A stretch of 64,000 bases of DNA. It comes from an uncultured Coriobacteriaceae bacterium. Lineage in GTDB: Bacteria > Actinomycetota > Coriobacteriia > Coriobacteriales > Coriobacteriaceae. Below the pieces are notes generated by a model. It worked only from the letters and a program-made list of their open reading frames with translations. It was not told the DNA's origin and made no database searches. The stretch covers positions 248,001 through 312,000 of the forward strand of contig CALUOP010000003.1 of the NCBI GenBank assembly GCA_944322305.1, written 5' to 3'. Shown here one piece after another: positions 1 to 64,000 of this stretch (its first letter is position 1; every line of letters begins with the position of its first letter). The translations under genes were made by a program, and so were the position numbers.

Positions 1-582
1 GAGCGATTCAGTCGACCCCGTGTGCTGTTGGTCGAGCACTGGGTAGCCGTCGGCACCGAGCTTATTCTGAACGATATTGGAGCGCGGGTGCCCTTTCGAT
101 TCCTGCGCTTGCACGGGCTCACCATTATCACCGTAGGGATCGTACGTCGCGCTGCCCGTCCAATGGCTGACATTCCACGGCTCGGTTACGTTCCTGCTGT
201 CGGTTCCTATGCTGTAGCCGAACTGCAGCTTATGGCCCTTGTTGATACCACAGTTGGCATCGTTGTAATCAGGATCCTTATATTGGTGGAAGTCGGGGTC
301 ATCCCTGCCATGGAGCCAGTAGTCGAACAGGTTGATGGTGGTGCCGCGCGGCGTCACGACCTGCACGGTGTATTGGGAGAGGTCTCCACCGTTCTCCGCA
401 CCGCCCTCAGCCAGCGACGTTATGGCGTTCCACGCGTCGCTCAGAGGATTTCCGTATGCGTTGGTCTGTGGGGCCGCACATACAAACGTGCCGGCCAACG
501 TTGCCGCAGCAACCGCTGCAACTGCAAAACGCCTCTTGCCCTTACCGGGGGCTACTTTCTTAGAAAGCCCCCCCCCCCGCAA
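1..582 (-). CDS. secreted surface (pilin/adhesin-like) protein, N-terminal part, cut by the window start
   Basis: The minus-strand frame encodes a basic N-terminus, a hydrophobic signal segment (FAVAAVAATLAGTFVCAA) and a mature part starting near NAYGNPLSDAW. It is followed by TTINLFDYWL, a motif I associate with large pilin-like proteins of Gram-positive gut bacteria. The rest lies before position 1. The start is unresolved. Just upstream of the signal peptide is a run of 11 G (minus strand, 568-578), and the frame stays open upstream through TTG at 582, TTG at 603 and GTG at 651. An ATG at 628 has the same GAAAGGGTTGGG leader as the neighbouring giant gene, but its frame ends in TAA after 13 codons, before the G tract. 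The gene may therefore be phase-variable or off in this copy. It lies downstream of, and in the same orientation as, the giant adhesin gene. Confidence 0.72.
   Translation of the reverse strand, partial: MRGGGLSKKVAPGKGKRRFAVAAVAAATLAGTFVCAAPQTNAYGNPLSDAWNAITSLAEGGAENGGDLSQYTVQVVTPRGTTINLFDYWLHGRDDPDFHQYKDPDYNDANCGINKGHKLQFGYSIGTDSRNVTEPWNVSHWTGSATYDPYGDNGEPVQAQESKGHPRSNIVQNKLGADGYPVLDQQHTGSTESL
568..578 (-). repeat. poly-G tract (11 G) at the 5' end of the partial adhesin gene
   Basis: There are eleven uninterrupted C on the plus strand, read as G11 in the coding direction, directly before the codons for the signal peptide (CTT TCT AAG AAA). Homopolymers of this length slip readily during replication. 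A change that is not a multiple of three would alter which upstream start codons can be used. Confidence 0.85.
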
Positions 583-848
583 TATTTTAAGCGGAGGCTG
601 CAAGAGACAGAAGGATCCCTCTGCCCATGTATCCCCAACCCTTTCAAACACGCAATCCGACCAATCTCACGAGCGGCGCTTTTACCCGCTGGAAAACGGC
701 TCCCCGAAAGCACGTCTCCAAAAAAGCAGCCGCCTCTAGAGATTTAGGATACAGCTTAGCGCTTTTTTCTCTGCTCTGCACGAAAAAACTGGCATCAACG
801 TGAAGACAATAGCCCTCGCAGCGGGTCATCCCCCACAAAATACACAAC

Positions 849-886
849 AGGCCCGATCCGGGGTCGGGGATCCGGATCGGGCCTTG
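849..886 (-). terminator. hairpin between the two adhesin genes
   Basis: A perfect inverted repeat with arms AGGCCCGATCCGG / CCGGATCGGGCCT lies downstream of the giant adhesin gene and upstream of the partial one. On the minus strand it is followed by a moderately T-rich stretch (GTTGTGTATTTTGT), which fits a rho-independent terminator. The rest of the gap (583-1086) holds no gene that I can support. It contains the leader of the partial gene and a second GC-rich hairpin near 1043-1068. Confidence 0.6.
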
Positions 887-1086
887 TAGCGTGGCAGCCG
901 TGAAAGGGTCGGGGGTCTCCCACAGCTGCGCTATGTGACAAGCCGTTAGCTAGGCGGCCTGGTCACCAAGGGAAACCTGCGCCTGGCAGTGCAGTGGGCA
1001 ATGCAGGTGCCTACCGCAGCCAAGCGTGCAACACGCGCAGCCGGCGCGGCCCGCTTGGGAACCGCGCCGCCGTACGCGCAGGAGCG

Positions 1087-4000
1087 TTACTCCTCGCCGT
1101 GGCGCTGACGCCTGCGGATCGCAACGCCGGTGCCCACCAGGGCAGCTGCCGCAACCGCTATGCCGCCGGCAACCATGGGCAGGTAGTCGCCCGTCACCGG
1201 GAGCTGCTCCTGCGGCGCAACCTCGGGCTCCTCGGGAGCCGGGGTTTCGGGCTCAGAAGGCGCCGCCGGTTCAGAGGGCACGCTCGGCTCGGGCTCGACA
1301 GGCTTCACGTACACGTTGGTGAAGCTCGGCAGCACGCCGTTCTCGTACGCAACGGAAGCGCTGGTAGAGCCGTCGCCGTTGTCGACCACGGTCACCACGG
1401 CCGTGAACACGGTGGCGTCGTAGGTAACGCCGTCGTCCTGCACGCCCTCGGTGTCGGGGTCGTCGTCGGTGGGCAGAACCTCGGAGATCGTGTAGGTGTA
1501 GGTGCCCGCCTCAGGGAAGCTCACCGGCTCAAACGCCACCGAGCCGTCCGCTGCGTTCTTGGCGGTCTGCACCACCTTGCCGTCAGCGTCCTTCAACTCG
1601 AAGGTGAACTCGCCCTCAGCCAGCTCGCGACCGTCCAGGATCTTGGCAGCGCCGAAGTCGACGGTGCCCGGACGCACGATATCGTAGCCGTTCTCAAACG
1701 TCACGCTCTCGACCGTCTTGCCAAAGGCGTCGGTAACCGCCCAGCTCACCGCAAGCGTGCCGTCGCCGTTGTCGGTCACCGTGGCAACCGCCACGTACGC
1801 CGTCTGGTCGTAGGTCACGCCGGAAGCCGTGCCAGCCACCTCGGCAATGGTGAACTCGTAGGTGCCGGGCGCGTTGAACACCACGCCCTCGCCCAAGGTC
1901 ACCGAGCCGTCGGCTGCGTTGGTGCCGGTGGTCGTCATGCCCTCGCTCGGCGTCCCGGCAATGCCGGTCAGCGCAAACTGGAACTCGCCCTCGGCCAGAT
2001 CGCGGCCAGAGATGGTCTTGGTGATGGTCACCCAGCCCTTGCCGGACTCGTCGCCCGGCTTGGGGTCGGTGGGCTCGGACGGATCGCTCGGCTGCACGCG
2101 GTAGGTGTTGGTGAAGCTGAACTTAGCGCCCGAAGTCGGGTCGGTGGCAACGCCCAGCGTGCCGTCGCCGTTGTCGGTCACCGTAACGGTGAAGGTGCGG
2201 CTGGCCTGCGGGTCGTTGGTCACGCCCGCCACCTGGCCGGACTCCGTCACCGTGTAGGTGAAGGTCTTGCTGCGCTTGGCGCTCTTTGCCTCAACGGAAG
2301 CCGTGCGGAAGGCAGCCTGGATCAGCGTGGGCTCGCCGGCCTTGGCCCCGGCGGCGCCGACCTCGGCAGCCTCAGCGCCCTCAGCGGTGTCGGCGTCGGC
2401 CTCGGCGGCGTTAGCCTCGGCGCCCTTGGCCTCGTCAGCCACAGCCTCGTCGGCAGCCTCGGCAGTGTCGCCCTCACCCTCGGCGTCGGCAGCATCAGCG
2501 CTGTTCTCGCCCTGGGTCATAAGAGCATCCTCGCCCTCGGCAGCCTCGGTGCCCTTGTCCGCAGCGCCATCAGCCTTGGAAGCGTCCGCCGTCGGGCCCT
2601 GGTCGGTCACCGTATCCCCGGCGTCCTCCGTGGCCTCTCCGCCGAACACATTCTCCATCGTGAACGTAACGTCGCCGAAGTTCACGTTGCCTGCCGCGTC
2701 GTTGGTGACCGTGGTCTTCTCGGGCATCGGAGCGCCCTCGGAACCGGTCAGCGTGAAGGTGTACTTGCCGGCGATGTCGGGTGCGTTGTTGCCAGACTCG
2801 ACCTTGAGCGTCTTGGTGCCGGCCAGGTTGACGGTAGCCTTGCCCTCGTCGCCCTCGCCGTACGCGTTGCGGAAGGTCAGGCCGTTGCCGCCGTCCGGGT
2901 AGGCAACCTTGATGCCCAGCGTGCCGTCGTTGTTGTCGGTCACGGTGACGGTGATCCTGAAGCTGTCGGCAATGGCGGTCACGCCCTCGTCGAAGCTCTT
3001 CGTGTCCTCGGCCACCGTGTAGGTGTAGGTAAAGGTGTCCTTGCCGTCCACGTTGCGGTAGGCGTTCACACCGTTCTCGGCATCGGCCAGCAAGCCGTCC
3101 TTGGTGTAGCTGATCGGCGAGAAGGACACGGTGCCGTTGGCGGCGTTGGCGCCGGTGGCAACCTGCGTGCCGGCAGCGTCGGTCACCGTGAACTTGAACT
3201 CGCCGGCAACTTGGTCGCGGTTGGTCAGCTGCTTGGTGGCGTTGATGCGCACCGAGCCCTGGCCGTCGCCGCCCAGCTCGCCCGTGGCCTGGTACACGTT
3301 GGTGAACGGCACCACGGCCTGCTCGTCAGCGGTGGCCTCGTCGTTGTCGTACACGTAGGTCTTGTCGTAACCGTCAGCGGTCACGTGCGTGGTCACCTTG
3401 ATGCCGCCGTTGCCATCGTCCGCGGTGGTGATGGTCACCGTGTACTCGGTGGCGTCATTGGTGTAGCCAGCCTCGCCGCCCTTGGTCTCCTTCACCGTAT
3501 AGGTGTAGGTGTCGTCGGCGTCGTCCTGCGTGAACGTGGCGTCCGAGAAGATCTCGGCCCAGCTGGTGGCAACCTGCTTGCCGTCCTCGGTAACGTCGAC
3601 GGTGCCCACGTTGGACTTCACGACCTTGGTCATGCCGTCAAAGCCGGCCTTCTTGGCAGAAGCCTCGTCGGCAGCCGTGACGGTGAACTCAAACTGGCCG
3701 GCGTCGATGTTGCGGTTCTCAAGGTTCTTGACAACCCACAGGCCGCCTTCGCCTTCGGCGCCGTAGTCGAGCTCAGTGCCGTAGACGTTGGTGAAGGTGC
3801 CGTTCTCAACCGTGGCGGACGCGGTGTAGCGGCCCTGCTTGTTGTCGGACACGGTAACCGTCACCTTGGCGGTGTGGCCGTCGTAGTCCATGCCAGCGTT
3901 GGTGCCGGGCTGCTCGCGCACTTCATAGGTGTAGGTGCCCGCGGCGGTGTAGGTGATGGTGCCGAACGAGAACCGTGCTTGGTCGTTGCCCTCGGCGTCG

Positions 4001-7000
4001 GTGCCCGTGGGGGCAGAGACGGTCGTAGCGGTCACGGCGTTGCCGTTGGCGTCGGTGGGCATGGGTTGGTTGCGCGGGTCAACGGCCTCGCCCGTGGCAA
4101 GCGTGCCGCCGGTGGGCGTCAGCTCAAAGGTGAACGCGTCGGCGTTGTCGCCCGTAGCCCACTTCTTGCCCGTGAGAACCTTGGTGAGCTGGAACGCGCC
4201 CTCGCCCTCGGTGGGAACGTCGGTAGAGCCATCGGTCTTGTAGGTGTTCACAAACGCGGCCTCAGCAGTCTCGTCGGCCTCGATGGTTACCGTCTTGGTA
4301 GCCTCGTCGGCGGTATAGCCGGGCTCGGGATCCTCGGTCACGGTAACCTTCGCGCCCTCGGGCAGACCCTCGACGGTGAGGGACTCGCCGTGCTTGAGGG
4401 TAACGGTAGCGCCGTTTATAACCGTGGTCTCGGCATCCTTCACCGGGAACTCGCCGGTCAGCGCGTTGCCCGCGGCGTCCTTGAGCTCCAGCGTAAAGGT
4501 GAACTCCTTGTCCGCGTCGATCTCGTTGCCCTGGCCCTCGGTGAGCTTGATCTCCTTGGAGATGGTCAGGCTGCCGGTGCCGGGCTGCTTGTCGCCGTCG
4601 GTGGTGTTGGTCTGGTAGGTGTTGTTGCCCACCGAAACCGTAGCCGTGTTCTTGACCGGGTCCGTAACCGTGGTGGCGTTCTCGTTCACCAGAGCCTTGA
4701 AGGTCACGGTGCCGGTGGCGCCGGGCTGGGCCGGGAAGGTCCAAGTCAGCGTCTGGCCGTCGGCTTTGAAACTGCCGTTCTCGACCGCGGCGGCCGAGCC
4801 GTCCACGTAGGTCAGGCCCTCGGGCAGCGTGTCGGTGATGGTCACGTTCTGCTCGGTGTCCTCGAGGTTGGCCCACTCGATGGTGTAGGTAAGCGTGTCG
4901 CCCACCTGAATGCCGGTGTCGGGCGTGCTGTCCTCAGAGGTCTTCTTGGGGAAGTCCGTGGTGACCTCGTTGGTCTGGTGCGGATCGTTCTCGCCCACCT
5001 GGATGGTGGCAGAGTTCTTGATCGGGTCGTTGTTGACCGCGTCCTCAGTCACCGTGACCTGGAAGGAAACGGTGCCGGTTGCGCCAGCGTCGGCGTCGAT
5101 GGTCCAGGTGATGGTCTTGCCGTCCTCGGACAGCTCGCCGCGATCGGAGATGGAGCCCTCAACCAGCTTGGTACCGGACGGGATGGTGTCAGTGATAACC
5201 ACCTGAGCACCCACGGGAGCGCCGTTCTCGTCCTGGGCGTTGTTGGCCCACGCAATGGTGTACTCCAGCGTGTCACCCACACCGACCATCTTGCCGTTCA
5301 CATCGGTCTTTACGTCATCGTCAACCGTGGCAACGGACTTTTCGTCGGCCGGGGTGTACACGTTGGTGAACGTGGTGCTGCCGGTGGTCTTGTCGTCCAC
5401 TACCTCGGCAACCAGCTGACCCTTCTTGTTGTCGGTGACCTTGACGGTGACCACGCGCTTGTGGGCGTCGTAGGTCATGGTTGCGTCGTTACCCTTAACC
5501 TCGGTGATCTTGAAGCTGTACTCGCCCTCCTCGGTGAAGGTGATGTCGCCGAACGCAGCGGTGTGGTTCTCGGTGCCGCTGGTCACGAGAAGCTCGCTGG
5601 CGTTCTCGGGAAGCGTCACCGCGCCGCGTGCTACCGCAGCGACCGTGGTCTCGTCGTTAGCCTCGAGCGCAAAGGTAAATGCGTCGCCCTCAGCCCAGTC
5701 ACGGCCGGAGATTTCCTTGGTGACCGAGAGGTTCGAGGCACCAGGCAGCACGGCCTTGCCGTTGTTGCTGTAGGTGTTGGTGAAGGTCAGACCGGCAGCC
5801 GGGGCCGTCACGGTAGCGGTAGGCTTCAGCGTACCGTCGCCGTTGTCAGCCACGCTAACCTCGATCACGCGCTGGACGCTGTCGTAGGTCATGCCGCCCA
5901 GTTTGTCCTCGTCAGCCGGAACCTTCTCGTTCACGTAGAAGGTGTAGGTGCCCGCCTGAGTAAAGGTGATGTCACCGAAGTTAGCCTGATGATCAGCCGT
6001 CTCGTTGGTGATGGTGATGCCCTCGGCGTTATCGGGCAGGGTAGCGCCCTCAGGGTTGTTCTCGTCGGCGGTCAGCGTGAAGGTGAAGGAGTCGCCTTCC
6101 TGCCAATCGCGACCGTCGAGCACCTTGGTCACCATGAGGTTGGTCTTGCCGTCCAGCGTGCCGGGCTCGTCGCCACCGCTCTTATAGGTGTTGGTCCAGG
6201 TAGCATCACCCTCAGCCTTGGTAACGGCAGCCTCCAAACCGCCCTTGTTATTGTCGGACACCTCGACCGTGATGGTGCGCACGTGCTCGTCGTAGGTCAT
6301 GCCACCCGTGACACCCACAAAGCCATCGTCGCTGGGCTGCTGCTCGCGGATGGTGAAGGTGTAGGTGCCAGCCTTGGTGAATGTGATGTCGCCGAAGGAG
6401 AAGGGAACCTTGGCACCGTCAGAGTACGCACCCTGGAGAACCACTGCGGTCTCGCCAGGCAGGGTCACTGTGCCGTCTTCAACGGCGGCCTTCGTATCAT
6501 TGTCGCCTGCGGCGAGGATGAAGGTGAAGCTGTCCTTGTCCGTCCAGTCGCGACCCTTGAGGATCTTGGCGCCGGAAAGGTCGGTTGCGCCGTCAAGCGT
6601 AGCCGTGCCCTCGGTGGCATAGCTGTTCTTGAAGGCGATGGCCTTAGCCTCGTCCCAGTCCTTGCCGTCCGCGGACTTCTCGATCTTGGGGTCAACCGTA
6701 CCGTCGGGATTTACCGTGACGGTCACCTTGTACTGAGTGGTGTCGTAGGTGATGCCAGGCTGACCGTCGTTGACCTCGGTGATGAGGTACACGTACTTGC
6801 CGGACTCGGTGTAGGCAATGTTGTTGAGCAGCGTCACCGGAGCCGTCCAGCTGCCATCCTCGTTCTTTTCGGGCGTGCCGTTGAAGTTTGCGGGCAGCGT
6901 GGAACCCATGGGAGCGTCGTTCTGAGCCTCAACCTTGAAGGTGAACTGACCGTCGATCAGCTCGGCTCCCGTCAAGGTCTTGGTGCCGTTGAGGTTCGCA

Positions 7001-10000
7001 AGCGTAGCGCCGCCGAACTTCCAAGTGTTGGTCCAGGTGAGCTGATCAGCGCCGGTGGTAATGTCAGCGGAGAGCTTGCCTTGGCCATCGTCGGCAACCG
7101 TGACGATAATGTCGCGCTGCGCGGTGTCGTACGTCATGCCGTCAGCATCACCCGCCTGCTCGGTGATGTGATAGACGTACTCGCCAGCCTTAGTGAACCT
7201 GATGGTACCGAAGCCGATGGTCGCATCGTTGCCCTCGGTCGGGTTGATGGTGATGTTGCCATCCTCATCAAGCCCGTCGGGCAGCGGCGCGCCGTCGTCG
7301 GCCGTCACGTTGAATGTGAAGCTATCGCCCATCTGGAAGTCACGACCGTCGAGATGCTTCGTACCAGCAAGGTCGAGAGTCGCTTCAGTCTTCTGGGTAT
7401 TGGTAAACGCAGCAGCGTCGGTCACTTTCTTGTCGGCATCGTTAGTGGCCTTGCTGTTGTCGTAGGACACCTGTGCCCACAGCTCATTTGCGTCATGGCC
7501 AGGACCGCCCTCGAACACGGCGACCGTTACAGTGGCAACGTGCTCGTCATACGTCATAGACGCGTCAGCATCGTCGCCCGCCGGCTGCTCGGTGATCTCG
7601 TACACATACGTACCAGCCTGCGAGAACGTCATCTCACCGAACGCGGCAGTGTTGGTAGCGCCGTCGGCTGGAGCGATCACCTCAATGGTGCTATCCGCCG
7701 GCATCGGCGCATTCTTTACGCCCTCGGGCTTTTGGGTGTTCGTGATCGTGAAGCTGTACTTCTCATCCTTGTTCCAGCCACGGCCAGCCAGGGTCTTCTG
7801 AACGGTAATGCCGTCGTTTGCATCGCCGCCGATGATGACCTCGGTGGGCTTATACGTGTTGGTGAAGGTCAGGCTGTCACTCTCTGCCGCGTCAACCTCC
7901 GCAACAAGGTTCCCGTTGGTGTCGTCAGTTACGTTGATCACAACGGTGCGCTCGGGATTGACGTCGTTGGTAACGCCCTCCACGACACCCTCTTCCTTCA
8001 CCGTGAAGGTGTAGGTGCCGGCCTCCTTGAAGGTGATGTTGCCAAAGCTCGCCGTGTGACCCGGCGTGTTGCCCGTGATGGTCAGCTGCGTCGGCAGAGC
8101 CATAATCACAGTCTTGTCGTCGTTAACCGCCTTCTTGGTCGCATCATCCTTGGGAGAAAGCGTAAAGGTCCAGTTGTCCGTGTCAAACCAGGCACGGCCC
8201 TCAAGGTTCTTCGTCACCGTTAGATTGGCTGCGCCATCAAGCGTTGCAAAGTTGGCTCGATACGTGTTGGTGAAGGTGGCTGTGCCGTCAACCTCTGCGA
8301 GCGGGCTGAAGGTATCGCCATCGTCCGTCTTCACCTGATGGATTTCTGAGGTCACCGTCATGGTGCCGTTACCGTTGTCGGTGGCCGTCACAACCACGTT
8401 GTACTCAGCCCGCGAGTAGTTCACGCCAGCAAGGGTATCCTCCTGCACCTCGGTCAGCGTGTAATTGTACGTACCGGGACGGGTGTACGTGATGTTTCCG
8501 AAAGCCACGTTCTCGTGGTTGTCCTTTGTTAGATCAACCGTTGCCACGCCGCCGGTGCGGCCGTCAGGCATGGGCACGTTCTCCGCAGGCATCGTCTGGC
8601 CGTCAACCAGGCTGTCTTTCGCAGTCAACATGGCCTTGAAGGAGTCGGTATCGAGCCACTTGTCGTTCACACGGCCCGTGAACACCTTGGTAACCCTGAT
8701 GGCCTCGTCGCCCGTGGAGTCAAGCGTGCCGGTCGTAGTGTACTTGTTGGTGAAGTCCAGCGTCTGGTCGCCATCCACCTCAACAGAATCACCGTTGATC
8801 ACCTTAACGCTGCGCTTGAGCACGCCGTTCTCGTCGGTCACGGTCACCTTGACCGTGTACTTCGCATCATCCGAGGTCACGCTGTCAACCGTGGACTCCT
8901 GTTCGGAGACGGTCCAGGTGTAGACGCCCTCGCGCTCGTAGGTGATGGTGCCCGTATCGAAGCGGTAGGTGTTACCCGTCTGCGACGAGGGGCTGATGGT
9001 CACAGTATAGTCGAGGCCATTGCCCGCATCGTTGGTCGTGATCGCGGAGAAGTCGTAGCCGTCCGAGGCTTTGACCGAAGGCAGCGGTGCGCCATCCGGC
9101 CATTCGGAGCCATCCGTCTGCGTAGCCGTCATGGACACGCTGAACGTGAAGGTGTCGCCCTGCTGCCAGTTGCGGCCATCGAGCGTCTTGAGGATGTTCT
9201 GATGGCCCTCGATGGTTGTCGGGTTATAGGTGTTGGTGAAGTCGAGTTTGGTCACGTCGACCGGATCGCCCGTGGTGCCCTCGCCGGAGCCGCCGTTGTC
9301 AATCTTGACGGCCGTGGGCTTCGCCACGGAAATCTTGCCGGTGTTGTGATCCTCGGTCACCGTGAACGTCACCGTATAGGCGGTGTTGTCGCGGCTGATG
9401 CCTGCGGGCATGTCACCGGTCTCGAAGATGTTGTACTGGAACGTCTTGGTGAAGACGCCCGGCTGACCCTCGACCTCGGCGGCGCCCACCATGTCGTCGT
9501 GGGTGAACTCGATCCCGCCGAAGTCGTAGATACTGACATCGGTAGCATTGCCCGTGCCGTTGGCCACGGTCATCATGCCGCGGCCCTGGCTGTCCGTAGT
9601 GTTGTCCCAGCCTTTGGGCATGGGGTTGCCCGCGGCCTGCGCGCGCAGGGTGAAGCTGAACTGGCCGGCCTCCAGCGTATAGGTGTTACCCGTGGTGTCG
9701 TTGATGTACTTGTGGCCGCCGAGCAGCTCTTCATCTGCAAAGCCCCAACGCGCGGGCTCGGCTGCATAGACGTTCTCGAAGGTCAAATCGTTCTCGCCGT
9801 CACCCTCGGCAGTAGTTCCCGCCACTGCAGTGGCGTGCAGGCTGCCCCTGCCGTCATCGGTCACCGTCACCGTGATGATGCCGGTGTGACGGTCGTAGGT
9901 CATGCCGTTGGTGCCGTTCGCAGGCAGGTTATTGCCGTTGTGGCTGGTCTCGGTCACGTTGAAGGTGTAGGTGCCCGCCTTGGCGAAGGTGAAGGTGCCG

Positions 10001-13000
10001 TCGAACCAGAAGTCCGCAGAGGCGCCGTCCTTGTGCATGGTCGCCGTCGCGTCGGCGGTATTGAACGCGCCGTCCTTGCCGTTCGTCGGCCGGAAGGTCA
10101 CCGCACCCCAGTTGCCGCCGTCGGCCACTTCACCCCGCTCGAGCGTGAAGCCGAAGGTCTCTCCGTCGATGCCGTTGCGGCCCTCGATAGTCTTGGTGCC
10201 CTTGAAATCGGTAGAGCCGGTCAGCGTCGTGGAGTCCGCCTCGTACTTGTTGGTGAACTCAGCCGCCTGGGCGCCCTTCTCATAGGTCACCGCAGCGTCA
10301 AGCTGGCCGTCGAAGTTATCGTCGGTCACGGTGACGGTCACGATGGCCACATGCTCGTCGTAGGTCCAGCCAGCGCGATCCTCATCTGTGCCTTCGTTGA
10401 ACTCGGCCGCGCCAACCTCAGTGATCTTGAACTGGTACTCGCCCGTGGCATTGAACTTGATGCCGCCGAACGTAGCCGTCTTGGGCTGCGTCTGCGTCAC
10501 GCCGCCCGTAATGGAAGTCAGCACGTCGAAGTCCTCGTCAACAGCCTCGACGTTCTTCCACTTGTCATTATCCGGATCAACCGGCTCGATCTTGAACTGG
10601 AAGTTAGCCGTGGAATCGGCGCCGGTCACGCTCTTCTGCACCGTGATCTGCTGCTGCGCGCCGTCGCCGCCCACGATAACGGAGTCAGCCTTGTAAGAGT
10701 TGGTAATCTCAACCGGGCTGCCATCCACGCGGTCGATGTAGAGGTTGCCGTCGTACTGGCCATCCTGGTTGCGGTCGGTCACGTACACGGTCACGTCGTG
10801 CGTGTCGGTAACGCCGTCGCCGTTAGCGTCGTCGAACGTCCAACCGGCGTCCGCGGTGGGCTGGTTCTCCTGCACCGTGAAGGTGTAGGTGCCCGGCTCG
10901 GTGAACGTCAGCTTGCCGAACGTCTTGGTCTGGGACTCGCCGTCCTTGATGGTGCCGTCGGTGCTCACCGTGAGCTGGTTGTTCCGATCCAGACCCTCGA
11001 TGTTGCCGATGTTGTTGCCGGTCGCCGTCAGCGCGAAGGTGTAGTCGGTCGCGGAATCCGCGCCGGTCACGTGCTTGGTCACCTGGATCTGGTGCGAGGC
11101 ATCCTCACCCACAGTAGCGGGCGTCGGGTTGTAGTCGTTCACGAATCCGAAGGTCGGAGCGGCGTAGTCCTGAGCATCGGAGTTGGCGTGGTCAACCACG
11201 ACTTTGCTCATCTCGGTGCCGTCCGAAGCCTTGATCTTGGTCACGGTGGTCACGGTGTGCATGGTGCCGTTGCCGTTGTCCACCACCTCGATGTCCACGC
11301 GGTACTGGCTCTGGTCGTAGGCGACGTTCGCCAGTTTGTCCCCGTCAGCGGGAACAGTCTCGGACACGAGGTAGCTGAACGTCTTGTCTGCATCGTCCTG
11401 GTCGAAGCTCACATTCTGGAGCTTGGCCATGATGGCGGTGCCGTTCTCGGCCGCCGCGGTGTTCTGGAAGCTCTTGTCGGCATCCGCCAGCTTGGCGTTC
11501 GCCGCATCGGCATCCACCGTGCCGGAGTCGGTGCCCTCGATCGTGAAGCTGAACTCGTTGTTCGCCATCGGGCGGTCGAGCATCTGCTTCGTCACGTTGA
11601 TGCCGCCTTCGCCCTCGGCGCCGTAGTTCATGGACGCCTCGTAGGTGTTGGCGAACAGCGCCTTGTCCGTGGTGTCAGCGTGCTTGTCGTTGCTGTAGGT
11701 CACCTCGGCCTTGAGCGTGCCATCATGGTTGTCGGTCACCACGACCGTCACCGTGGCGATGTTGGTGTCATACGTCATGCCGGAACCATTGGCGGTCTCG
11801 GTGCCCCGCTCGTCAGCGACCTCGTTCACGGTAAACGTGTAGGTGCCCACCTGAGAGAACGTCAGGTTGCTGAACTTGAAGTAGGCAGAGCCGCTCTGCA
11901 TACTGTCTTTGCCGACCGTCACCGTCTCGGGCTGGTCGAGCACGGACACGAAGCCGCCGCCGTCTGCTGCCGGGCCGCCCGTCTGGGTCAGCTGGAAGTA
12001 GAACGTCTCGCCGTCCTTCATATCGCGGCCGTCGAGGGTCTTGGTTCCCTGGATCGGGGCCACGCCGTTCTCGCCGAGCGTCACGTCGTCCGGGTTGTAG
12101 GTGTTGGTGAACACGAGGTCCTTAGGAGCGATATCCGGCGTCGCAACGATGTGCGTGCCGTCGGCATCGGTGACCTCCGTCACCGCCACCTTGACGGTGT
12201 ACTCCTTCGTGTCGTACGTCATGCCGTCCTCGGTCTGCCCGTCCTTGTTCTGGGCGAGCTCGGTCACCTTGTACTCGTAGGTGCGGCCGATATCGCCGCC
12301 GTCAAAGGCGATGGTGCCGAAGGTGAAGTCGTGCCCCGTGTTGTACACGGTCTTGGAATGGGTTGCTTCGTCGGAGCCCGCGGGCAGCGGAGTCTCGTCC
12401 ACGCCGTAGGTGTATGGGCTGGTCTGCGGGTTGTCCGTATCGTAGCCGCCGAGCGCCTCAATCTTGAAGGTGAACTTGTCGGCATTGATGGGGTTGCCGC
12501 CCGTGGTGTCGGTGTAGCTCTTGGTGCCGTCGATGTTGGTGGTGCCGCCGTCAGCATCGTACTTGTTGACGAAGGTCGCCGTGTCGCCCTGAACCTCAAC
12601 GGCAGGGCTGTTCTCCACACCGTCATCGTTGGTGCGCTGCTCGATGGCAACGTTGAAAACCTCAAGTTTGCCCGTGCCGTTGTCCGTCACCGTGACGACC
12701 ACGCGGTAGATTGCACCGGAGTAGTCGATGCCCGCAATGGGATCGGTGTCGTTGTCCTCGGTGATGTTGTAGCGGTACTCACCCGGCGCCGTGAAGGTGA
12801 TGTCGCCGAAGGAGGCCGTGTAATCCGCGGTCTGGCTGTTCACCGTAATGGTGGTGTCGGCAGGTTCGGGCGTGGTGATGCCGGAGCCGGCCGTGTTGCC
12901 CAGACCGTCGATCTCGAACGTGAACTCGTCGGTGTCACGCCAGTCACGGTTCTGCAGGTCCTTCTTGACCTTGAGCGTCGTGCTGGTGCTCAGGTTCACG

Positions 13001-15615
13001 TCCGCAGCCTTGTAGGTGTTCGTGAAGGTGGTGGAAACGTTGTCGCCGCCAACGATCGTGCCTGAGACGGTGCCGTCGGACGGGTTGTCGTTGCCCTCAG
13101 CCGTGGAGGCGTCCTCCGTGGTGAAGCCGTTCTGGTTGGCGCCCTGCTCCTCCACGGTGAACTGCGTGCCAGCCGGCAGGCCCTCGATCTTCACGGACTG
13201 ACCGCCGTTGATGGTGATGGTGCCGCCGTTTGCCACGGTGCCGGCCTGGTCGGACGCGCCGTCAATGTAGTAAGGATACTCGCCCGTGAGCGCCGTGCCC
13301 TCTTCGTCGGTCAGGCTGACCTTGAAGGTGAAGCTGCTCTTGTCCTGCTTGGTCTGGTCGGAGGCGTTGCCCCAGTCGACCGCCTTCTTGATCTCGAGCG
13401 AACCGGGCATGTCAAACGACAGCTTGCCGTTGTTGCCCAGGTACTGGTTCACGCTCGTGCCCGCCCATGCCGGGTTGAGCACGTTGGTCGCGGTGCCCGT
13501 TGCGTTTTTGGTCTTCCCAGACGTCAGCGTCGCGGGACGCTCGGAACGCGGGGTGCCCGCCGGGATGTAGTAGGTCCCGTTGTAGCCACCCGTGCTCTCC
13601 ATGGCCTCCCACTCGGCAGTACCGCGGTTGACCGCCACGCCGGCGGTGCGCTCCTCAGCGCCGCCACCCTGGGTCTGCACCCAGTAAGTGTCCTTCCAGT
13701 AGAGCGTGTTAGCGCCGCGCGAGTTCCGCTCGTTCGCCTCGGTCGTGCAGTTCTCGTCAATGTAGAGCGGGGTGTCCTGCGTGTAGTAGTAGAACTTGTT
13801 GCCGGCGTTGGGCTCGAAGCTCGCGGTGGCGGAACCGTCGGCCGCGCCCTTGACGAAGCTGTTGGTGTAGAAGTCGACGGTCTTGCCGTCCTCGGACTTC
13901 TGGGAGCCCATGATGGCGGCGTACACGTCGCTCGTCGGATCGTTGAGCGCCTGCTTAGCCTCCTCCTTCAGGCTCACGCCGTAGAAGAGGCGGACGGGGT
14001 AGGCCTCCGCCACGGTCATGGTGTGGTTGTCGGTGTCCACGTCGTAGTTGCGCAGCGGCAGCAGCGACGCGGGAAGCTGCACCGTCACCTTGTCGCCCAC
14101 CGCGGGGTCGTTGCTGCGCTCGACGGTCACCACGAGGTCGGCGAGGTTGGCGGCGCCGTACACCGCGTTGCCCTCGACCTGACCGCTGAAGTGGTAGGTG
14201 TCGGTCTTGCCGTCGGTAGTCTTGCTGTCGCTCGTGTAGATGGTGTCGCCATAGGCAAGCTGCATCTTGTCGTTGCCCATACCCGTGCCCGTCACCTGCA
14301 TGTAGGCGCCGAGCTGGTCGGTGAAGGTGAGGGTGCCGGGATCGGTGTTGCCCTCTTCGGATTCATCGACAATCGGGGAGCCGGAGCCCGATTCCTGAAG
14401 TGCGGAGTCAAGAATCTCCTGGAACACATTGTTCAGATCATCGGCTGTGGAAGGCGTCTTGTAGTAGCCACGGTTGCTTCCAGATCCAAGGTTGACGTTA
14501 TACTCGTCGTCCTCCCACCACCAGTTTCCCTCTTCGAAGGTCGCCGTTGCATTCGGATAATTGCTCGACACGGCATTCATGTACTTATTAAAGTCGCTGC
14601 TCGTGTCGTTTGGATTGGCTCCATTGAGCAGACCAATGGAGTAGACAAGTGCATTGTTTTCTTTGAGGCTGTGGGCGGAGTTAATCGCGTCGGTTGCAAT
14701 CTCCGGATCAAAATTGTCCGTTCCCGGGCCAGCAGGCACACCATCCGTGAAGAAGATCACAACCTTCTGCGCATTATCCCTTGCATTCGTGAGAACAGAC
14801 CCTGCCTCGTCAAATCCCTCGTTGGGATAGGTGTTTCCACTAGCTCGCAGCCTATCGACAACATTGTGGAGACGATCGGCATTTCCATCATTGACCGCCG
14901 TCAGCCCAATCTCGGTACTGGCGTTGTCGGAGAAGGTCACAATGGACAAACGATGCTGAAGAGCCTCATCTTCGATGCCCCTGTTCTCTTCAACAGTCGC
15001 ATCGATAAAGTTGTTGGCCGCAGCCTTGAGAGCGTTAAGACGACTCTGCCGGCCCCCTCCTCCGATGTTCTGATTCATCGAAGTTGACTCATCGAGCACC
15101 AGAACAATGTCAAGCGGCTTGCTTGTCTGAACCATCTCTTTCAGGTTCGACGTAGAGGAAAGCGCCGAAAGGCCAACCAAGAAGTCGGAGTCGCCCTTCT
15201 GGATGGTCTGGCCATTGAGGTCGGCGCTGCCAGAGAACGTGTAGGTATCGTTGAACACGCTCTTGTCGGTCCAGATGCGGCCGACGTTCTGGGTGGACGG
15301 CTGCCCATCGGGACGGGTGTACTTCGTCCAGTCGTTCGTGGTGCCGGGGTCGACCTTCGTGTCGGCGCCCTCAACGGCATACGTCTCCACGGCAGAATCG
15401 CCGTCGTTGCCGACGAACGCGCTTGCTATTGAGTTGCCTAAGTTTGAAAAGAATCCACCGATGTCCTCAAGCGGACCGGCGTACGCCCGTGGCACTGCCA
15501 CGGTAAGCGAAATCGCCAGCGCAACAAGTGCGGTTAACGCTGCTGCCCGGGAAACACGTCCCCGGCGCGGGGTAAATCTACGAGATACCCCCCCCCATGC
15601 ACAATTTTTCGGCAT
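1087..15615 (-). CDS. giant LPXTG-anchored VWA/FctA-repeat surface protein (about 4,842 aa)
   Basis: This is predicted to be exported, sortase-anchored and fibrillar. In order it has a signal peptide ending near residue 46 (RAYA), a VWA domain from about 167 with an intact MIDAS (D175-x-S177-x-S179), and a DUF5979-like module (about 735-870). Then come about 17 FctA/Spy0128-like repeats (870-3425), two DUF11 modules (3425-3670), another DUF5979-like module (to about 3790) and about six more FctA-like repeats. The C-terminus has a Pro/Glu spacer, LPVTG at about 4805-4809, a hydrophobic segment and RRRQRHGEE. Repeats typically contain a lysine early, TYTFTVxE in the middle and TFTNTY at the end, the Lys-Glu-Asn layout of self-formed isopeptide bonds. 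An acidic Ala/Asp/Glu-rich stretch (about 4329-4440) interrupts one repeat. The start is uncertain. ATG at 15615 is in frame but has a weak ribosome site. ATG at 15652 has AGGAAAGGG six bases upstream but is out of frame with G9. Confidence 0.9.
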   Translation of the reverse strand: MPKNCAWGGVSRRFTPRRGRVSRAAALTALVALAISLTVAVPRAYAGPLEDIGGFFSNLGNSIASAFVGNDGDSAVETYAVEGADTKVDPGTTNDWTKYTRPDGQPSTQNVGRIWTDKSVFNDTYTFSGSADLNGQTIQKGDSDFLVGLSALSSTSNLKEMVQTSKPLDIVLVLDESTSMNQNIGGGGRQSRLNALKAAANNFIDATVEENRGIEDEALQHRLSIVTFSDNASTEIGLTAVNDGNADRLHNVVDRLRASGNTYPNEGFDEAGSVLTNARDNAQKVVIFFTDGVPAGPGTDNFDPEIATDAINSAHSLKENNALVYSIGLLNGANPNDTSSDFNKYMNAVSSNYPNATATFEEGNWWWEDDEYNVNLGSGSNRGYYKTPSTADDLNNVFQEILDSALQESGSGSPIVDESEEGNTDPGTLTFTDQLGAYMQVTGTGMGNDKMQLAYGDTIYTSDSKTTDGKTDTYHFSGQVEGNAVYGAANLADLVVTVERSNDPAVGDKVTVQLPASLLPLRNYDVDTDNHTMTVAEAYPVRLFYGVSLKEEAKQALNDPTSDVYAAIMGSQKSEDGKTVDFYTNSFVKGAADGSATASFEPNAGNKFYYYTQDTPLYIDENCTTEANERNSRGANTLYWKDTYWVQTQGGGAEERTAGVAVNRGTAEWEAMESTGGYNGTYYIPAGTPRSERPATLTSGKTKNATGTATNVLNPAWAGTSVNQYLGNNGKLSFDMPGSLEIKKAVDWGNASDQTKQDKSSFTFKVSLTDEEGTALTGEYPYYIDGASDQAGTVANGGTITINGGQSVKIEGLPAGTQFTVEEQGANQNGFTTEDASTAEGNDNPSDGTVSGTIVGGDNVSTTFTNTYKAADVNLSTSTTLKVKKDLQNRDWRDTDEFTFEIDGLGNTAGSGITTPEPADTTITVNSQTADYTASFGDITFTAPGEYRYNITEDNDTDPIAGIDYSGAIYRVVVTVTDNGTGKLEVFNVAIEQRTNDDGVENSPAVEVQGDTATFVNKYDADGGTTNIDGTKSYTDTTGGNPINADKFTFKIEALGGYDTDNPQTSPYTYGVDETPLPAGSDEATHSKTVYNTGHDFTFGTIAFDGGDIGRTYEYKVTELAQNKDGQTEDGMTYDTKEYTVKVAVTEVTDADGTHIVATPDIAPKDLVFTNTYNPDDVTLGENGVAPIQGTKTLDGRDMKDGETFYFQLTQTGGPAADGGGFVSVLDQPETVTVGKDSMQSGSAYFKFSNLTFSQVGTYTFTVNEVADERGTETANGSGMTYDTNIATVTVVVTDNHDGTLKAEVTYSNDKHADTTDKALFANTYEASMNYGAEGEGGINVTKQMLDRPMANNEFSFTIEGTDSGTVDADAANAKLADADKSFQNTAAAENGTAIMAKLQNVSFDQDDADKTFSYLVSETVPADGDKLANVAYDQSQYRVDIEVVDNGNGTMHTVTTVTKIKASDGTEMSKVVVDHANSDAQDYAAPTFGFVNDYNPTPATVGEDASHQIQVTKHVTGADSATDYTFALTATGNNIGNIEGLDRNNQLTVSTDGTIKDGESQTKTFGKLTFTEPGTYTFTVQENQPTADAGWTFDDANGDGVTDTHDVTVYVTDRNQDGQYDGNLYIDRVDGSPVEITNSYKADSVIVGGDGAQQQITVQKSVTGADSTANFQFKIEPVDPDNDKWKNVEAVDEDFDVLTSITGGVTQTQPKTATFGGIKFNATGEYQFKITEVGAAEFNEGTDEDRAGWTYDEHVAIVTVTVTDDNFDGQLDAAVTYEKGAQAAEFTNKYEADSTTLTGSTDFKGTKTIEGRNGIDGETFGFTLERGEVADGGNWGAVTFRPTNGKDGAFNTADATATMHKDGASADFWFDGTFTFAKAGTYTFNVTETSHNGNNLPANGTNGMTYDRHTGIITVTVTDDGRGSLHATAVAGTTAEGDGENDLTFENVYAAEPARWGFADEELLGGHKYINDTTGNTYTLEAGQFSFTLRAQAAGNPMPKGWDNTTDSQGRGMMTVANGTGNATDVSIYDFGGIEFTHDDMVGAAEVEGQPGVFTKTFQYNIFETGDMPAGISRDNTAYTVTFTVTEDHNTGKISVAKPTAVKIDNGGSGEGTTGDPVDVTKLDFTNTYNPTTIEGHQNILKTLDGRNWQQGDTFTFSVSMTATQTDGSEWPDGAPLPSVKASDGYDFSAITTNDAGNGLDYTVTISPSSQTGNTYRFDTGTITYEREGVYTWTVSEQESTVDSVTSDDAKYTVKVTVTDENGVLKRSVKVINGDSVEVDGDQTLDFTNKYTTTGTLDSTGDEAIRVTKVFTGRVNDKWLDTDSFKAMLTAKDSLVDGQTMPAENVPMPDGRTGGVATVDLTKDNHENVAFGNITYTRPGTYNYTLTEVQEDTLAGVNYSRAEYNVVVTATDNGNGTMTVTSEIHQVKTDDGDTFSPLAEVDGTATFTNTYRANFATLDGAANLTVTKNLEGRAWFDTDNWTFTLSPKDDATKKAVNDDKTVIMALPTQLTITGNTPGHTASFGNITFKEAGTYTFTVKEEGVVEGVTNDVNPERTVVINVTDDTNGNLVAEVDAAESDSLTFTNTYKPTEVIIGGDANDGITVQKTLAGRGWNKDEKYSFTITNTQKPEGVKNAPMPADSTIEVIAPADGATNTAAFGEMTFSQAGTYVYEITEQPAGDDADASMTYDEHVATVTVAVFEGGPGHDANELWAQVSYDNSKATNDADKKVTDAAAFTNTQKTEATLDLAGTKHLDGRDFQMGDSFTFNVTADDGAPLPDGLDEDGNITINPTEGNDATIGFGTIRFTKAGEYVYHITEQAGDADGMTYDTAQRDIIVTVADDGQGKLSADITTGADQLTWTNTWKFGGATLANLNGTKTLTGAELIDGQFTFKVEAQNDAPMGSTLPANFNGTPEKNEDGSWTAPVTLLNNIAYTESGKYVYLITEVNDGQPGITYDTTQYKVTVTVNPDGTVDPKIEKSADGKDWDEAKAIAFKNSYATEGTATLDGATDLSGAKILKGRDWTDKDSFTFILAAGDNDTKAAVEDGTVTLPGETAVVLQGAYSDGAKVPFSFGDITFTKAGTYTFTIREQQPSDDGFVGVTGGMTYDEHVRTITVEVSDNNKGGLEAAVTKAEGDATWTNTYKSGGDEPGTLDGKTNLMVTKVLDGRDWQEGDSFTFTLTADENNPEGATLPDNAEGITITNETADHQANFGDITFTQAGTYTFYVNEKVPADEDKLGGMTYDSVQRVIEVSVADNGDGTLKPTATVTAPAAGLTFTNTYSNNGKAVLPGASNLSVTKEISGRDWAEGDAFTFALEANDETTVAAVARGAVTLPENASELLVTSGTENHTAAFGDITFTEEGEYSFKITEVKGNDATMTYDAHKRVVTVKVTDNKKGQLVAEVVDDKTTGSTTFTNVYTPADEKSVATVDDDVKTDVNGKMVGVGDTLEYTIAWANNAQDENGAPVGAQVVITDTIPSGTKLVEGSISDRGELSEDGKTITWTIDADAGATGTVSFQVTVTEDAVNNDPIKNSATIQVGENDPHQTNEVTTDFPKKTSEDSTPDTGIQVGDTLTYTIEWANLEDTEQNVTITDTLPEGLTYVDGSAAAVENGSFKADGQTLTWTFPAQPGATGTVTFKALVNENATTVTDPVKNTATVSVGNNTYQTNTTDGDKQPGTGSLTISKEIKLTEGQGNEIDADKEFTFTLELKDAAGNALTGEFPVKDAETTVINGATVTLKHGESLTVEGLPEGAKVTVTEDPEPGYTADEATKTVTIEADETAEAAFVNTYKTDGSTDVPTEGEGAFQLTKVLTGKKWATGDNADAFTFELTPTGGTLATGEAVDPRNQPMPTDANGNAVTATTVSAPTGTDAEGNDQARFSFGTITYTAAGTYTYEVREQPGTNAGMDYDGHTAKVTVTVSDNKQGRYTASATVENGTFTNVYGTELDYGAEGEGGLWVVKNLENRNIDAGQFEFTVTAADEASAKKAGFDGMTKVVKSNVGTVDVTEDGKQVATSWAEIFSDATFTQDDADDTYTYTVKETKGGEAGYTNDATEYTVTITTADDGNGGIKVTTHVTADGYDKTYVYDNDEATADEQAVVPFTNVYQATGELGGDGQGSVRINATKQLTNRDQVAGEFKFTVTDAAGTQVATGANAANGTVSFSPISYTKDGLLADAENGVNAYRNVDGKDTFTYTYTVAEDTKSFDEGVTAIADSFRITVTVTDNNDGTLGIKVAYPDGGNGLTFRNAYGEGDEGKATVNLAGTKTLKVESGNNAPDIAGKYTFTLTGSEGAPMPEKTTVTNDAAGNVNFGDVTFTMENVFGGEATEDAGDTVTDQGPTADASKADGAADKGTEAAEGEDALMTQGENSADAADAEGEGDTAEAADEAVADEAKGAEANAAEADADTAEGAEAAEVGAAGAKAGEPTLIQAAFRTASVEAKSAKRSKTFTYTVTESGQVAGVTNDPQASRTFTVTVTDNGDGTLGVATDPTSGAKFSFTNTYRVQPSDPSEPTDPKPGDESGKGWVTITKTISGRDLAEGEFQFALTGIAGTPSEGMTTTGTNAADGSVTLGEGVVFNAPGTYEFTIAEVAGTASGVTYDQTAYVAVATVTDNGDGTLAVSWAVTDAFGKTVESVTFENGYDIVRPGTVDFGAAKILDGRELAEGEFTFELKDADGKVVQTAKNAADGSVAFEPVSFPEAGTYTYTISEVLPTDDDPDTEGVQDDGVTYDATVFTAVVTVVDNGDGSTSASVAYENGVLPSFTNVYVKPVEPEPSVPSEPAAPSEPETPAPEEPEVAPQEQLPVTGDYLPMVAGGIAVAAAALVGTGVAIRRRQRHGEE
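15588..15596 (-). repeat. poly-G tract (9 G) near the start of the giant adhesin gene
   Basis: There are nine C on the plus strand. From the strongly preceded ATG at 15652 the present tract gives a 24-codon peptide ending in TAG just after the tract. Eight or eleven G would join that ATG to the full-length frame. From ATG at 15615 the present length is already in frame. Confidence 0.85.
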
Positions 15616-15652
15616 GGGTGCTCATGTGAGAGCCTGTGCGTAACTCTGACAT

Positions 15653-15667
15653 TCCCAACCCTTTCCT
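15653..15667 (-). promoter_or_regulatory. strong ribosome-binding site before ATG 15652
   Basis: On the minus strand AGGAAAGGG is followed by TTGGGA and then ATG (15652). The partial adhesin gene has the same GAAAGGGTTGGG block at about 632-645, upstream of ATG 628. The shared leader suggests that translation begins here and not at the weakly preceded ATG at 15615. Confidence 0.55.
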
Positions 15668-15690
15668 ACGTTTGTACTGCATCTCTCTGT

Positions 15691-15772
15691 CAGAGACCTA
15701 CCTTCTGCTGGCCGACGGCACCTCGGGCTCCCCACGCCCAAAGGTTAACCTTCAACAGAAGGTAGAACTCTG
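15691..15772 (-). other. inverted repeat in the leader of the giant adhesin gene
   Basis: The arms CAGAG-AC-CTACCTTCTG (15691-15707) and CAGAAGGTAG-AA-CTCTG (15756-15772) pair over 15 bases and enclose a GC-rich loop. They lie within 125 bases upstream of the start, so they could fold in the 5' untranslated RNA or bind a protein. I could not match them to a known riboswitch. Confidence 0.45.
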
Positions 15773-16583
15773 CACCATGAGAGTTACAGGCCATCTTAAA
15801 GCTTTTCAGCGCTCTTGTCTGCAAAAACCCGGGCAACGGTGTGTTAATTTACGCCGCGATCATACTGATTTCGAGCCGGTCTGAAACCTGTCCGAACGGT
15901 TTCCCAACGGTCAATGTGCTGCTGGCAGCGGTCGTCGCCAGCGGTAACAGCGCGGGGCAGCAGGGTAGTGATTGGGGTTATGTCGGTTTTGTGTATCTTG
16001 TGCGGCAGAAGCGAAGCTGAAACGCCGTAAGAGCGCCTCGCGCCGGACAGCGCCGCTTGCGTGCGTTTTTCTCGGCAGACACATGGCTTACAGCAATCCG
16101 CGCGCCCTTCTCGACGCGTTTCTACGACGCTCGTTCCTCACAGTAGTCGAGCATGCCACGAACCTCTCTCGGCAGTCAGATACGCCGCACATTTCTCTCG
16201 GCAGATGCGGCGCGCATCACCCTTTACAGCCGATTTCTGCACGTTCTTCTCGACAGATCCAAACCGCTGGGGCAACGCACATCGCACTTGGCACGTTCTT
16301 CTCGGCTTTCGCAAAAGCTGGCGTAGCTGATAGGGCGGTTTGGCAAGCTCTTCTCGGCAAATGCAAACCAGCGCCCAGCTTCGCAGGCACCACTTTTGTA
16401 CCTGCCGAGTAACTTGCGCGCAAACGCCCTCAAAAGGGTCATGTAGCTCGTACCTGCCGAGTAAAATCCGCGGGCGCAACGAGCGGGTAGCCTCTAGCAC
16501 AGCAAAGCGTGCCCAAAAACGCAATGGCCACAGAGCTGCCGGGACAATCTGAAGACTGCCAAGACAATCCGCTTCGCATGCAG
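15773..16583. other. intergenic region without a supportable gene
   Basis: The only open frames are short and have no family I recognise. The first part (to about 16050) holds a small hairpin (GAAACC...GGTTTC near 15882-15905) and GC-rich unstructured sequence. From about 16060 on it is filled by the left repeat array described separately. Confidence 0.5.
16060..16480 (-). repeat. left degenerate repeat array beside the ATPase gene
   Basis: Read on the minus strand, the array begins with two TACTCGGCAGGTAC motifs flanking a small hairpin (GACCCTTTTGAGGGC). Units of the type CTG(C/T)CGAGAAGAAC(G/T)TGCCA follow at spacings of about 33-58 bp. Examples in plus-strand form are near 16243, 16289, 16347, 16189 and 16156. 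The order and spacing match the array at 17805-18350, so the two are diverged copies in the same orientation. Confidence 0.7.
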
Positions 16584-17687
16584 CTACGCCCAATCCCTCC
16601 GCAGGTAATCGGCAAGATGCGGCACCGCAAACGAAACGCGCCCGCGGCCGGCAGCCTCGATAACTCCAGCATCGATGAGCCGGCGGCGGTACTTTTGCGC
16701 ATAGTCCTTGGTCACGCCCATGCGATCCGCAACGTCCGCTATCGCGCTCGGCCCCTCATCGAGCGCCATGGCCCCCAAGAACTCAACGTCTTTCTCCGAA
16801 AGCGCCGCCAGCGTTGTGCCGCACACATCGTTCTCAAAGTCCAGACGCGCCGCGGTGAACGCGCTTTGCAATGACTCTTCTGTCAGCTCCTCGCCATTCG
16901 GTGCGCGCAGGGCAATGTTGTGCCCTATGAGCTGCAGCAAATACGGTGAGCCCTGCGTCTCTTCCGCCGCGCGCCGCCTGGCCTCGGGCGTTATGGCAAC
17001 GCCCAGCTGCCTGAACGCGCGCTCATAAAACGCGTCGACGTCACTAAACGCGAGCGGCGGCAGGTTGACCTTGCGCGCGCGATTCAGAAACGTCAGAACC
17101 TTGTCGTTCAGCGTTGCAGAAACCGCGCCCGGCAAACCGGCGAGGACCATAGCCACGTTCAGGCGCTCACCCACCAGCTCTTGATACACGGTCACGATCT
17201 GTCTGATGTCTGGCGAGTTGGCCTGCAGCTCGTCAATGAGGATGAGCAAGCCGTGGCCGCGATCCGTCAGCGCGCGAGCGAGCTGCGTCAGCTTGTAGGC
17301 GAAACTTTTGCCCTGTGCTTCGTGCGTGAACTCCAGACCCACGGTAAAGCCCATGGCGCCGATACTTGCGCCGCTTACATGCGTTGCCGGCGTTTTCACA
17401 TACTGCGCGCCCGATTCCTGGATTTTCTCGATAATGCGCTCGAGCATTCCCTCGGCCGTTACCGTTGGTGTGGCAACAGCGAAGCCCAACGATGACGCAC
17501 GGTCGGCCAGCTCCCACAGAAGCACGGTTTTGCCGCTGCCGCGTTGGCCCAGCATGACCACCGCGCGATCGCGGTTGCCTGGCTCGGTTTGAAAACCATC
17601 AATGAACTGCTGGATTATGCGCTCGCGCCCCACGAGGTACGAGGGACGGTTGCCAAACGCCGGGGAGAATATAGTGTCGTGAGTCAC
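16584..17687 (-). CDS. AAA/STAND-like ATPase with C-terminal helix-turn-helix (about 367 aa)
   Basis: The protein has a Walker A motif (GQRGSGKT, about residue 48), a Walker B strand (LLILIDE), and a C-terminal portion (ATRx-like VADRMGVTKDYAQKYRRRLIDAGVI) that reads like a winged helix. Overall it resembles the archaeal/Orc-like ATPase proteins that are often annotated only as 'ATP-binding protein' in Actinobacteria. Substrate and role are unknown. I chose GTG at 17687 because GGAGG lies five to six bases upstream; a GTG six bases earlier overlaps that site. The gene stands alone, with no partner gene on either side, and is enclosed by two same-orientation repeat arrays. Its leader is a 40-base purine tract. 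It could be a cellular regulator or a remnant of a mobile element. Confidence 0.82.
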   Translation of the reverse strand: MTHDTIFSPAFGNRPSYLVGRERIIQQFIDGFQTEPGNRDRAVVMLGQRGSGKTVLLWELADRASSLGFAVATPTVTAEGMLERIIEKIQESGAQYVKTPATHVSGASIGAMGFTVGLEFTHEAQGKSFAYKLTQLARALTDRGHGLLILIDELQANSPDIRQIVTVYQELVGERLNVAMVLAGLPGAVSATLNDKVLTFLNRARKVNLPPLAFSDVDAFYERAFRQLGVAITPEARRRAAEETQGSPYLLQLIGHNIALRAPNGEELTEESLQSAFTAARLDFENDVCGTTLAALSEKDVEFLGAMALDEGPSAIADVADRMGVTKDYAQKYRRRLIDAGVIEAAGRGRVSFAVPHLADYLRRDWA

Positions 17688-17701
17688 GGGCACCTCCGTT
17701 G

Positions 17702-17741
17702 TTTTCCTTTCTTTCCTCTTTTTTCCTTTTTTTCCTTTTCT
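17702..17741 (-). promoter_or_regulatory. 40-base purine tract in the ATPase leader
   Basis: Plus-strand positions 17702-17741 are pyrimidines only (CTTT/CCTTTT runs), so the leader on the coding strand is repeated AAAGGAAA. It gives several overlapping Shine-Dalgarno-like blocks and contains A/T runs that could vary in length. The true ribosome site GGAGG lies just downstream. Confidence 0.6.
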
Positions 17742-17804
17742 ATGCTGACGTGGGATTTTCTTTGATGGCGTGAGCGTTGGTTTTGGCTGGCAGGACCCGG
17801 GAAC

Positions 17805-18350
17805 GCCAGGCGCTGTCTCGGCAGACGAGGTCGCGCGCTTTTCTCGAGGAGAATGGCTGCGCGTTCCTCACGGGGATGACCGCGCGCTCCTTCCCGGGGG
17901 CGGCCGCGCGCTCCTTCCCAAGGGCGGCCGCGCGCCCTTCTTGGCAAGCGCAGCGTAGATAACCTTTACCGCTCGGGTTCTGCGCATTTTTCTTGGCAAG
18001 CGCAGTGTAGACTACCTTAAGCGTCCGAGCCCTGCGCACTTCTCTCGGCAGGTACGTGATGTCGCGCATTTCTCTCAGCAGATACGGCGTAGGTGACCCT
18101 AAAAGCCCTGATCTGGCGCGTTCTTCTCGACAGGTGCGGCGGACGTCATTGTGGCACGGGGAGTCTGGCACGTTCTTCTCGACAGAAACAAAACGCGCCT
18201 GGTTACCAAGCATGTTTTGGCAAGTTCTTCTCGGCAGATACACATGAACGCGGAAGAGCTCACGCACTCCGCTTGTACCTGTCGAGTAGAGTGCGCACAA
18301 ACGCCCTCAAAAGGGTCAGGTAGCTTGCGCCTGCCGAGTAAAAAGCGCAC
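17805..18350 (-). repeat. right degenerate repeat array beside the ATPase gene
   Basis: On the minus strand the same head occurs: TTTTACTCGGCAGGC, a GACCCTTTTGAGGGC hairpin and CTACTCGACAGG (about 18275-18345). Units CTGCCGAGAAGAACTTGCCA, CTGTCGAGAAGAACGTGCCA and CTGTCGAGAAGAACGCGCCA follow near 18220, 18165 and 18117, with weaker units down to about 17811. The spacings (about 29, 55, 55, 48, 54, 30) closely parallel the left array. A GC-rich tandem (GCGCGCTCCTTCCC, near 17885-17940) sits at its distal end. Confidence 0.7.
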
Positions 18351-18537
18351 CCCCCACCAAGAGCCAGGAACAAACGCTGCAACCACGCAGCCGCCGTGTA
18401 TGAACAACTCGTTAGTGTTCACCGCGCAAGAACAGGTAAGCACCCCTTGGATTGGCCGTTAACTGGGAAAACGCCGGAACACGAGCATCCTCGTCGCGTT
18501 TTCAGCTCGATTCCATTCTTTTCCATCGATTTCTATT

Positions 18538-18563
18538 GCATGCAGCTGATGCATGCAGCTGAT
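18538..18563. repeat. 13-bp tandem duplication
   Basis: GCATGCAGCTGAT occurs twice in direct tandem just before the TAACGCTAA cluster. There is no gene in 18351-18907. The segment holds this duplication, the palindrome cluster and the hairpin beyond purD. Confidence 0.6.
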
Positions 18564-18591
18564 GTAGGCGTGAGAGGCTTAGCCGTGTGTC

Positions 18592-18621
18592 GCGCTAACG
18601 CTAAGTTGTTAGCGTTAGCGC
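18592..18621. other. perfect palindrome of TTAGCGTTA half-sites
   Basis: The arms GCGCTAACGCTAA (18592-18604) and TTAGCGTTAGCGC (18609-18621) are perfect, with a GTTG loop, and TTTT follows on the plus strand. Within the next 90 bases the same words recur. AACTTCTAACG (18630-18640) is the inverse of CGTTAGAAGTT (18663-18673), CTAAGTTA follows at 18641-18648, and AACTTAGCGTTA occurs at 18696-18707. This could be an operator array or a terminator. No regulator gene is adjacent. Confidence 0.6.
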
Positions 18622-18817
18622 TTTTCAAAAACTTCTAACGCTAAGTTACGGCCTTAAACTATCGTTAGAAGTTCAACCGGCGCTCTAACGTCAACAACTT
18701 AGCGTTAAAGGCACGCACGCGCCAGCCAAAAGAGCGAGCGCAACTTTCCAAACCAGCCAACCACCAAACCTCGCACGTGCGATGCTGGGCATCGGGCGCG
18801 AAGCCACCCCACACACA

Positions 18818-18853
18818 GCGACGCCCTCCCAGCTGCTCCTGGAAGGGCGTCGC
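18818..18853 (-). terminator. hairpin downstream of purD
   Basis: The inverted repeat GCGACGCCCT / AGGGCGTCGC has a partly paired centre and lies about 55 bases beyond the purD stop codon. No long T run follows on the minus strand, so termination strength is uncertain. Confidence 0.5.
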
Positions 18854-18907
18854 GTTCCGTCAGTCTCTGCCGCCGCGTCGCGGCCTCAGTTGCTGCCGCC
18901 GCCGCGC

Positions 18908-20221
18908 TTACGCGTCCCAGGCGCTGCGGCCGTGCAGGGCGCGCAGACCGATGTCGCGACGCAGGGTCTTGCCCTCAAACGCGATCTTCTCGCACGCCTC
19001 ATACGCGCGGTTGCGGGCCTCCTCAAACGTGGGCGCCAGCGCCGTCACGTCCAGCACGCGGCCGCCGGCGGTCACGATCTCGCCCTCATCGTTCACCGCG
19101 GTGCCGGCGTGGTACACCGTCACGTTGTCCATAGCCTCTGCGTCGGCGATGCCGGTGATGACCTTGCCCTTCTCGTAGCTGCCCGGATACCCGGAGCTCG
19201 TGAGCACCACGCTCACGGCGTAGTCGGGCTTCCAGCTGAGCTCGACGCTGTCCAGACGCTGTTCGGCGCAGGCCAGCATGACCTCTACCAGGTCGTTTTC
19301 CAAACGCGGCAGGATCACCTGGGTCTCAGGGTCGCCAAAGCGCGCGTTGAACTCAAGCACCTTGGGGCCCTGCGGCGTCAGCATGAAGCCGCCGTACAGG
19401 CACCCGCGGTAGTCGATCCCCTCAGCGGCGAGCTCGGCCACGGCATTGTCCATCACGGCAACCATGGCGGCGTGCTCCTCGTCCGTCACGATCGGCACGG
19501 GGCTGTACACGCCCATGCCGCCGGTGTTGGGGCCCTTGTCGCCCTCGAGCGCGCGCTTGTGATCCTGCGCCGTGGCCATGGGGCGCACGGTCTTGCCGTC
19601 GGTGAAAGCCAAAAGCGAGCACTCCGGCCCCACCAGCATCTCTTCGATAACCACCGTGGAACCCGCCGCGCCAAACGTGCCGCCGAAGCACTCGCGCACA
19701 GCCTCCTCGGCCTGCTCAAGCTCGGTAGCAACGATAACGCCCTTGCCGGCTGCCAGGCCGTCGGCCTTCACCACCAGCGGTGCGCCCTGTTTGCGCACGT
19801 AATCAAGGGCATCGGCCTCGTTGGTGAAACTTGCGTAGGCCGCCGTGGGAATGCCCGCGCGCTCCATGAGCTCCTTGGAGAACTTCTTTGAGCCCTCCAT
19901 CTGCGCTCCAGCCGCACCGGGTCCGAAGCAGGGGATGCCCGCCGCGCGCACGCTGTCGGCCACACCGGCCACCAGCGGCGCCTCGGGGCCGATGACAACC
20001 AAGCCCACGTTGTGCTCCTGCGCAAACGCCGTCACCGCGTCGCCGTCGTTCTCGTCAAGCGCCACGTTGGTACCCACCAGGCCCGTGCCGCCGTTGCCGG
20101 GTGCCACGTACAGCTGGGCGCACCGCGGCGAGGCCGCCAGCGAAACCGCCAGCGCGTGCTCGCGGCCGCCGGATCCCAGCAGCAGGATGTTCAAGGGGGT
20201 AGCAGAGGTCTCAGGTGCCAT
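18908..20221 (-). CDS. purD: phosphoribosylamine-glycine ligase (GAR synthetase)
   Basis: The enzyme joins glycine to phosphoribosylamine using ATP, the second step of de novo purine synthesis in the cytosol. The 437 residues match the family length. ILLLGSGGREHAL is the N-terminal signature. The ATP-grasp core shows GSKKFSKELMERAGIPTA, LVVKADGLAAGKGVIVA and the conserved GPNTGGMG. VLEFNARFGDPETQ carries metal-binding Glu and Asn residues. The start at 20221 is preceded by GAGAGAGGATGAACC. The gene is separated by about 350 bases and a large hairpin from the degV-family gene upstream, so it probably has its own transcript. Confidence 0.97.
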   Translation of the reverse strand: MAPETSATPLNILLLGSGGREHALAVSLAASPRCAQLYVAPGNGGTGLVGTNVALDENDGDAVTAFAQEHNVGLVVIGPEAPLVAGVADSVRAAGIPCFGPGAAGAQMEGSKKFSKELMERAGIPTAAYASFTNEADALDYVRKQGAPLVVKADGLAAGKGVIVATELEQAEEAVRECFGGTFGAAGSTVVIEEMLVGPECSLLAFTDGKTVRPMATAQDHKRALEGDKGPNTGGMGVYSPVPIVTDEEHAAMVAVMDNAVAELAAEGIDYRGCLYGGFMLTPQGPKVLEFNARFGDPETQVILPRLENDLVEVMLACAEQRLDSVELSWKPDYAVSVVLTSSGYPGSYEKGKVITGIADAEAMDNVTVYHAGTAVNDEGEIVTAGGRVLDVTALAPTFEEARNRAYEACEKIAFEGKTLRRDIGLRALHGRSAWDA

Positions 20222-20446
20222 GGTTCATCCTCTCTCCGCGCGCACGCGCTTGGTCTTATCGCCAGCTTATCCTTGTATTGTAGTGAAAACAGGCAAAACG
20301 TCTTGCGGGAGCACGTAAAAAGGATGCGAAGCGGTTGGCGGGATGGGATTTTGCCGGCGTGGGGCGTCACAAGCGGCCCGTTTTAACACTTTTATGCATT
20401 ATCCAACAGCGAAAAGCAGGAAATCCCGGTGAACTGAAAACCAAAT

Positions 20447-20552
20447 CGTCCATAGCTCGATTTTTTGCACATCGAAAAACAAGGGATCTACCTGCAAGAA
20501 CACATCATTCTTGCAGGTAGATCCCTACGCGCAAATATATCAGCTATGGACG
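20447..20552. other. nested hairpin element between the degV-family gene and purD
   Basis: The outer arms CGTCCATAGCT (20447-20457) and AGCTATGGACG (20542-20552) enclose a perfect 18-bp inner stem (20483-20500 with 20508-20525; GGGATCTACCTGCAAGAA on one side, seven-base loop). On the minus strand the inner stem is followed by TTGTTTTTCG, so it can serve as terminator for the degV-family gene. The outer arms are not explained by that role. No gene is present in 20222-20577. Confidence 0.7.
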
Positions 20553-20577
20553 GTTCGCCCCTCCTCGCAACGAGGCT

Positions 20578-21519
20578 TTATTCAAAATGGGGTGTGAGGT
20601 AGGCGGAAATGTCGTCCAGCACCGCGGAATGGCAGCTCGCCGGGAACCGCATGAGCCCCATGGCGCCCAGGCCAACGTGCGTGGCGATGGTGGGGCCGAT
20701 GGTGGCCACGGTGAGGAACCGCGCCGCAATGCCGCTTGCCGCCTGGCGGTCTATGGCCTCGCTCAGGGCCGCAAGCGCTGCCGGCGCCTTGAGATAGAGT
20801 TTGTAATACACCAGGTCGCCCAGCTCCTGGGCGTCTTTTGCCAGTTGGCGGGCCAGGTACTTGGCCGCCGCCTTGATCCCGCGGCACTTGTGCACCACTT
20901 CGATAGCGCCCGTTGCGTCGAGCGACACCACGATCTTGATGTCCAAAAGCAAGGTCGCCAGACCCTGGAAGCGGCTTGCGCGGCCGCCCTTCACCAGGTT
21001 GTCCAGGTTGTCGGGCACAAAGTAGATCTTGTGGCCGGCGCGCAGCGCGTCCATGCGCGCCACCGCGTCCTCAACGCTGCCGCCCTCCTGAGCGATAACG
21101 GCCGCCTCGAGCACCATGGCACCCTGGCCCACGGTTGCGCTGCAGCTGTCGTACACGGTCACCCTCACGTCCGGGTGCGCAGCCATGATCTCCTCGGCTG
21201 CAAAGCGCGCACCCTCGATGGTGCCGGAAAGCGCGCCGGCCAGGTGCACCGAGAGGATCTCGCGCGCACCCTCGTCTACCAGGCGCTTATACACCGCTAC
21301 GAAGTCGCCCGGCGTGGGCTGCGAGGTCACGGGGAGGTCGGCCTTGGTACGTGCGTCTTCCAGGATGGCGCAGAACTGGTTGATGTCGATGTCCACCCCG
21401 TCCGCGTAGTCAACGCCCTCGTAGCTCACATGCAGCGGCACGACGCTTACGTGGTACTTCTCAAGCAGCGCCGGCGGCAGATCAGCCGCGCTGTCGGTAA
21501 CGATGGCGAAACGGTTCAT
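20578..21519 (-). CDS. DegV-family fatty-acid-binding protein (313 aa)
   Basis: The start MNRFAIVTDSAADLP at 21519 matches the N-terminus of the DegV family (FakB-like), whose members bind one long-chain fatty acid in the cytosol and can present it to a fatty acid kinase. Further family features are LHVSYEGVDYADGVDI, TSQPTPGDF, SVHLAGALSGTIEGAR, VYDSCSATVGQGAMVLEAA and FVPDNLDNLVKGGRAS. I preferred 21519 over a longer frame to 21741 because AAGGGTCATCG precedes this ATG and the extra 74 residues look non-coding. No kinase partner (FakA) lies nearby, so the link to lipid use is by family only. Confidence 0.92.
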   Translation of the reverse strand: MNRFAIVTDSAADLPPALLEKYHVSVVPLHVSYEGVDYADGVDIDINQFCAILEDARTKADLPVTSQPTPGDFVAVYKRLVDEGAREILSVHLAGALSGTIEGARFAAEEIMAAHPDVRVTVYDSCSATVGQGAMVLEAAVIAQEGGSVEDAVARMDALRAGHKIYFVPDNLDNLVKGGRASRFQGLATLLLDIKIVVSLDATGAIEVVHKCRGIKAAAKYLARQLAKDAQELGDLVYYKLYLKAPAALAALSEAIDRQAASGIAARFLTVATIGPTIATHVGLGAMGLMRFPASCHSAVLDDISAYLTPHFE

Positions 21520-21671
21520 CGATGACCCTTCTTTGCGGTCGTCAGCGGATACAAACGGTAGGTCAAACAAAACAAGCAACGCATGGCAGAGCGCCGACAA
21601 CGCCGCGCGGTCCTTGCGCCGCGCGCCCGAGCCCTCGGGATCTGAACCCCGCCCAAAACCAGGCGCTAAAA

Positions 21672-21712
21672 CAGCGCGGGGCGCCGGCCGCCTTGGCCAA
21701 CGCCCCGCCGCG
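21672..21712 (-). terminator. GC-rich hairpin downstream of purA
   Basis: Near-inverted GCGCGG(CG)GGGCG arms surround a further GGCCAAGGCGGCC loop, followed on the minus strand by TGTTTTAG. It lies between the purA stop and the degV-family start and fits a terminator. Confidence 0.55.
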
Positions 21713-21725
21713 CTAAACGGTTCGG

Positions 21726-23063
<1,338 letters not shown>

Positions 23064-23180
23064 TTACTTCCCTATTATAGGCAAGTTCGCAAAAGGTGCG
23101 CCACGATCTTGCGTCTGGGCGAGAAGAACACGTCGGCGGGCGGTCGGCCGCACGCCTCCCGCCCGCCGCACCGGGGAACG

Positions 23181-24581
23181 TTATCCCTCGTGTTGCTCGT
23201 CCAGCTCGTAGAACTTGGTGCTGGCGGGCAGGAACATGAGGTCCACGTCGCCCACCGGGCCGGAGCGGTTCTTGGCCACGATGACACGCGTCACGTTCAT
23301 GGGCGGGCGATCTTGGCGCTCGGCTTCCTGCTCGTCGGCGGAGCGGTCGAGGAACATGACGATGTCGGCGTCCTGCTCGATAGCGCCGGATTCGCGCAGG
23401 TCCGAGAGCATGGGGCGCTTGTTGCCGCCGCGCTGCTCAACCGCGCGGGACAACTGCGAAAGCGAGATAACCGGGATGCCCAGCTCCTTGGCCATGATCT
23501 TGAGGCCGCGGCTCATCTCGGACACCTCGACGGCGCGGTTCTCGGCCCGGCGGCCGGCCGGAGGGCTCACCAGCTGCAGGTAGTCCAGGATGATGATGGC
23601 CTTCTCCTTGTTGTGCAGCATGCGGCGCGCTTTTGCGCGGATCTCGGTGATGGTGGTGCCCGGCGTGTCGTCGATGAGGATGTCGAAGCTCGAGAGCATG
23701 CGGCACGCCTCGTCGATGTTGGCCCAGTCCTGCGGGGTGATGCGGCCGATGCGGAAGTTCGAGATGCTCACCTGCGCCTGCGCACAGATGAGGCGCTGGG
23801 CGATTTCCTTGCCGCTCATCTCGAGCGAGAAAAAGCCGACGGTAAACCCTGCGGCTGCGGCGTTGGTAGCCAGGTTCAGCGCGAAAGACGTCTTACCCAC
23901 GGCAGGGCGGGCGCCCAGGATGATGAGCTGGCCGGCGCGGAAGCCCAAAAGCAAGCGGTCCAGCCGGCTGAAGCCGGTCGGCACGCCGGTGGGGGCGCCG
24001 GGCATCTGGCTCAGCTCCTCGGCCTCGCGGTACGCCTCGCCCATGAAGTCGCTCAGGCTTTGGTAGGTGTTGCGCACCTCGCGCTCGGTCACCGAAAGCA
24101 GCATGCTCTCCGCGCGCTCGATAACCTCCTTGGTGTCGGTAGGCGCGTCGTACGCCAGAGCGTTGATTTGGTTCGTGGCGCCGATGATCTCGCGCAGCAT
24201 TGAGTCGCGCCGCACGATCTCGGCATGGTGCTGCCAGTTCACCAGCGCCATGGTCTGGCCCATGAGCTCGAGGATGTAGGCCTCGCCGCCTACGGCGTCC
24301 AGCTTCTCCATAGAGCGCAGGTGGTCGGCGAGCGACACCGCGTCTATGGGGATGGTCTTCTCGTACATGTCCTGCATGGCCAAAAAGAGCGTCTTGTGCG
24401 AGGGGCGGTAGAAGTCGTCCGGACGCAGCTCTACCAGCGCTTCCTCAACCACCTCGGGCGAGAGAATCATGGCAGAGAGCACGTTGGCCTCGGCGCTTTG
24501 GTTGTTGGGCAGGCCCATGCGCGCCGAGCGCTCGGCTAAGCCGCTGGGCGACCAATCGTATGAGGAGTCCATGGAGGGCAT
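23181..24581 (-). CDS. dnaB: replicative DNA helicase
   Basis: This is the hexameric 5'-3' helicase at the replication fork. It has 466 residues from MPSMDSSYD. The N-terminal domain begins MGLPNNQSAEANVLSAMILSPEVVEEA, as in the family. The RecA-like core has a Walker A motif in ARPAVGKTSFALN, ILDYLQL as Walker B, and SQLSRAVEQRGGNKRPMLSDLRESGAIEQDAD. The start at 24581 is preceded by GGAAAGAGACATGC. A longer frame reaches 24797 but crosses DnaA-box-like sites and lacks similarity to DnaB. There is no intein, and the helicase lies away from dciA, its probable loader, at 42 kb. Confidence 0.96.
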   Translation of the reverse strand: MPSMDSSYDWSPSGLAERSARMGLPNNQSAEANVLSAMILSPEVVEEALVELRPDDFYRPSHKTLFLAMQDMYEKTIPIDAVSLADHLRSMEKLDAVGGEAYILELMGQTMALVNWQHHAEIVRRDSMLREIIGATNQINALAYDAPTDTKEVIERAESMLLSVTEREVRNTYQSLSDFMGEAYREAEELSQMPGAPTGVPTGFSRLDRLLLGFRAGQLIILGARPAVGKTSFALNLATNAAAAGFTVGFFSLEMSGKEIAQRLICAQAQVSISNFRIGRITPQDWANIDEACRMLSSFDILIDDTPGTTITEIRAKARRMLHNKEKAIIILDYLQLVSPPAGRRAENRAVEVSEMSRGLKIMAKELGIPVISLSQLSRAVEQRGGNKRPMLSDLRESGAIEQDADIVMFLDRSADEQEAERQDRPPMNVTRVIVAKNRSGPVGDVDLMFLPASTKFYELDEQHEG

Positions 24582-24590
24582 GCATGTCTC

Positions 24591-25030
24591 TTTCCACAGG
24601 TGCGCGATACTGCAACGACCGCGCGCATTGATTGCCCCCATGGTAAAACAAGCCGCTGACCTGCGGAAGACCTTCAAGGGGCCCTTTAAGGTTTCAACAA
24701 AGCCTGTGGAAAACCATGCCGGCCATTCCCTGCGAGAAGAACGGTTTTCAACGTTTTCCACATTTTTGCGCTGCGCAGTGGCGGACGCGCCGCTCACGTT
24801 CGCTCCATACGGCGTTTACCAGCGGATATGCAAAAAGGTCGATAAGTTCCTGCAGTTTTATAGGTATTGATCTCGTACAGTTTATTAAAACCGCAGGTAG
24901 TTGGCTTATCAATATACAAAGCGCAGGATATCTAGGTGCCAATATATGCAGAGCCACAGTCCCATATCGCACGGAAAACCAGCACCGATCTAACCGCGTT
25001 TCCACGCACACGCCCCTGACCTGTGGATTT
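24591..25030. promoter_or_regulatory. DnaA-box-like nonamers upstream of dnaB
   Basis: TTTCCACAG (24591-24599), TGTGGAAAA (24705-24713), TTTTCCACA (24754-24762) and TGTGGATTT (25022-25030) resemble DnaA boxes (TTATCCACA, with TTTTCCACA as a frequent variant). They lie in the dnaB leader. There is no gene in 24582-25204; the remainder is AT-richer sequence and the palindromic element below. Confidence 0.4.
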
Positions 25031-25053
25031 CTCCCCGTTTTACACCCCGCTCA

Positions 25054-25132
25054 TGCGCTAAATTAGGCCGTGCTTAATCTGGCGCATTTCGTAAGACAGA
25101 GCGCCAAAATAGGCCCGGCCTAATTTGGCGCA
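25054..25132. repeat. palindromic dispersed element, copy 1
   Basis: Two imperfect palindromes (TGCGCTAAATTAGGCC... and GCGCCAAAATAGGCCC...) are separated by TTTCGTAAGACAGA. Further copies are at 30319-30399, 33444-33545 and 41778-41810. All lie between genes. Confidence 0.8.
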
Positions 25133-25141
25133 TGGGCGCAC

Positions 25142-25171
25142 AAAAAAAGCCCCCGGCGTGGGCCAGGGGCC
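25142..25171 (-). terminator. rho-independent terminator of the rpsF-ssb-rpsR-rplI operon
   Basis: On the minus strand GCCCCTGGC-CCAC-GCCGGGGGC is followed by seven T (25148-25142). It lies 35 bases past the rplI stop. Confidence 0.85.
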
Positions 25172-25204
25172 TGTATCGCATGCAACATGCGGTGAGCGCT
25201 GAAG

Positions 25205-25738
25205 CTACTCGGCGACCTCGACGGTCTCCTCAACCTCAACGGTCTCCTCGACAACCTCGGACTCCTCGTCCTCGTCAGCGGTCTCCTCGCCGGGCTTGAC
25301 GCCCACGAAGCAGTTGACCGTGGCGTTGATGTCGCGGTAGATCGAGAGCTCCACAGCGTGGACGCCCGCAACCTTGATGGGGTTCTTGAGCTCGACGCGC
25401 TTGCGGTCGAACTCGATACCCAGCTGCTCCTTGATGGCGTCGGCCACCATGGCAGAGGTGACGGAGCCGAAGAGCTGGCCCTCCTCGCCAACCTTGGCGT
25501 CGATGAGGAGGTTCTTGCCGTCCAGCTGCTCCTTCAGGGCGTTGGCGTCGGCAACGCGCTTAACCTCGCGCTTGGCGATGTTGTTGCGACGCTGCTCAAG
25601 CTGCTTCAGGTTGCCCGGAGTGGCAAGCACAGCGATCTTGTTGGGGAACAGGTAGTTCTCCGCATAACCCTGGGCAACGTCGATGACGTCACCCTCGCCG
25701 CCCTTGCCCTTGAGCTCACCCAACAGGATGATTTTCAT
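25205..25738 (-). CDS. rplI: 50S ribosomal protein L9 with acidic C-terminal tail
   Basis: L9 binds 23S rRNA and helps keep the reading frame. It has 177 residues starting MKIILLGELKGKGGEGDVIDVAQGYAENYLFP, the N-terminal signature. The two-domain L9 fold is complete by about residue 150. A tail rich in Glu, Asp and Val (VEETVEVEETVEVAE at the end) extends it beyond the usual length. The start at 25738 is preceded by AGAAGGAGTACCC. It is the last gene of rpsF-ssb-rpsR-rplI. Confidence 0.97.
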   Translation of the reverse strand: MKIILLGELKGKGGEGDVIDVAQGYAENYLFPNKIAVLATPGNLKQLEQRRNNIAKREVKRVADANALKEQLDGKNLLIDAKVGEEGQLFGSVTSAMVADAIKEQLGIEFDRKRVELKNPIKVAGVHAVELSIYRDINATVNCFVGVKPGEETADEDEESEVVEETVEVEETVEVAE

Positions 25739-25777
25739 GGGTACTCCTTCTAACGTGCCGGCAAGCGGCACCTTGTG

Positions 25778-26041
25778 TTACTTGCGACGACGGTCGCCGC
25801 GGGAGGAAACCACCGGCACCGTGTAGGGCAGAAGGGCCATAACACGAGCGCGCTTGATGGCGTTGGCGATGTCGTGCTGATGCTGCGTGCAAGCGCCCGT
25901 GACGCGGCGCGGCTTGATCTTGCCGCGGTCGGTCATGTACTTACGGAGCAGCTGAGTATCCTTGTAGTCGATGTACTCGGTGTGCTCCTTGCAGAACTGG
26001 CAGTACTTGCGACGCGGCTGACGTGCGTAATCCTGAGCCAT
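25778..26041 (-). CDS. rpsR: 30S ribosomal protein S18
   Basis: S18 sits at the platform of the 30S subunit and pairs with S6. The 87 residues begin [20 protein letters not shown] and include a CxxC pair, [27 protein letters not shown] and a basic end (DRRRK). The CxxC plus a downstream Cys is compatible with a zinc-binding form. ATG at 26041 follows AAAGG by about 10 bases. Confidence 0.96.
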
Positions 26042-26093
26042 GTCCAAAATACCTTTCTACGGGCGGCCGAGAAGCTCCCGGCCACCGTCATGC

Positions 26094-26609
26094 CTAAAAG
26101 GGAATGTCCTCGTCGTACACGTCCACCGCGGGGGGAGCCGAAACCGGCGCCGGCTGCGGGGCAGCGGGCTGGGGAGCGACCTGCGGCATGTAGCCGCCCT
26201 GCTGCGGCGCGGGGGCCTGCGGGGCGTAACCACCCTGCTGGTACCCGCCCTGAGGCTGGTAGCCACCCTGACCCTGCTGGTTGCGCGGGGTGAGGAACTC
26301 AATCTCGTCGACGATAACCTCGAGCTTGCTGCGGCGCTGGCCGTCCCGTTCCCAGGAGGAGTAGCGCAGCTTGCCCTCGATCGCGACTTTCATGCCCTTG
26401 GAGAGGAAGCGCGAGAGCGCCTCGGCGCGCGTGCCGAACATCGTGCAGTCCACGAAGTTGGGGTAGTCCTCCCACTCGCCGGTCTGCGGGTTGCGGCGGC
26501 GATCGTTAACAGCCACGCCAAACGACATCACCTGGGTGCCGCCCTGCGTAGCGCGGATCTCCGGGTCGCGCGTGAGATTACCGGAAATGTTGACGCGGTT
26601 GATGCTCAT
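26094..26609 (-). CDS. ssb: single-stranded DNA-binding protein
   Basis: The protein coats single-stranded DNA during replication and repair. It has 171 residues. The N-terminal OB-fold begins MSINRVNISGNLTRDPEIR and includes NFVDCTMFGTRAEALSRFLSKGMKVAIEGKL. A flexible Gln/Gly/Pro/Ala linker with repeated GGYQ/GGYAPQ follows. The last residues DVYDEDIPF give the conserved acidic partner-binding tip. I chose ATG at 26609 over one three codons upstream by family N-terminus. It sits between rpsF and rpsR, the standard order. Confidence 0.97.
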   Translation of the reverse strand: MSINRVNISGNLTRDPEIRATQGGTQVMSFGVAVNDRRRNPQTGEWEDYPNFVDCTMFGTRAEALSRFLSKGMKVAIEGKLRYSSWERDGQRRSKLEVIVDEIEFLTPRNQQGQGGYQPQGGYQQGGYAPQAPAPQQGGYMPQVAPQPAAPQPAPVSAPPAVDVYDEDIPF

Positions 26610-26669
26610 ACAACTCACTACCTCTCAATGCGGCGGAAAACCCGCCTCGGGTGCCGTGCACCCGCTTCC

Positions 26670-26963
26670 TTACTGCTTCTCGGGACGGGCAACGATCATG
26701 TGGCGGACCACCGCGTCGGTGATGCGCAGCACGCGATCGAGCTCGGCGATCTGCGAGGGGTCAGTGTGGAAGTTGATGAGGGTGTAGTCACCGTCGGTCA
26801 TGTGGTTGATCTCGTAGGCGAGCTTGCGCTTGCCCCACTCCTCAACGTTGTCGACGGTACCGTTGCCGGCGGCGATGGTCACATCGATGCGCTTCATAAC
26901 GGCAGCGCGGGTCTCGGGATCAATCGCGGGATCGACAAAAAACAGCAGTTCGTAAGCCTTCAT
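26670..26963 (-). CDS. rpsF: 30S ribosomal protein S6
   Basis: S6 is the partner of S18 in the small subunit. The 97 residues start MKAYELLFFVDPAIDPE and carry WGKRKLAYEINHMTDGDYTLINF, the family core. ATG at 26963 is preceded by a near-perfect AGAGGAGGTGACAAC. It is the first gene of the operon, and the promoter TTGCCT-17-TACTAT lies about 70 bases upstream. Confidence 0.96.
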   Translation of the reverse strand: MKAYELLFFVDPAIDPETRAAVMKRIDVTIAAGNGTVDNVEEWGKRKLAYEINHMTDGDYTLINFHTDPSQIAELDRVLRITDAVVRHMIVARPEKQ

Positions 26964-27032
26964 GTTGTCACCTCCTCTGGACATATGGCCTTGAGTCGTG
27001 AAGGTGCGCTCAAGGCAGGAAAAGACTGGATA

Positions 27033-27061
27033 ATAGTAGACCGTCCCCCTGCCCAAGGCAA
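27033..27061 (-). promoter_or_regulatory. promoter of the rpsF operon
   Basis: On the minus strand TTGCCT (27061-27056), 17 bases, then TACTAT (27038-27033). It lies about 70 bases before the rpsF start. The rest of the gap (27062-27502) has no supportable gene. Confidence 0.5.
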
Positions 27062-27380
27062 GAACAAGCTGGTAGAACCCTCGCTCCTATCACAACCTCC
27101 ACATACCCCTCGCCCCTATGCCAACGCTTGCGGCGATGCGTGGGTTCGATCTTCTCAGACCCGTCCAACCGCCATCCAACCGTTTTCCGCCCCGCGCTTG
27201 GCGCCAAACCCGCACCTTCTTGCACGATTCCAACCCCATGCCGTTTACCTGCGATACCAGCTGGCCTGTTTCCCAAAGGGCGAGAGGAACCTCCTGGCGG
27301 CGGGCGTTTTTCTCCGCATGGTTTCCATAACGCGGGGCTTGGTCGCCTCACGGAATGGCCTGCGTGCGAGAAGCACGAGA

Positions 27381-27430
27381 AAGGCCAGCTGGCTTTGGAA
27401 CGAGAAACCCCTCCAAGCCAGCCAGCCTTA
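27381..27430 (-). terminator. imperfect hairpin downstream of the DUF4013-like gene
   Basis: GGCCAGCTGGCTTTGGA and TCCAAGCCAGCCAGCC pair with a few mismatches around a short loop, about 75 bases after the stop at 27503. There is no clear T run. Confidence 0.35.
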
Positions 27431-27502
27431 TGTACTATGCCCGTATCGGGCGGTTCGGCGCTGTCGATTGCCCGCGCGCGATATGAGAGCCGAGTGCGTG
27501 CG

Positions 27503-28912
27503 TTAGCGCATCTCGTCCTCATCGGCCGCGGGCAACACCGCGGTAGGAAGCTCGTCAGCGGGAGCGGGGCTCTGCGCAGACGCGGCGGCAGGCGTTTCCT
27601 CAGCCGCCTCCGACACCGCCTCGCCAGCGGGCTCCGCCTGCGACGCCGCATCCCCGAGCACCTCGGTCACCGCAGCGGGCTCAGGATCGGCGGGCACATC
27701 AGCCGCGGCCGGCGCAGCCTCCCCCAAAAAGACGGACAGCGCGTCGGCGGACTGCTCAGCCTCAGCATCCGCAGCGTCAGCCGGGACGCCGGCAACCCCC
27801 GCCGGCTCAGATGCCGCCTCCGCGGCCGCTGCCTCGGCTGCCGCCGCAGCTGCCGCGGCCGCCATAGGCACCGTCACCGCTGCGTCCGCCGCCGCACCGG
27901 CATCAACGCCGCTGGCGCCCGCCGGGGCATCAGCCTCAACCGGAGGCTGGGGCGCAGGCTGCGGATCTACCTGCGGCTCTACCGGTGCAGTCTGGGCGGC
28001 TTCAGCCTCCGAGGGCGGCAGGGGCGACGCGCCGGAGCCGCCGTCGCCCTTGTGCGGCACGTCGCTGGGCAGCGGGTCGGACGAGGTGCCCCAGCGACCC
28101 ACGTCAAAGCGCTGCACCCACTGGCCCACGGCGTTGACGCTCACCAGCTGGGCCACCACCGAGAAACACTCGTACACAAACACCGCCAGAATGGCCAGAA
28201 CCACGGCGAGAATCGTGATTCCCATGACCGTGCCCACAGGGAAGACCGACCAGTCGCCGAAATAGTAGCTGGAGGTGTAACCCACGCCCATGACGCCAAC
28301 CGACGCGAAGATCACCGCGAGAATGCCGGCTACCACCGAAAACGCCACTGGCAGGAGGTTTGCCACCAGCGACACCACGAACACGTGGAGAAAGCCGCCC
28401 GGGTCGCGCCCGATCATCTGGAACACGCGGTCAACGCGCCAACCGGCCGCAAAGCGGTCGTAGATGGTGGCGCGCAGAGCGCATACGCTCATGAACGTGT
28501 TGGCCAGCGTGCCGATGACCAGCCCCACCAGTCCGACGAGAAACGCACCGGAGGCAAAGAGAGCCGCTGCGCCGAACGGCGAGACGGCGGCGAGGATCCC
28601 CACCGCACCCACGCCGAGAACCGGCACGATCACGGTCAGGCAGGCCAGCACGATGCTCATGAGCACGATCACGGCGAACGCGCGACCGCCGCTGGTCATG
28701 AGCTTGCCGTAGTCAACGCCGCGCTGCTTGGGCGCCGCGTCGACGCCCCACGCGGTGAGGCGCGCCCACTCGTATCCGTAGCCCAAAATCGCGATCTGCC
28801 CCACAATGGGAATCCAACCCACCAGGGCGAGTATCATCACGGGCTTGAGCCAGCCCTTGTCGCGGGTCAGCATTTTGAGGGATGACCCGAATCCCAGCTG
28901 TTGAGCGGACAT
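27503..28912 (-). CDS. DUF4013-like multi-pass membrane protein with Ala/Pro-rich tail (469 aa)
   Basis: About the first 290 residues are a hydrophobic domain with roughly six membrane segments. The features RDKGWLKPVMILALVGWIPIVGQIAILGY, EWARLTAWGVDAAPKQRGVDYG and GGRAFAV resemble the DUF4013 family of uncharacterised actinobacterial membrane proteins. The remaining 180 residues are low-complexity Ala/Pro/Glu/Val, likely a cytoplasmic or extended tail. The start at 28912 (MSAQQLGFGSSLK) follows AAAAGGAGACGGATC. The longer frame to 29080 overlaps the upstream gene. No function is known. Confidence 0.8.
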   Translation of the reverse strand: MSAQQLGFGSSLKMLTRDKGWLKPVMILALVGWIPIVGQIAILGYGYEWARLTAWGVDAAPKQRGVDYGKLMTSGGRAFAVIVLMSIVLACLTVIVPVLGVGAVGILAAVSPFGAAALFASGAFLVGLVGLVIGTLANTFMSVCALRATIYDRFAAGWRVDRVFQMIGRDPGGFLHVFVVSLVANLLPVAFSVVAGILAVIFASVGVMGVGYTSSYYFGDWSVFPVGTVMGITILAVVLAILAVFVYECFSVVAQLVSVNAVGQWVQRFDVGRWGTSSDPLPSDVPHKGDGGSGASPLPPSEAEAAQTAPVEPQVDPQPAPQPPVEADAPAGASGVDAGAAADAAVTVPMAAAAAAAAAEAAAAEAASEPAGVAGVPADAADAEAEQSADALSVFLGEAAPAAADVPADPEPAAVTEVLGDAASQAEPAGEAVSEAAEETPAAASAQSPAPADELPTAVLPAADEDEMR

Positions 28913-29016
28913 GATCCGTCTCCTTTTCCGTTGCGCGCCCGCATTCACGTGCAGCGGGCGCTGTGGTAAGCCGTGGCGCTGGCAGACAAGCGCCGCGGCC
29001 GGCCGCTGCGCAGGTG

Positions 29017-29565
29017 CTACGCGGTTGCGTCGGCCGAGGCGGGCGCGCCCTTCTCGGCCGCCGGAGCGCCGGTGCTGCAATCCGCATCCGCGTCCTCCTC
29101 TGCCGCGCCCGCATCGTCTGAAGACCCGGCGGCGGGGTAGAGCTGGTCGGCCGTACCCGCCGACCCGTACGTGCCGCGGAAGGTGTACACGGCGTCGGCC
29201 ACCGTGTAAGGCAGCGCGAGCACCTGGGCGCGCGCGGCACCCGCCGGCGCGACCTCGCAGGTCACGGCGTCTTGCACGCCAGCCGGCGTCTCGATGAAGC
29301 CGTCGTAGGTCAGCACGTAAAAGTCCGGCGCGCGGCGGGCGACAAGCTCCCGAGCCGCTGCGTACACCTCGTCAACCGTGGTACCGGCAAGCGCCACCAC
29401 CTCGTAACCGCCCCCGTTGTTGAACGTAACGAAGGGGCGAATCTCGTGCGCCGAGGTGAGCGCGGCCTGAGCCTCGGCAAAGGCGTGCTCAACGGCGGCG
29501 CGCATGGTCTCGGTAAACGACAGCTCAACGTGCGGGAGGTTCGTGGTGCCAGGGGTTGTGTTCAT
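29017..29565 (-). CDS. hypothetical protein, acidic tail (182 aa)
   Basis: I do not recognise a family. The protein is soluble, begins MNTTPGTTNLPHVELSF, has a compact central part (GGGYEVVALAGTTVDEVYAAARELVARRAPDFYVLTYDGF) and an Ala/Asp/Glu-rich C-terminus. ATG at 29565 is preceded by GGAAAGGAAGGCT, a good ribosome site. Overall style and size resemble the hypothetical at 33841-34332, which may point to a loose paralogy. It is about 100 bases upstream of the membrane protein and possibly co-transcribed. Confidence 0.65.
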   Translation of the reverse strand: MNTTPGTTNLPHVELSFTETMRAAVEHAFAEAQAALTSAHEIRPFVTFNNGGGYEVVALAGTTVDEVYAAARELVARRAPDFYVLTYDGFIETPAGVQDAVTCEVAPAGAARAQVLALPYTVADAVYTFRGTYGSAGTADQLYPAAGSSDDAGAAEEDADADCSTGAPAAEKGAPASADATA

Positions 29566-29773
29566 AGCCTTCCTTTCCTGCAGCTGGCTTTAGTCTATCC
29601 AGTTGCGCGGACAGCATTTCGGGTGCCGGAGCAAAATAATAGCTTCTTAAGTGGCCCTTGAGCCGGGCTTATGTTTTGCCTTCCGGGCAAGAAGCGCGCG
29701 GCGGGCCGGGCGAGGGCCGCCTTGCAGTGCAGGGCGAGAACGACACCGGCCGCCAAATTTACCTTACTGGCGG

Positions 29774-29917
29774 CGGAAGAGGAGGGATCCGGCACCCGTC
29801 TTCGGCAGCCGAGGCGGCGCGGGCGCAAGCACCTTCGCACGCGCTGCCAGCCGCGAGCCCGCTGGGCCGTCTTTGTGGCGGCTCGCCCTCAACAGGGTTC
29901 GAATCCCTCCTCCTGCA
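29774..29917. other. inverted tRNA-Ser-like 3' fragments
   Basis: On the plus strand, AGGGTTCGAATCCCTCCTCCT (29896-29916) is nearly identical to the 3' end of the tRNA-Ser at 29974-30066. On the minus strand the other end of the region reads GGATCCCTCCTCTTCCGCCA. No complete cloverleaf with an anticodon arm can be drawn from either, so these look like remnants. The rest of 29566-29973 holds no gene. Confidence 0.35.
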
Positions 29918-29973
29918 TAATGCAGAAAAAGGCTCAAGGCAAACGTATTACGTTGTAGGCAAGGTAAGTAAAC

Positions 29974-30066
29974 TGGCGGAGGAGGAGGGATTCGAACCCT
30001 CGTACCCGGGGATACCGGATAAACGGTTTTCGAGACCGCCGCATTCAACCACTCTGCCACCCCTCC
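29974..30066 (-). tRNA. tRNA-Ser (anticodon CGA)
   Basis: The 5' acceptor GGAGGGG, the D arm (GGCAGAGTGGTTGAATGC), anticodon loop CTCGAAA giving CGA, a long variable arm, TTCGAAT in the T loop and an encoded CCA end are present. It reads UCG codons. The second tRNA-Ser follows 49 bases upstream in the same orientation. Confidence 0.93.
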
Positions 30067-30115
30067 GCGTTGGGGTGAGAACGGCGCGCCAGAGAGCGCG
30101 CCGCAGAAACATCGC

Positions 30116-30206
30116 TGGCGGAGAGTCAGGGATTTGAACCCTGGAGACGGTTTTGCCGCCTACACGATTTCCAATCGTGCTCCTTCGGCCACTCGGACAA
30201 CTCTCC
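30116..30206 (-). tRNA. tRNA-Ser (anticodon GGA)
   Basis: It starts GGAGAGTTGTCCGAGTGGCC. The anticodon arm ACGATTGGAAATCGT gives GGA, followed by a long variable arm, TTCAAAT in the T loop, CTCTCC and CCA. It reads UCC/UCU codons. Confidence 0.93.
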
Positions 30207-30318
30207 GTTGATTGCAGAGGTCATTTTACCGTATCTCCCCGCCAGCGCAAGGGGCAATCAGCTAAAAACTCGCAGAATCGTAGGGCGCGCCGCGGCATCC
30301 AGCGCTTCTCCACAACCC

Positions 30319-30399
30319 TGCGCCAATCTAGGCCGGGCTTAATTTGGCGCATTCTGTCTTACGTAATGCGCCAAATTAGGCATGGCCTAGATTGGCGCA
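30319..30399. repeat. palindromic dispersed element, copy 2
   Basis: There are two palindromes (TGCGCCAATCTAGGCC..., TGCGCCAAATTAGGCA...) with the spacer TTCTGTCTTACGTAA. The spacer contains the inverse of the TAAGACAGA found in copy 1, so the element has a fixed internal order and lies in opposite orientation here. Confidence 0.8.
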
Positions 30400-30490
30400 C
30401 GCAAACGTCTGCGGGGCGCGTTAGACTATGTTCCGCGCCGCACCCGGCGCGCCCGCCCGCAACCCCTCCTACCAGCAAGAAGGATCCCGC

Positions 30491-31384
30491 ATGGACGCCT
30501 CCCTCGCCATCGACCTGCTCTCATCCATCACCACGTCGGCCGACCCCGAGGTCGTGGCCGCGTCGATCCCCTTGTGGATGGAGATGCTTGCAACCGTGGT
30601 GGGCAGCATCTGCGGCGCGCTGGTGGGCCGCGAGCTCAAGCTCGACTACCTGGGCGTGGTGGCGCTCGGCCTCATCACGGGCCTGGGCGGCGGCCTGCTG
30701 CGCGACATGATCCTGCAGGTGCACAACGTCTACATGATCGATCAGCCCATGGCCATCGTGGCCTCCATCGCCGCCGGGTCCGCGGTGTTCCTCTTCCCCG
30801 GCGTCATCGCCAACCAAAACCGCATCATCAACGCGCTGGACATCATCGTGCTGGGGCTCTTCTCGGCCCTGGGCGCCGACAAGGCGGTGGTGTACGGCTT
30901 CGACCCGCTCGTAGGCGTCATCATGGGGTTCCTCACCGCGGTGGGCGGCGGCATGCTGCGCGACGTGTTTATCGGCCAAACGCCGGGCTGCTTCAAGCGC
31001 GGCAACCTCTACGCCACCGCGGCCATTGCCGGCTCGGTCACGTTCCTGCTGCTCTCGGGGCCGGCGCACATCGTCAAGATGGTGGCCATGGCGGCCTGCG
31101 TGGTGGTGACCATCGCCGTGCGGTTCATCTCGCTCAAGTTCGACATCCAGTCGCCGGACGACATCGACCTGGGTCCCGTGGTGGCCAAGCCGTTCAAAAA
31201 GGTGGGCGACGCGCTGAGCCGCCAGACCACCGAGTACGCCACGCGCACCAACCCGCTCATCGAGGAACGCCGGCGACGCGTTGAGCAGGAGCTCGAGGAG
31301 TACCAGCGCCGCGCGGAGGAGCTCAGCGAGCGCGAGGCGTTGCGCGGCAAGCTCCGCAGGCCGAGAAGAGCCCGCGACCGCTAG
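30491..31384 (+). CDS. UPF0126/TRIC-type membrane protein (297 aa)
   Basis: There are two related hydrophobic halves, each with a glycine-rich helix: ALGLITGLGGGLLRDM and FLTAVGGGMLRDV. This is the hallmark of the UPF0126 (YadS/YicG-like, trimeric cation channel-like) family of inner-membrane proteins. Members have been linked to amino-acid or small-ion transport, and the substrate here is unknown. After about seven membrane helices the C-terminal 90 residues are charged and helical (IEERRRRVEQELEEYQRRAEEL), longer than usual and probably cytoplasmic. ATG at 30491 follows CAAGAAGGATCCCGC. It is one of few plus-strand protein genes left of the origin. Confidence 0.88.
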   Translation: MDASLAIDLLSSITTSADPEVVAASIPLWMEMLATVVGSICGALVGRELKLDYLGVVALGLITGLGGGLLRDMILQVHNVYMIDQPMAIVASIAAGSAVFLFPGVIANQNRIINALDIIVLGLFSALGADKAVVYGFDPLVGVIMGFLTAVGGGMLRDVFIGQTPGCFKRGNLYATAAIAGSVTFLLLSGPAHIVKMVAMAACVVVTIAVRFISLKFDIQSPDDIDLGPVVAKPFKKVGDALSRQTTEYATRTNPLIEERRRRVEQELEEYQRRAEELSEREALRGKLRRPRRARDR

Positions 31385-31444
31385 GGCGCACAGACGCCAA
31401 AAGCGCGGCTGCTGTTCTCGCCCAACGCATCCTGCGCCCAGCAA

Positions 31445-31476
31445 AAAGGCCGCGACCCCTGGGAGTCGCGGCCTTT
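31445..31476. terminator. bidirectional terminator between the UPF0126 gene and typA
   Basis: AAAGGCCGCGAC-CCCTGGGA-GTCGCGGCCTTT is a perfect 12-bp stem with A and T flanks, shared by two convergent genes. Confidence 0.9.
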
Positions 31477-31521
31477 CTCGTGCGGATCCTGCTGCGCGGC
31501 AAACGCGCGCTGCGGCCGGCG

Positions 31522-33351
<1,830 letters not shown>

Positions 33352-33443
33352 AGCGTTCAATAACCTCTCACTAGGTATCTCAAACCGCTCTATTGTAACG
33401 AGAACCGCAGTTGTTCACGCGTATTTCATAGGGACACGCCCCG

Positions 33444-33545
33444 TGCGCCAAATTAGGCCGGGCTTTATTTGGCGTAGGCCGGGCCTAATCTGGCGCATTG
33501 TGTCTTACGAAATGCGCCAGATTAGGCCCGGCCTAGATTGGCGCA
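33444..33545. repeat. palindromic dispersed element, copy 3 (three arms)
   Basis: This is the longest copy. One palindrome is followed by an extra half (TAGGCCGGGCCTAATCTGGCGCA), then the spacer TTGTGTCTTACGAAA and a final palindrome (33513-33545). It lies in the typA leader side of a 480-base gap without genes. Confidence 0.8.
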
Positions 33546-33547
33546 CA

Positions 33548-33673
33548 AAAATGGATGTTGTTTTGCGCGGTGGCGCCAAGTAGACAGGTTGGGCACCACG
33601 TCGTTTACCTGGCCTTTCTTTGCAGCGCACCGCGTCTCTACTTGGACTCCCCCTCTAAAACAACATCCATTTT
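33548..33673. repeat. 126-bp element with 17-bp perfect terminal inverted repeats
   Basis: AAAATGGATGTTGTTTT (33548-33564) is matched perfectly by 33657-33673. Inside, CCAAGTAGA and TCTACTTGG form a second pair. It could be a structured RNA or a small non-autonomous element. No target-site duplication is obvious. Confidence 0.65.
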
Positions 33674-33743
33674 CGCGTATAAGGCGAAAGCAGCCAAAAA
33701 CAGGCGCGGTCTCATGTGGCGCAAGCGGCGCAAGGGACAAAAA

Positions 33744-33802
33744 GCACCGCACAACTGACAAGAGTGCCCCTTTCTGGGGTGATTTTGTCAGTTGTGCGGT
33801 GC
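33744..33802. other. hairpin with 18-bp perfect arms
   Basis: GCACCGCACAACTGACAA (33744-33761) pairs with 33785-33802, with an inner CCCC-TTTCT-GGGG. It is 38 bases beyond the stop of the hypothetical gene on the minus strand and may terminate it. Confidence 0.7.
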
Positions 33803-33840
33803 ATCAGCACGCGGCGTGCGGATGGGATCAGCCGCGGAGG

Positions 33841-34332
33841 CTAGACGAGCAGGTCCTCTTCGCCGGCGGGCTCGGGATCGGCCCAGGCGAAATCGTCACC
33901 CTGGCCGATGCCGCGCACCAGCACGTAGGCCGAGTAGCCGCACGGCGAACCCTTCTCGCCAAAGCTCACGAGCAACGCGTCGAGATACGCCTCGGAACCC
34001 GCTGCGCCGGAAACGGCGTCGTCGTCGCACACGTAGCCGAGGTAGGCGATGGCGTAGCGCACCGCGCGAGAAACGCCGTCGGCCGAGTAGCCCTGCCGCG
34101 CCGCCTGCGCCACGTGCTCCTGCGCAGCCTCAAGGCAGATCTCCTCGCCGTCCTCGGTAAAGGCAACGGTGCTGCGGTGCCCGGCAGCGTCCTCTATGCA
34201 CGCTACCGTCCCCAGCTCGTCACCGGCTGCGAGCGCGTCCAGGCAGGAACCGATAACATCGCAGGTCAGGGCATCGAGCTCGGGAGAAACGTAGCCCTGC
34301 TCGCCGGAGGTTTGTGCGCGGTCTTGCGCCAT
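33841..34332 (-). CDS. hypothetical protein (163 aa)
   Basis: No family recognised. It is a soluble acidic protein from MAQDRAQTSGEQGYVSPELDALTCDVIGSCLDAL, with SAYVLVRGIGQGDDFAWADPEP near the end. ATG at 34332 is preceded by GAAAGGACAGCC. The gene has typical codon use for the neighbourhood and stands alone between a hairpin-rich gap and a short GC-rich spacer. It resembles the 182-residue hypothetical at 29017-29565 in size and composition only. Confidence 0.6.
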   Translation of the reverse strand: MAQDRAQTSGEQGYVSPELDALTCDVIGSCLDALAAGDELGTVACIEDAAGHRSTVAFTEDGEEICLEAAQEHVAQAARQGYSADGVSRAVRYAIAYLGYVCDDDAVSGAAGSEAYLDALLVSFGEKGSPCGYSAYVLVRGIGQGDDFAWADPEPAGEEDLLV

Positions 34333-34427
34333 GGCTGTCCTTTCGTTGGAATCGTTTGTAACTATAGCAAATGCGGAGAAAAACAGCGCGCGACGGGGTC
34401 GCGGGATTGGCGGGGCCGCGGCAGGGC

Positions 34428-34459
34428 GCAAGCCGGCCGTTTCGCAAGCCGGCCGTTTC
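34428..34459. repeat. 16-bp tandem repeat
   Basis: GCAAGCCGGCCGTTTC occurs twice in tandem, followed by a related GCGATCCGGCCTCTTC. It lies in the gap upstream of the hypothetical gene and has no visible function. Confidence 0.6.
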
Positions 34460-34611
34460 GCGATCCGGCCTCTTCGCACCTGGCGAGAAAAGCGGGCGCG
34501 GGCGACGGGAAGGGCGGGCGCAGACAGCAGTCGGGCGCACAGGAAGCGGCGCAACAGGTGCGCGTGGCGATCACGCAAGACGCGTCGCACGCGCGGGCCC
34601 CAGGCGGGACA

Positions 34612-35154
34612 CTACTCCTCGGCAACCAGCTCTTTGAGGCGCGCGCGCAGCAGGCGGCGCTCTTTGCCCAGCCGCGCCAGATCTTGCGCGCCCCACACCA
34701 ACGCCGTGAGGCCGGCCGAATTCACCACGAACGGCACCACTATGCCGCGCAGCCTAAAACCGATCAGCAAGGCGAGAAGCCCGCCGGCGATGAGGTACCG
34801 CGCGCGCTTGAGCTGGTCGGATACGGAAGCTAGCTGCTGCACCAAAAGCGAGCGCGCTTGGGCACGGGCCTGCGCGTGGGCAGAGGCGCTGGCGCCGCCG
34901 GGGATCGAAGATCCCGCGGCGCCCGTAGCTGCGGCACTTCTTGCCCGGGCAGAGGACACAGCGTGTTTGAGCAGGTAGTCGCGCGCAGCGTTGATGGAGC
35001 GCATCTGCTGCTCGGCGCGGGCGCGCAGGCGCTTGTTGCCCTCGAACTTGTCGGGGTGCAGCATCTGTGCAAGCTCGCGATGGGCGGTGCACACGTCGTC
35101 GACGGTGGCCGCTTCGGTGAGCCCGAGGATGTGCAGGGCCTCGCTGCGGGTCAT
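34612..35154 (-). CDS. membrane-anchored J-domain protein (180 aa)
   Basis: The N-terminal J domain (residues 1-65; MTRSEALHILGLTEAATVDDVCTAHRELAQMLHPDKFEGN) keeps the HPD motif needed to stimulate DnaK. An Ala/Ser-rich linker and two hydrophobic segments (YLIAGGLLALLIGF and IVVPFVVNSAGLTALVW) follow, so the J domain probably faces the cytosol at the membrane. There is no G/F or zinc region, so it is not DnaJ itself. It is nine bases downstream of the DUF151 gene and likely co-transcribed. The client is unknown. Confidence 0.85.
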   Translation of the reverse strand: MTRSEALHILGLTEAATVDDVCTAHRELAQMLHPDKFEGNKRLRARAEQQMRSINAARDYLLKHAVSSARARSAAATGAAGSSIPGGASASAHAQARAQARSLLVQQLASVSDQLKRARYLIAGGLLALLIGFRLRGIVVPFVVNSAGLTALVWGAQDLARLGKERRLLRARLKELVAEE

Positions 35155-35163
35155 CGGCGGCGC

Positions 35164-35664
35164 TTAGAAGTCGTCGGGCGAGACGGAGCGCGCGAACTCG
35201 TCGAAGCGCTCATACTCGTCCTCGGCTTTTTGCTCGGTGCGGTAGGAAACCGTGCCGTTGCGGTTCATGACGTCGTCCTCCACGTAGATGGGGGCGTTGC
35301 TGCGCACGGCAAGGGCCAGCGCGTCGCTGGGGCGCGCGTCAACCAGGTGCTCTTGGCCGTTTTGGTCGAGAAGCGCCACGGTGGCGAAGAACACCGGCGG
35401 CTCGAAGCGCGTGATCTCGACGCGCTCGACGCGGGCGCCGAGGGCCTCGAGCATATGGAGGAGCAGGTCGTGGGTCACCGGGCGCTTGGGCGTGGAGCCG
35501 TCGATGCCCTTGCTGATGGCGGCCGCCTCGAACGAGCCGGTTTGGATGGAGAGCGAACGGAGCGGTGCCTCGCCCGCCGATGCGGACGTGCGCTCGCGCA
35601 GGATGATAGCCGAGGGAACGGGCCCGGCTGCCATGACGATGGTTTCTATGTCAACACGTTTCAT
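35164..35664 (-). CDS. DUF151 bifunctional-nuclease-family protein (166 aa)
   Basis: The N-terminal half carries SIQTGSFEAAAISKGIDGSTPKRPVTHDLLLHMLEALGA, and the centre carries FFATVALLDQNGQEHLVDARPSDALALAVRSNAPIYVEDDVM, both hallmarks of the DUF151 fold (plant homologue: bifunctional nuclease; bacterial role unclear). A charged C-terminal tail follows (EDEYERFDEF). ATG at 35664 is preceded by GGGAGGTCCGTT. The upstream 430 bases (to tRNA-Ile) have no gene, only a CGCAAGCAGGTAGAGGCGG duplication near 35902 and 35940. Confidence 0.88.
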   Translation of the reverse strand: MKRVDIETIVMAAGPVPSAIILRERTSASAGEAPLRSLSIQTGSFEAAAISKGIDGSTPKRPVTHDLLLHMLEALGARVERVEITRFEPPVFFATVALLDQNGQEHLVDARPSDALALAVRSNAPIYVEDDVMNRNGTVSYRTEQKAEDEYERFDEFARSVSPDDF

Positions 35665-36051
35665 AACGGACCTCCCGTCAAAGCTAGGCGCCGCGGCGAG
35701 GCGGCGCAGCACCCCGAACGCGTCGGGGTTTACGTATTGTACACAAGGGATAGTAATACTACCCATCCGAAACGGTGTGAACCATATGAGTTCAGCACGG
35801 AACAGGTTGGGGCGGGCAGGCAGGGGCGGTGAGGTCCCGCGGCGTAAGCGAGCGGGGACGGCGCTACGGTGCAGGCGGACAAACTCGGCGGTGAGGATCT
35901 GTGCGCAAGCAGGTAGAGGCGGCGGGCTGGCCCTGTGGCCGCAAGCAGGTAGAGGCGGTGATCCCCTGTAGCACAGATGGCCACGCAGTGCGGCTGCGAG
36001 AAAGGCATCCGCCCTCGCGCAATCCGGCCGAGAATTTTTTTCAAAAAGTTG

Positions 36052-36080
36052 TTGACGGGGTTGGAGGGGTAGTCTAATAT
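36052..36080 (+). promoter_or_regulatory. promoter of tRNA-Ile
   Basis: TTGACG (36052-36057), 17 bases, TAATAT (36075-36080), 14 bases before the tRNA. A very good sigma-70-type promoter. Confidence 0.85.
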
Positions 36081-36093
36081 ACATTCACGCGAT

Positions 36094-36170
36094 GGGCCCA
36101 TAGCTCAGTTGGTCAGAGCGCACGGCTGATAACCGTGAGGTCACAAGTTCAAATCTTGTTGGGCCCACCA
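36094..36170 (+). tRNA. tRNA-Ile (anticodon GAT)
   Basis: The acceptor GGGCCCA / TGGGCCC, the D arm (TAGCTCAGTTGGT), anticodon loop CTGATAA giving GAT, T loop TTCAAAT and an encoded CCA are present. The Ile-Ala tRNA pair usually sits inside rRNA operons; here it stands free. Confidence 0.96.
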
Positions 36171-36181
36171 CTTCTCTTCGC

Positions 36182-36226
36182 AATAAACACCCCCGCGAGA
36201 GCCGAGTCGCCGCTGGGGTGTTTATT
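36182..36226 (+). terminator. hairpin between tRNA-Ile and tRNA-Ala
   Basis: AATAAACACCCC (36182-36193) pairs with GGGGTGTTTATT (36215-36226). The stem ends in TTTATT, so it may terminate or allow processing between the two tRNAs. Confidence 0.6.
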
Positions 36227-36233
36227 ACTATCT

Positions 36234-36309
36234 GGGGGTTTAGCTCAGCTGGGAGAGCGCGGGCTTTGCAAGCCTGAGGTCAGGGGTTCGATCCCCCTAA
36301 CCTCCACCA
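36234..36309 (+). tRNA. tRNA-Ala (anticodon TGC)
   Basis: The acceptor GGGGGTT / AACCTCC, the D arm TAGCTCAGCTGGGAGAGC, anticodon loop TTTGCAA giving TGC, T loop TTCGATC and CCA are present. Confidence 0.96.
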
Positions 36310-36320
36310 GAATCTTACGA

Positions 36321-36345
36321 GACCTCGCATCCGCGGGGTCTTTTA
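36321..36345 (+). terminator. terminator after tRNA-Ala
   Basis: An eight-base-pair stem GACCTCGC-ATCC-GCGGGGTC is followed by TTTTATTT. Confidence 0.75.
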
Positions 36346-36489
36346 TTTGCTGCGGCACCGCGTGGGCGCCGGACGAGACTTGCGCGTCATTCTCGCGGCA
36401 ACGGGGAACCTGGCCGCACGTGCAGCGGCCGAACAAAGCCCGCGCAGCTCCACCGCGGGCAGTTGCACAGCAAACAGAGATAGGGCGCC

Positions 36490-36735
36490 CGTCTTGCATA
36501 CCATCATCGCGACCAACCGGGGCAACGCCCGTCCGGTTGACCGCCGGCGCGTCACGTAAGGCTTCAGTTGGTCGCCGTTTCGACATCGTCGGTACGGTTG
36601 GGAGCGCCTATCGCAGCTAACTGCCGGATTTCCCGGAGTTGCATGCAGCTTGGGCGACCAACTTGAAATTAGATGTCGCCGCAGCGTTTAACTTGGAACT
36701 TACATGCGATAAGGGCGGGCAACCGCACAGGCGCC
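36490..36735 (-). repeat. 250-bp dispersed repeat, copy R1
   Basis: Read on the minus strand this segment matches 44912-45150 (plus) over most of its length with shared blocks. Among them are GACATCTAATTTC, GATGTCGAAACGGCG, AAATCCGG and TTGGTCGCGAT. The two copies are in opposite orientation on either side of gyrA-dnaN. Short frames inside (for example GRRFDIVGTVGSAYR) have no start context and are not called as genes. No other gene lies in 36346-36866. Confidence 0.65.
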
Positions 36736-36786
36736 AGGCGGGGCGAGAAGAACCGTGCCGCCACACCCGCCGCGTAAACAAGAATA

Positions 36787-36822
36787 GGCGGCGGGACGGG
36801 GTTTGAGCCCCTTCCCGCCGCC
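36787..36822 (-). terminator. rho-independent terminator of gyrA
   Basis: On the minus strand GGCGGCGGGAAGGGG pairs with CCCCGTCCCGCCGCC, followed by TATTCTTGTTT; about 45 bases after the stop. Confidence 0.8.
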
Positions 36823-36866
36823 CGCAGGCGTCTATCTTGCCGCTCAACGCCGCAACGCGGCCGCTC

Positions 36867-39581
<2,715 letters not shown>

Positions 39582-39593
39582 GGGACTCCTTTC

Positions 39594-41642
<2,049 letters not shown>

Positions 41643-41777
41643 CTAGACGATTCACCGGTGTCTCTTCATGCCCAAACAGCACATCTATAAGGCCCTCAAA
41701 TATGCCTAGAAGGCCCAAACAGCATCCGTTAGGTCTCCCGACGCATTACATTACAAAATCGCGGCTAAAAACGCGCT

Positions 41778-41810
41778 TGCGCCAAATGAGGCCGAGCTTA
41801 ATTTGGCGCA
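41778..41810. repeat. palindromic dispersed element, copy 4 (single palindrome)
   Basis: TGCGCCAAATGAGGCCGAGC... forms one palindrome without partner arm or spacer. It lies 18 bases from the dciA stop. A direct repeat of GCCCAAACAGCA is nearby (about 41680 and 41717). Confidence 0.7.
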
Positions 41811-41827
41811 TCGGCAACCCCGGGCGC

Positions 41828-42283
41828 CTAGCGCTTGCGCTCGTAGCCCTCGCGGCTGCGGCGGCACACCACGCGCGCCAGCTCCACGCCCTGAAACGAC
41901 ATCCGCGTGCGCAGCACGTCGCGCTTCATCGAAAGCTCCTGGCACCACACGTCGGAGTCAACGTAAACCACCAGCGCGTTTCTCGCCTCGTCGTAGAACA
42001 GGCCCGTCACGTGCTCTTTTTCACGTGAAACATCCGGACTCGCGTCCATCACCATGTTCCACGCGCGGAACACGCGGCCGCGCTGCTCGGCGGCGCGCAT
42101 GCGCTCGCGCTGGGCGGGGCTGGCCTTCTCGAGCACGCGGCGGCGCTCGGCGGCAATGAAGGGCGCCATGGCGTTCATGGTGTGCTCGGGCACCTTGCCC
42201 CCGTAGGGCCAGGGGTTGGCCGCGGCCTCCTCAAGCTCCGTGTGCTCTATGCGCCGCACGCGCTCGTCCTCCTCACGCCCCAC
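41828..42283 (-). CDS. dciA: DciA-like DUF721 protein (151 aa)
   Basis: DciA is the ancestral loader of the DnaB helicase. The C-terminal half shows SREKEHVTGLFYDEARNALVVYVDSDVWCQELSMKRDVLRTRM, the DUF721 signature (hydrophobic strand, VDSxxWxQEL). The N-terminal half is charged. The gene sits between recF and gyrB, the usual actinobacterial place. It starts with GTG at 42283, overlapping the recF stop by about 11 bases, so it is translationally coupled. A parS-like site (42017-42032) lies inside the coding sequence. Confidence 0.88.
   Translation of the reverse strand: MGREEDERVRRIEHTELEEAAANPWPYGGKVPEHTMNAMAPFIAAERRRVLEKASPAQRERMRAAEQRGRVFRAWNMVMDASPDVSREKEHVTGLFYDEARNALVVYVDSDVWCQELSMKRDVLRTRMSFQGVELARVVCRRSREGYERKR
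42017..42032. promoter_or_regulatory. parS-like site inside dciA
   Basis: TTTTTCACGTGAAACA has one change from the consensus TGTTTCACGTGAAACA. Confidence 0.75.
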
Positions 42284-43367
42284 CGATCTCCACCACCTTC
42301 GCGCGCTCGAGCACCTTGTCCGAGAAGTACCCCAGGTTGGTGGTGGTCACCACGGTCTGCACGTCGCTGCCGGCGAAGCTCATGATGGCGGCGCGGCGGG
42401 TCGCGTCGAGCTCGCTCATCACGTCGTCCAGCAACAGCAGCGGGTAGCGCCCCAGGATGTCGTGGGTCACGCGCACCTCGGCCATCTTCCACGCCAGCAC
42501 CACGCTGCGCTGCTGTCCCTGCGAGCCGTACGAGCGCGCGTCGCGCCCGTCGATCTCAAACGCGATCTCGTCGCGGTGCGGCCCCACGAGCGTCATGCCG
42601 CGCCTGAGCTCGTCGGCGCGGCCGGCACGGTAGGCCTCCGCCAGGCGGGCGGCCAGCTCGTCGCGCTCCACCCCTTCCACCGGCCCGATCGTTGCCTGGT
42701 AGCTCACGCCGATCTTCTCGTGCGGAGCGATAAGCGCGTACACGTCCTCGATGTGGCGGCGCAGCCGGGCGAGAAGCGCCGTGCGGTGCGTGAGCAGCGC
42801 CGCGCCGGTGGCGCTCAGGCTCTCATCCCACGCCTCCAGAAGCCCCTGGTCGGGGTACGGCTCCTTGAGCAGGGCGTTGCGCTGCTCAACCGAGCGCTCG
42901 TAGAGCCCCACCAGCTGAGCGTAGCGATCGTTGAGCTGCATGCCGAAGTCGTCCAGCGCGGCACGGCGCACGGAAGCCGAGCGCTTCACCATGTCCAGGT
43001 GGTCCGGGCAGAACAGCACCGAGGGGAGGATGCCGCGCACGCCGGCCGCCGGGCAGGCCTTGCCGTTTTTGCGGAAGGTCTTCTTGGCCGGGTGCGCGCT
43101 CACGTCGAGCCGGACGTCGATCACGCGGTCCTCGCCCTCCAATCGGGCGTCGACGCGCGCGGTCTCGGCTCCCTCGCGCACCAGCTCGCGCGGGGCGGGC
43201 TTGCGAAACGAGGCTCCCGCCGTCACCAGCTGCAGCGCCTCCACCAGGTTGGTCTTGCCCACGGCGTTGCGCCCCACCAAGATGGTGGTGCCCGCCGCCG
43301 GCTCGAGCTCGTACGCCTCGTAGCTGCGGAAGTCCCATGCGCTCAGGCGCTTAAGCTGTATCGCCAC
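42273..43367 (-). CDS. recF: DNA repair and recombination protein RecF
   Basis: RecF is an SMC-like ATPase that helps load RecA at gaps. It has 364 residues. Walker A is in LVGRNAVGKTNLVEAL, the signature motif is YGSQGQQRSVVLAWKMAE, and Walker B is YPLLLLDDVMSELD. The family start IQLKRLSAWDFRSYEAYEL is present. It lies 24 bases after dnaN on the same strand. Confidence 0.97.
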   Translation of the reverse strand: MAIQLKRLSAWDFRSYEAYELEPAAGTTILVGRNAVGKTNLVEALQLVTAGASFRKPAPRELVREGAETARVDARLEGEDRVIDVRLDVSAHPAKKTFRKNGKACPAAGVRGILPSVLFCPDHLDMVKRSASVRRAALDDFGMQLNDRYAQLVGLYERSVEQRNALLKEPYPDQGLLEAWDESLSATGAALLTHRTALLARLRRHIEDVYALIAPHEKIGVSYQATIGPVEGVERDELAARLAEAYRAGRADELRRGMTLVGPHRDEIAFEIDGRDARSYGSQGQQRSVVLAWKMAEVRVTHDILGRYPLLLLDDVMSELDATRRAAIMSFAGSDVQTVVTTTNLGYFSDKVLERAKVVEIGGA

Positions 43368-43391
43368 GACGCTTCCCGCCCCTTCGGCGCG

Positions 43392-44495
43392 CTACACGCG
43401 CACCGGCATGACGAGGTACAGGTAGTTGATCTTGCCGTAACTCTTGAACACGCCCGCCTGCTGGTAGCTCTGCAGCTCCAGCGTGAGCTCCTGCTGGTGC
43501 CCCACGGCGTTCAGGCACCCGAAGATGTAGTGGTAGTTGAACGCGATGGTGCCCGAGGCGCCCTCGGCCTCCACGTCGAAGGTCTCCTGCGCGGCGTCCT
43601 GGTCGCTCGAGATGGCCGAGAGGCTCATGGTGCCGGCCTCGGCGTCGATCTCGAAGCGGACGGCCGAGTTGTTCTGGGCGATAACCGCCACGCGCTTGAG
43701 CGCGGCGCTGAAGGTGTCCACGTCGAGCTTCACCGTGGTGGCACAGGCCGGCGGGATGAGCTGCTTGTAGTTGGGGTAGGTGCCCTCGATGCGGCGCGCC
43801 ACGTAGGTGGTGTTGCCCGCCTGGAAGACCACCTGCGTGTCGGTGGAGCCCACCAGCACCTGCCCGGCGCCGCCTGTGATGGAAAGCGCGTCGTAGAACA
43901 CGTTCGAGGGCACGTTCAACTCGAAGCTGCCCTCCAGGCTCGAGGTCTCAACCTGCGTGTCGCACACGGCCAGGCGGTACGAGTCGGTCGCCACCAGGCG
44001 GATCGTGTTGTTCTCGACCGTCATGTACACGCCGGTGAGCACCGGGCGGTTCTTGTCGGTCGAGGTCACGCGGTACACGCGCATCACCATGTCGGTCAGC
44101 ACGTCGGCCGGCAGCTCAACCGAGCGCTCCAGCGCGAAAGCGGGGAACTCCGGGAAGTCCTCGGCCGCCAGCGTGTTCAGGCGGAAGGAGCTCTTCTCGC
44201 ACGTAAGGGTAACCTGGCGATCCTCGCCGGCAAAGGTCACCGGCGCGTCGGGCAGCGTCTTGGTGATGTTGGAGAGCATCTTGCAGGGCAGCACGATCTG
44301 CCCCTCCTCTTCAACGTGCGCCGCCACGCGGTGGCGGATGGAGATGGTAAGGTTGGATGTTTGGAACTCGAGCACGCCCTCGGCGGCGCGGATCAGCACG
44401 CCCGAGAGGATGGGGAGGGTCGAGGTTCCGGCGATGCCCTTCATGACGATGGCGAGCGCCTCTGCAAGCGAAGACTGGCTGACGGTGAATCTCAT
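43392..44495 (-). CDS. dnaN: DNA polymerase III beta (sliding clamp)
   Basis: This is the ring-shaped clamp for the replicative polymerase. It has 367 residues with the three-domain clamp length. The start is MRFTVSQSSLAEALAIVMKGIAG, and internal landmarks are LPILSGVLIRA, VATDSYRLAVCDTQ and the C-terminal YLVMPVRV. The TTCAGAAAGGCCCGCC before ATG contains a usable AGAAAGG. Unusually, dnaA does not lie directly upstream; a 900-base repeat- and hairpin-rich gap separates them. Confidence 0.97.
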   Translation of the reverse strand: MRFTVSQSSLAEALAIVMKGIAGTSTLPILSGVLIRAAEGVLEFQTSNLTISIRHRVAAHVEEEGQIVLPCKMLSNITKTLPDAPVTFAGEDRQVTLTCEKSSFRLNTLAAEDFPEFPAFALERSVELPADVLTDMVMRVYRVTSTDKNRPVLTGVYMTVENNTIRLVATDSYRLAVCDTQVETSSLEGSFELNVPSNVFYDALSITGGAGQVLVGSTDTQVVFQAGNTTYVARRIEGTYPNYKQLIPPACATTVKLDVDTFSAALKRVAVIAQNNSAVRFEIDAEAGTMSLSAISSDQDAAQETFDVEAEGASGTIAFNYHYIFGCLNAVGHQQELTLELQSYQQAGVFKSYGKINYLYLVMPVRV

Positions 44496-44521
44496 GGCGG
44501 GCCTTTCTGACCGGAACGGGC

Positions 44522-44575
44522 GGTCTTATTTATATTGGTCTTATATATCTAACCCTAACAATAATAATAAGCACG
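44522..44575. other. AT-rich stretch in the dnaN leader
   Basis: TTATTTATATTGG and TTATATATC followed by AATAATAATAAG form the most AT-rich segment of the dnaA-dnaN gap. A TTTTCCACA nonamer occurs at 44738-44746. It may be a second unwinding region or simply the dnaN promoter. The remaining 44576-44911 has no gene. Confidence 0.35.
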
Positions 44576-44911
44576 TGCAGACGGTGGAAGCCTGCACTTT
44601 TGGCAGCTTAACGCGGCAGTGAAGCGTTTGCAACTCCGTGGAAAAGCGCCCGGGAACTCCACCGGCGCCAAGCCTCTGAGATTTTCTCCACCGCGCGCCT
44701 GCAGTTGCCCGCCTCTTCCCACCAACCTTTCAGCAAGTTTTCCACAGCGGGGTGGTTGGCTGCTTCAGTCGAGAAACGCCGCCGTGGCGGCTTGAGAACA
44801 GCGGGCGTGCCGGGCCGCGCGCCGTTGCCCGCGACATTGACGCGTAAGCTCGGGGTGGCGCGTCTCGCTGTGCCGGCTGGCTCTCGGTTGCCCGCGATGA
44901 TGGCATGCAAG

Positions 44912-45150
44912 CTGCCGTTGCCCGCGATTCTCGCAGGTAGGGCGCAAGTTAAACACTGTGATGACATCTAATTTCTGGTTAACCGCCCGGACGGCATCTA
45001 TCTTCCAGAAATCCGGAAGTTGCGTGCGATAAGAGCTCCTAACTGCCCCGCCGATGTCGAAACGGCGGCCAGCGCAAGCCTTGTATGACGTATCCGCGGC
45101 CAACCGCGCCTCCACGTCTCAGTTGGTCGCGATAATGACCGGCAGGCCAA
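44912..45150 (+). repeat. 250-bp dispersed repeat, copy R2
   Basis: It matches R1 (36490-36735, minus) with the same order of blocks: AAGTTAAAC, GACATCTAATTTC, AAATCCGG, TGCGATAAG, GATGTCGAAACGGCG, AAGCCTT, TTGGTCGCGAT. The stretch just before it (44820-44940) carries two or three degenerate GTTGCCCGCGAT units about 50 bp apart. Confidence 0.65.
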
Positions 45151-45184
45151 GGGGCGTGTGGGCTAGATGCCTTGTAACAGAGCT

Positions 45185-45252
45185 GGGAGGAGGGGTGTAA
45201 GGGTTCCCATTTTGATAACGGGCGAAATGAGGTTCCTTACACCCCTCCTCCC
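45185..45252 (-). ncRNA. double-stem hairpin H1 with GCCCGTTATC loop
   Basis: The outer stem is 18 bp perfect (GGGAGGAGGGGTGTAAGG with its inverse). On the minus strand it leads to AACC, then an inner stem CTCATTT / AAATGGG with the loop CGCCCGTTATCA, then AACC. It is one of three elements with the same plan (45311-45378, 50998-51059). It lies in sense orientation downstream of dnaA. Called as a possible structured RNA; the function is unknown. Confidence 0.55.
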
Positions 45253-45310
45253 TCACGTGCACACCGGAGGGCCGCCGCCCCGCACCCTGCGCAAGCCACA
45301 AGAAAAAGCG

Positions 45311-45378
45311 GCGAGGGTCCTGTTAGGGTTCCTGATTTTGATATCGGGCAAAATCAGGGTTTCTAACAGGGCCCTCGC
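45311..45378 (-). ncRNA. double-stem hairpin H2 with GCCCGATATC loop
   Basis: The outer stem is 16 bp (GCGAGGG(T/C)CCTGTTAG with its inverse, one G-T pair) and the inner stem is CCTGATTTT / AAAATCAGG with loop GCCCGATATC. AACC is present on both sides of the inner stem. Outer stem sequence is unrelated to H1, yet pairing is kept. It starts about 30 bases after the dnaA stop and may end the dnaA message. Confidence 0.6.
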
Positions 45379-45407
45379 CCCACTGCGCACGGTTGCCGTT
45401 CTCGTTC

Positions 45408-47126
45408 CTACGACCGCAGCTGGATCTTGGTGCGCAGGCGCTGGCAGTCGTCGGAGACCTGGTTGTCCTCGCCCATGCGCTTCTCGATCACCTTGATGCT
45501 GTTGATCACGGTGGCGTGGTCGCGCCCGCCGAACGCCGCGCCGATGGCGTTTAAGGAAAGCGAGCACAGCTCGTAGGTGAGGTAGATGGCCATGTGCCGC
45601 GCCGAGGCGATGTTGGAAGTGCGCTTGCGCCCCACGAGATCCTTGTGCGCCACCTGGTAGAACTCCTCCACCACGGCCTGCACGGTGTTCACGCGGATGA
45701 CCTTCTGGGCGGTGTCGAAGTACTGGTTGGCGATCTCTTGGATGTCGTCGCCGGTGAGCTCGGCGCCGGCGAGCTCCTTTTCGCGCGCGTCGTGGCTGCA
45801 GCGCTCACAGAAGCTTTCGAGCTCGCGGATGTTGTTGCCCGAGATCTCGGCCATGTAGCGCAGCTGCTCGTCGGTGAGATGGCCGTTCTCGATCTGCAGC
45901 GACTGCAGCAGGTCGGCGTCCACGTTGGCGTAGGCGGCCGAGTTGTTGCCCAGGATGGTGGTCTCGTAGTAGTGCTTGAGGATCGCGTACTTGGTCTCGA
46001 AGCCGGGCTCGGACACCAGGCAGAGCATGCCGGAGTTGAACCGGCTGGTGAGGCGCTCGTCCATGGCGAGCTCCTTGGGCGCGCGGTCCGAGGCGATGGC
46101 GATCTTCTTGTTCATGCGCAGGAACTCGTCCACCAGCTGGAAGAACTGCTCGATGGTGGACTGCTTGCCGATGATGTTTTGGATGTCGTCGATGATGAGC
46201 ACGTCGGCGTCGTGGTACTCCTGCAGGATGATCTTGTTGCCGTCCTGCTTGAGCTCGGCGAGGCTGCGCATGTAGTCGTCGATGTAGGCTTGCGAGTTGG
46301 CGTACTTCACGCGCAGGTGCGGCTTGTCCTTGGCCAGCTCGTTTTTGATGGCGAGAAGCAAGTGCGTCTTGCCCAACCCCGAGTGCCCGTAGATGAACAG
46401 GGCGTCGGAGGTGCCGGGTTGCTCGGCAAACACGGCGAAGCGCAGGGCGCTTTGGTAGGCGAGCTTGTTCTCGTCGCCCAGCACGAAGCTCTCGAAGGTG
46501 AATTTTGAGTTCAGCCCGACGGCGGGGCCGGCCGCCTCTTGCGGCTGGGGGGATCCTGCGCCGCGCGCGCCCGCCGCAGGCGCGGCGGTTGCCTGGCGGG
46601 CTGCCGCCTCGGCGCCGGTGCCGTTCATCTGGGCCATGAGGCGCTGGAAGTCGGCCGGGCTCAGCGCGTTGCGCACGCCGGCGGGGGCGGGTGCGCCTGC
46701 GTCTTCGGGTGCGGCGTGCGCGGTGCCGGCTTCCCATGCAGGCAGGTGCCGCGGTGCGTGCGGTACGGCGTCCGGGGCCGTTCCCGCCTGCGCTGGGCTC
46801 GCCACAGCTGCGTGCGCCGCCGCGGGTGCGGCGCTCGCTGCGCCCGTCGCGGCCGCTGCGTGCCCGGCGCGCTCGTCTCCCTGCGGCAGCTCAACGGCAA
46901 GCGCGAGCGGCGCGAAGGTGATCTCCTCGAGGTACTGCTCGATAACCTCGTGCTGCTTTGCCAGGTAGGACGACGCAAAGCGCGACGGCGCCTCGATGAC
47001 CAGGGCCTCGTCGGTGAGCGAGCGCGCGCTGCACTGGCGCAGCATGTTCACGAGGCGCGCTTCGCGGCCGTCGCGCTCGCAGAAGGTGAGGATGTCTTCG
47101 AGGAGCATCTGAGCTTCAGTGTCCAT
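45408..47126 (-). CDS. dnaA: chromosomal replication initiator protein DnaA
   Basis: DnaA binds oriC and opens it. It has 572 residues. Domain I ends near residue 90, and a long Ala/Pro/Gly-rich domain II spans about 100-215. The AAA+ domain has FIYGHSGLGKTHLLLAI (Walker A), VLIIDDIQNIIGK (Walker B) and an arginine-finger region RLTSRFNSGM. Domain IV ends GAAFGGRDHATVINSIKVIEKRM, the DNA-binding signature. The start is ATG 47126 (MDTEAQMLLEDIL), with GAACCGCC upstream and no strong ribosome site. It follows the GHKL gene by 72 bases with no terminator, so the two are probably one transcript. Confidence 0.97.
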   Translation of the reverse strand: MDTEAQMLLEDILTFCERDGREARLVNMLRQCSARSLTDEALVIEAPSRFASSYLAKQHEVIEQYLEEITFAPLALAVELPQGDERAGHAAAATGAASAAPAAAHAAVASPAQAGTAPDAVPHAPRHLPAWEAGTAHAAPEDAGAPAPAGVRNALSPADFQRLMAQMNGTGAEAAARQATAAPAAGARGAGSPQPQEAAGPAVGLNSKFTFESFVLGDENKLAYQSALRFAVFAEQPGTSDALFIYGHSGLGKTHLLLAIKNELAKDKPHLRVKYANSQAYIDDYMRSLAELKQDGNKIILQEYHDADVLIIDDIQNIIGKQSTIEQFFQLVDEFLRMNKKIAIASDRAPKELAMDERLTSRFNSGMLCLVSEPGFETKYAILKHYYETTILGNNSAAYANVDADLLQSLQIENGHLTDEQLRYMAEISGNNIRELESFCERCSHDAREKELAGAELTGDDIQEIANQYFDTAQKVIRVNTVQAVVEEFYQVAHKDLVGRKRTSNIASARHMAIYLTYELCSLSLNAIGAAFGGRDHATVINSIKVIEKRMGEDNQVSDDCQRLRTKIQLRS

Positions 47127-47198
47127 GGCGGTTCCTGGTTCGTTTGAGGGGTGTGGTTAAGCCTGGCGTGATGCCAAGCCAGGGGTGCCGGGTGCGCG

Positions 47199-48383
47199 CT
47201 ACGCGGCGCCGTTCGCGGCATAGGCTGAGCCGAGGGTGGTGAGCAGGTATTTCTGCCCGTGCTTGATAGCGAGGCCCGTGTCTGCCAGTGTAGCAAGCTC
47301 GCGCGACCACGTGGCGTTGGAAGACCCGAAGGCGCGCGCCAGCTCAGTGGGGCCGCCCGAGCCGTTCTCAGCCATGAAACGCAGAGCTAGATGCCCTCGT
47401 TCGCTGATATAGGGGGTTGCCGCGCCCGCTGGCGCGCCCGGGGCGGTTTGCGGAGAAACCGCAGGTTGCTGAGGTGTGGAAAACATGGGCCCCGCTTGTG
47501 GAAAACTCTGAGGAAAACCATAATTCTGCGGGTACATCCAGGGGTTTTGCATCTGCGGGGCCACGGCTTGGCCCGGTGCCGTCGCGCCGTAGGGGTTGTA
47601 GGCTGCCTGCGGTTGGGCGTAGGCGCCACCCGGATAGGGCCACGCTCCTGCCACGCCGCCGTTCCAGGCCCCGGAAGGCTGCGCGGGGTTTTGTGCGGGG
47701 TTTTGCGCCGGCCATGCGCCCGTCGGCGTCCCGACACCGGCGCCGTCCGCAGCGCCGCCGCCCGCTCCCGGGCCTTCGCTTTTCTCGTCTGCCAGGGAGA
47801 CCGTCACCACGGTGCCCTTGTTCATGTTGTCCTCGATGGTGAGCGTGCCGCCCGCCATCTCGAGGTACTGCTGCACGGTGGGAAAGCCCGACCCCACGCC
47901 GCGGATATAGCGCTTCATGTGCTCGTTTGCCGAGGTCATGCCAGCCTCGAGGGCGAGCTTCTTGTTGGCGATGCCCGGGCCCTGGTCGGCGAAGCGCAAG
48001 GTGTTGCCGCCGTTGAGTATCGACACGGTGGGCTCGATGAAGTAGGCGTGGATGAAGTTCTCCACGATCTCGCGGATAACCATGAAGGGGATCTTGCCGC
48101 CTTGCTCGCGCACGCAGGCGTTCACCGTGTTGGTGATCTCCTCGAGGTAGGAACGGATGTCCTTCGGCTCGATCACGATCACGCGCGGGGTGGAAAGCAT
48201 GTCGTCGTACACCGCGATGCGGGCAGGGTAGTGAACCATTTCAGCACCGTCGGCAGACGCTCCCCCTGCCACCTCGGCACCAGCTTCGACCTGCGCAAAC
48301 GGCGTGCGTTGCGCGCTCGTAATGTGATGATTGCTTGTAACCTCATCGCCCGAGTCCACAAAGGGATAGAAGTCGTCCGCCAT
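47199..48383 (-). CDS. GHKL-type ATPase with proline-rich linker and C-terminal winged-helix-like domain (394 aa)
   Basis: The N-terminal half contains a Bergerat fold: N box MVIREIVENFIHAYF, G1 box FADQGPGIANKK, and G2 box YIRGVGSGFPTVQQYLEMAGGTLTIEDN. It lacks a histidine phosphotransfer domain, membrane segments and MutL/GyrB transducer features, so it is closest in plan to SpoIIAB/RsbW anti-sigma or orphan HATPase modules. Residues about 225-325 are Ala/Pro/Gln/Tyr/Gly-rich. The end (LRFMAENGSGGPTELARAFGSSNATWSRELATLADTGLAIKHGQKYLLT) reads as a winged helix. It is located between oriC and dnaA in the dnaA direction, which suggests a link to origin activity, but the role is unknown. Confidence 0.8.
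   Translation of the reverse strand: MADDFYPFVDSGDEVTSNHHITSAQRTPFAQVEAGAEVAGGASADGAEMVHYPARIAVYDDMLSTPRVIVIEPKDIRSYLEEITNTVNACVREQGGKIPFMVIREIVENFIHAYFIEPTVSILNGGNTLRFADQGPGIANKKLALEAGMTSANEHMKRYIRGVGSGFPTVQQYLEMAGGTLTIEDNMNKGTVVTVSLADEKSEGPGAGGGAADGAGVGTPTGAWPAQNPAQNPAQPSGAWNGGVAGAWPYPGGAYAQPQAAYNPYGATAPGQAVAPQMQNPWMYPQNYGFPQSFPQAGPMFSTPQQPAVSPQTAPGAPAGAATPYISERGHLALRFMAENGSGGPTELARAFGSSNATWSRELATLADTGLAIKHGQKYLLTTLGSAYAANGAA
47475..47505. promoter_or_regulatory. two TGTGGAAAA nonamers inside the GHKL gene
   Basis: TGTGGAAAA occurs at 47475-47483 and 47497-47505, the inverse of TTTTCCACA, a DnaA-box variant. They are spaced 22 bases apart and lie inside the linker region of the coding sequence. 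Confidence 0.35.
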
Positions 48384-48414
48384 GGTTCCTCGCGTTTCTT
48401 AACGGCGCATCCTA

Positions 48415-48560
48415 CGTTTGACCTGCGTTTTTCGCGTTCGTTTCGAAACTTCCCACATTTTTTCAAAACTTGTTGAAAAGTGAAGCAACTTCGTGAAAAG
48501 TTATCAACATTTCCAACAAGGCCTGTTGAAAAGTGCGTGAAATATCGTGAAAGAAATTGT
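48415..48560. other. probable replication origin (oriC)
   Basis: TGTTGAAAA (48471-48479 and 48524-48532), TTATCAACA (48501-48509) and TTTCCAACA (48510-48518) are clustered DnaA-box-like nonamers in an AT-richer stretch between divergent genes. Gene direction flips here, and dnaA and rpmH flank it, the classical context. There is no gene in 48384-48699. Confidence 0.65.
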
Positions 48561-48606
48561 AGCATCGTTTGGCTGAGCTGGGCAGTGTGCGTTTTTCCCG
48601 TTGAGA

Positions 48607-48636
48607 TTGACACGCCTACTGGCGATTCTCTACAAT
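48607..48636 (+). promoter_or_regulatory. rpmH promoter
   Basis: TTGACA (48607-48612), 18 bases, TACAAT (48631-48636), about 60 bases before rpmH. Confidence 0.8.
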
Positions 48637-48699
48637 TCTGGGGCTTAAGCTGCTATAAGCATAGGCACTTGCAAGCAAGGCATCAGGAGGAAACACAAC

Positions 48700-48834
48700 A
48701 TGAAGCGTACCTATCAGCCTAACAAGCGCAAGCGCGCCAAGACCCACGGCTTCCGTGCCCGCATGGCCACCAAGGGCGGTCGTGCCGTTCTCGCTCGCCG
48801 TCGCGCCAAGGGTCGCAAGCGTCTTACCGTCTAA
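48700..48834 (+). CDS. rpmH: 50S ribosomal protein L34
   Basis: This is a short basic ribosomal protein of 44 residues: [18 protein letters not shown], then a [26 protein letters not shown]-type end, the family sequence. ATG at 48700 is preceded by AGGAGGAAACACAAC. It heads the rpmH-rnpA-yidD-yidC-khpB-rsmG run. Confidence 0.97.
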
Positions 48835-48857
48835 ACAGGCAGTTCTCAGCATCTCAT

Positions 48858-49208
48858 ATGGAGACCATCAAGTCGCATCGGGACTTCGAGCGTGTATATA
48901 CCTGTGGGAGACGCTATAACCATCCACTCATGCGTATGACTGTGTGCGATGTCCGCAACGAAGGCGATCCGGGAAGGGTCGCCTTCGTTGCAGCTAAACG
49001 CCTTGGCTGCGCGGTTGTGCGCAATCGCTCCAAGCGCGTTTTGCGCGCAACGGTGCAGGGTGGGCAGTTTCCCGTGGCAGGTAAGGACGTCATCTTCTTC
49101 GCTACACCCAAGACCCGTTCGGCTTCCCCCGCTGAGATGCACGCTGCGCTGCGGTCGCTGTGCAAGCGCGCCGGCCTACCGCTTTCTGGCGGGGCGCCCC
49201 GTGCTTAA
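48858..49208 (+). CDS. rnpA: ribonuclease P protein component
   Basis: The protein binds the RNase P RNA for tRNA 5' maturation. It has 116 residues. The N-terminus [25 protein letters not shown] is typical, and the signature helix [12 protein letters not shown] carries the RNR motif. It starts 23 bases after rpmH, and its end overlaps the start of yidD by eight bases. Confidence 0.95.
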
Positions 49209-49413
49209 GCGAGCGTTGCTCGGTGTGATTCGCGCATACCAGCGTCACGTGTCGCCGCTTCTGCCCGACGCGTGCATCTATATCCCCACGTGCTCTCAGT
49301 ACACCTTCGAGGCCATTGAGAAATACGGCGCGACGAAGGGCCTTTGGCTGGGGTTGAAACGCATCATCAGGTGCCATCCGCTTCACCGGGGTGGCTACGA
49401 CCCGGTACCGTAA
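49201..49413 (+). CDS. yidD: membrane protein insertion efficiency factor YidD
   Basis: This is a small peripheral membrane protein that supports YidC. It has 70 residues starting GTG at 49201 ([22 protein letters not shown]), with the conserved CxYxPTCSxY block (here [19 protein letters not shown]) and [14 protein letters not shown]. It overlaps rnpA by eight bases, so it is translationally coupled. Confidence 0.94.
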
Positions 49414-49436
49414 CCGGTGCCATCGGAGGAATTCCA

Positions 49437-50195
49437 ATGTGGGATTGGCTCGTTGACATTATCTACTGGGTGTTGCAGCTCATCCAGAGCATTGCCCAGG
49501 ACTGGGGTCTGTCGATCATCATCCTGACGGTCCTCATCCGCCTTGCGCTGACGCCGCTTACCATCAAGTCGACCAAGTCCACGGCTAAGATGCAGGTGCT
49601 TCAGCCTAAGCTGCAGCAGATTCAGGAGCGTTACGCCGACGATCCGCAGCGCCAGGCCGAGGCCATGCAGAAGTTCTACAGCGAGAACAAGTTCAACCCG
49701 CTGGGTGGCTGCCTTCCGCTGATCATCCAGATGCCGGTGTTCTTCGCGCTGTTCTCGGTGCTGCGTGAGCGCATCCCGGACGGCGGCTCGTTCTTCGGCA
49801 TCATTCCCGACCTTGCCGGCACTCCGGGCGGCATGTTCGCCACCGACATGGTGGCTGCCATCCCGTACCTGGTGGTTGTGATGCTGTTCGGCGTCCTTAC
49901 GTTCATCCCGCAGTACATCACGACGCGCAGCCAAACGGGTACGCAGGCTTCGAGCATGCGTATGACCGCTGCGGTTATGGCCGTCTTCATGGTGATCGTT
50001 GGCTGGAGCCTGCCTGCCGGCGTGCTGCTGTACTACGATACGTCCTCGCTGTGGGGCGTTATCCAGCAGCTGTTCATCACCCGCAAGGTGATGGAGAAGT
50101 TCAAGGCGCAGGAAGAGGAGCGCCTGGCAAACGCGCCCATCGAGGTAGACGTGGTGCGCCGTGAACGGAAGCAGCGGCCGCACAAGAAGCGCTAA
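49437..50195 (+). CDS. yidC: membrane protein insertase YidC
   Basis: YidC inserts and folds inner-membrane proteins. It has 252 residues with the short Gram-positive form. MWDWLVDIIYWVLQLIQSIAQDWGLSIIILTVLIRLALTPL begins helix 1 with the conserved Arg in the groove (LIRLALTPL). PLIIQMPVFFALFSVLRE and LPAGVLLYY mark further helices. The C-terminal tail is Arg/Lys-rich. ATG at 49437 follows GGAGGAATTCCA. Confidence 0.95.
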   Translation: MWDWLVDIIYWVLQLIQSIAQDWGLSIIILTVLIRLALTPLTIKSTKSTAKMQVLQPKLQQIQERYADDPQRQAEAMQKFYSENKFNPLGGCLPLIIQMPVFFALFSVLRERIPDGGSFFGIIPDLAGTPGGMFATDMVAAIPYLVVVMLFGVLTFIPQYITTRSQTGTQASSMRMTAAVMAVFMVIVGWSLPAGVLLYYDTSSLWGVIQQLFITRKVMEKFKAQEEERLANAPIEVDVVRRERKQRPHKKR

Positions 50196-50264
50196 GACAA
50201 GGCGCCGTCCTCCGATTCTGGGAGGGCGGCGTTATTTGTAAGGTACCTTATAATTGGAGTGAAC

Positions 50265-50864
50265 ATGGCTGAAGAGTTCGAAGAAACTACGGTGAGCGAG
50301 GAAGTCGAGACCTCTGAGGACGTTCTCGACGGCTACACCGGTCAGTATCCCGAGATTGCCGCACATTACAAGGCTGGCGTCGAGCTCACTGATGACGAGC
50401 TTGACACCATCGCCGACATCTCCATCGACGTGGTTCGCTCCATCCTCTCCTCTTTCGATGCGGATTCCTGCACGATCGACGAGTACGACGGTGATGACGG
50501 CGAGCTGATCCTCGATGTGTCCGGCGCCGACCTGGCTGTTCTTATTGGCCGCCACGGACGCACGCTTGATTCGCTGCAAACCCTGGTCTCGCTGATCGTG
50601 AGCCGTCGTTTGGGCTTCCGGTTCCCCGTGGTGGTTGACATCGAGGGCTACAAGGCGCGCCGCAAGGACAAGGTCAAGGATATGGCGCACTCTGCCGCGA
50701 ACCGTGCTGTGCGTCAGGGCTCTTCGGTGTCCTTGCCGCCGATGAGTGCTTACGAGCGCCGCCTGGTGCATCTGGCTCTGCGCGATGACGTGCGGGTTAT
50801 GACGCATTCTGAGGGCGTGGATCCCGACCGCCGCGTTGTGGTGGTGCCGATCTCTGGCGAATAG
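50265..50864 (+). CDS. khpB: KhpB/Jag-like KH-R3H RNA-binding protein
   Basis: The KH-II domain has SGADLAVLIGRHGRTLDSLQTLVSLIVSRR, and the R3H domain has DKVKDMAHSAANRAVRQGSSVSLPPMSAYERRLVHLAL. The gene has 199 residues and sits after yidC, as in many bacteria. The N-terminal Jag domain of Firmicutes homologues is absent, replaced by an acidic stretch (EETTVSEEVETSEDVLD). ATG 50265 was chosen, with TTGGAG upstream; GTG six bases earlier is too close. Its role is likely RNA-based control of cell-envelope or division proteins, by family. Confidence 0.9.
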   Translation: MAEEFEETTVSEEVETSEDVLDGYTGQYPEIAAHYKAGVELTDDELDTIADISIDVVRSILSSFDADSCTIDEYDGDDGELILDVSGADLAVLIGRHGRTLDSLQTLVSLIVSRRLGFRFPVVVDIEGYKARRKDKVKDMAHSAANRAVRQGSSVSLPPMSAYERRLVHLALRDDVRVMTHSEGVDPDRRVVVVPISGE

Positions 50865-50889
50865 ACTTGCGAGAACAACACGTGCTGCT

Positions 50890-50914
50890 AGGGGCCTTCG
50901 GGCCCCTTTCTTTA
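50890..50914 (+). terminator. terminator after khpB
   Basis: A GGGGCC-TTCG-GGCCCC stem with a tetraloop is followed by TTTCTTTAT. Confidence 0.9.
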
Positions 50915-50997
50915 TGCGGCTTACCTGTGTGTTGTTGGCTCGTCTGTTTGCAGCTCTTAGGGCCCTGCGCTTATTTAGCGTTTCAGCACCCTGGGCC

Positions 50998-51059
50998 ACC
51001 AACCCGACAAGAACCCGAAATCTGCCCGATATCAGATTTTAGAACCGTGTCGGGTTGGT
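50998..51059 (+). ncRNA. double-stem hairpin H3 with GCCCGATATC loop
   Basis: The outer stem is ACCAACCCGACA / TGTCGGGTTGGT and the inner stem is AAATCTG / CAGATTT around CCCGATAT, with AGAACC on both sides. It has the same plan as H1 and H2 and lies about 85 bases after the khpB terminator, in sense with khpB. The remainder of 51060-51435 has no gene. Confidence 0.6.
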
Positions 51060-51435
51060 CTCCCTTCTGGTTGTTGGATTATGTTGAACGCAGGCGTGAT
51101 ACTACGATCGTTTAGTAAGTGTTTTGCCTCAGGTTCTTGTGGCGTGGGCTTGAGGCGGGAAAGGTGATTTCAGACCTTTCTTGTCGGGAAGTGCTCACAC
51201 ACGTGCTGACGCTTGAGTCTGTCACTGAATTGTCTTTATGTCTCAAAACCATGAGACGTGGGTCTCAGACAGAGATCTAACCTTCGTTACTGGTTTCCCT
51301 GCGCTGCCTGAAGATGATAGGCCTGCTGTGTGCCTATGCTAGGCATTGGTATTTCTTTGAGGGGCTGTGTACTTATATATACTAAGATGGCTATCGCCCT
51401 TCGGGGTTGCACCCCTTCTATGGTATGAGGTGACT

Positions 51436-52152
51436 ATGAACATCCCTGAGATCATTCCGCAGATTCAGGAGCTTGCCCATGGTTATGATATCGAGGTAAC
51501 CGATGAACAGGCTGCTCTGCTTGCGAAGCACGTAGATCTTGTTGAGGAAACTAACAAGCAGTTCAACCTTACGAGAATCACGTCGCTTGATGATGCGCTT
51601 GTCCTACACATCTTGGACTCGCTGCTGTTGGTTCGCTATCTCAACAACTCCCCCTTACCATTTCTTGACTTCGGTACTGGTGCTGGGTTCCCGGGTATTC
51701 CTTTAGGCATCATGTCAGGGCGCCGCGGTACGCTTCTGGACTCGGTTGGTAAGAAGGTTAACGCAGTACAGTCGTTTATCTCTGAACTCGGATTGCATAA
51801 TCTTGAAGCGGTCCATGAGCGCGTAGAGACCCTGGCGCTTCAGCGATCTAAGGGTTATTCGTTTGTTACTGCACGCGCTGTGGCTTCCTTGCCTGTGTTG
51901 GTGGAGTATGCGGCTCCTTTGCTGTGTCGCAACGGCATTCTCTGTGTAAGCAAGGGTAGGCCGACAAATGAGGAAGGCTCTCGAGGCGACGCCGCTGCGG
52001 AGATGTGCGGTATGACACGCGTTTCCACTGATGTTCTCCGTCTTCCTAAAGATTACGGAGTCAGGACTATCATCTGTTACAAGAAAGTGAGGAAGTCTCG
52101 CGTAAAACTCCCTCGCCAAGCCGGCAAAGCAAAGAATGAGCCTTTGGCCTAG
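51436..52152 (+). CDS. rsmG: 16S rRNA (guanine527-N7)-methyltransferase RsmG
   Basis: The enzyme methylates G527 of 16S rRNA. It has 238 residues. The SAM-binding motif is FLDFGTGAGFPGIPLGI, with SVGKKVNAVQSFISELGL and VTARAVASLPVLVEYAAPLL downstream. ATG 51436 follows GAGGTGACT. Base composition falls here relative to the left side, and the following kilobase is AT-rich. It is separated from parA by the parS region. Confidence 0.94.
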   Translation: MNIPEIIPQIQELAHGYDIEVTDEQAALLAKHVDLVEETNKQFNLTRITSLDDALVLHILDSLLLVRYLNNSPLPFLDFGTGAGFPGIPLGIMSGRRGTLLDSVGKKVNAVQSFISELGLHNLEAVHERVETLALQRSKGYSFVTARAVASLPVLVEYAAPLLCRNGILCVSKGRPTNEEGSRGDAAAEMCGMTRVSTDVLRLPKDYGVRTIICYKKVRKSRVKLPRQAGKAKNEPLA

Positions 52153-52175
52153 GAACAAGCAGATTCTATTTGTCA

Positions 52176-52191
52176 TGTTTCACGTGAAACG
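52176..52191. promoter_or_regulatory. parS site
   Basis: TGTTTCACGTGAAACG, one change from consensus, just after rsmG. Confidence 0.85.
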
Positions 52192-52255
52192 TTTGGCTTG
52201 GCATTAGAAGTTGCGTCCCAAACAAGCATCAACAGCTAAGCACACTAGATTCTAT

Positions 52256-52283
52256 AGAGCCCCTGGGTAACTCTAGGGGCTCT
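52256..52283 (+). terminator. rsmG terminator
   Basis: AGAGCCCCT / AGGGGCTCT with a ten-base loop, followed by ATTC. Confidence 0.75.
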
Positions 52284-53204
52284 ATTCATGCGGTTTGGTT
52301 TTAATTAGCACCAAAAATGATGCGACAATCGCTTCTAAGCTTTAAGCAACCATATATCTACCCTAAGGGTAAGTAGAAAGTTGCACAACCAATGTTTATT
52401 GATGCGAGGTGGCACAGGATTCAGCTTGAAACTGGCTAAATAGTCTTGTGATACGGTTAAACTACAGTGTAACGGTTTTAGTGTAGCTGTAATGTCCACA
52501 TAGCTTGGGTAACATCCTCTTGTATACACGCGAGAGCAGATAGAGCGCGTTGAGAGCCTTACTTATGGGCACGGCAATTTCCATCGATTAGTTCTAAAGA
52601 TACGGGGTTCTCTGTTTTGTAATCTATAGCATTGTTGTTCTGTTCATTGTTGACGTCATCCTGCTATAAGGGCTTTTCACTAGTGTGATAATCATCTTCA
52701 TGTGACTTATCAGAGCGATAAGTTGATATTGGAGTGCAAGTACCATCCTAGAGGCTCGGATTACCGAAAGAAAAGAGGTAATAGCCTATAAAACAAGCTA
52801 TAAGCATTTTCATTAGACACTTTGCTCTACTTAACTTAGGTCAAATGAGGAAGAGTTTGTTCGATAATGCTTATAACAAGATAGAAGTGCGCTCTAGCTG
52901 CTGCAAATCATGCCAACTCACATACATGCATGGTGCAGGTCTGTGATTACCTATTGCTAAATAGCGTTATAAGCCCAGTTTAGAAGTTTGAATAGCATTA
53001 ACTCTAATATAAGTAGATCAATTTCAACTTGTTCGGCGAGTTTCAATGCTTCATCGACATCTGTGGACGCAAATCCACTACCCATGCGTTCTGTCCTCGA
53101 TTTTCTTCCCTCTTGGAGGTGCATCGCGCAGCCTCACCGCTGAGATAGAAAGGAAATTGAGGACAATCATTGCTGAATGGTGTGATTAATCTTCTGGACT
53201 TTCA
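52284..53204. other. AT-rich gene-free segment before parA
   Basis: I see no gene. Composition is much more AT-rich than anywhere else in the window. Repeated TTATAAGC-like words occur (GCTATAAGC, GCTTATAAC, GTTATAAGC) between about 52660 and 52980. It probably is part of the centromere-like region or decayed sequence. Confidence 0.45.
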
Positions 53205-53398
53205 TGTTTCACGTGAAACCAAGTCATATAGTGGAAAGAAAAGATGAATTAGAGCAAAGAAACAGCTTGTTTCACAATCAATGGTCAATACAGAAAGAAA
53301 TTATCTCCATCAGCAAGAATCTAAGTGAGATGTTTCACGTGAAACAGTACTATAGAGAGTGATGGAACCGAACGAACTGTATAGTTTCACGTGAAACA
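53205..53398. promoter_or_regulatory. cluster of three parS sites upstream of parA
   Basis: The sites are 53205-53220 (TGTTTCACGTGAAACC), 53331-53346 (perfect TGTTTCACGTGAAACA) and 53383-53398 (AGTTTCACGTGAAACA). These are the binding sites of ParB for chromosome segregation. The last ends 42 bases before parA, so ParB may also regulate the operon. Confidence 0.93.
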
Positions 53399-53440
53399 TG
53401 CTGCTGAAAGCATTGTTTTTCAGAAAATGAAAGGAGTCTC

Positions 53441-54241
53441 GTGAGTTATCACGACGTTGCACGCTCAAAAGCGCAGAAAGATGCCCGCGTTATTGCGATC
53501 ATCAACCAAAAAGGCGGTGTTGGTAAGTCTACTACAGCAGTAAACCTTGCTGCGGCGCTTGGGGAATATAACAAAAAGGTTTTGATTATCGACTTTGACC
53601 CGCAGGGTAACACAACAAGCGGCTTTGGTATTGAAAAGGAAGATCTGGAAGCTTGCGTCTACGATGCGTTGCTGCACGATGCTCCGGTAGATGAGCTTAT
53701 CCACGACACTCCTTGTAAGCGCGTATTTGTAATTCCCGCAACTATTCAGCTTGCAGGTGCAGAAATCGAGCTTGTTTCTGCGATGGCTCGTGAAACACGT
53801 CTTAAGGATATCGTTGAGCCCATCAAAGATGAGTTCGACTTTGTGTTTATCGACTGTCCTCCGTCGTTGGGTTTGCTCACGATTAACGCACTGACGGCAG
53901 CGGATAGCGTTCTTATCCCTATTCAGTGTGAGTACTACGCCTTGGAGGGTGTTACCAAGCTGCTTGAGTCTATGCGTTTGGTTAAGGGGCGCCTCAACAA
54001 GGGCCTTGAGACGTTTGGCATCTTGTTGACTATGTACGACTCGCGCACAACGCTCTCTAATCAGGTGGTGCAGGAGGTTCAAGGGTACTTTGGCAAGGAT
54101 GCGTTTAAAACCATTATTCCACGTTCGGTCAAGGTTTCAGAAGCTCCGTCGTTTGGCTTGCCGGTTATCAAGTATGCACCCAACAACAAGGGTGCTCGCG
54201 CATACATGCAACTTGCGAGAGAGGTGATCCGTCGTGCCTAG
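53441..54241 (+). CDS. parA: chromosome-partitioning ATPase ParA (Soj)
   Basis: ParA is a Walker-type ATPase that moves ParB-parS complexes. It has 266 residues. The deviant Walker A motif is INQKGGVGKSTTAVNLAAAL, Walker A' is LIIDFDPQGNTTSGF, and Walker B is FVFIDCPPSLGLL. It starts with GTG at 53441 after AAGGAGTCTC. The gene overlaps parB by eight bases. Confidence 0.97.
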   Translation: MSYHDVARSKAQKDARVIAIINQKGGVGKSTTAVNLAAALGEYNKKVLIIDFDPQGNTTSGFGIEKEDLEACVYDALLHDAPVDELIHDTPCKRVFVIPATIQLAGAEIELVSAMARETRLKDIVEPIKDEFDFVFIDCPPSLGLLTINALTAADSVLIPIQCEYYALEGVTKLLESMRLVKGRLNKGLETFGILLTMYDSRTTLSNQVVQEVQGYFGKDAFKTIIPRSVKVSEAPSFGLPVIKYAPNNKGARAYMQLAREVIRRA

Positions 54242-55097
54242 TGGAAAACGTGGAGGTCTTGGTCGCGGCTTAGGTTCTCTGATGGCGGAAACCCAAGCGG
54301 AGACAGGATACGCTGAGCCAGACACCGAGGTGCCGATCGAAGAGATTAAGCCCAACCCTAATCAGCCGCGCACTCACTTTGACGAGGCGCTGCTTGAAGA
54401 GTTGGCGGACTCTATCAAAGCCCACGGTGTGCTCCAGCCGCTTCTCGTTCGTAAGAAAGGTAAGCATTACGAGATTATTGCTGGTGAGCGTCGATACCAG
54501 GCGTCGCTAAAAGTGGGTTTAGAGAAGCTCCCTGTAATTGTCCGGGATGTAGACGATCAAGAGATGCTTGAGCTGGCGTTGATTGAGAATCTTCAGCGCT
54601 CTGATCTTAACCCAATCGAAGAGGCGCGCGGTTACAAGCAGCTTATTGAAGCGAATGGTTTGACGCAGGAAGCCTTAGCCAAAGCGGTGTCTAAGTCTCG
54701 TTCGGCAATCACTAACTCCCTGCGCTTGCTGGATCTTCCTGCGGTTGTTCAGCAGTATGTATTCGACGGCAAGCTTACAGCGGGTCATGCTCGGGCGATT
54801 CTTGCTGTTCCGGATGAGGATCAGCGTGTCAAGCTGGCTGACAAAGTTGTGAACGAGGGTTTGTCGGTTCGTGCGACTGAAAACCTTGCTCCGCTATTCT
54901 CTGTCGGCGATGTGCCTCGGGCACCAAGGCGGGTGACGCCTCAATCTTTCAAGCGGGCAGCGCGTGCTTTGCGTGACGTGTTTGACACGAATGTAAAGGT
55001 CAAGGCTTTGCGTGGTAAGAATAAGATTGAGATTGAGTTTAAGGATGAGGAGGATCTTAGACGAATCCTGGACCTTATTGCAGGGGCTGATGAGTAG
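54234..55097 (+). CDS. parB: chromosome-partitioning protein ParB (Spo0J)
   Basis: ParB binds parS and, in the family, acts as a CTP-dependent clamp. It has 287 residues. The N-terminal GGLGRGLGSLM peptide stimulates ParA. The CTPase/arginine patch is in EIIAGERRYQASL, the helix-turn-helix is QEALAKAVSKSRSAITNSLRLLDL, and the C-terminal dimer region ends LRRILDLIAG. The GTG start at 54234 overlaps the parA stop. Confidence 0.97.
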   Translation: MPSGKRGGLGRGLGSLMAETQAETGYAEPDTEVPIEEIKPNPNQPRTHFDEALLEELADSIKAHGVLQPLLVRKKGKHYEIIAGERRYQASLKVGLEKLPVIVRDVDDQEMLELALIENLQRSDLNPIEEARGYKQLIEANGLTQEALAKAVSKSRSAITNSLRLLDLPAVVQQYVFDGKLTAGHARAILAVPDEDQRVKLADKVVNEGLSVRATENLAPLFSVGDVPRAPRRVTPQSFKRAARALRDVFDTNVKVKALRGKNKIEIEFKDEEDLRRILDLIAGADE

Positions 55098-55117
55098 CTC
55101 GTTAGGAGGTAGCCTGT

Positions 55118-55378
55118 ATGGAGCGTTCTCGTATGTTGATGCTGGGGGCTGTCTTGGGTTGTGCCGTGGGTGTTGGTGTGGCTCTGGGATACTCGTTGGT
55201 TACGAATGAGGATTTGCGTCGCCGGGTTGCCGGTAGGCTTCAAGGTGTTTACGAGACGTCGCACGCCCGTGTGAGTGAGATGTCTGAGGAGGCTGCGCTG
55301 CGTACAGCTCGGTTGACCAACAATCCCAAGGTTAATCAGGAGTGGGTTGCCCAACAATGGGAGCATCTTGGTTGTTGA
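55118..55378 (+). CDS. small membrane-anchored protein (86 aa), YtxH-like plan
   Basis: One N-terminal membrane helix (LMLGAVLGCAVGVGVALGYSLV) is followed by a charged helical cytoplasmic part. ATG 55118 has GTTAGGAGGTAGCCTGT upstream and lies 20 bases after parB, so it is in the parAB operon. The function is not recognised. Its layout resembles YtxH-type general stress proteins, but similarity is weak. Confidence 0.7.
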   Translation: MERSRMLMLGAVLGCAVGVGVALGYSLVTNEDLRRRVAGRLQGVYETSHARVSEMSEEAALRTARLTNNPKVNQEWVAQQWEHLGC

Positions 55379-55408
55379 GCTTCTATAGCGTGTTGCATAG
55401 GTAATGAA

Positions 55409-55439
55409 AAACACCCGAGGTAATATGCCTCGGGTGTTT
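55409..55439. terminator. terminator between the parAB operon and rlmN
   Basis: AAACACCCGAGG-TAATATG-CCTCGGGTGTTT: a 12-bp stem with A/T flanks that works in both directions. Confidence 0.9.
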
Positions 55440-55526
55440 GCTTAACTATCTTGCGAAGTGATTTACCTGCGGAAATAACGTAAGCAAAGCTAGTATCGAA
55501 CATATGTATGCGAGAACATTTGTTCG

Positions 55527-56600
55527 CTATTGTTTGGCTTCCTCAAGCTTGCGCTCCTCAGCTTTGGTGAGTGCGCGCTGCTTAAGCTGTCCGCAGGCAG
55601 CGTCGATGTCGTTGCCGCGCGACTGACGGATCGTAGCCTCAACACCGTGCATCTGCAGCATGTGCACCAGCTCGTCGGCCTTCTCCTGCGTGGAAGGTTC
55701 GATCAGGCTGCCGTCGATATGGTTCATCTGGATGATGTTCACATGGGCCAGCGTGCCCTCGCAGAAGCGCACGAGCTCTTCCATGTCAGGGCGGTTGTCG
55801 TTGATGCCGCTCATCAGCGCATACTCGTAGGTAGGACGGCGCCCGGTCTTCTCGATGTAGTAATCCATGGCCTCGCGCAGGCGCGGCAGCGTGTAGCGCT
55901 TGGTGCCCGGCATGAGCTTGTTGCGGATGGGCTGGATAACCGAGTGCAGCGAAACCGCTAGCGTAAACTGCTCGGGCTCCTGAGCGAACTTGCGGATACC
56001 GGGGATAACGCCGCAGGTAGAAACCGTGAGGTGGCGCGCGCCGATACCGGCTCCGTCGGGGGCGTTGAGCCAGCGCAGAGCCTTCATCGTTTCATCGTAG
56101 TTGGCGAAGGGCTCGCCCTGGCCCATGAAAACCACGCTGGTGGGGCGGGTACCGAAGTCCTCTGCCACATGCATGACCTGGTCGTACATCTCGCCAGCGG
56201 TAAGCGAGCGCACAAAGCCCGCGTTGCCCGTGGCGCAGAAAACGCAGCCCATGGCGCAGCCGGCCTGGGTGGAGATGCACACCGAGAGCTTGTTCTTGCG
56301 CGGCATGCCCACGGTCTCAACGGTGACGCCGTCGGCGAGCTGCAGCAGGTACTTGCGCGAGCCGTCACGCGAGATCTGCTTGGTGGCCTCGCGCGGGATG
56401 GAGAGCCGGTAGCGCTCGCTCAGCGCCTGGCGCAGGGAGGCGGGCAGGTTGGTCATCTCGTCAAACGAGTGGGCGTGCTTCTCGTACAGCCAGCTGATGA
56501 GTTGTTTCACGCGAAACGCCGGCTGCCCCAGCTCCTGAACGAGCTTGGCAAGCTCTTCGCGCGAGAGCTCCTTGATGTCGTGTTTGCGGGTTGCGGCCAT
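55527..56600 (-). CDS. rlmN: 23S rRNA/tRNA adenine-C2 methyltransferase RlmN
   Basis: RlmN is a radical-SAM enzyme acting on A2503 of 23S rRNA and A37 of tRNAs. It has 357 residues. The radical-SAM cysteine motif is in GCAMGCVFCATGNAGF, followed by VVFMGQGEPFANYDE. A Cys before the C-terminal helix region (STCGVIPGI) and the late Cys (DAACGQLK) supply the acceptor cysteines. ATG 56600 follows GGAGGTG by six bases. A parS-like site lies inside the coding sequence (56503-56518). It is one of few minus-strand genes right of oriC. Confidence 0.96.
   Translation of the reverse strand: MAATRKHDIKELSREELAKLVQELGQPAFRVKQLISWLYEKHAHSFDEMTNLPASLRQALSERYRLSIPREATKQISRDGSRKYLLQLADGVTVETVGMPRKNKLSVCISTQAGCAMGCVFCATGNAGFVRSLTAGEMYDQVMHVAEDFGTRPTSVVFMGQGEPFANYDETMKALRWLNAPDGAGIGARHLTVSTCGVIPGIRKFAQEPEQFTLAVSLHSVIQPIRNKLMPGTKRYTLPRLREAMDYYIEKTGRRPTYEYALMSGINDNRPDMEELVRFCEGTLAHVNIIQMNHIDGSLIEPSTQEKADELVHMLQMHGVEATIRQSRGNDIDAACGQLKQRALTKAEERKLEEAKQ
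56503..56518. promoter_or_regulatory. degenerate parS-like site inside rlmN
   Basis: TGTTTCACGCGAAACG, two changes from consensus, in the coding sequence for the protein's N-terminal part. Confidence 0.55.
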
Positions 56601-56717
56601 GCGGCGCACCTCCGATGAACATAGGGAATGACGGCTAAATTCTGGTTCCCTGGTGGGACAATACGTTTTACAGTTTAATGCATGAACTTTTCAACCACGT
56701 CGAGAGGAGCCCGTCTC

Positions 56718-57674
56718 ATGCATACTACTGATCCCGCAGCAACGCGCGTTGCCGTGCTTGCCGGAGGTCGCTCCTCCGAGCGCGAGATCTCGTTCTCCTC
56801 GGGCCGCGCCGTTGCCGAGGCGCTGGCTGAGGCGGGATACACGCAGGTAGATATGGTGGACCCCGCGGCTGAGGGCGCTATCGTCCAGCTTGCCCAAGGT
56901 GGCTACGACGTGGCGTTTATCGCCCTGCACGGCGCGGGTGGCGAAGACGGCGCCATCCAGGGCGCGCTGGAGTGGCTGGGCATCCCCTACACGGGCTCGG
57001 GCGTCATTGCCAGCGCCTGTGCGGCCGATAAGGACGTGTCCAAGCTCATCTATCGCCGCGCAGGCATCCCTACAGCTCCCGACCTGGTGCTTCACCGCGA
57101 CGAGGTGGTCAACCCCGACGAGGTGCTGGCGGCCGTGGGTCCGGAGTGCTTCGTGAAGCCCGCGGTGAACGGGTCGAGCTACGGCGTGACGCCGGCCTCC
57201 ACGCCCGAGGAGCTGGCTCACGCGCTCGAGGTTGCCTTTACCTACGACGAGAAGGTCGTGGTCGAGAAGCGCGTGCGCGGCGTTGAGATCACCGTGGGCG
57301 TGCTGGGCAACGACGATCCGCATGCCCTGCCCATCGTGGAGATCAACCCTGGTGAGAACGCTGCGTTCTACGACCTCAAGGTGAAGTACGAGCCCTTTGA
57401 GCTGCATCACATCTGCCCGGCGCGCCTGGAGCCCGAGGTGTACGCGCGCGCCCAGCAGCTTGCGGCCAAGGCGCATGCGGCGCTGGGCTGCCGCGGTCTC
57501 TCGCGCAGCGACTTCATCGTCTCGCCCGAGGACGGCCCGGTTATCCTCGAGACCAACACCATCCCGGGCATGACGGCCGACTCGCTCTTCCCGGACGAGG
57601 GGCGTCATGCCGGCATACCGTTCCCCGAGCTCTGCCACCAGTTGGTTGAGCTCGCGCTCGTGCGCGCGGAGTAA
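56718..57674 (+). CDS. ddl: D-alanine-D-alanine ligase
   Basis: The enzyme makes the D-Ala-D-Ala end of the peptidoglycan stem. It has 318 residues. VAVLAGGRSSEREISFSSG is the first nucleotide-binding loop. FIALHGAGGEDGAIQGALEWLGIPYTGSG, KPAVNGSSYGV and VILETNTIPGMTADSLFP are family blocks. The Tyr in GIPYTGSG suggests D-Ala rather than D-Lac use. ATG 56718 is preceded by GAGAGGAGCCCGTCTC. It is followed within three bases by the DnaQ-DinG gene. Confidence 0.95.
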   Translation: MHTTDPAATRVAVLAGGRSSEREISFSSGRAVAEALAEAGYTQVDMVDPAAEGAIVQLAQGGYDVAFIALHGAGGEDGAIQGALEWLGIPYTGSGVIASACAADKDVSKLIYRRAGIPTAPDLVLHRDEVVNPDEVLAAVGPECFVKPAVNGSSYGVTPASTPEELAHALEVAFTYDEKVVVEKRVRGVEITVGVLGNDDPHALPIVEINPGENAAFYDLKVKYEPFELHHICPARLEPEVYARAQQLAAKAHAALGCRGLSRSDFIVSPEDGPVILETNTIPGMTADSLFPDEGRHAGIPFPELCHQLVELALVRAE

Positions 57675-57677
57675 CGT

Positions 57678-60629
57678 ATGGCAGACCACAACCGGCCCGT
57701 TGCCAGCGGCGCGCATCCGGCGGTGCAACAGGCGCCCGACATGGCCTCCGCTGTGTTGCCGGGCACGCCGCACGCGGTGACCGACCGCTACGCAACCCTG
57801 GCTCGCCGCGCGCTGACGCGCGACTTCGGCCTGATAGAGGACGACGTGGTGGTTCTCGACACCGAGACCACGGGTCTTTCGGTGCAGGACAACGAGCTGA
57901 TAGAGATCGCGGCGGCGCGCCTGCGCGGCCGCGAGATCGTTGAGCGCTTCCAAACCTTTGTGCACCCCACGGTCGGCCCCATCCCGCCGGAGATCGTACG
58001 GCTCACCGGCATCACCAACGCCGACGTGGCAGACGCCCCCTCGGCTCCGGAGGCGGTGGCCGCGCTCAGGGAGTTCGTGGGCGGCGCGCCGGTTATCGCG
58101 CACAACGCCACCTTCGACCGCAGCTTCATCGAGAGCGTGAAGGGCGGCGTGTTCGTCAGCGAGCTCTGGATCGACTCCTTGGCGCTGTCCCGCATCGCCC
58201 TGCCGCGCCTGGCCTCGCACAAGCTGGCCTCGCTGGCCGAGCTCTTCGGCTGCACTTCGGTGGAGCACCGCGCCATGGCCGACGTGGAGGCCCTGTGCGG
58301 CGTGTGGCGCATCCTGCTCACCGCGCTGACCGACCTGCCGCAGGGGCTCATGCAGCGCTTGGCCACCATGCACGAGGACGTGCCATGGGCATATCGCCCG
58401 ATCTTCTCGCACTTGGCAGGCGAGCGGGTCACGGCGCCGTTCTCGCTGGTAGCAGCCCGTGACGAGCTGTTGCGCAGCGCTTCGTGGCAAGAGCGCCCCG
58501 ACGCCGACGACCTACCGGCGCTCAAGGTGCCCACGCAGGAGGAGATCGAGGGGCAGTTTGCGCCGGGCGGGCTGGTGAACCAGATGTACCCCGCCTACGA
58601 GCCGCGCGCCGAGCAGATCGCCATGGCCGACGAGGTGCGCGACGCTCTGGCCACGCGCACCCACCGCGTCATCGAGGCGGGTACGGGCGTTGGCAAGTCC
58701 ATCGCCTACCTGGTGCCCTTTGCCCTGGCTGCCAAGCGCAACAACATAACCGTGGGCGTGGCAACCAAGTCGAACAACCTCACCGACCAGCTCATGTACC
58801 ACGAGCTGCCGCGCCTTGCCCGCGAGCTGCCGGGCGGCCTGAGCTTCTGCGCGCTCAAGGGCTACGACCACTACCCCTGCCTGCGCAAGCTCGAGCGCCT
58901 GGCGCGCTCCCACGAGGCGATCGAGACCAACAAAGACCCGGCTGACACGCTCACGGCGCTGGCGGTTATCTACGCGTACGTGTGCCAGTCGCCCTCGGGC
59001 GATCTGGACGCGCTCGGCATTCGGTGGAAGAGCGTGAACCGCCGCGCGCTGACCACGCAGTCCAAGGAGTGCGCGCGCCGCCTGTGCCCGTTCTACCCGG
59101 ATAGGTGCCTGGTGCATGGTGCCCGGCGCCGCGCCGCCGGCGCCGACGTGGTGGTGACGAACCACTCGCTGCTGTTCCGCAACGTGGCGGCCGAGGGCAA
59201 GATCCTGCCGCCGATACGCCACTGGGTGGTGGATGAGGCCCATTCCGTGGAGGCCGAGGCGCGCCGTCAGTGGGCGGTGCAGGTTTCGGCGGACGAGACC
59301 CGCACGCTCTTCGAGCGGTTGGGGAGCTCGCGCACCGGCGTGGTTGGCCAGGTGACGCACGATCTGGCCACGAGCGACGCGGCAACGCTCTACATGGGTC
59401 TCATGGCCAAGGCCGACGCCTCGTGCGGGCGCGCCTCGCTTGCGTTTGCCGAGTTCTTTGAGGCGGTGCGTGCCTTTGCCCAGGCGCAGCCGCGCGGCCG
59501 CGGGTACGACAACGTGAACCTGTGGGTCGGTCCGGAGGTGCGCAGCAGCGCCGGCTGGGAGGAGCTTGCCGCCACGGGCCAGCATGCCTTAGACGCACTG
59601 GAAGAGGCGCACAAAAACGTTGTGGGCGTGGTCGACGCGGTGAAGGAAGACAAGCCCGAGGTGGTTGTTGACCTGGCGGATGTTGGCCGCCGCATGAAGG
59701 AGCTTCTCGACGCGCTGAAGCTCATCTTGGACGGCACCGACACCGCGTACGTGTACTCCCTGCAGGTGAATCGACGCCTACGCGCCGGAGGCGAGACGCT
59801 CACGGCCGAGCGCATGGACATCGGACAGGCCTTCGCGGACTTCTGGCTGCCCGAGATGCAGACCGTGATCTTCACCTCGGCCACCATCACCGTGTCGGAG
59901 AACTTCTCGCACTTCAACCATGCCGTGGGGCTCGACAGGATCAGCAAGGACAAGACCCGCGCGCGGCACCTTGACTCGAGCTACAACTACGACGACCACA
60001 TGGCCATCGTGGTGGCGCAAGACGTGCCGGACCCGCGCAGCCGCGACGCTTACCTCGCATCGTTGGAGAAGCTCCTGGTGGACGTACATGTTTCCATGGG
60101 TGGCTCGGTGCTCACGCTGTTCACGAACCGACGCGACATGGAGGAGCTCTACGAGCGGGTGCAGCCGCGCCTGGCACAGGCGGGCTTGGCGCTCGACTGC
60201 CAGTTCCGCAACAGCTCGCCCAAGCGCCTGCGCGACCGCTTTTTGGCAGACACCGAGCTTTCGCTGTTTGCGCTCAAGGCGTTTTGGGAGGGTTTTGACG
60301 CGTCGGGCGACGTGCTTCGGTGCGTGGTGATTCCCAAGCTGCCGTTTGCGAGCCCTACTGACCCGCTCTCGTGCGAGCGCGATCTGCGCGAGGACCGCGC
60401 CTGGGCGCGCTACGCGTTGCCGGAGGCCGTGCTGGAGGTCAAGCAGGCCGCGGGGCGTCTCATCCGCTCCTCGTCCGACAGCGGCGTGCTGGTGCTGGCG
60501 GACTCGCGGCTGGTGAGCAAGGGATACGGGCGGCAGTTCCTGAACTCACTGCCCACCGGGCACCAACGCATAGAAACCGCGCGGATAGGCAAATACCTCG
60601 AGCTGTGGAGAAAAACGCACGAGAAGTAA
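57678..60629 (+). CDS. dinG: DnaQ exonuclease-DinG helicase fusion (983 aa)
   Basis: The N-terminal DEDD exonuclease has VVLDTETTGL (ExoI), HNATFDRSFIES (ExoII) and HRAMADVEAL (ExoIII). The helicase has Walker A in AGTGVGKSIAYLVPFAL, DEAH as VVDEAHSVE, and motif VI region VKQAAGRLIRSSSDSG. Cysteines in GYDHYPCL, YVCQ, KECARRLCPF and YPDRCL match the iron-sulfur position of DinG/XPD-like helicases. This is a fusion known from Gram-positive bacteria and thought to act in DNA damage repair. ATG is three bases after ddl, with GCGGAGTAACGT upstream. Confidence 0.92.
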   Translation: MADHNRPVASGAHPAVQQAPDMASAVLPGTPHAVTDRYATLARRALTRDFGLIEDDVVVLDTETTGLSVQDNELIEIAAARLRGREIVERFQTFVHPTVGPIPPEIVRLTGITNADVADAPSAPEAVAALREFVGGAPVIAHNATFDRSFIESVKGGVFVSELWIDSLALSRIALPRLASHKLASLAELFGCTSVEHRAMADVEALCGVWRILLTALTDLPQGLMQRLATMHEDVPWAYRPIFSHLAGERVTAPFSLVAARDELLRSASWQERPDADDLPALKVPTQEEIEGQFAPGGLVNQMYPAYEPRAEQIAMADEVRDALATRTHRVIEAGTGVGKSIAYLVPFALAAKRNNITVGVATKSNNLTDQLMYHELPRLARELPGGLSFCALKGYDHYPCLRKLERLARSHEAIETNKDPADTLTALAVIYAYVCQSPSGDLDALGIRWKSVNRRALTTQSKECARRLCPFYPDRCLVHGARRRAAGADVVVTNHSLLFRNVAAEGKILPPIRHWVVDEAHSVEAEARRQWAVQVSADETRTLFERLGSSRTGVVGQVTHDLATSDAATLYMGLMAKADASCGRASLAFAEFFEAVRAFAQAQPRGRGYDNVNLWVGPEVRSSAGWEELAATGQHALDALEEAHKNVVGVVDAVKEDKPEVVVDLADVGRRMKELLDALKLILDGTDTAYVYSLQVNRRLRAGGETLTAERMDIGQAFADFWLPEMQTVIFTSATITVSENFSHFNHAVGLDRISKDKTRARHLDSSYNYDDHMAIVVAQDVPDPRSRDAYLASLEKLLVDVHVSMGGSVLTLFTNRRDMEELYERVQPRLAQAGLALDCQFRNSSPKRLRDRFLADTELSLFALKAFWEGFDASGDVLRCVVIPKLPFASPTDPLSCERDLREDRAWARYALPEAVLEVKQAAGRLIRSSSDSGVLVLADSRLVSKGYGRQFLNSLPTGHQRIETARIGKYLELWRKTHEK

Positions 60630-60644
60630 CTTGGTCTGCACTGG

Positions 60645-60712
60645 GCGCCCCGGCCTGTTTACCTCTGGAAAGAGGCTTCGCGATCTTTCCAGAGGTAAAC
60701 AGGCCGGGGCGC
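60645..60712 (+). terminator. 29-bp perfect hairpin after the DnaQ-DinG gene
   Basis: The arms are 60645-60673 and 60684-60712, perfectly complementary over 29 bases (beginning GCGCCCCGGCCTG), with the loop GGCTTCGCGA. This is far longer than a normal terminator. A T-rich tail is weak (GCTTGTTGCG). Confidence 0.75.
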
Positions 60713-60838
60713 TTGTTGCGTTGAGGCTGCTTTTCCAGCCGTGGGCTTTTCTCCACACGGTGCTCGCGGTAGGGGTTTGCTGACGCCCTTGACCGAGCGC
60801 GGGGTTTAACTGCTTCTGGGCTCAACGGGGCGCTTGGG

Positions 60839-61768
60839 CTACTGGGGGATCGCGAGGTTGCAGGCGTAGGTGGCGAAGCGTTTTTGCAGGTCGGGTGGGC
60901 CGAGGAGGATGCGGTCTTTAGGGTTGGCGAGGATTTGGTCGAAGAGCCAGGATTCGTTGGCACAGGCCACGCGGGCTCGGATGCCACCGGTGTTGGCGGG
61001 GGCGGTACTTAAGATGCCGGGCCAGCCTGCCTGGGCAAACGCGCCGTTCGTGCGGAAGTGCACCTCGGCCACGATGCCGTCGGCGGCGAGGCCTTGGTCT
61101 ATGCTCTGCGCCACGTAGGCATGCTCCTCAACCGAGTCGTCGGTTGCCTCCAGGGCGGCTATGCGGTCGATGCGGAACAGGCGCTGCGCGTCCTTCTCGA
61201 CATCCCAGGCGATCAGGTAGGCCGCGTCGCTTGTCTCAACCACCTCGTGCGGGTCGATCAGGCGCCAGCGCGGCACGCGATCGGCGTGGCCTTGGTAGCG
61301 CATGCGGCAGCGCACGCCTATGTCGGACACTTCGATAAGCTGCGGTACCAGCGGGTTTGCCGATCCGGTGGCAAGCGTGTGCTGCGTGCTGGGGCCCTGT
61401 TCGCGCGCGTCCTGGCCAAACACCGCCTCGCCCACCTTGCGCGCAAGCTCCGGGGGAAGAGCGAGGTCGGCCAGCGCGGCGGAAAGCGCGAGGCCCTCGC
61501 CCACGGTGAGGCGCACGGCGGGGAGCAGGTCGAACATGCCGCGGTAGACCACGTAGCCGTCTTCGAGGGAGATAAGCGCCCGCGTGCCGGTTTCGCGCAC
61601 GGAAAGCGCGGCGAGCTCGTCCACGATCTCGGCCAGCTCCTCGCTGTTAACGCCGAGGGCCCGTTCGGCCCGCTCTGCGCTTAAGCGCCTGCCGCCGGCA
61701 GAGCCCACCATGGTCATGAGGGTCATCGCGGCCTGAAGCCGCTGCTCTTGGCTAGCCGACGCGGCCAT
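60839..61768 (-). CDS. WYL-domain transcriptional regulator (PafC-like, 309 aa)
   Basis: The N-terminal part (ATLMTMVGSAGGRRLSAERAERALG-like) reads as a winged helix. A central WYL-type segment follows (CRMRYQGHADRVPRWRLIDPHEVVETSDAAYLIAWDVEKDAQRLFRIDRI), then a C-terminal extension. With the preceding gene it forms a pair like PafB/PafC, which in actinobacteria induce DNA-repair genes. ATG 61768 overlaps the stop of the upstream WYL gene by 17 bases, so they are coupled. The neighbouring DnaQ-DinG helicase fits a DNA damage theme, but the target genes are not shown. Confidence 0.85.
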   Translation of the reverse strand: MAASASQEQRLQAAMTLMTMVGSAGGRRLSAERAERALGVNSEELAEIVDELAALSVRETGTRALISLEDGYVVYRGMFDLLPAVRLTVGEGLALSAALADLALPPELARKVGEAVFGQDAREQGPSTQHTLATGSANPLVPQLIEVSDIGVRCRMRYQGHADRVPRWRLIDPHEVVETSDAAYLIAWDVEKDAQRLFRIDRIAALEATDDSVEEHAYVAQSIDQGLAADGIVAEVHFRTNGAFAQAGWPGILSTAPANTGGIRARVACANESWLFDQILANPKDRILLGPPDLQKRFATYACNLAIPQ

Positions 61769-62822
61769 ACGCACCCACCGCCTTGGCGATTCTATCGTTC
61801 CAGCAGCTCACCAGCTCTGTTGGGGCCACCGGCCGCATTCCGCGCCCGGCGTGCTCGAAGGCGTAGGAGCAAGCGGCGTCGTAGTTGCGGGCCTCAACGG
61901 TCCACAGCACGACCTCTCCACGCGGCTCAAGCGTTCCTGCTCCGTGCGTGATACGCACCAGCTCGGCCGCAGGCAGCGTGGCAGGAAACGAGAAGGTCAC
62001 CGGGTGCTTCTCGCCCGCCCCGAGGGCAAACGAGAAGAACCGGTAGGCGTCCACCGAGAAGTCAGCGGGGATTTCATAGGGCTGGGTGGGCTTGCCGGCG
62101 GCCAGCACGCGGTCGGCGCGGAACGTGCGCACCGGCGCGCCCCCCTGCGCGAAGTCGGCGCCCACCAGGTACAGAAAGCCGTTCTCAGAGAACATCCCGT
62201 AGAGCGCTACCAGGCGTTTTGACGCTGTGCCGTCGGCGCGGCGGTAGCGCAGGGGCACCGCTCGCCGCTCGCGCCAGCCCGTCCACAGGATGCTGAGGGC
62301 TATGCGCGCCGGCCGCTCCGCGCGAAGCTGCTGGTGGGAGGGGGTGTCCTTGTCGTCGTCGCTCGCCGCCTCGGTGCCGAGAGAGCGGGCGCACACGGCG
62401 CGCAGCTTCTCCAGCGCGCGGGCGAGCTCGTCGCGGTAGGGCAGCAGCGGCCGGCGCAGGTGCATCTCGATGCCGTGGATGAGGGTGAGCAGGTCGTCGG
62501 CGGGAAGGGCGGGCAGCTCGGCGTAGGTGGCGGCGCGGTCAAGCTCCCAGGAGCTCTCGGTGTTCTGCGCCCCGCCCGCGCCCGCGACTTCGCGCACATG
62601 GAAGCCGAGCGCAGCGAGCTCCGCGCGGTCGCGGCGGAATTTGCGCTGGTCGGAGGCAGGGTTGCCGGAGCCGTAGCCCAGGTCGCTGTCGGCTATGACG
62701 GTGCTTGTGGCCAGCGGCTTTCTCGCCGACGAGAAGAGCAGGACCAGGTTCATGAGGCGCTCGTTCGAACGCGTCTTGGCTGTGCGGCGCCCGCGCCTGC
62801 CTTTGCCCGCTTGCGGCATGTG
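61752..62822 (-). CDS. WYL-domain transcriptional regulator (PafB-like, 356 aa)
   Basis: A basic N-terminus precedes a winged helix (ERLMNLVLLFSSARKPLATSTVIADSDLGY... FRRDRAELAALGFHVRE). The WYL core is RAVPLRYRRADGTASKRLVALYGMFSENGFLYLVGADFAQGGAPVRTFRADRVL. ATG 62822 follows GAGAGGAGGGCAC; an earlier in-frame start at 62855 has no ribosome site. It is first in the two-gene WYL unit. Confidence 0.86.
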   Translation of the reverse strand, partial: HMPQAGKGRRGRRTAKTRSNERLMNLVLLFSSARKPLATSTVIADSDLGYGSGNPASDQRKFRRDRAELAALGFHVREVAGAGGAQNTESSWELDRAATYAELPALPADDLLTLIHGIEMHLRRPLLPYRDELARALEKLRAVCARSLGTEAASDDDKDTPSHQQLRAERPARIALSILWTGWRERRAVPLRYRRADGTASKRLVALYGMFSENGFLYLVGADFAQGGAPVRTFRADRVLAAGKPTQPYEIPADFSVDAYRFFSFALGAGEKHPVTFSFPATLPAAELVRITHGAGTLEPRGEVVLWTVEARNYDAACSYAFEHAGRGMRPVAPTELVSCWNDRIAKAVGAYGRVG

Positions 62823-62903
62823 CCCTCCTCTCCCGCGCCTGTGTCTGTGGTGCAAGAGATTGTACCCCGGCAGCCCGTTTCACCCGCGCTTTGAGGGGAT
62901 CTG

Positions 62904-62967
62904 CCATGGGGGACGGGTACCAATGGCTGGCGTGCGCCATGGGGGGGCGGGTGCCAATGGCGGGTGC
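62904..62967. repeat. near-perfect tandem duplication in the gap before the M28 gene
   Basis: GCCATGGGGGACGGGTACCAATGGCTGGCGTGC-type units (two, about 35-40 bp, with a few changes) lie between the divergent WYL and peptidase genes. There is no gene in 62823-63162. Confidence 0.6.
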
Positions 62968-63162
62968 GCACGTTGCACCCGCGGGTTAAGCGGTGTTGGC
63001 ATGCGGGCGAGCGGGGTTGAACCGATGGGCAAACGGTGCGCTTGTGCCCCAAGTTGGCCCGGCGCGCGTATAAAACCAAGAGGAACGAGTATACTTTCGA
63101 CGTGTACAAGCACGCTGCCTCGGCGGCGCGCTTGCCGTATGGGAAAGCGAACGGGGATAGCT

Positions 63163-64000
63163 ATGGCCAACACCCTGAAATACTTGAACCATCTGATGCA
63201 GAACACCGGTATCACGCCGGCGTGCAGCGAGGAGGAGCACCAGGCGGCGGAGCAGATCGCCGACGTGTTCCGCAACCACGGCTTTGAGCCCGAGATCCAG
63301 GAGTTCAACGCCGCCACCTTCCCCAAGCTGCCGTCCGTGTTCATCGGCATTCTGCTGTTTGTGGGCGCGGTGCTCTTTGGCATCGGCGGCGCGTTGGGCG
63401 TGCTCGGCCTGCTGTTGTGCGTGGTGAGCACCGTGTGGTTCTTCCTCGAGCGCTTGGGCCGCATGAAAGGCTCGTTCCGCGGCGCCATCGGCCTCAGCCA
63501 AAACGTCATTGCCTATCACAAGGCCACGGGCCCGCTTGCCTCTCCGCGCAACCGCCCGGTTGTGGTGGTGGCGCATTACGACTCGCCGCGCGGCGACCTT
63601 CTCGCCCGCCCGCAGCTTGCCCCGCTGCGCCCGTGGCTCGTAAAGCTCATGCCCTTTGCCTGCACGGCTCCGGCGGTGCTGGCCGTGCTCAACCTCTTCC
63701 CGTTCCCGAGCGCCCTGCACATCATGTTCTGGCTGCTGGGGATCGTGTGCGCGTTGGTGCCGCTGTTCAACTCGGTGTGCATCATCCTGAACAAGTTCGT
63801 GCTGTCCTACACCTCCGGCTCAGTGTGCAACAAGTCGTCGGTGGCGGCTATGCTGGGCGTGATGGATGCGGTGGCCCCGTATCAGGGTGAGAATGAGTTC
63901 CCCTATGACATTCCGGCCGAGCAGTACGCCTCAACCTATGAGGCCGCGCCGTACTACGCCGAGGGCGCGGAGGACAACGGCGGCATCGAGATTCCGCGCG
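63163..64000 (+). CDS. M28-type metallopeptidase with membrane segments, cut by the window end
   Basis: It begins MANTLKYLNHLMQNTGITPACSEEEHQAAEQIADVFRNHGFEPEIQEF, a lid-like N-terminus of M28 (aminopeptidase-like) proteins. Two hydrophobic blocks follow (FIGILLFVGAVLFGIGGALGVLGLLLCVVSTVWFFL and a later one at LVKLMPFACTAPAVLAVLNLF...). RPVVVVAHYDSPRGD carries the H-x-D metal-site pair. The rest of the active site is beyond the window. ATG 63163 has GAACGGGGATAGCT upstream, only a moderate ribosome site. It is probably an integral membrane exo- or aminopeptidase. Confidence 0.8.
   Translation, partial: MANTLKYLNHLMQNTGITPACSEEEHQAAEQIADVFRNHGFEPEIQEFNAATFPKLPSVFIGILLFVGAVLFGIGGALGVLGLLLCVVSTVWFFLERLGRMKGSFRGAIGLSQNVIAYHKATGPLASPRNRPVVVVAHYDSPRGDLLARPQLAPLRPWLVKLMPFACTAPAVLAVLNLFPFPSALHIMFWLLGIVCALVPLFNSVCIILNKFVLSYTSGSVCNKSSVAAMLGVMDAVAPYQGENEFPYDIPAEQYASTYEAAPYYAEGAEDNGGIEIPR

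What the first reader, a model, noticed from the sequence alone, without database searches (positions are those of the whole stretch)
16060..18350. ATPase gene enclosed by two same-orientation arrays of an undescribed degenerate repeat
Both sides of the AAA/STAND-type ATPase gene (16584-17687) carry arrays with a common head (two TACTCGGCAGG-type motifs around a GACCCTTTTGAGGGC hairpin) followed by five or more CTG(C/T)CGAGAAGAAC(G/T)TGCC units. Spacings are strikingly parallel: about 29-34, 50-55, 55-58, 46-48, 54, 30-33. The units are too degenerate and too near 50-bp periodic for CRISPR. This could be a mobile unit with long direct repeats, a regulatory array, or small RNA genes linked to the ATPase.
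Basis: partly seen in the sequence, partly recalled or inferred. Interest (0 to 1): 0.78.

Follow-up and report, generated by a model that had tools for sequence, protein, structure and literature searches.

The report
Genome-wide helically phased DNA site arrays
The two repeat arrays around this ATPase gene are two of at least sixteen similar clusters of a 24-base DNA site between genes of this gut-type bacterium, spaced by whole turns of the double helix as if an unknown protein binds them side by side, and the ATPase between them is probably a bystander.

Summary
The arrays are real. Window 16061-16471 and 17930-18348 hold 7 and 9 copies of a 24-bp site, TTGCAYCTGYCGAGAARAACGYGC. They are not ATPase-specific: the genome has at least 16 such arrays (about 146 sites), all intergenic, many beside housekeeping genes. 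More than 30 other ATPase-homologue loci have none.

Site spacings are 30, 40, 52, 62 and 74 bp, quantised at about 10.6 bp, the DNA helical repeat. Typical arrays have two arms of opposite orientation meeting at a fixed 53-bp turn, and a second conserved module in some spacers.

Best reading: binding platforms for an unidentified multimerising DNA-binding protein. The bipartite core CGAGAANNNC is also over-represented genome-wide in this genus and in a genus of another family, on both strands. A second array family (23-bp unit, 30-bp period, same core) exists here and in one sister species, partly at orthologous sites. A few literature searches found no description. Function is inferred; a DNA-uptake-signal role and a mobile-repeat origin remain open.

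The parts
16061..16084 (-). array 1, outlying unit site
   Evidence: 29.3 bits, leave-window-out profile
16187..16366 (-). array 1, tandem arm: four sites at exact 52-bp spacing (16187, 16239, 16291, 16343)
16211..16238 (-). array 1, second-module spacer AGAAATCGGCTGTAAAGGGTGATGCGCG
   Evidence: mixture model score 22.8 bits
16367..16395 (.). array 1, turn: 29-bp gap between oppositely oriented sites (53 bp start to start)
   Evidence: 53 bp in 12 of 16 turns genome-wide
16396..16471 (+). array 1, head: site 16396-16419 (variant ...GAGTAACTTGCGC), spacer, site 16448-16471
   Evidence: 27.3 and 31.5 bits
   Evidence: 22.5 bits; pairing not conserved
16584..17693 (-). AAA_16/ATPase_2 P-loop ATPase with C-terminal winged-helix-like region, 369 aa; judged incidental to the arrays
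   Evidence: Pfam AAA_16 7.5e-11; homologues lack arrays
17930..18243 (-). array 2, tandem arm: seven sites (17930, 17982, 18034, 18064, 18116, 18168, 18220), spacings 52,52,30,52,52,52
   Evidence: 15.7 to 33.1 bits
17954..17981 (-). array 2, second-module spacer AGAACCCGAGCGGTAAAGGTTATCTACG
   Evidence: 16.5 bits
18244..18272 (.). array 2, turn: 29-bp gap
18273..18348 (+). array 2, head: sites 18273-18296 and 18325-18348
   Evidence: 31.4 and 30.0 bits
18297..18324 (+). array 2, second-module spacer ACAAACGCCCTCAAAAGGGTCAGGTAGC
   Evidence: 23.4 bits
34474..34497 (+). lone site TCGCACCTGGCGAGAAAAGCGGGC outside any array
   Evidence: 23.0 bits

Best explanation
Each array is a platform of clustered binding sites for a sequence-specific DNA-binding protein, not yet identified. 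It reads the bipartite core CGAGAANNNC plus family-specific flanks. Sites sit whole helical turns apart, so bound molecules lie on one face of the DNA and can contact each other, giving a nucleoprotein filament or loop with a fixed turn where orientation flips, and a second factor or a bend at the conserved AGAAA..AAAA..TCATG spacer. The arrays lie between genes without regard to promoters, including between convergent genes, so their role is most likely chromosome-level (anchoring, domain or insulator sites) rather than control of one gene. SHOWN: sites, spacing quantisation, orientation grammar, intergenic location, remnants at syntenic loci in a sister species. INFERRED: protein binding, multimerisation, chromosome-level role.
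For: Genome-wide: 116 pattern hits versus 0 for the reversed-pattern control; about 146 profile hits. Sixteen arrays; spacing classes 30/32, 40/41, 50-52, 60-63, 74, 115, 123, 126; best period in an 8-14 bp scan is 10.6 bp (R=0.84, n=36, one per array per class; R=0.76, n=20 without the 52-bp class). Turn spacing 53 in 12 of 16 turns, 64 in two. All arrays intergenic: 8 tandem, 6 convergent, 1 divergent, 1 undetermined at a contig end. Spacers largely unrelated in sequence while units stay conserved. Second module in 19 of 53 spacers above 15 bits; shuffled maximum 145 against 482 observed. Orthologous thyA-locus array in G003 keeps two aligned sites, their spacing changed from 74 to 83 bp, about one turn. 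A second family with the same core and a 30-bp period, in two species, partly at orthologous places. No pairing covariation in unit or module.
Against: No binding protein was identified. Arrays arose partly by duplication (the two window arrays; C2:335k and C9:0.3k share spacers), so spacings are not fully independent. The 24-bp family is intact in one species only; the closest relative keeps remnants and two congeners have none, which is odd for an essential chromosome function.
Confidence: 0.5

Rival explanations
1. Uptake or self-recognition signal: CGAGAANNNC is a DNA-uptake-sequence-like word spread by preferential uptake of DNA carrying it, and arrays are intergenic places where such words have piled up.
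For: Core over-represented, 1.46/kb versus 0.30/kb for the reversed word in G000, with a drop-off at one-base neighbours at several positions; the same in sister species and in genus g18 of another family, much weaker in Collinsella-like and Eggerthellaceae loci. In coding and intergenic DNA, on both strands equally. The word varies by lineage (GGGCGAGAA here; GGCGAGAAGRAC in g18), like dialects. ComEC present.
Against: ComEC is equally present in genomes without the word. Array units are 23-24 bp, intergenic and geometrically ordered, unlike known uptake sequences. Codon bias contributes to the coding counts. Samples are only 40-340 kb per genome.
Confidence: 0.2
2. Mobile intergenic repeat (REP/BIME- or MITE-like): arrays are ends or bodies of a non-coding element moved by a transposase that binds the sites.
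For: Multi-copy, intergenic, inverted arms; some arrays share spacers; gains and losses between G000 and G003. Y1_Tnp (RAYT-like) genes are present in G000 and G003, which have arrays, and absent from G001 and G002, which lack them.
Against: The Y1_Tnp genes of G000 and G003 are not flanked by array sites, and Collinsella-like genomes have such genes without the sites. Spacers diverged while units stayed conserved, unlike dead copies. No clean empty site or target duplication was found.
Confidence: 0.18
3. ATPase-linked unit: the arrays belong to the ATPase as a mobile unit or autoregulatory sites.
For: Two arrays flank the gene; G003 lacks both the ATPase and intact 24-bp arrays.
Against: At least 14 arrays without the gene; no sites at 34 homologue loci, including one 69% identical (G004, L060), whose genome has no excess of sites.
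Confidence: 0.04
4. RNA genes or structured transcripts.
For: Oppositely oriented units could form long hairpins in a read-through transcript.
Against: No Rfam match; no covariation in unit or module; helical quantisation has no obvious meaning for RNA.
Confidence: 0.03
5. Neutral tandem repeats grown by slippage or unequal exchange.
For: Some neighbouring spacers are related; tandem growth would copy a 52-bp or 30-bp step.
Against: Most adjacent spacers are unrelated while units are conserved; different step classes all fall near whole turns.
Confidence: 0.05

Closest known systems
REP/BIME and BOX intergenic repeats (from general knowledge)
   Same: dispersed, intergenic, modular, many copies, inverted pairs
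   Different: no covarying hairpin in the unit; no flanking RAYT gene; sites are quantised by the helical turn
DNA uptake sequences of Neisseriaceae and Pasteurellaceae (e.g. PMC3630211, PMC2346458)
   Same: over-represented short word on both strands, lineage 'dialects' (core CGAGAANNNC)
   Different: array units are long, intergenic and ordered; no uptake specificity tested; not known in this phylum to my knowledge
Iteron or centromere-like site arrays (parC, tubC, plasmid iterons; general knowledge)
   Same: tandem sites on one helical face, probable multimeric complex
   Different: at least 16 chromosomal copies beside unrelated genes, with opposed arms
CRISPR arrays
   Same: repeat/spacer appearance
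   Different: degenerate repeats, both orientations in one array, variable spacing

Membership tests
CRISPR array | near-identical repeats in one orientation with regular spacing | tested here: not met
   degenerate, two orientations per array, 30-126 bp steps
REP/BIME (RAYT-linked) | unit is an imperfect palindrome able to form a hairpin | tested here: not met
   pairing of the unit ends no better than shuffles
REP/BIME (RAYT-linked) | RAYT gene flanked by the repeat | tested here: not met
   no unit sites within the fetched 2-3 kb flanks of the Y1_Tnp genes of G000 and G003
REP/BIME (RAYT-linked) | dispersed in extragenic DNA in many copies | tested here: met
   16 arrays, all intergenic
DNA uptake sequence | short word far above expectation on both strands | tested here: met
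   for the core only:
DNA uptake sequence | preferential uptake of DNA carrying it | not testable with these tools
   needs transformation assays
Chi or KOPS | strong strand skew | tested here: not met
   GGCGAGAANNNC 41 versus 46 over 280 kb
Structured RNA family (Rfam) | match to a curated family or covarying pairs | tested here: not met
ATPase-associated element | array accompanies the ATPase gene | tested here: not met
Helically phased protein-binding array | site spacings cluster at multiples of about 10.5 bp | tested here: met
   best period 10.6, R=0.84
Helically phased protein-binding array | a protein binds the sites | not testable with these tools
   no cognate protein identified

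The most novel reading that the evidence does not exclude
A previously undescribed chromosome-wide system in Coriobacteriales: one core word, CGAGAANNNC, over-represented across the genome and also built into lineage-specific, helically phased intergenic arrays (24-bp unit/52-bp and 23-bp unit/30-bp families here, a 41-bp form in another family). It would be read by an unknown multimerising protein that organises the chromosome or marks self DNA for uptake; to my knowledge it would be the first such signal in this phylum.
Probability: 0.4. Interest if true: 0.88.

Novelty: new variant of a known kind. Interest (0 to 1): 0.7.

Why it matters
If the arrays are what they look like, this group of gut bacteria carries tens of large nucleoprotein assembly sites between its genes that I could not find described, together with an over-represented word shared between two families. 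That makes a concrete question testable: which protein reads CGAGAANNNC, and does it shape the chromosome or choose which DNA is taken up? It also warns that neighbours of such arrays (here an ATPase) should not be read as functional partners.

Tried and rejected
Rfam over 15.5-19.0 kb: nothing near a gathering score. Viral contigs, phages, plasmids: no match to the unit or to array 2. ATPase as partner: rejected. Head hairpin as a conserved RNA structure: rejected. Unit as a hairpin: rejected. RAYT/REP system: flanking test failed, though the presence pattern within the genus is suggestive. ComEC as a discriminator for the uptake idea: present everywhere, uninformative. Chi/KOPS: rejected by strand symmetry. 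Promoter control of neighbours: not supported, since arrays also lie between convergent genes. Literature searches for uptake sequences in Actinobacteria, repeats in Coriobacteria and phased arrays gave nothing matching. ATPase versus PDB and PADLOC: no informative match.

Full report
OBSERVATION. The two arrays exist as described and in the same orientation. With a profile trained only on arrays elsewhere in the genome, 16 sites above 15 bits lie in window 16061-16471 and 17930-18348; one other site above 11 bits lies in the 64 kb (34474). The unit is 24 bp, TTGCAYCTGYCGAGAARAACGYGC. The two heads are 77-78% identical (E 7.7e-24), so the arrays are paralogous.

NOT ATPASE-SPECIFIC. The own genome has 116 matches to a 22-bp pattern of the unit, against none for the reversed control, and 146 profile hits. 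They form at least 16 arrays of 5 to 12 sites at polA, leuS, groES, glmM, efp, recN, thyA, purD and other loci (gene names from my reading of the translations). All lie between genes: 8 tandem, 6 convergent, 1 divergent, 1 undetermined. The ATPase (AAA_16, 7.5e-11) has homologues in 19 of 40 genomes searched, this one included, and in five named records. None of the 34 fetched homologue loci has a site above 15 bits.

GEOMETRY. Same-orientation spacings fall in classes 30/32, 40/41, 50-52, 60-63, 74, 115, 123 and 126 bp (with one 55). A period scan from 8 to 14 bp peaks at 10.6 bp (R=0.84, n=36, one value per array per class). Without the dominant 52-bp class it still peaks at 10.6 (R=0.76, n=20). 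The turn between arms is 53 bp in 12 cases and 64 bp in two. Arrays share ancestry, so these values are not fully independent, but different classes separated by about one helical turn are hard to explain unless proteins on one DNA face matter. Spacer sequences are mostly unrelated while units are conserved.

SECOND MODULE. A mixture model finds a conserved spacer, aGAAAnngnccnanaAggnTcAtG, in 19 of 53 spacers above 15 bits, usually one or two per array; the shuffled maximum is 145 against 482 observed. Its four-pair stem pairs no better than shuffled columns (52.6% versus 51.2%). The unit ends show no covariation either.

RELATIVES. Pattern and profile searches put intact 24-bp arrays only in this species. 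G003 has a few scattered sites; G001 and G002 are at background. Several of the G003 sites lie at loci syntenic with own arrays: thyA, purD, and the C7:46k array. At thyA two sites align while their spacing changed from 74 to 83 bp, about one turn. The purD locus of G003 has a single site and no ATPase. In genus g18, in another family of the order, a 41-bp form occurs (L153, L154).

A SECOND ARRAY FAMILY AND A DISPERSED CORE. The same genome holds a second family, unit GGGCGARAANNNCRYTSATACGA at 30-bp spacing: 220 hits here, 134 in G003, background in G001 and G002. Arms face inward around a centre, often with an overlapping inverted pair 15 bp apart. At least four lie at orthologous places in G000 and G003. 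Both families contain CGAGAANNNC. That word is over-represented outside arrays of the first family: 1.46/kb against 0.30/kb for its reverse in 341 kb of G000, similarly in G001-G003 and g18, but 0.47 against 0.30 in Collinsella-like loci and 0.67 against 0.25 in a small set of Eggerthellaceae and other named loci. It is strand-symmetric. Part of the coding signal follows codon bias, since hits concentrate in certain frames, but intergenic DNA shows it too.

EXPLANATION. I favour arrays of binding sites for an unidentified multimerising DNA-binding protein with a chromosome-level role. Whole-turn spacing and an ordered grammar point to protein assembly; location without regard to promoters points away from single-gene control. 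An uptake-signal reading fits the dispersed core; a mobile-repeat reading fits the dispersal and shared spacers. A RAYT-like gene is present in G000 and G003 and absent from G001 and G002, but it is not flanked by the units. No step beyond sequence is shown here.

LIMITS. Gene calls are from a simple hexamer model. The genome was read in stretches around hits and in sampled stretches, not whole. Names are not given for the genomes; membership in Coriobacteriaceae is inferred from the named homologue loci.

Noticed in passing
L259-L269 (G000), L270-L278 (G003), L209:15410-15851, L214:7878-8358 and 15133-15555: Second array family, 23-bp unit at 30-bp period, arms facing inward around a centre; at least four at orthologous loci in two species.
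   Followed up: partly
sampled stretches L201-L254: Word CGAGAANNNC over-represented genome-wide in this genus and in genus g18 of another family, strand-symmetric, in coding and intergenic DNA.
   Followed up: partly
L153:5411-5538, L154:4719-4852: 41-bp-period array of a related unit (GCGCCTGGCGAGAAGAACCTGC) at similar-looking loci in two g18 genomes.
   Followed up: partly
G001:C155:9788-9844; several places in G174, G181, G170, G184: Nearly the same 57-bp element, two GGCGAGAAGAAC copies around ATTCAGT-N5-ACTGAAT, in genomes of two families.
   Followed up: no
window 18590-18712: Inverted TAACGCTAAGTT repeats downstream of purD; a similar one at the syntenic G003 locus L138:2903-2942.
   Followed up: no
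L204:6800-7120: At the place where G003 has a 30-bp-period array (L273), G000 has two long unrelated hairpins.
   Followed up: no
G000:C8:111320-111380 and G000:C9:1-570: One contig ends and another begins inside array sequence, so arrays probably break the assembly.
   Followed up: no
window 1087-15615: Single 4842-aa ORF of a repetitive surface-protein type with a C-terminal LPVTG motif, on the same strand as the ATPase.
   Followed up: no
G000:C4:265091-265420, G003:C1:68235-68564: Single Y1_Tnp (RAYT-like) gene in the two array-bearing species, none in G001 or G002.
   Followed up: partly
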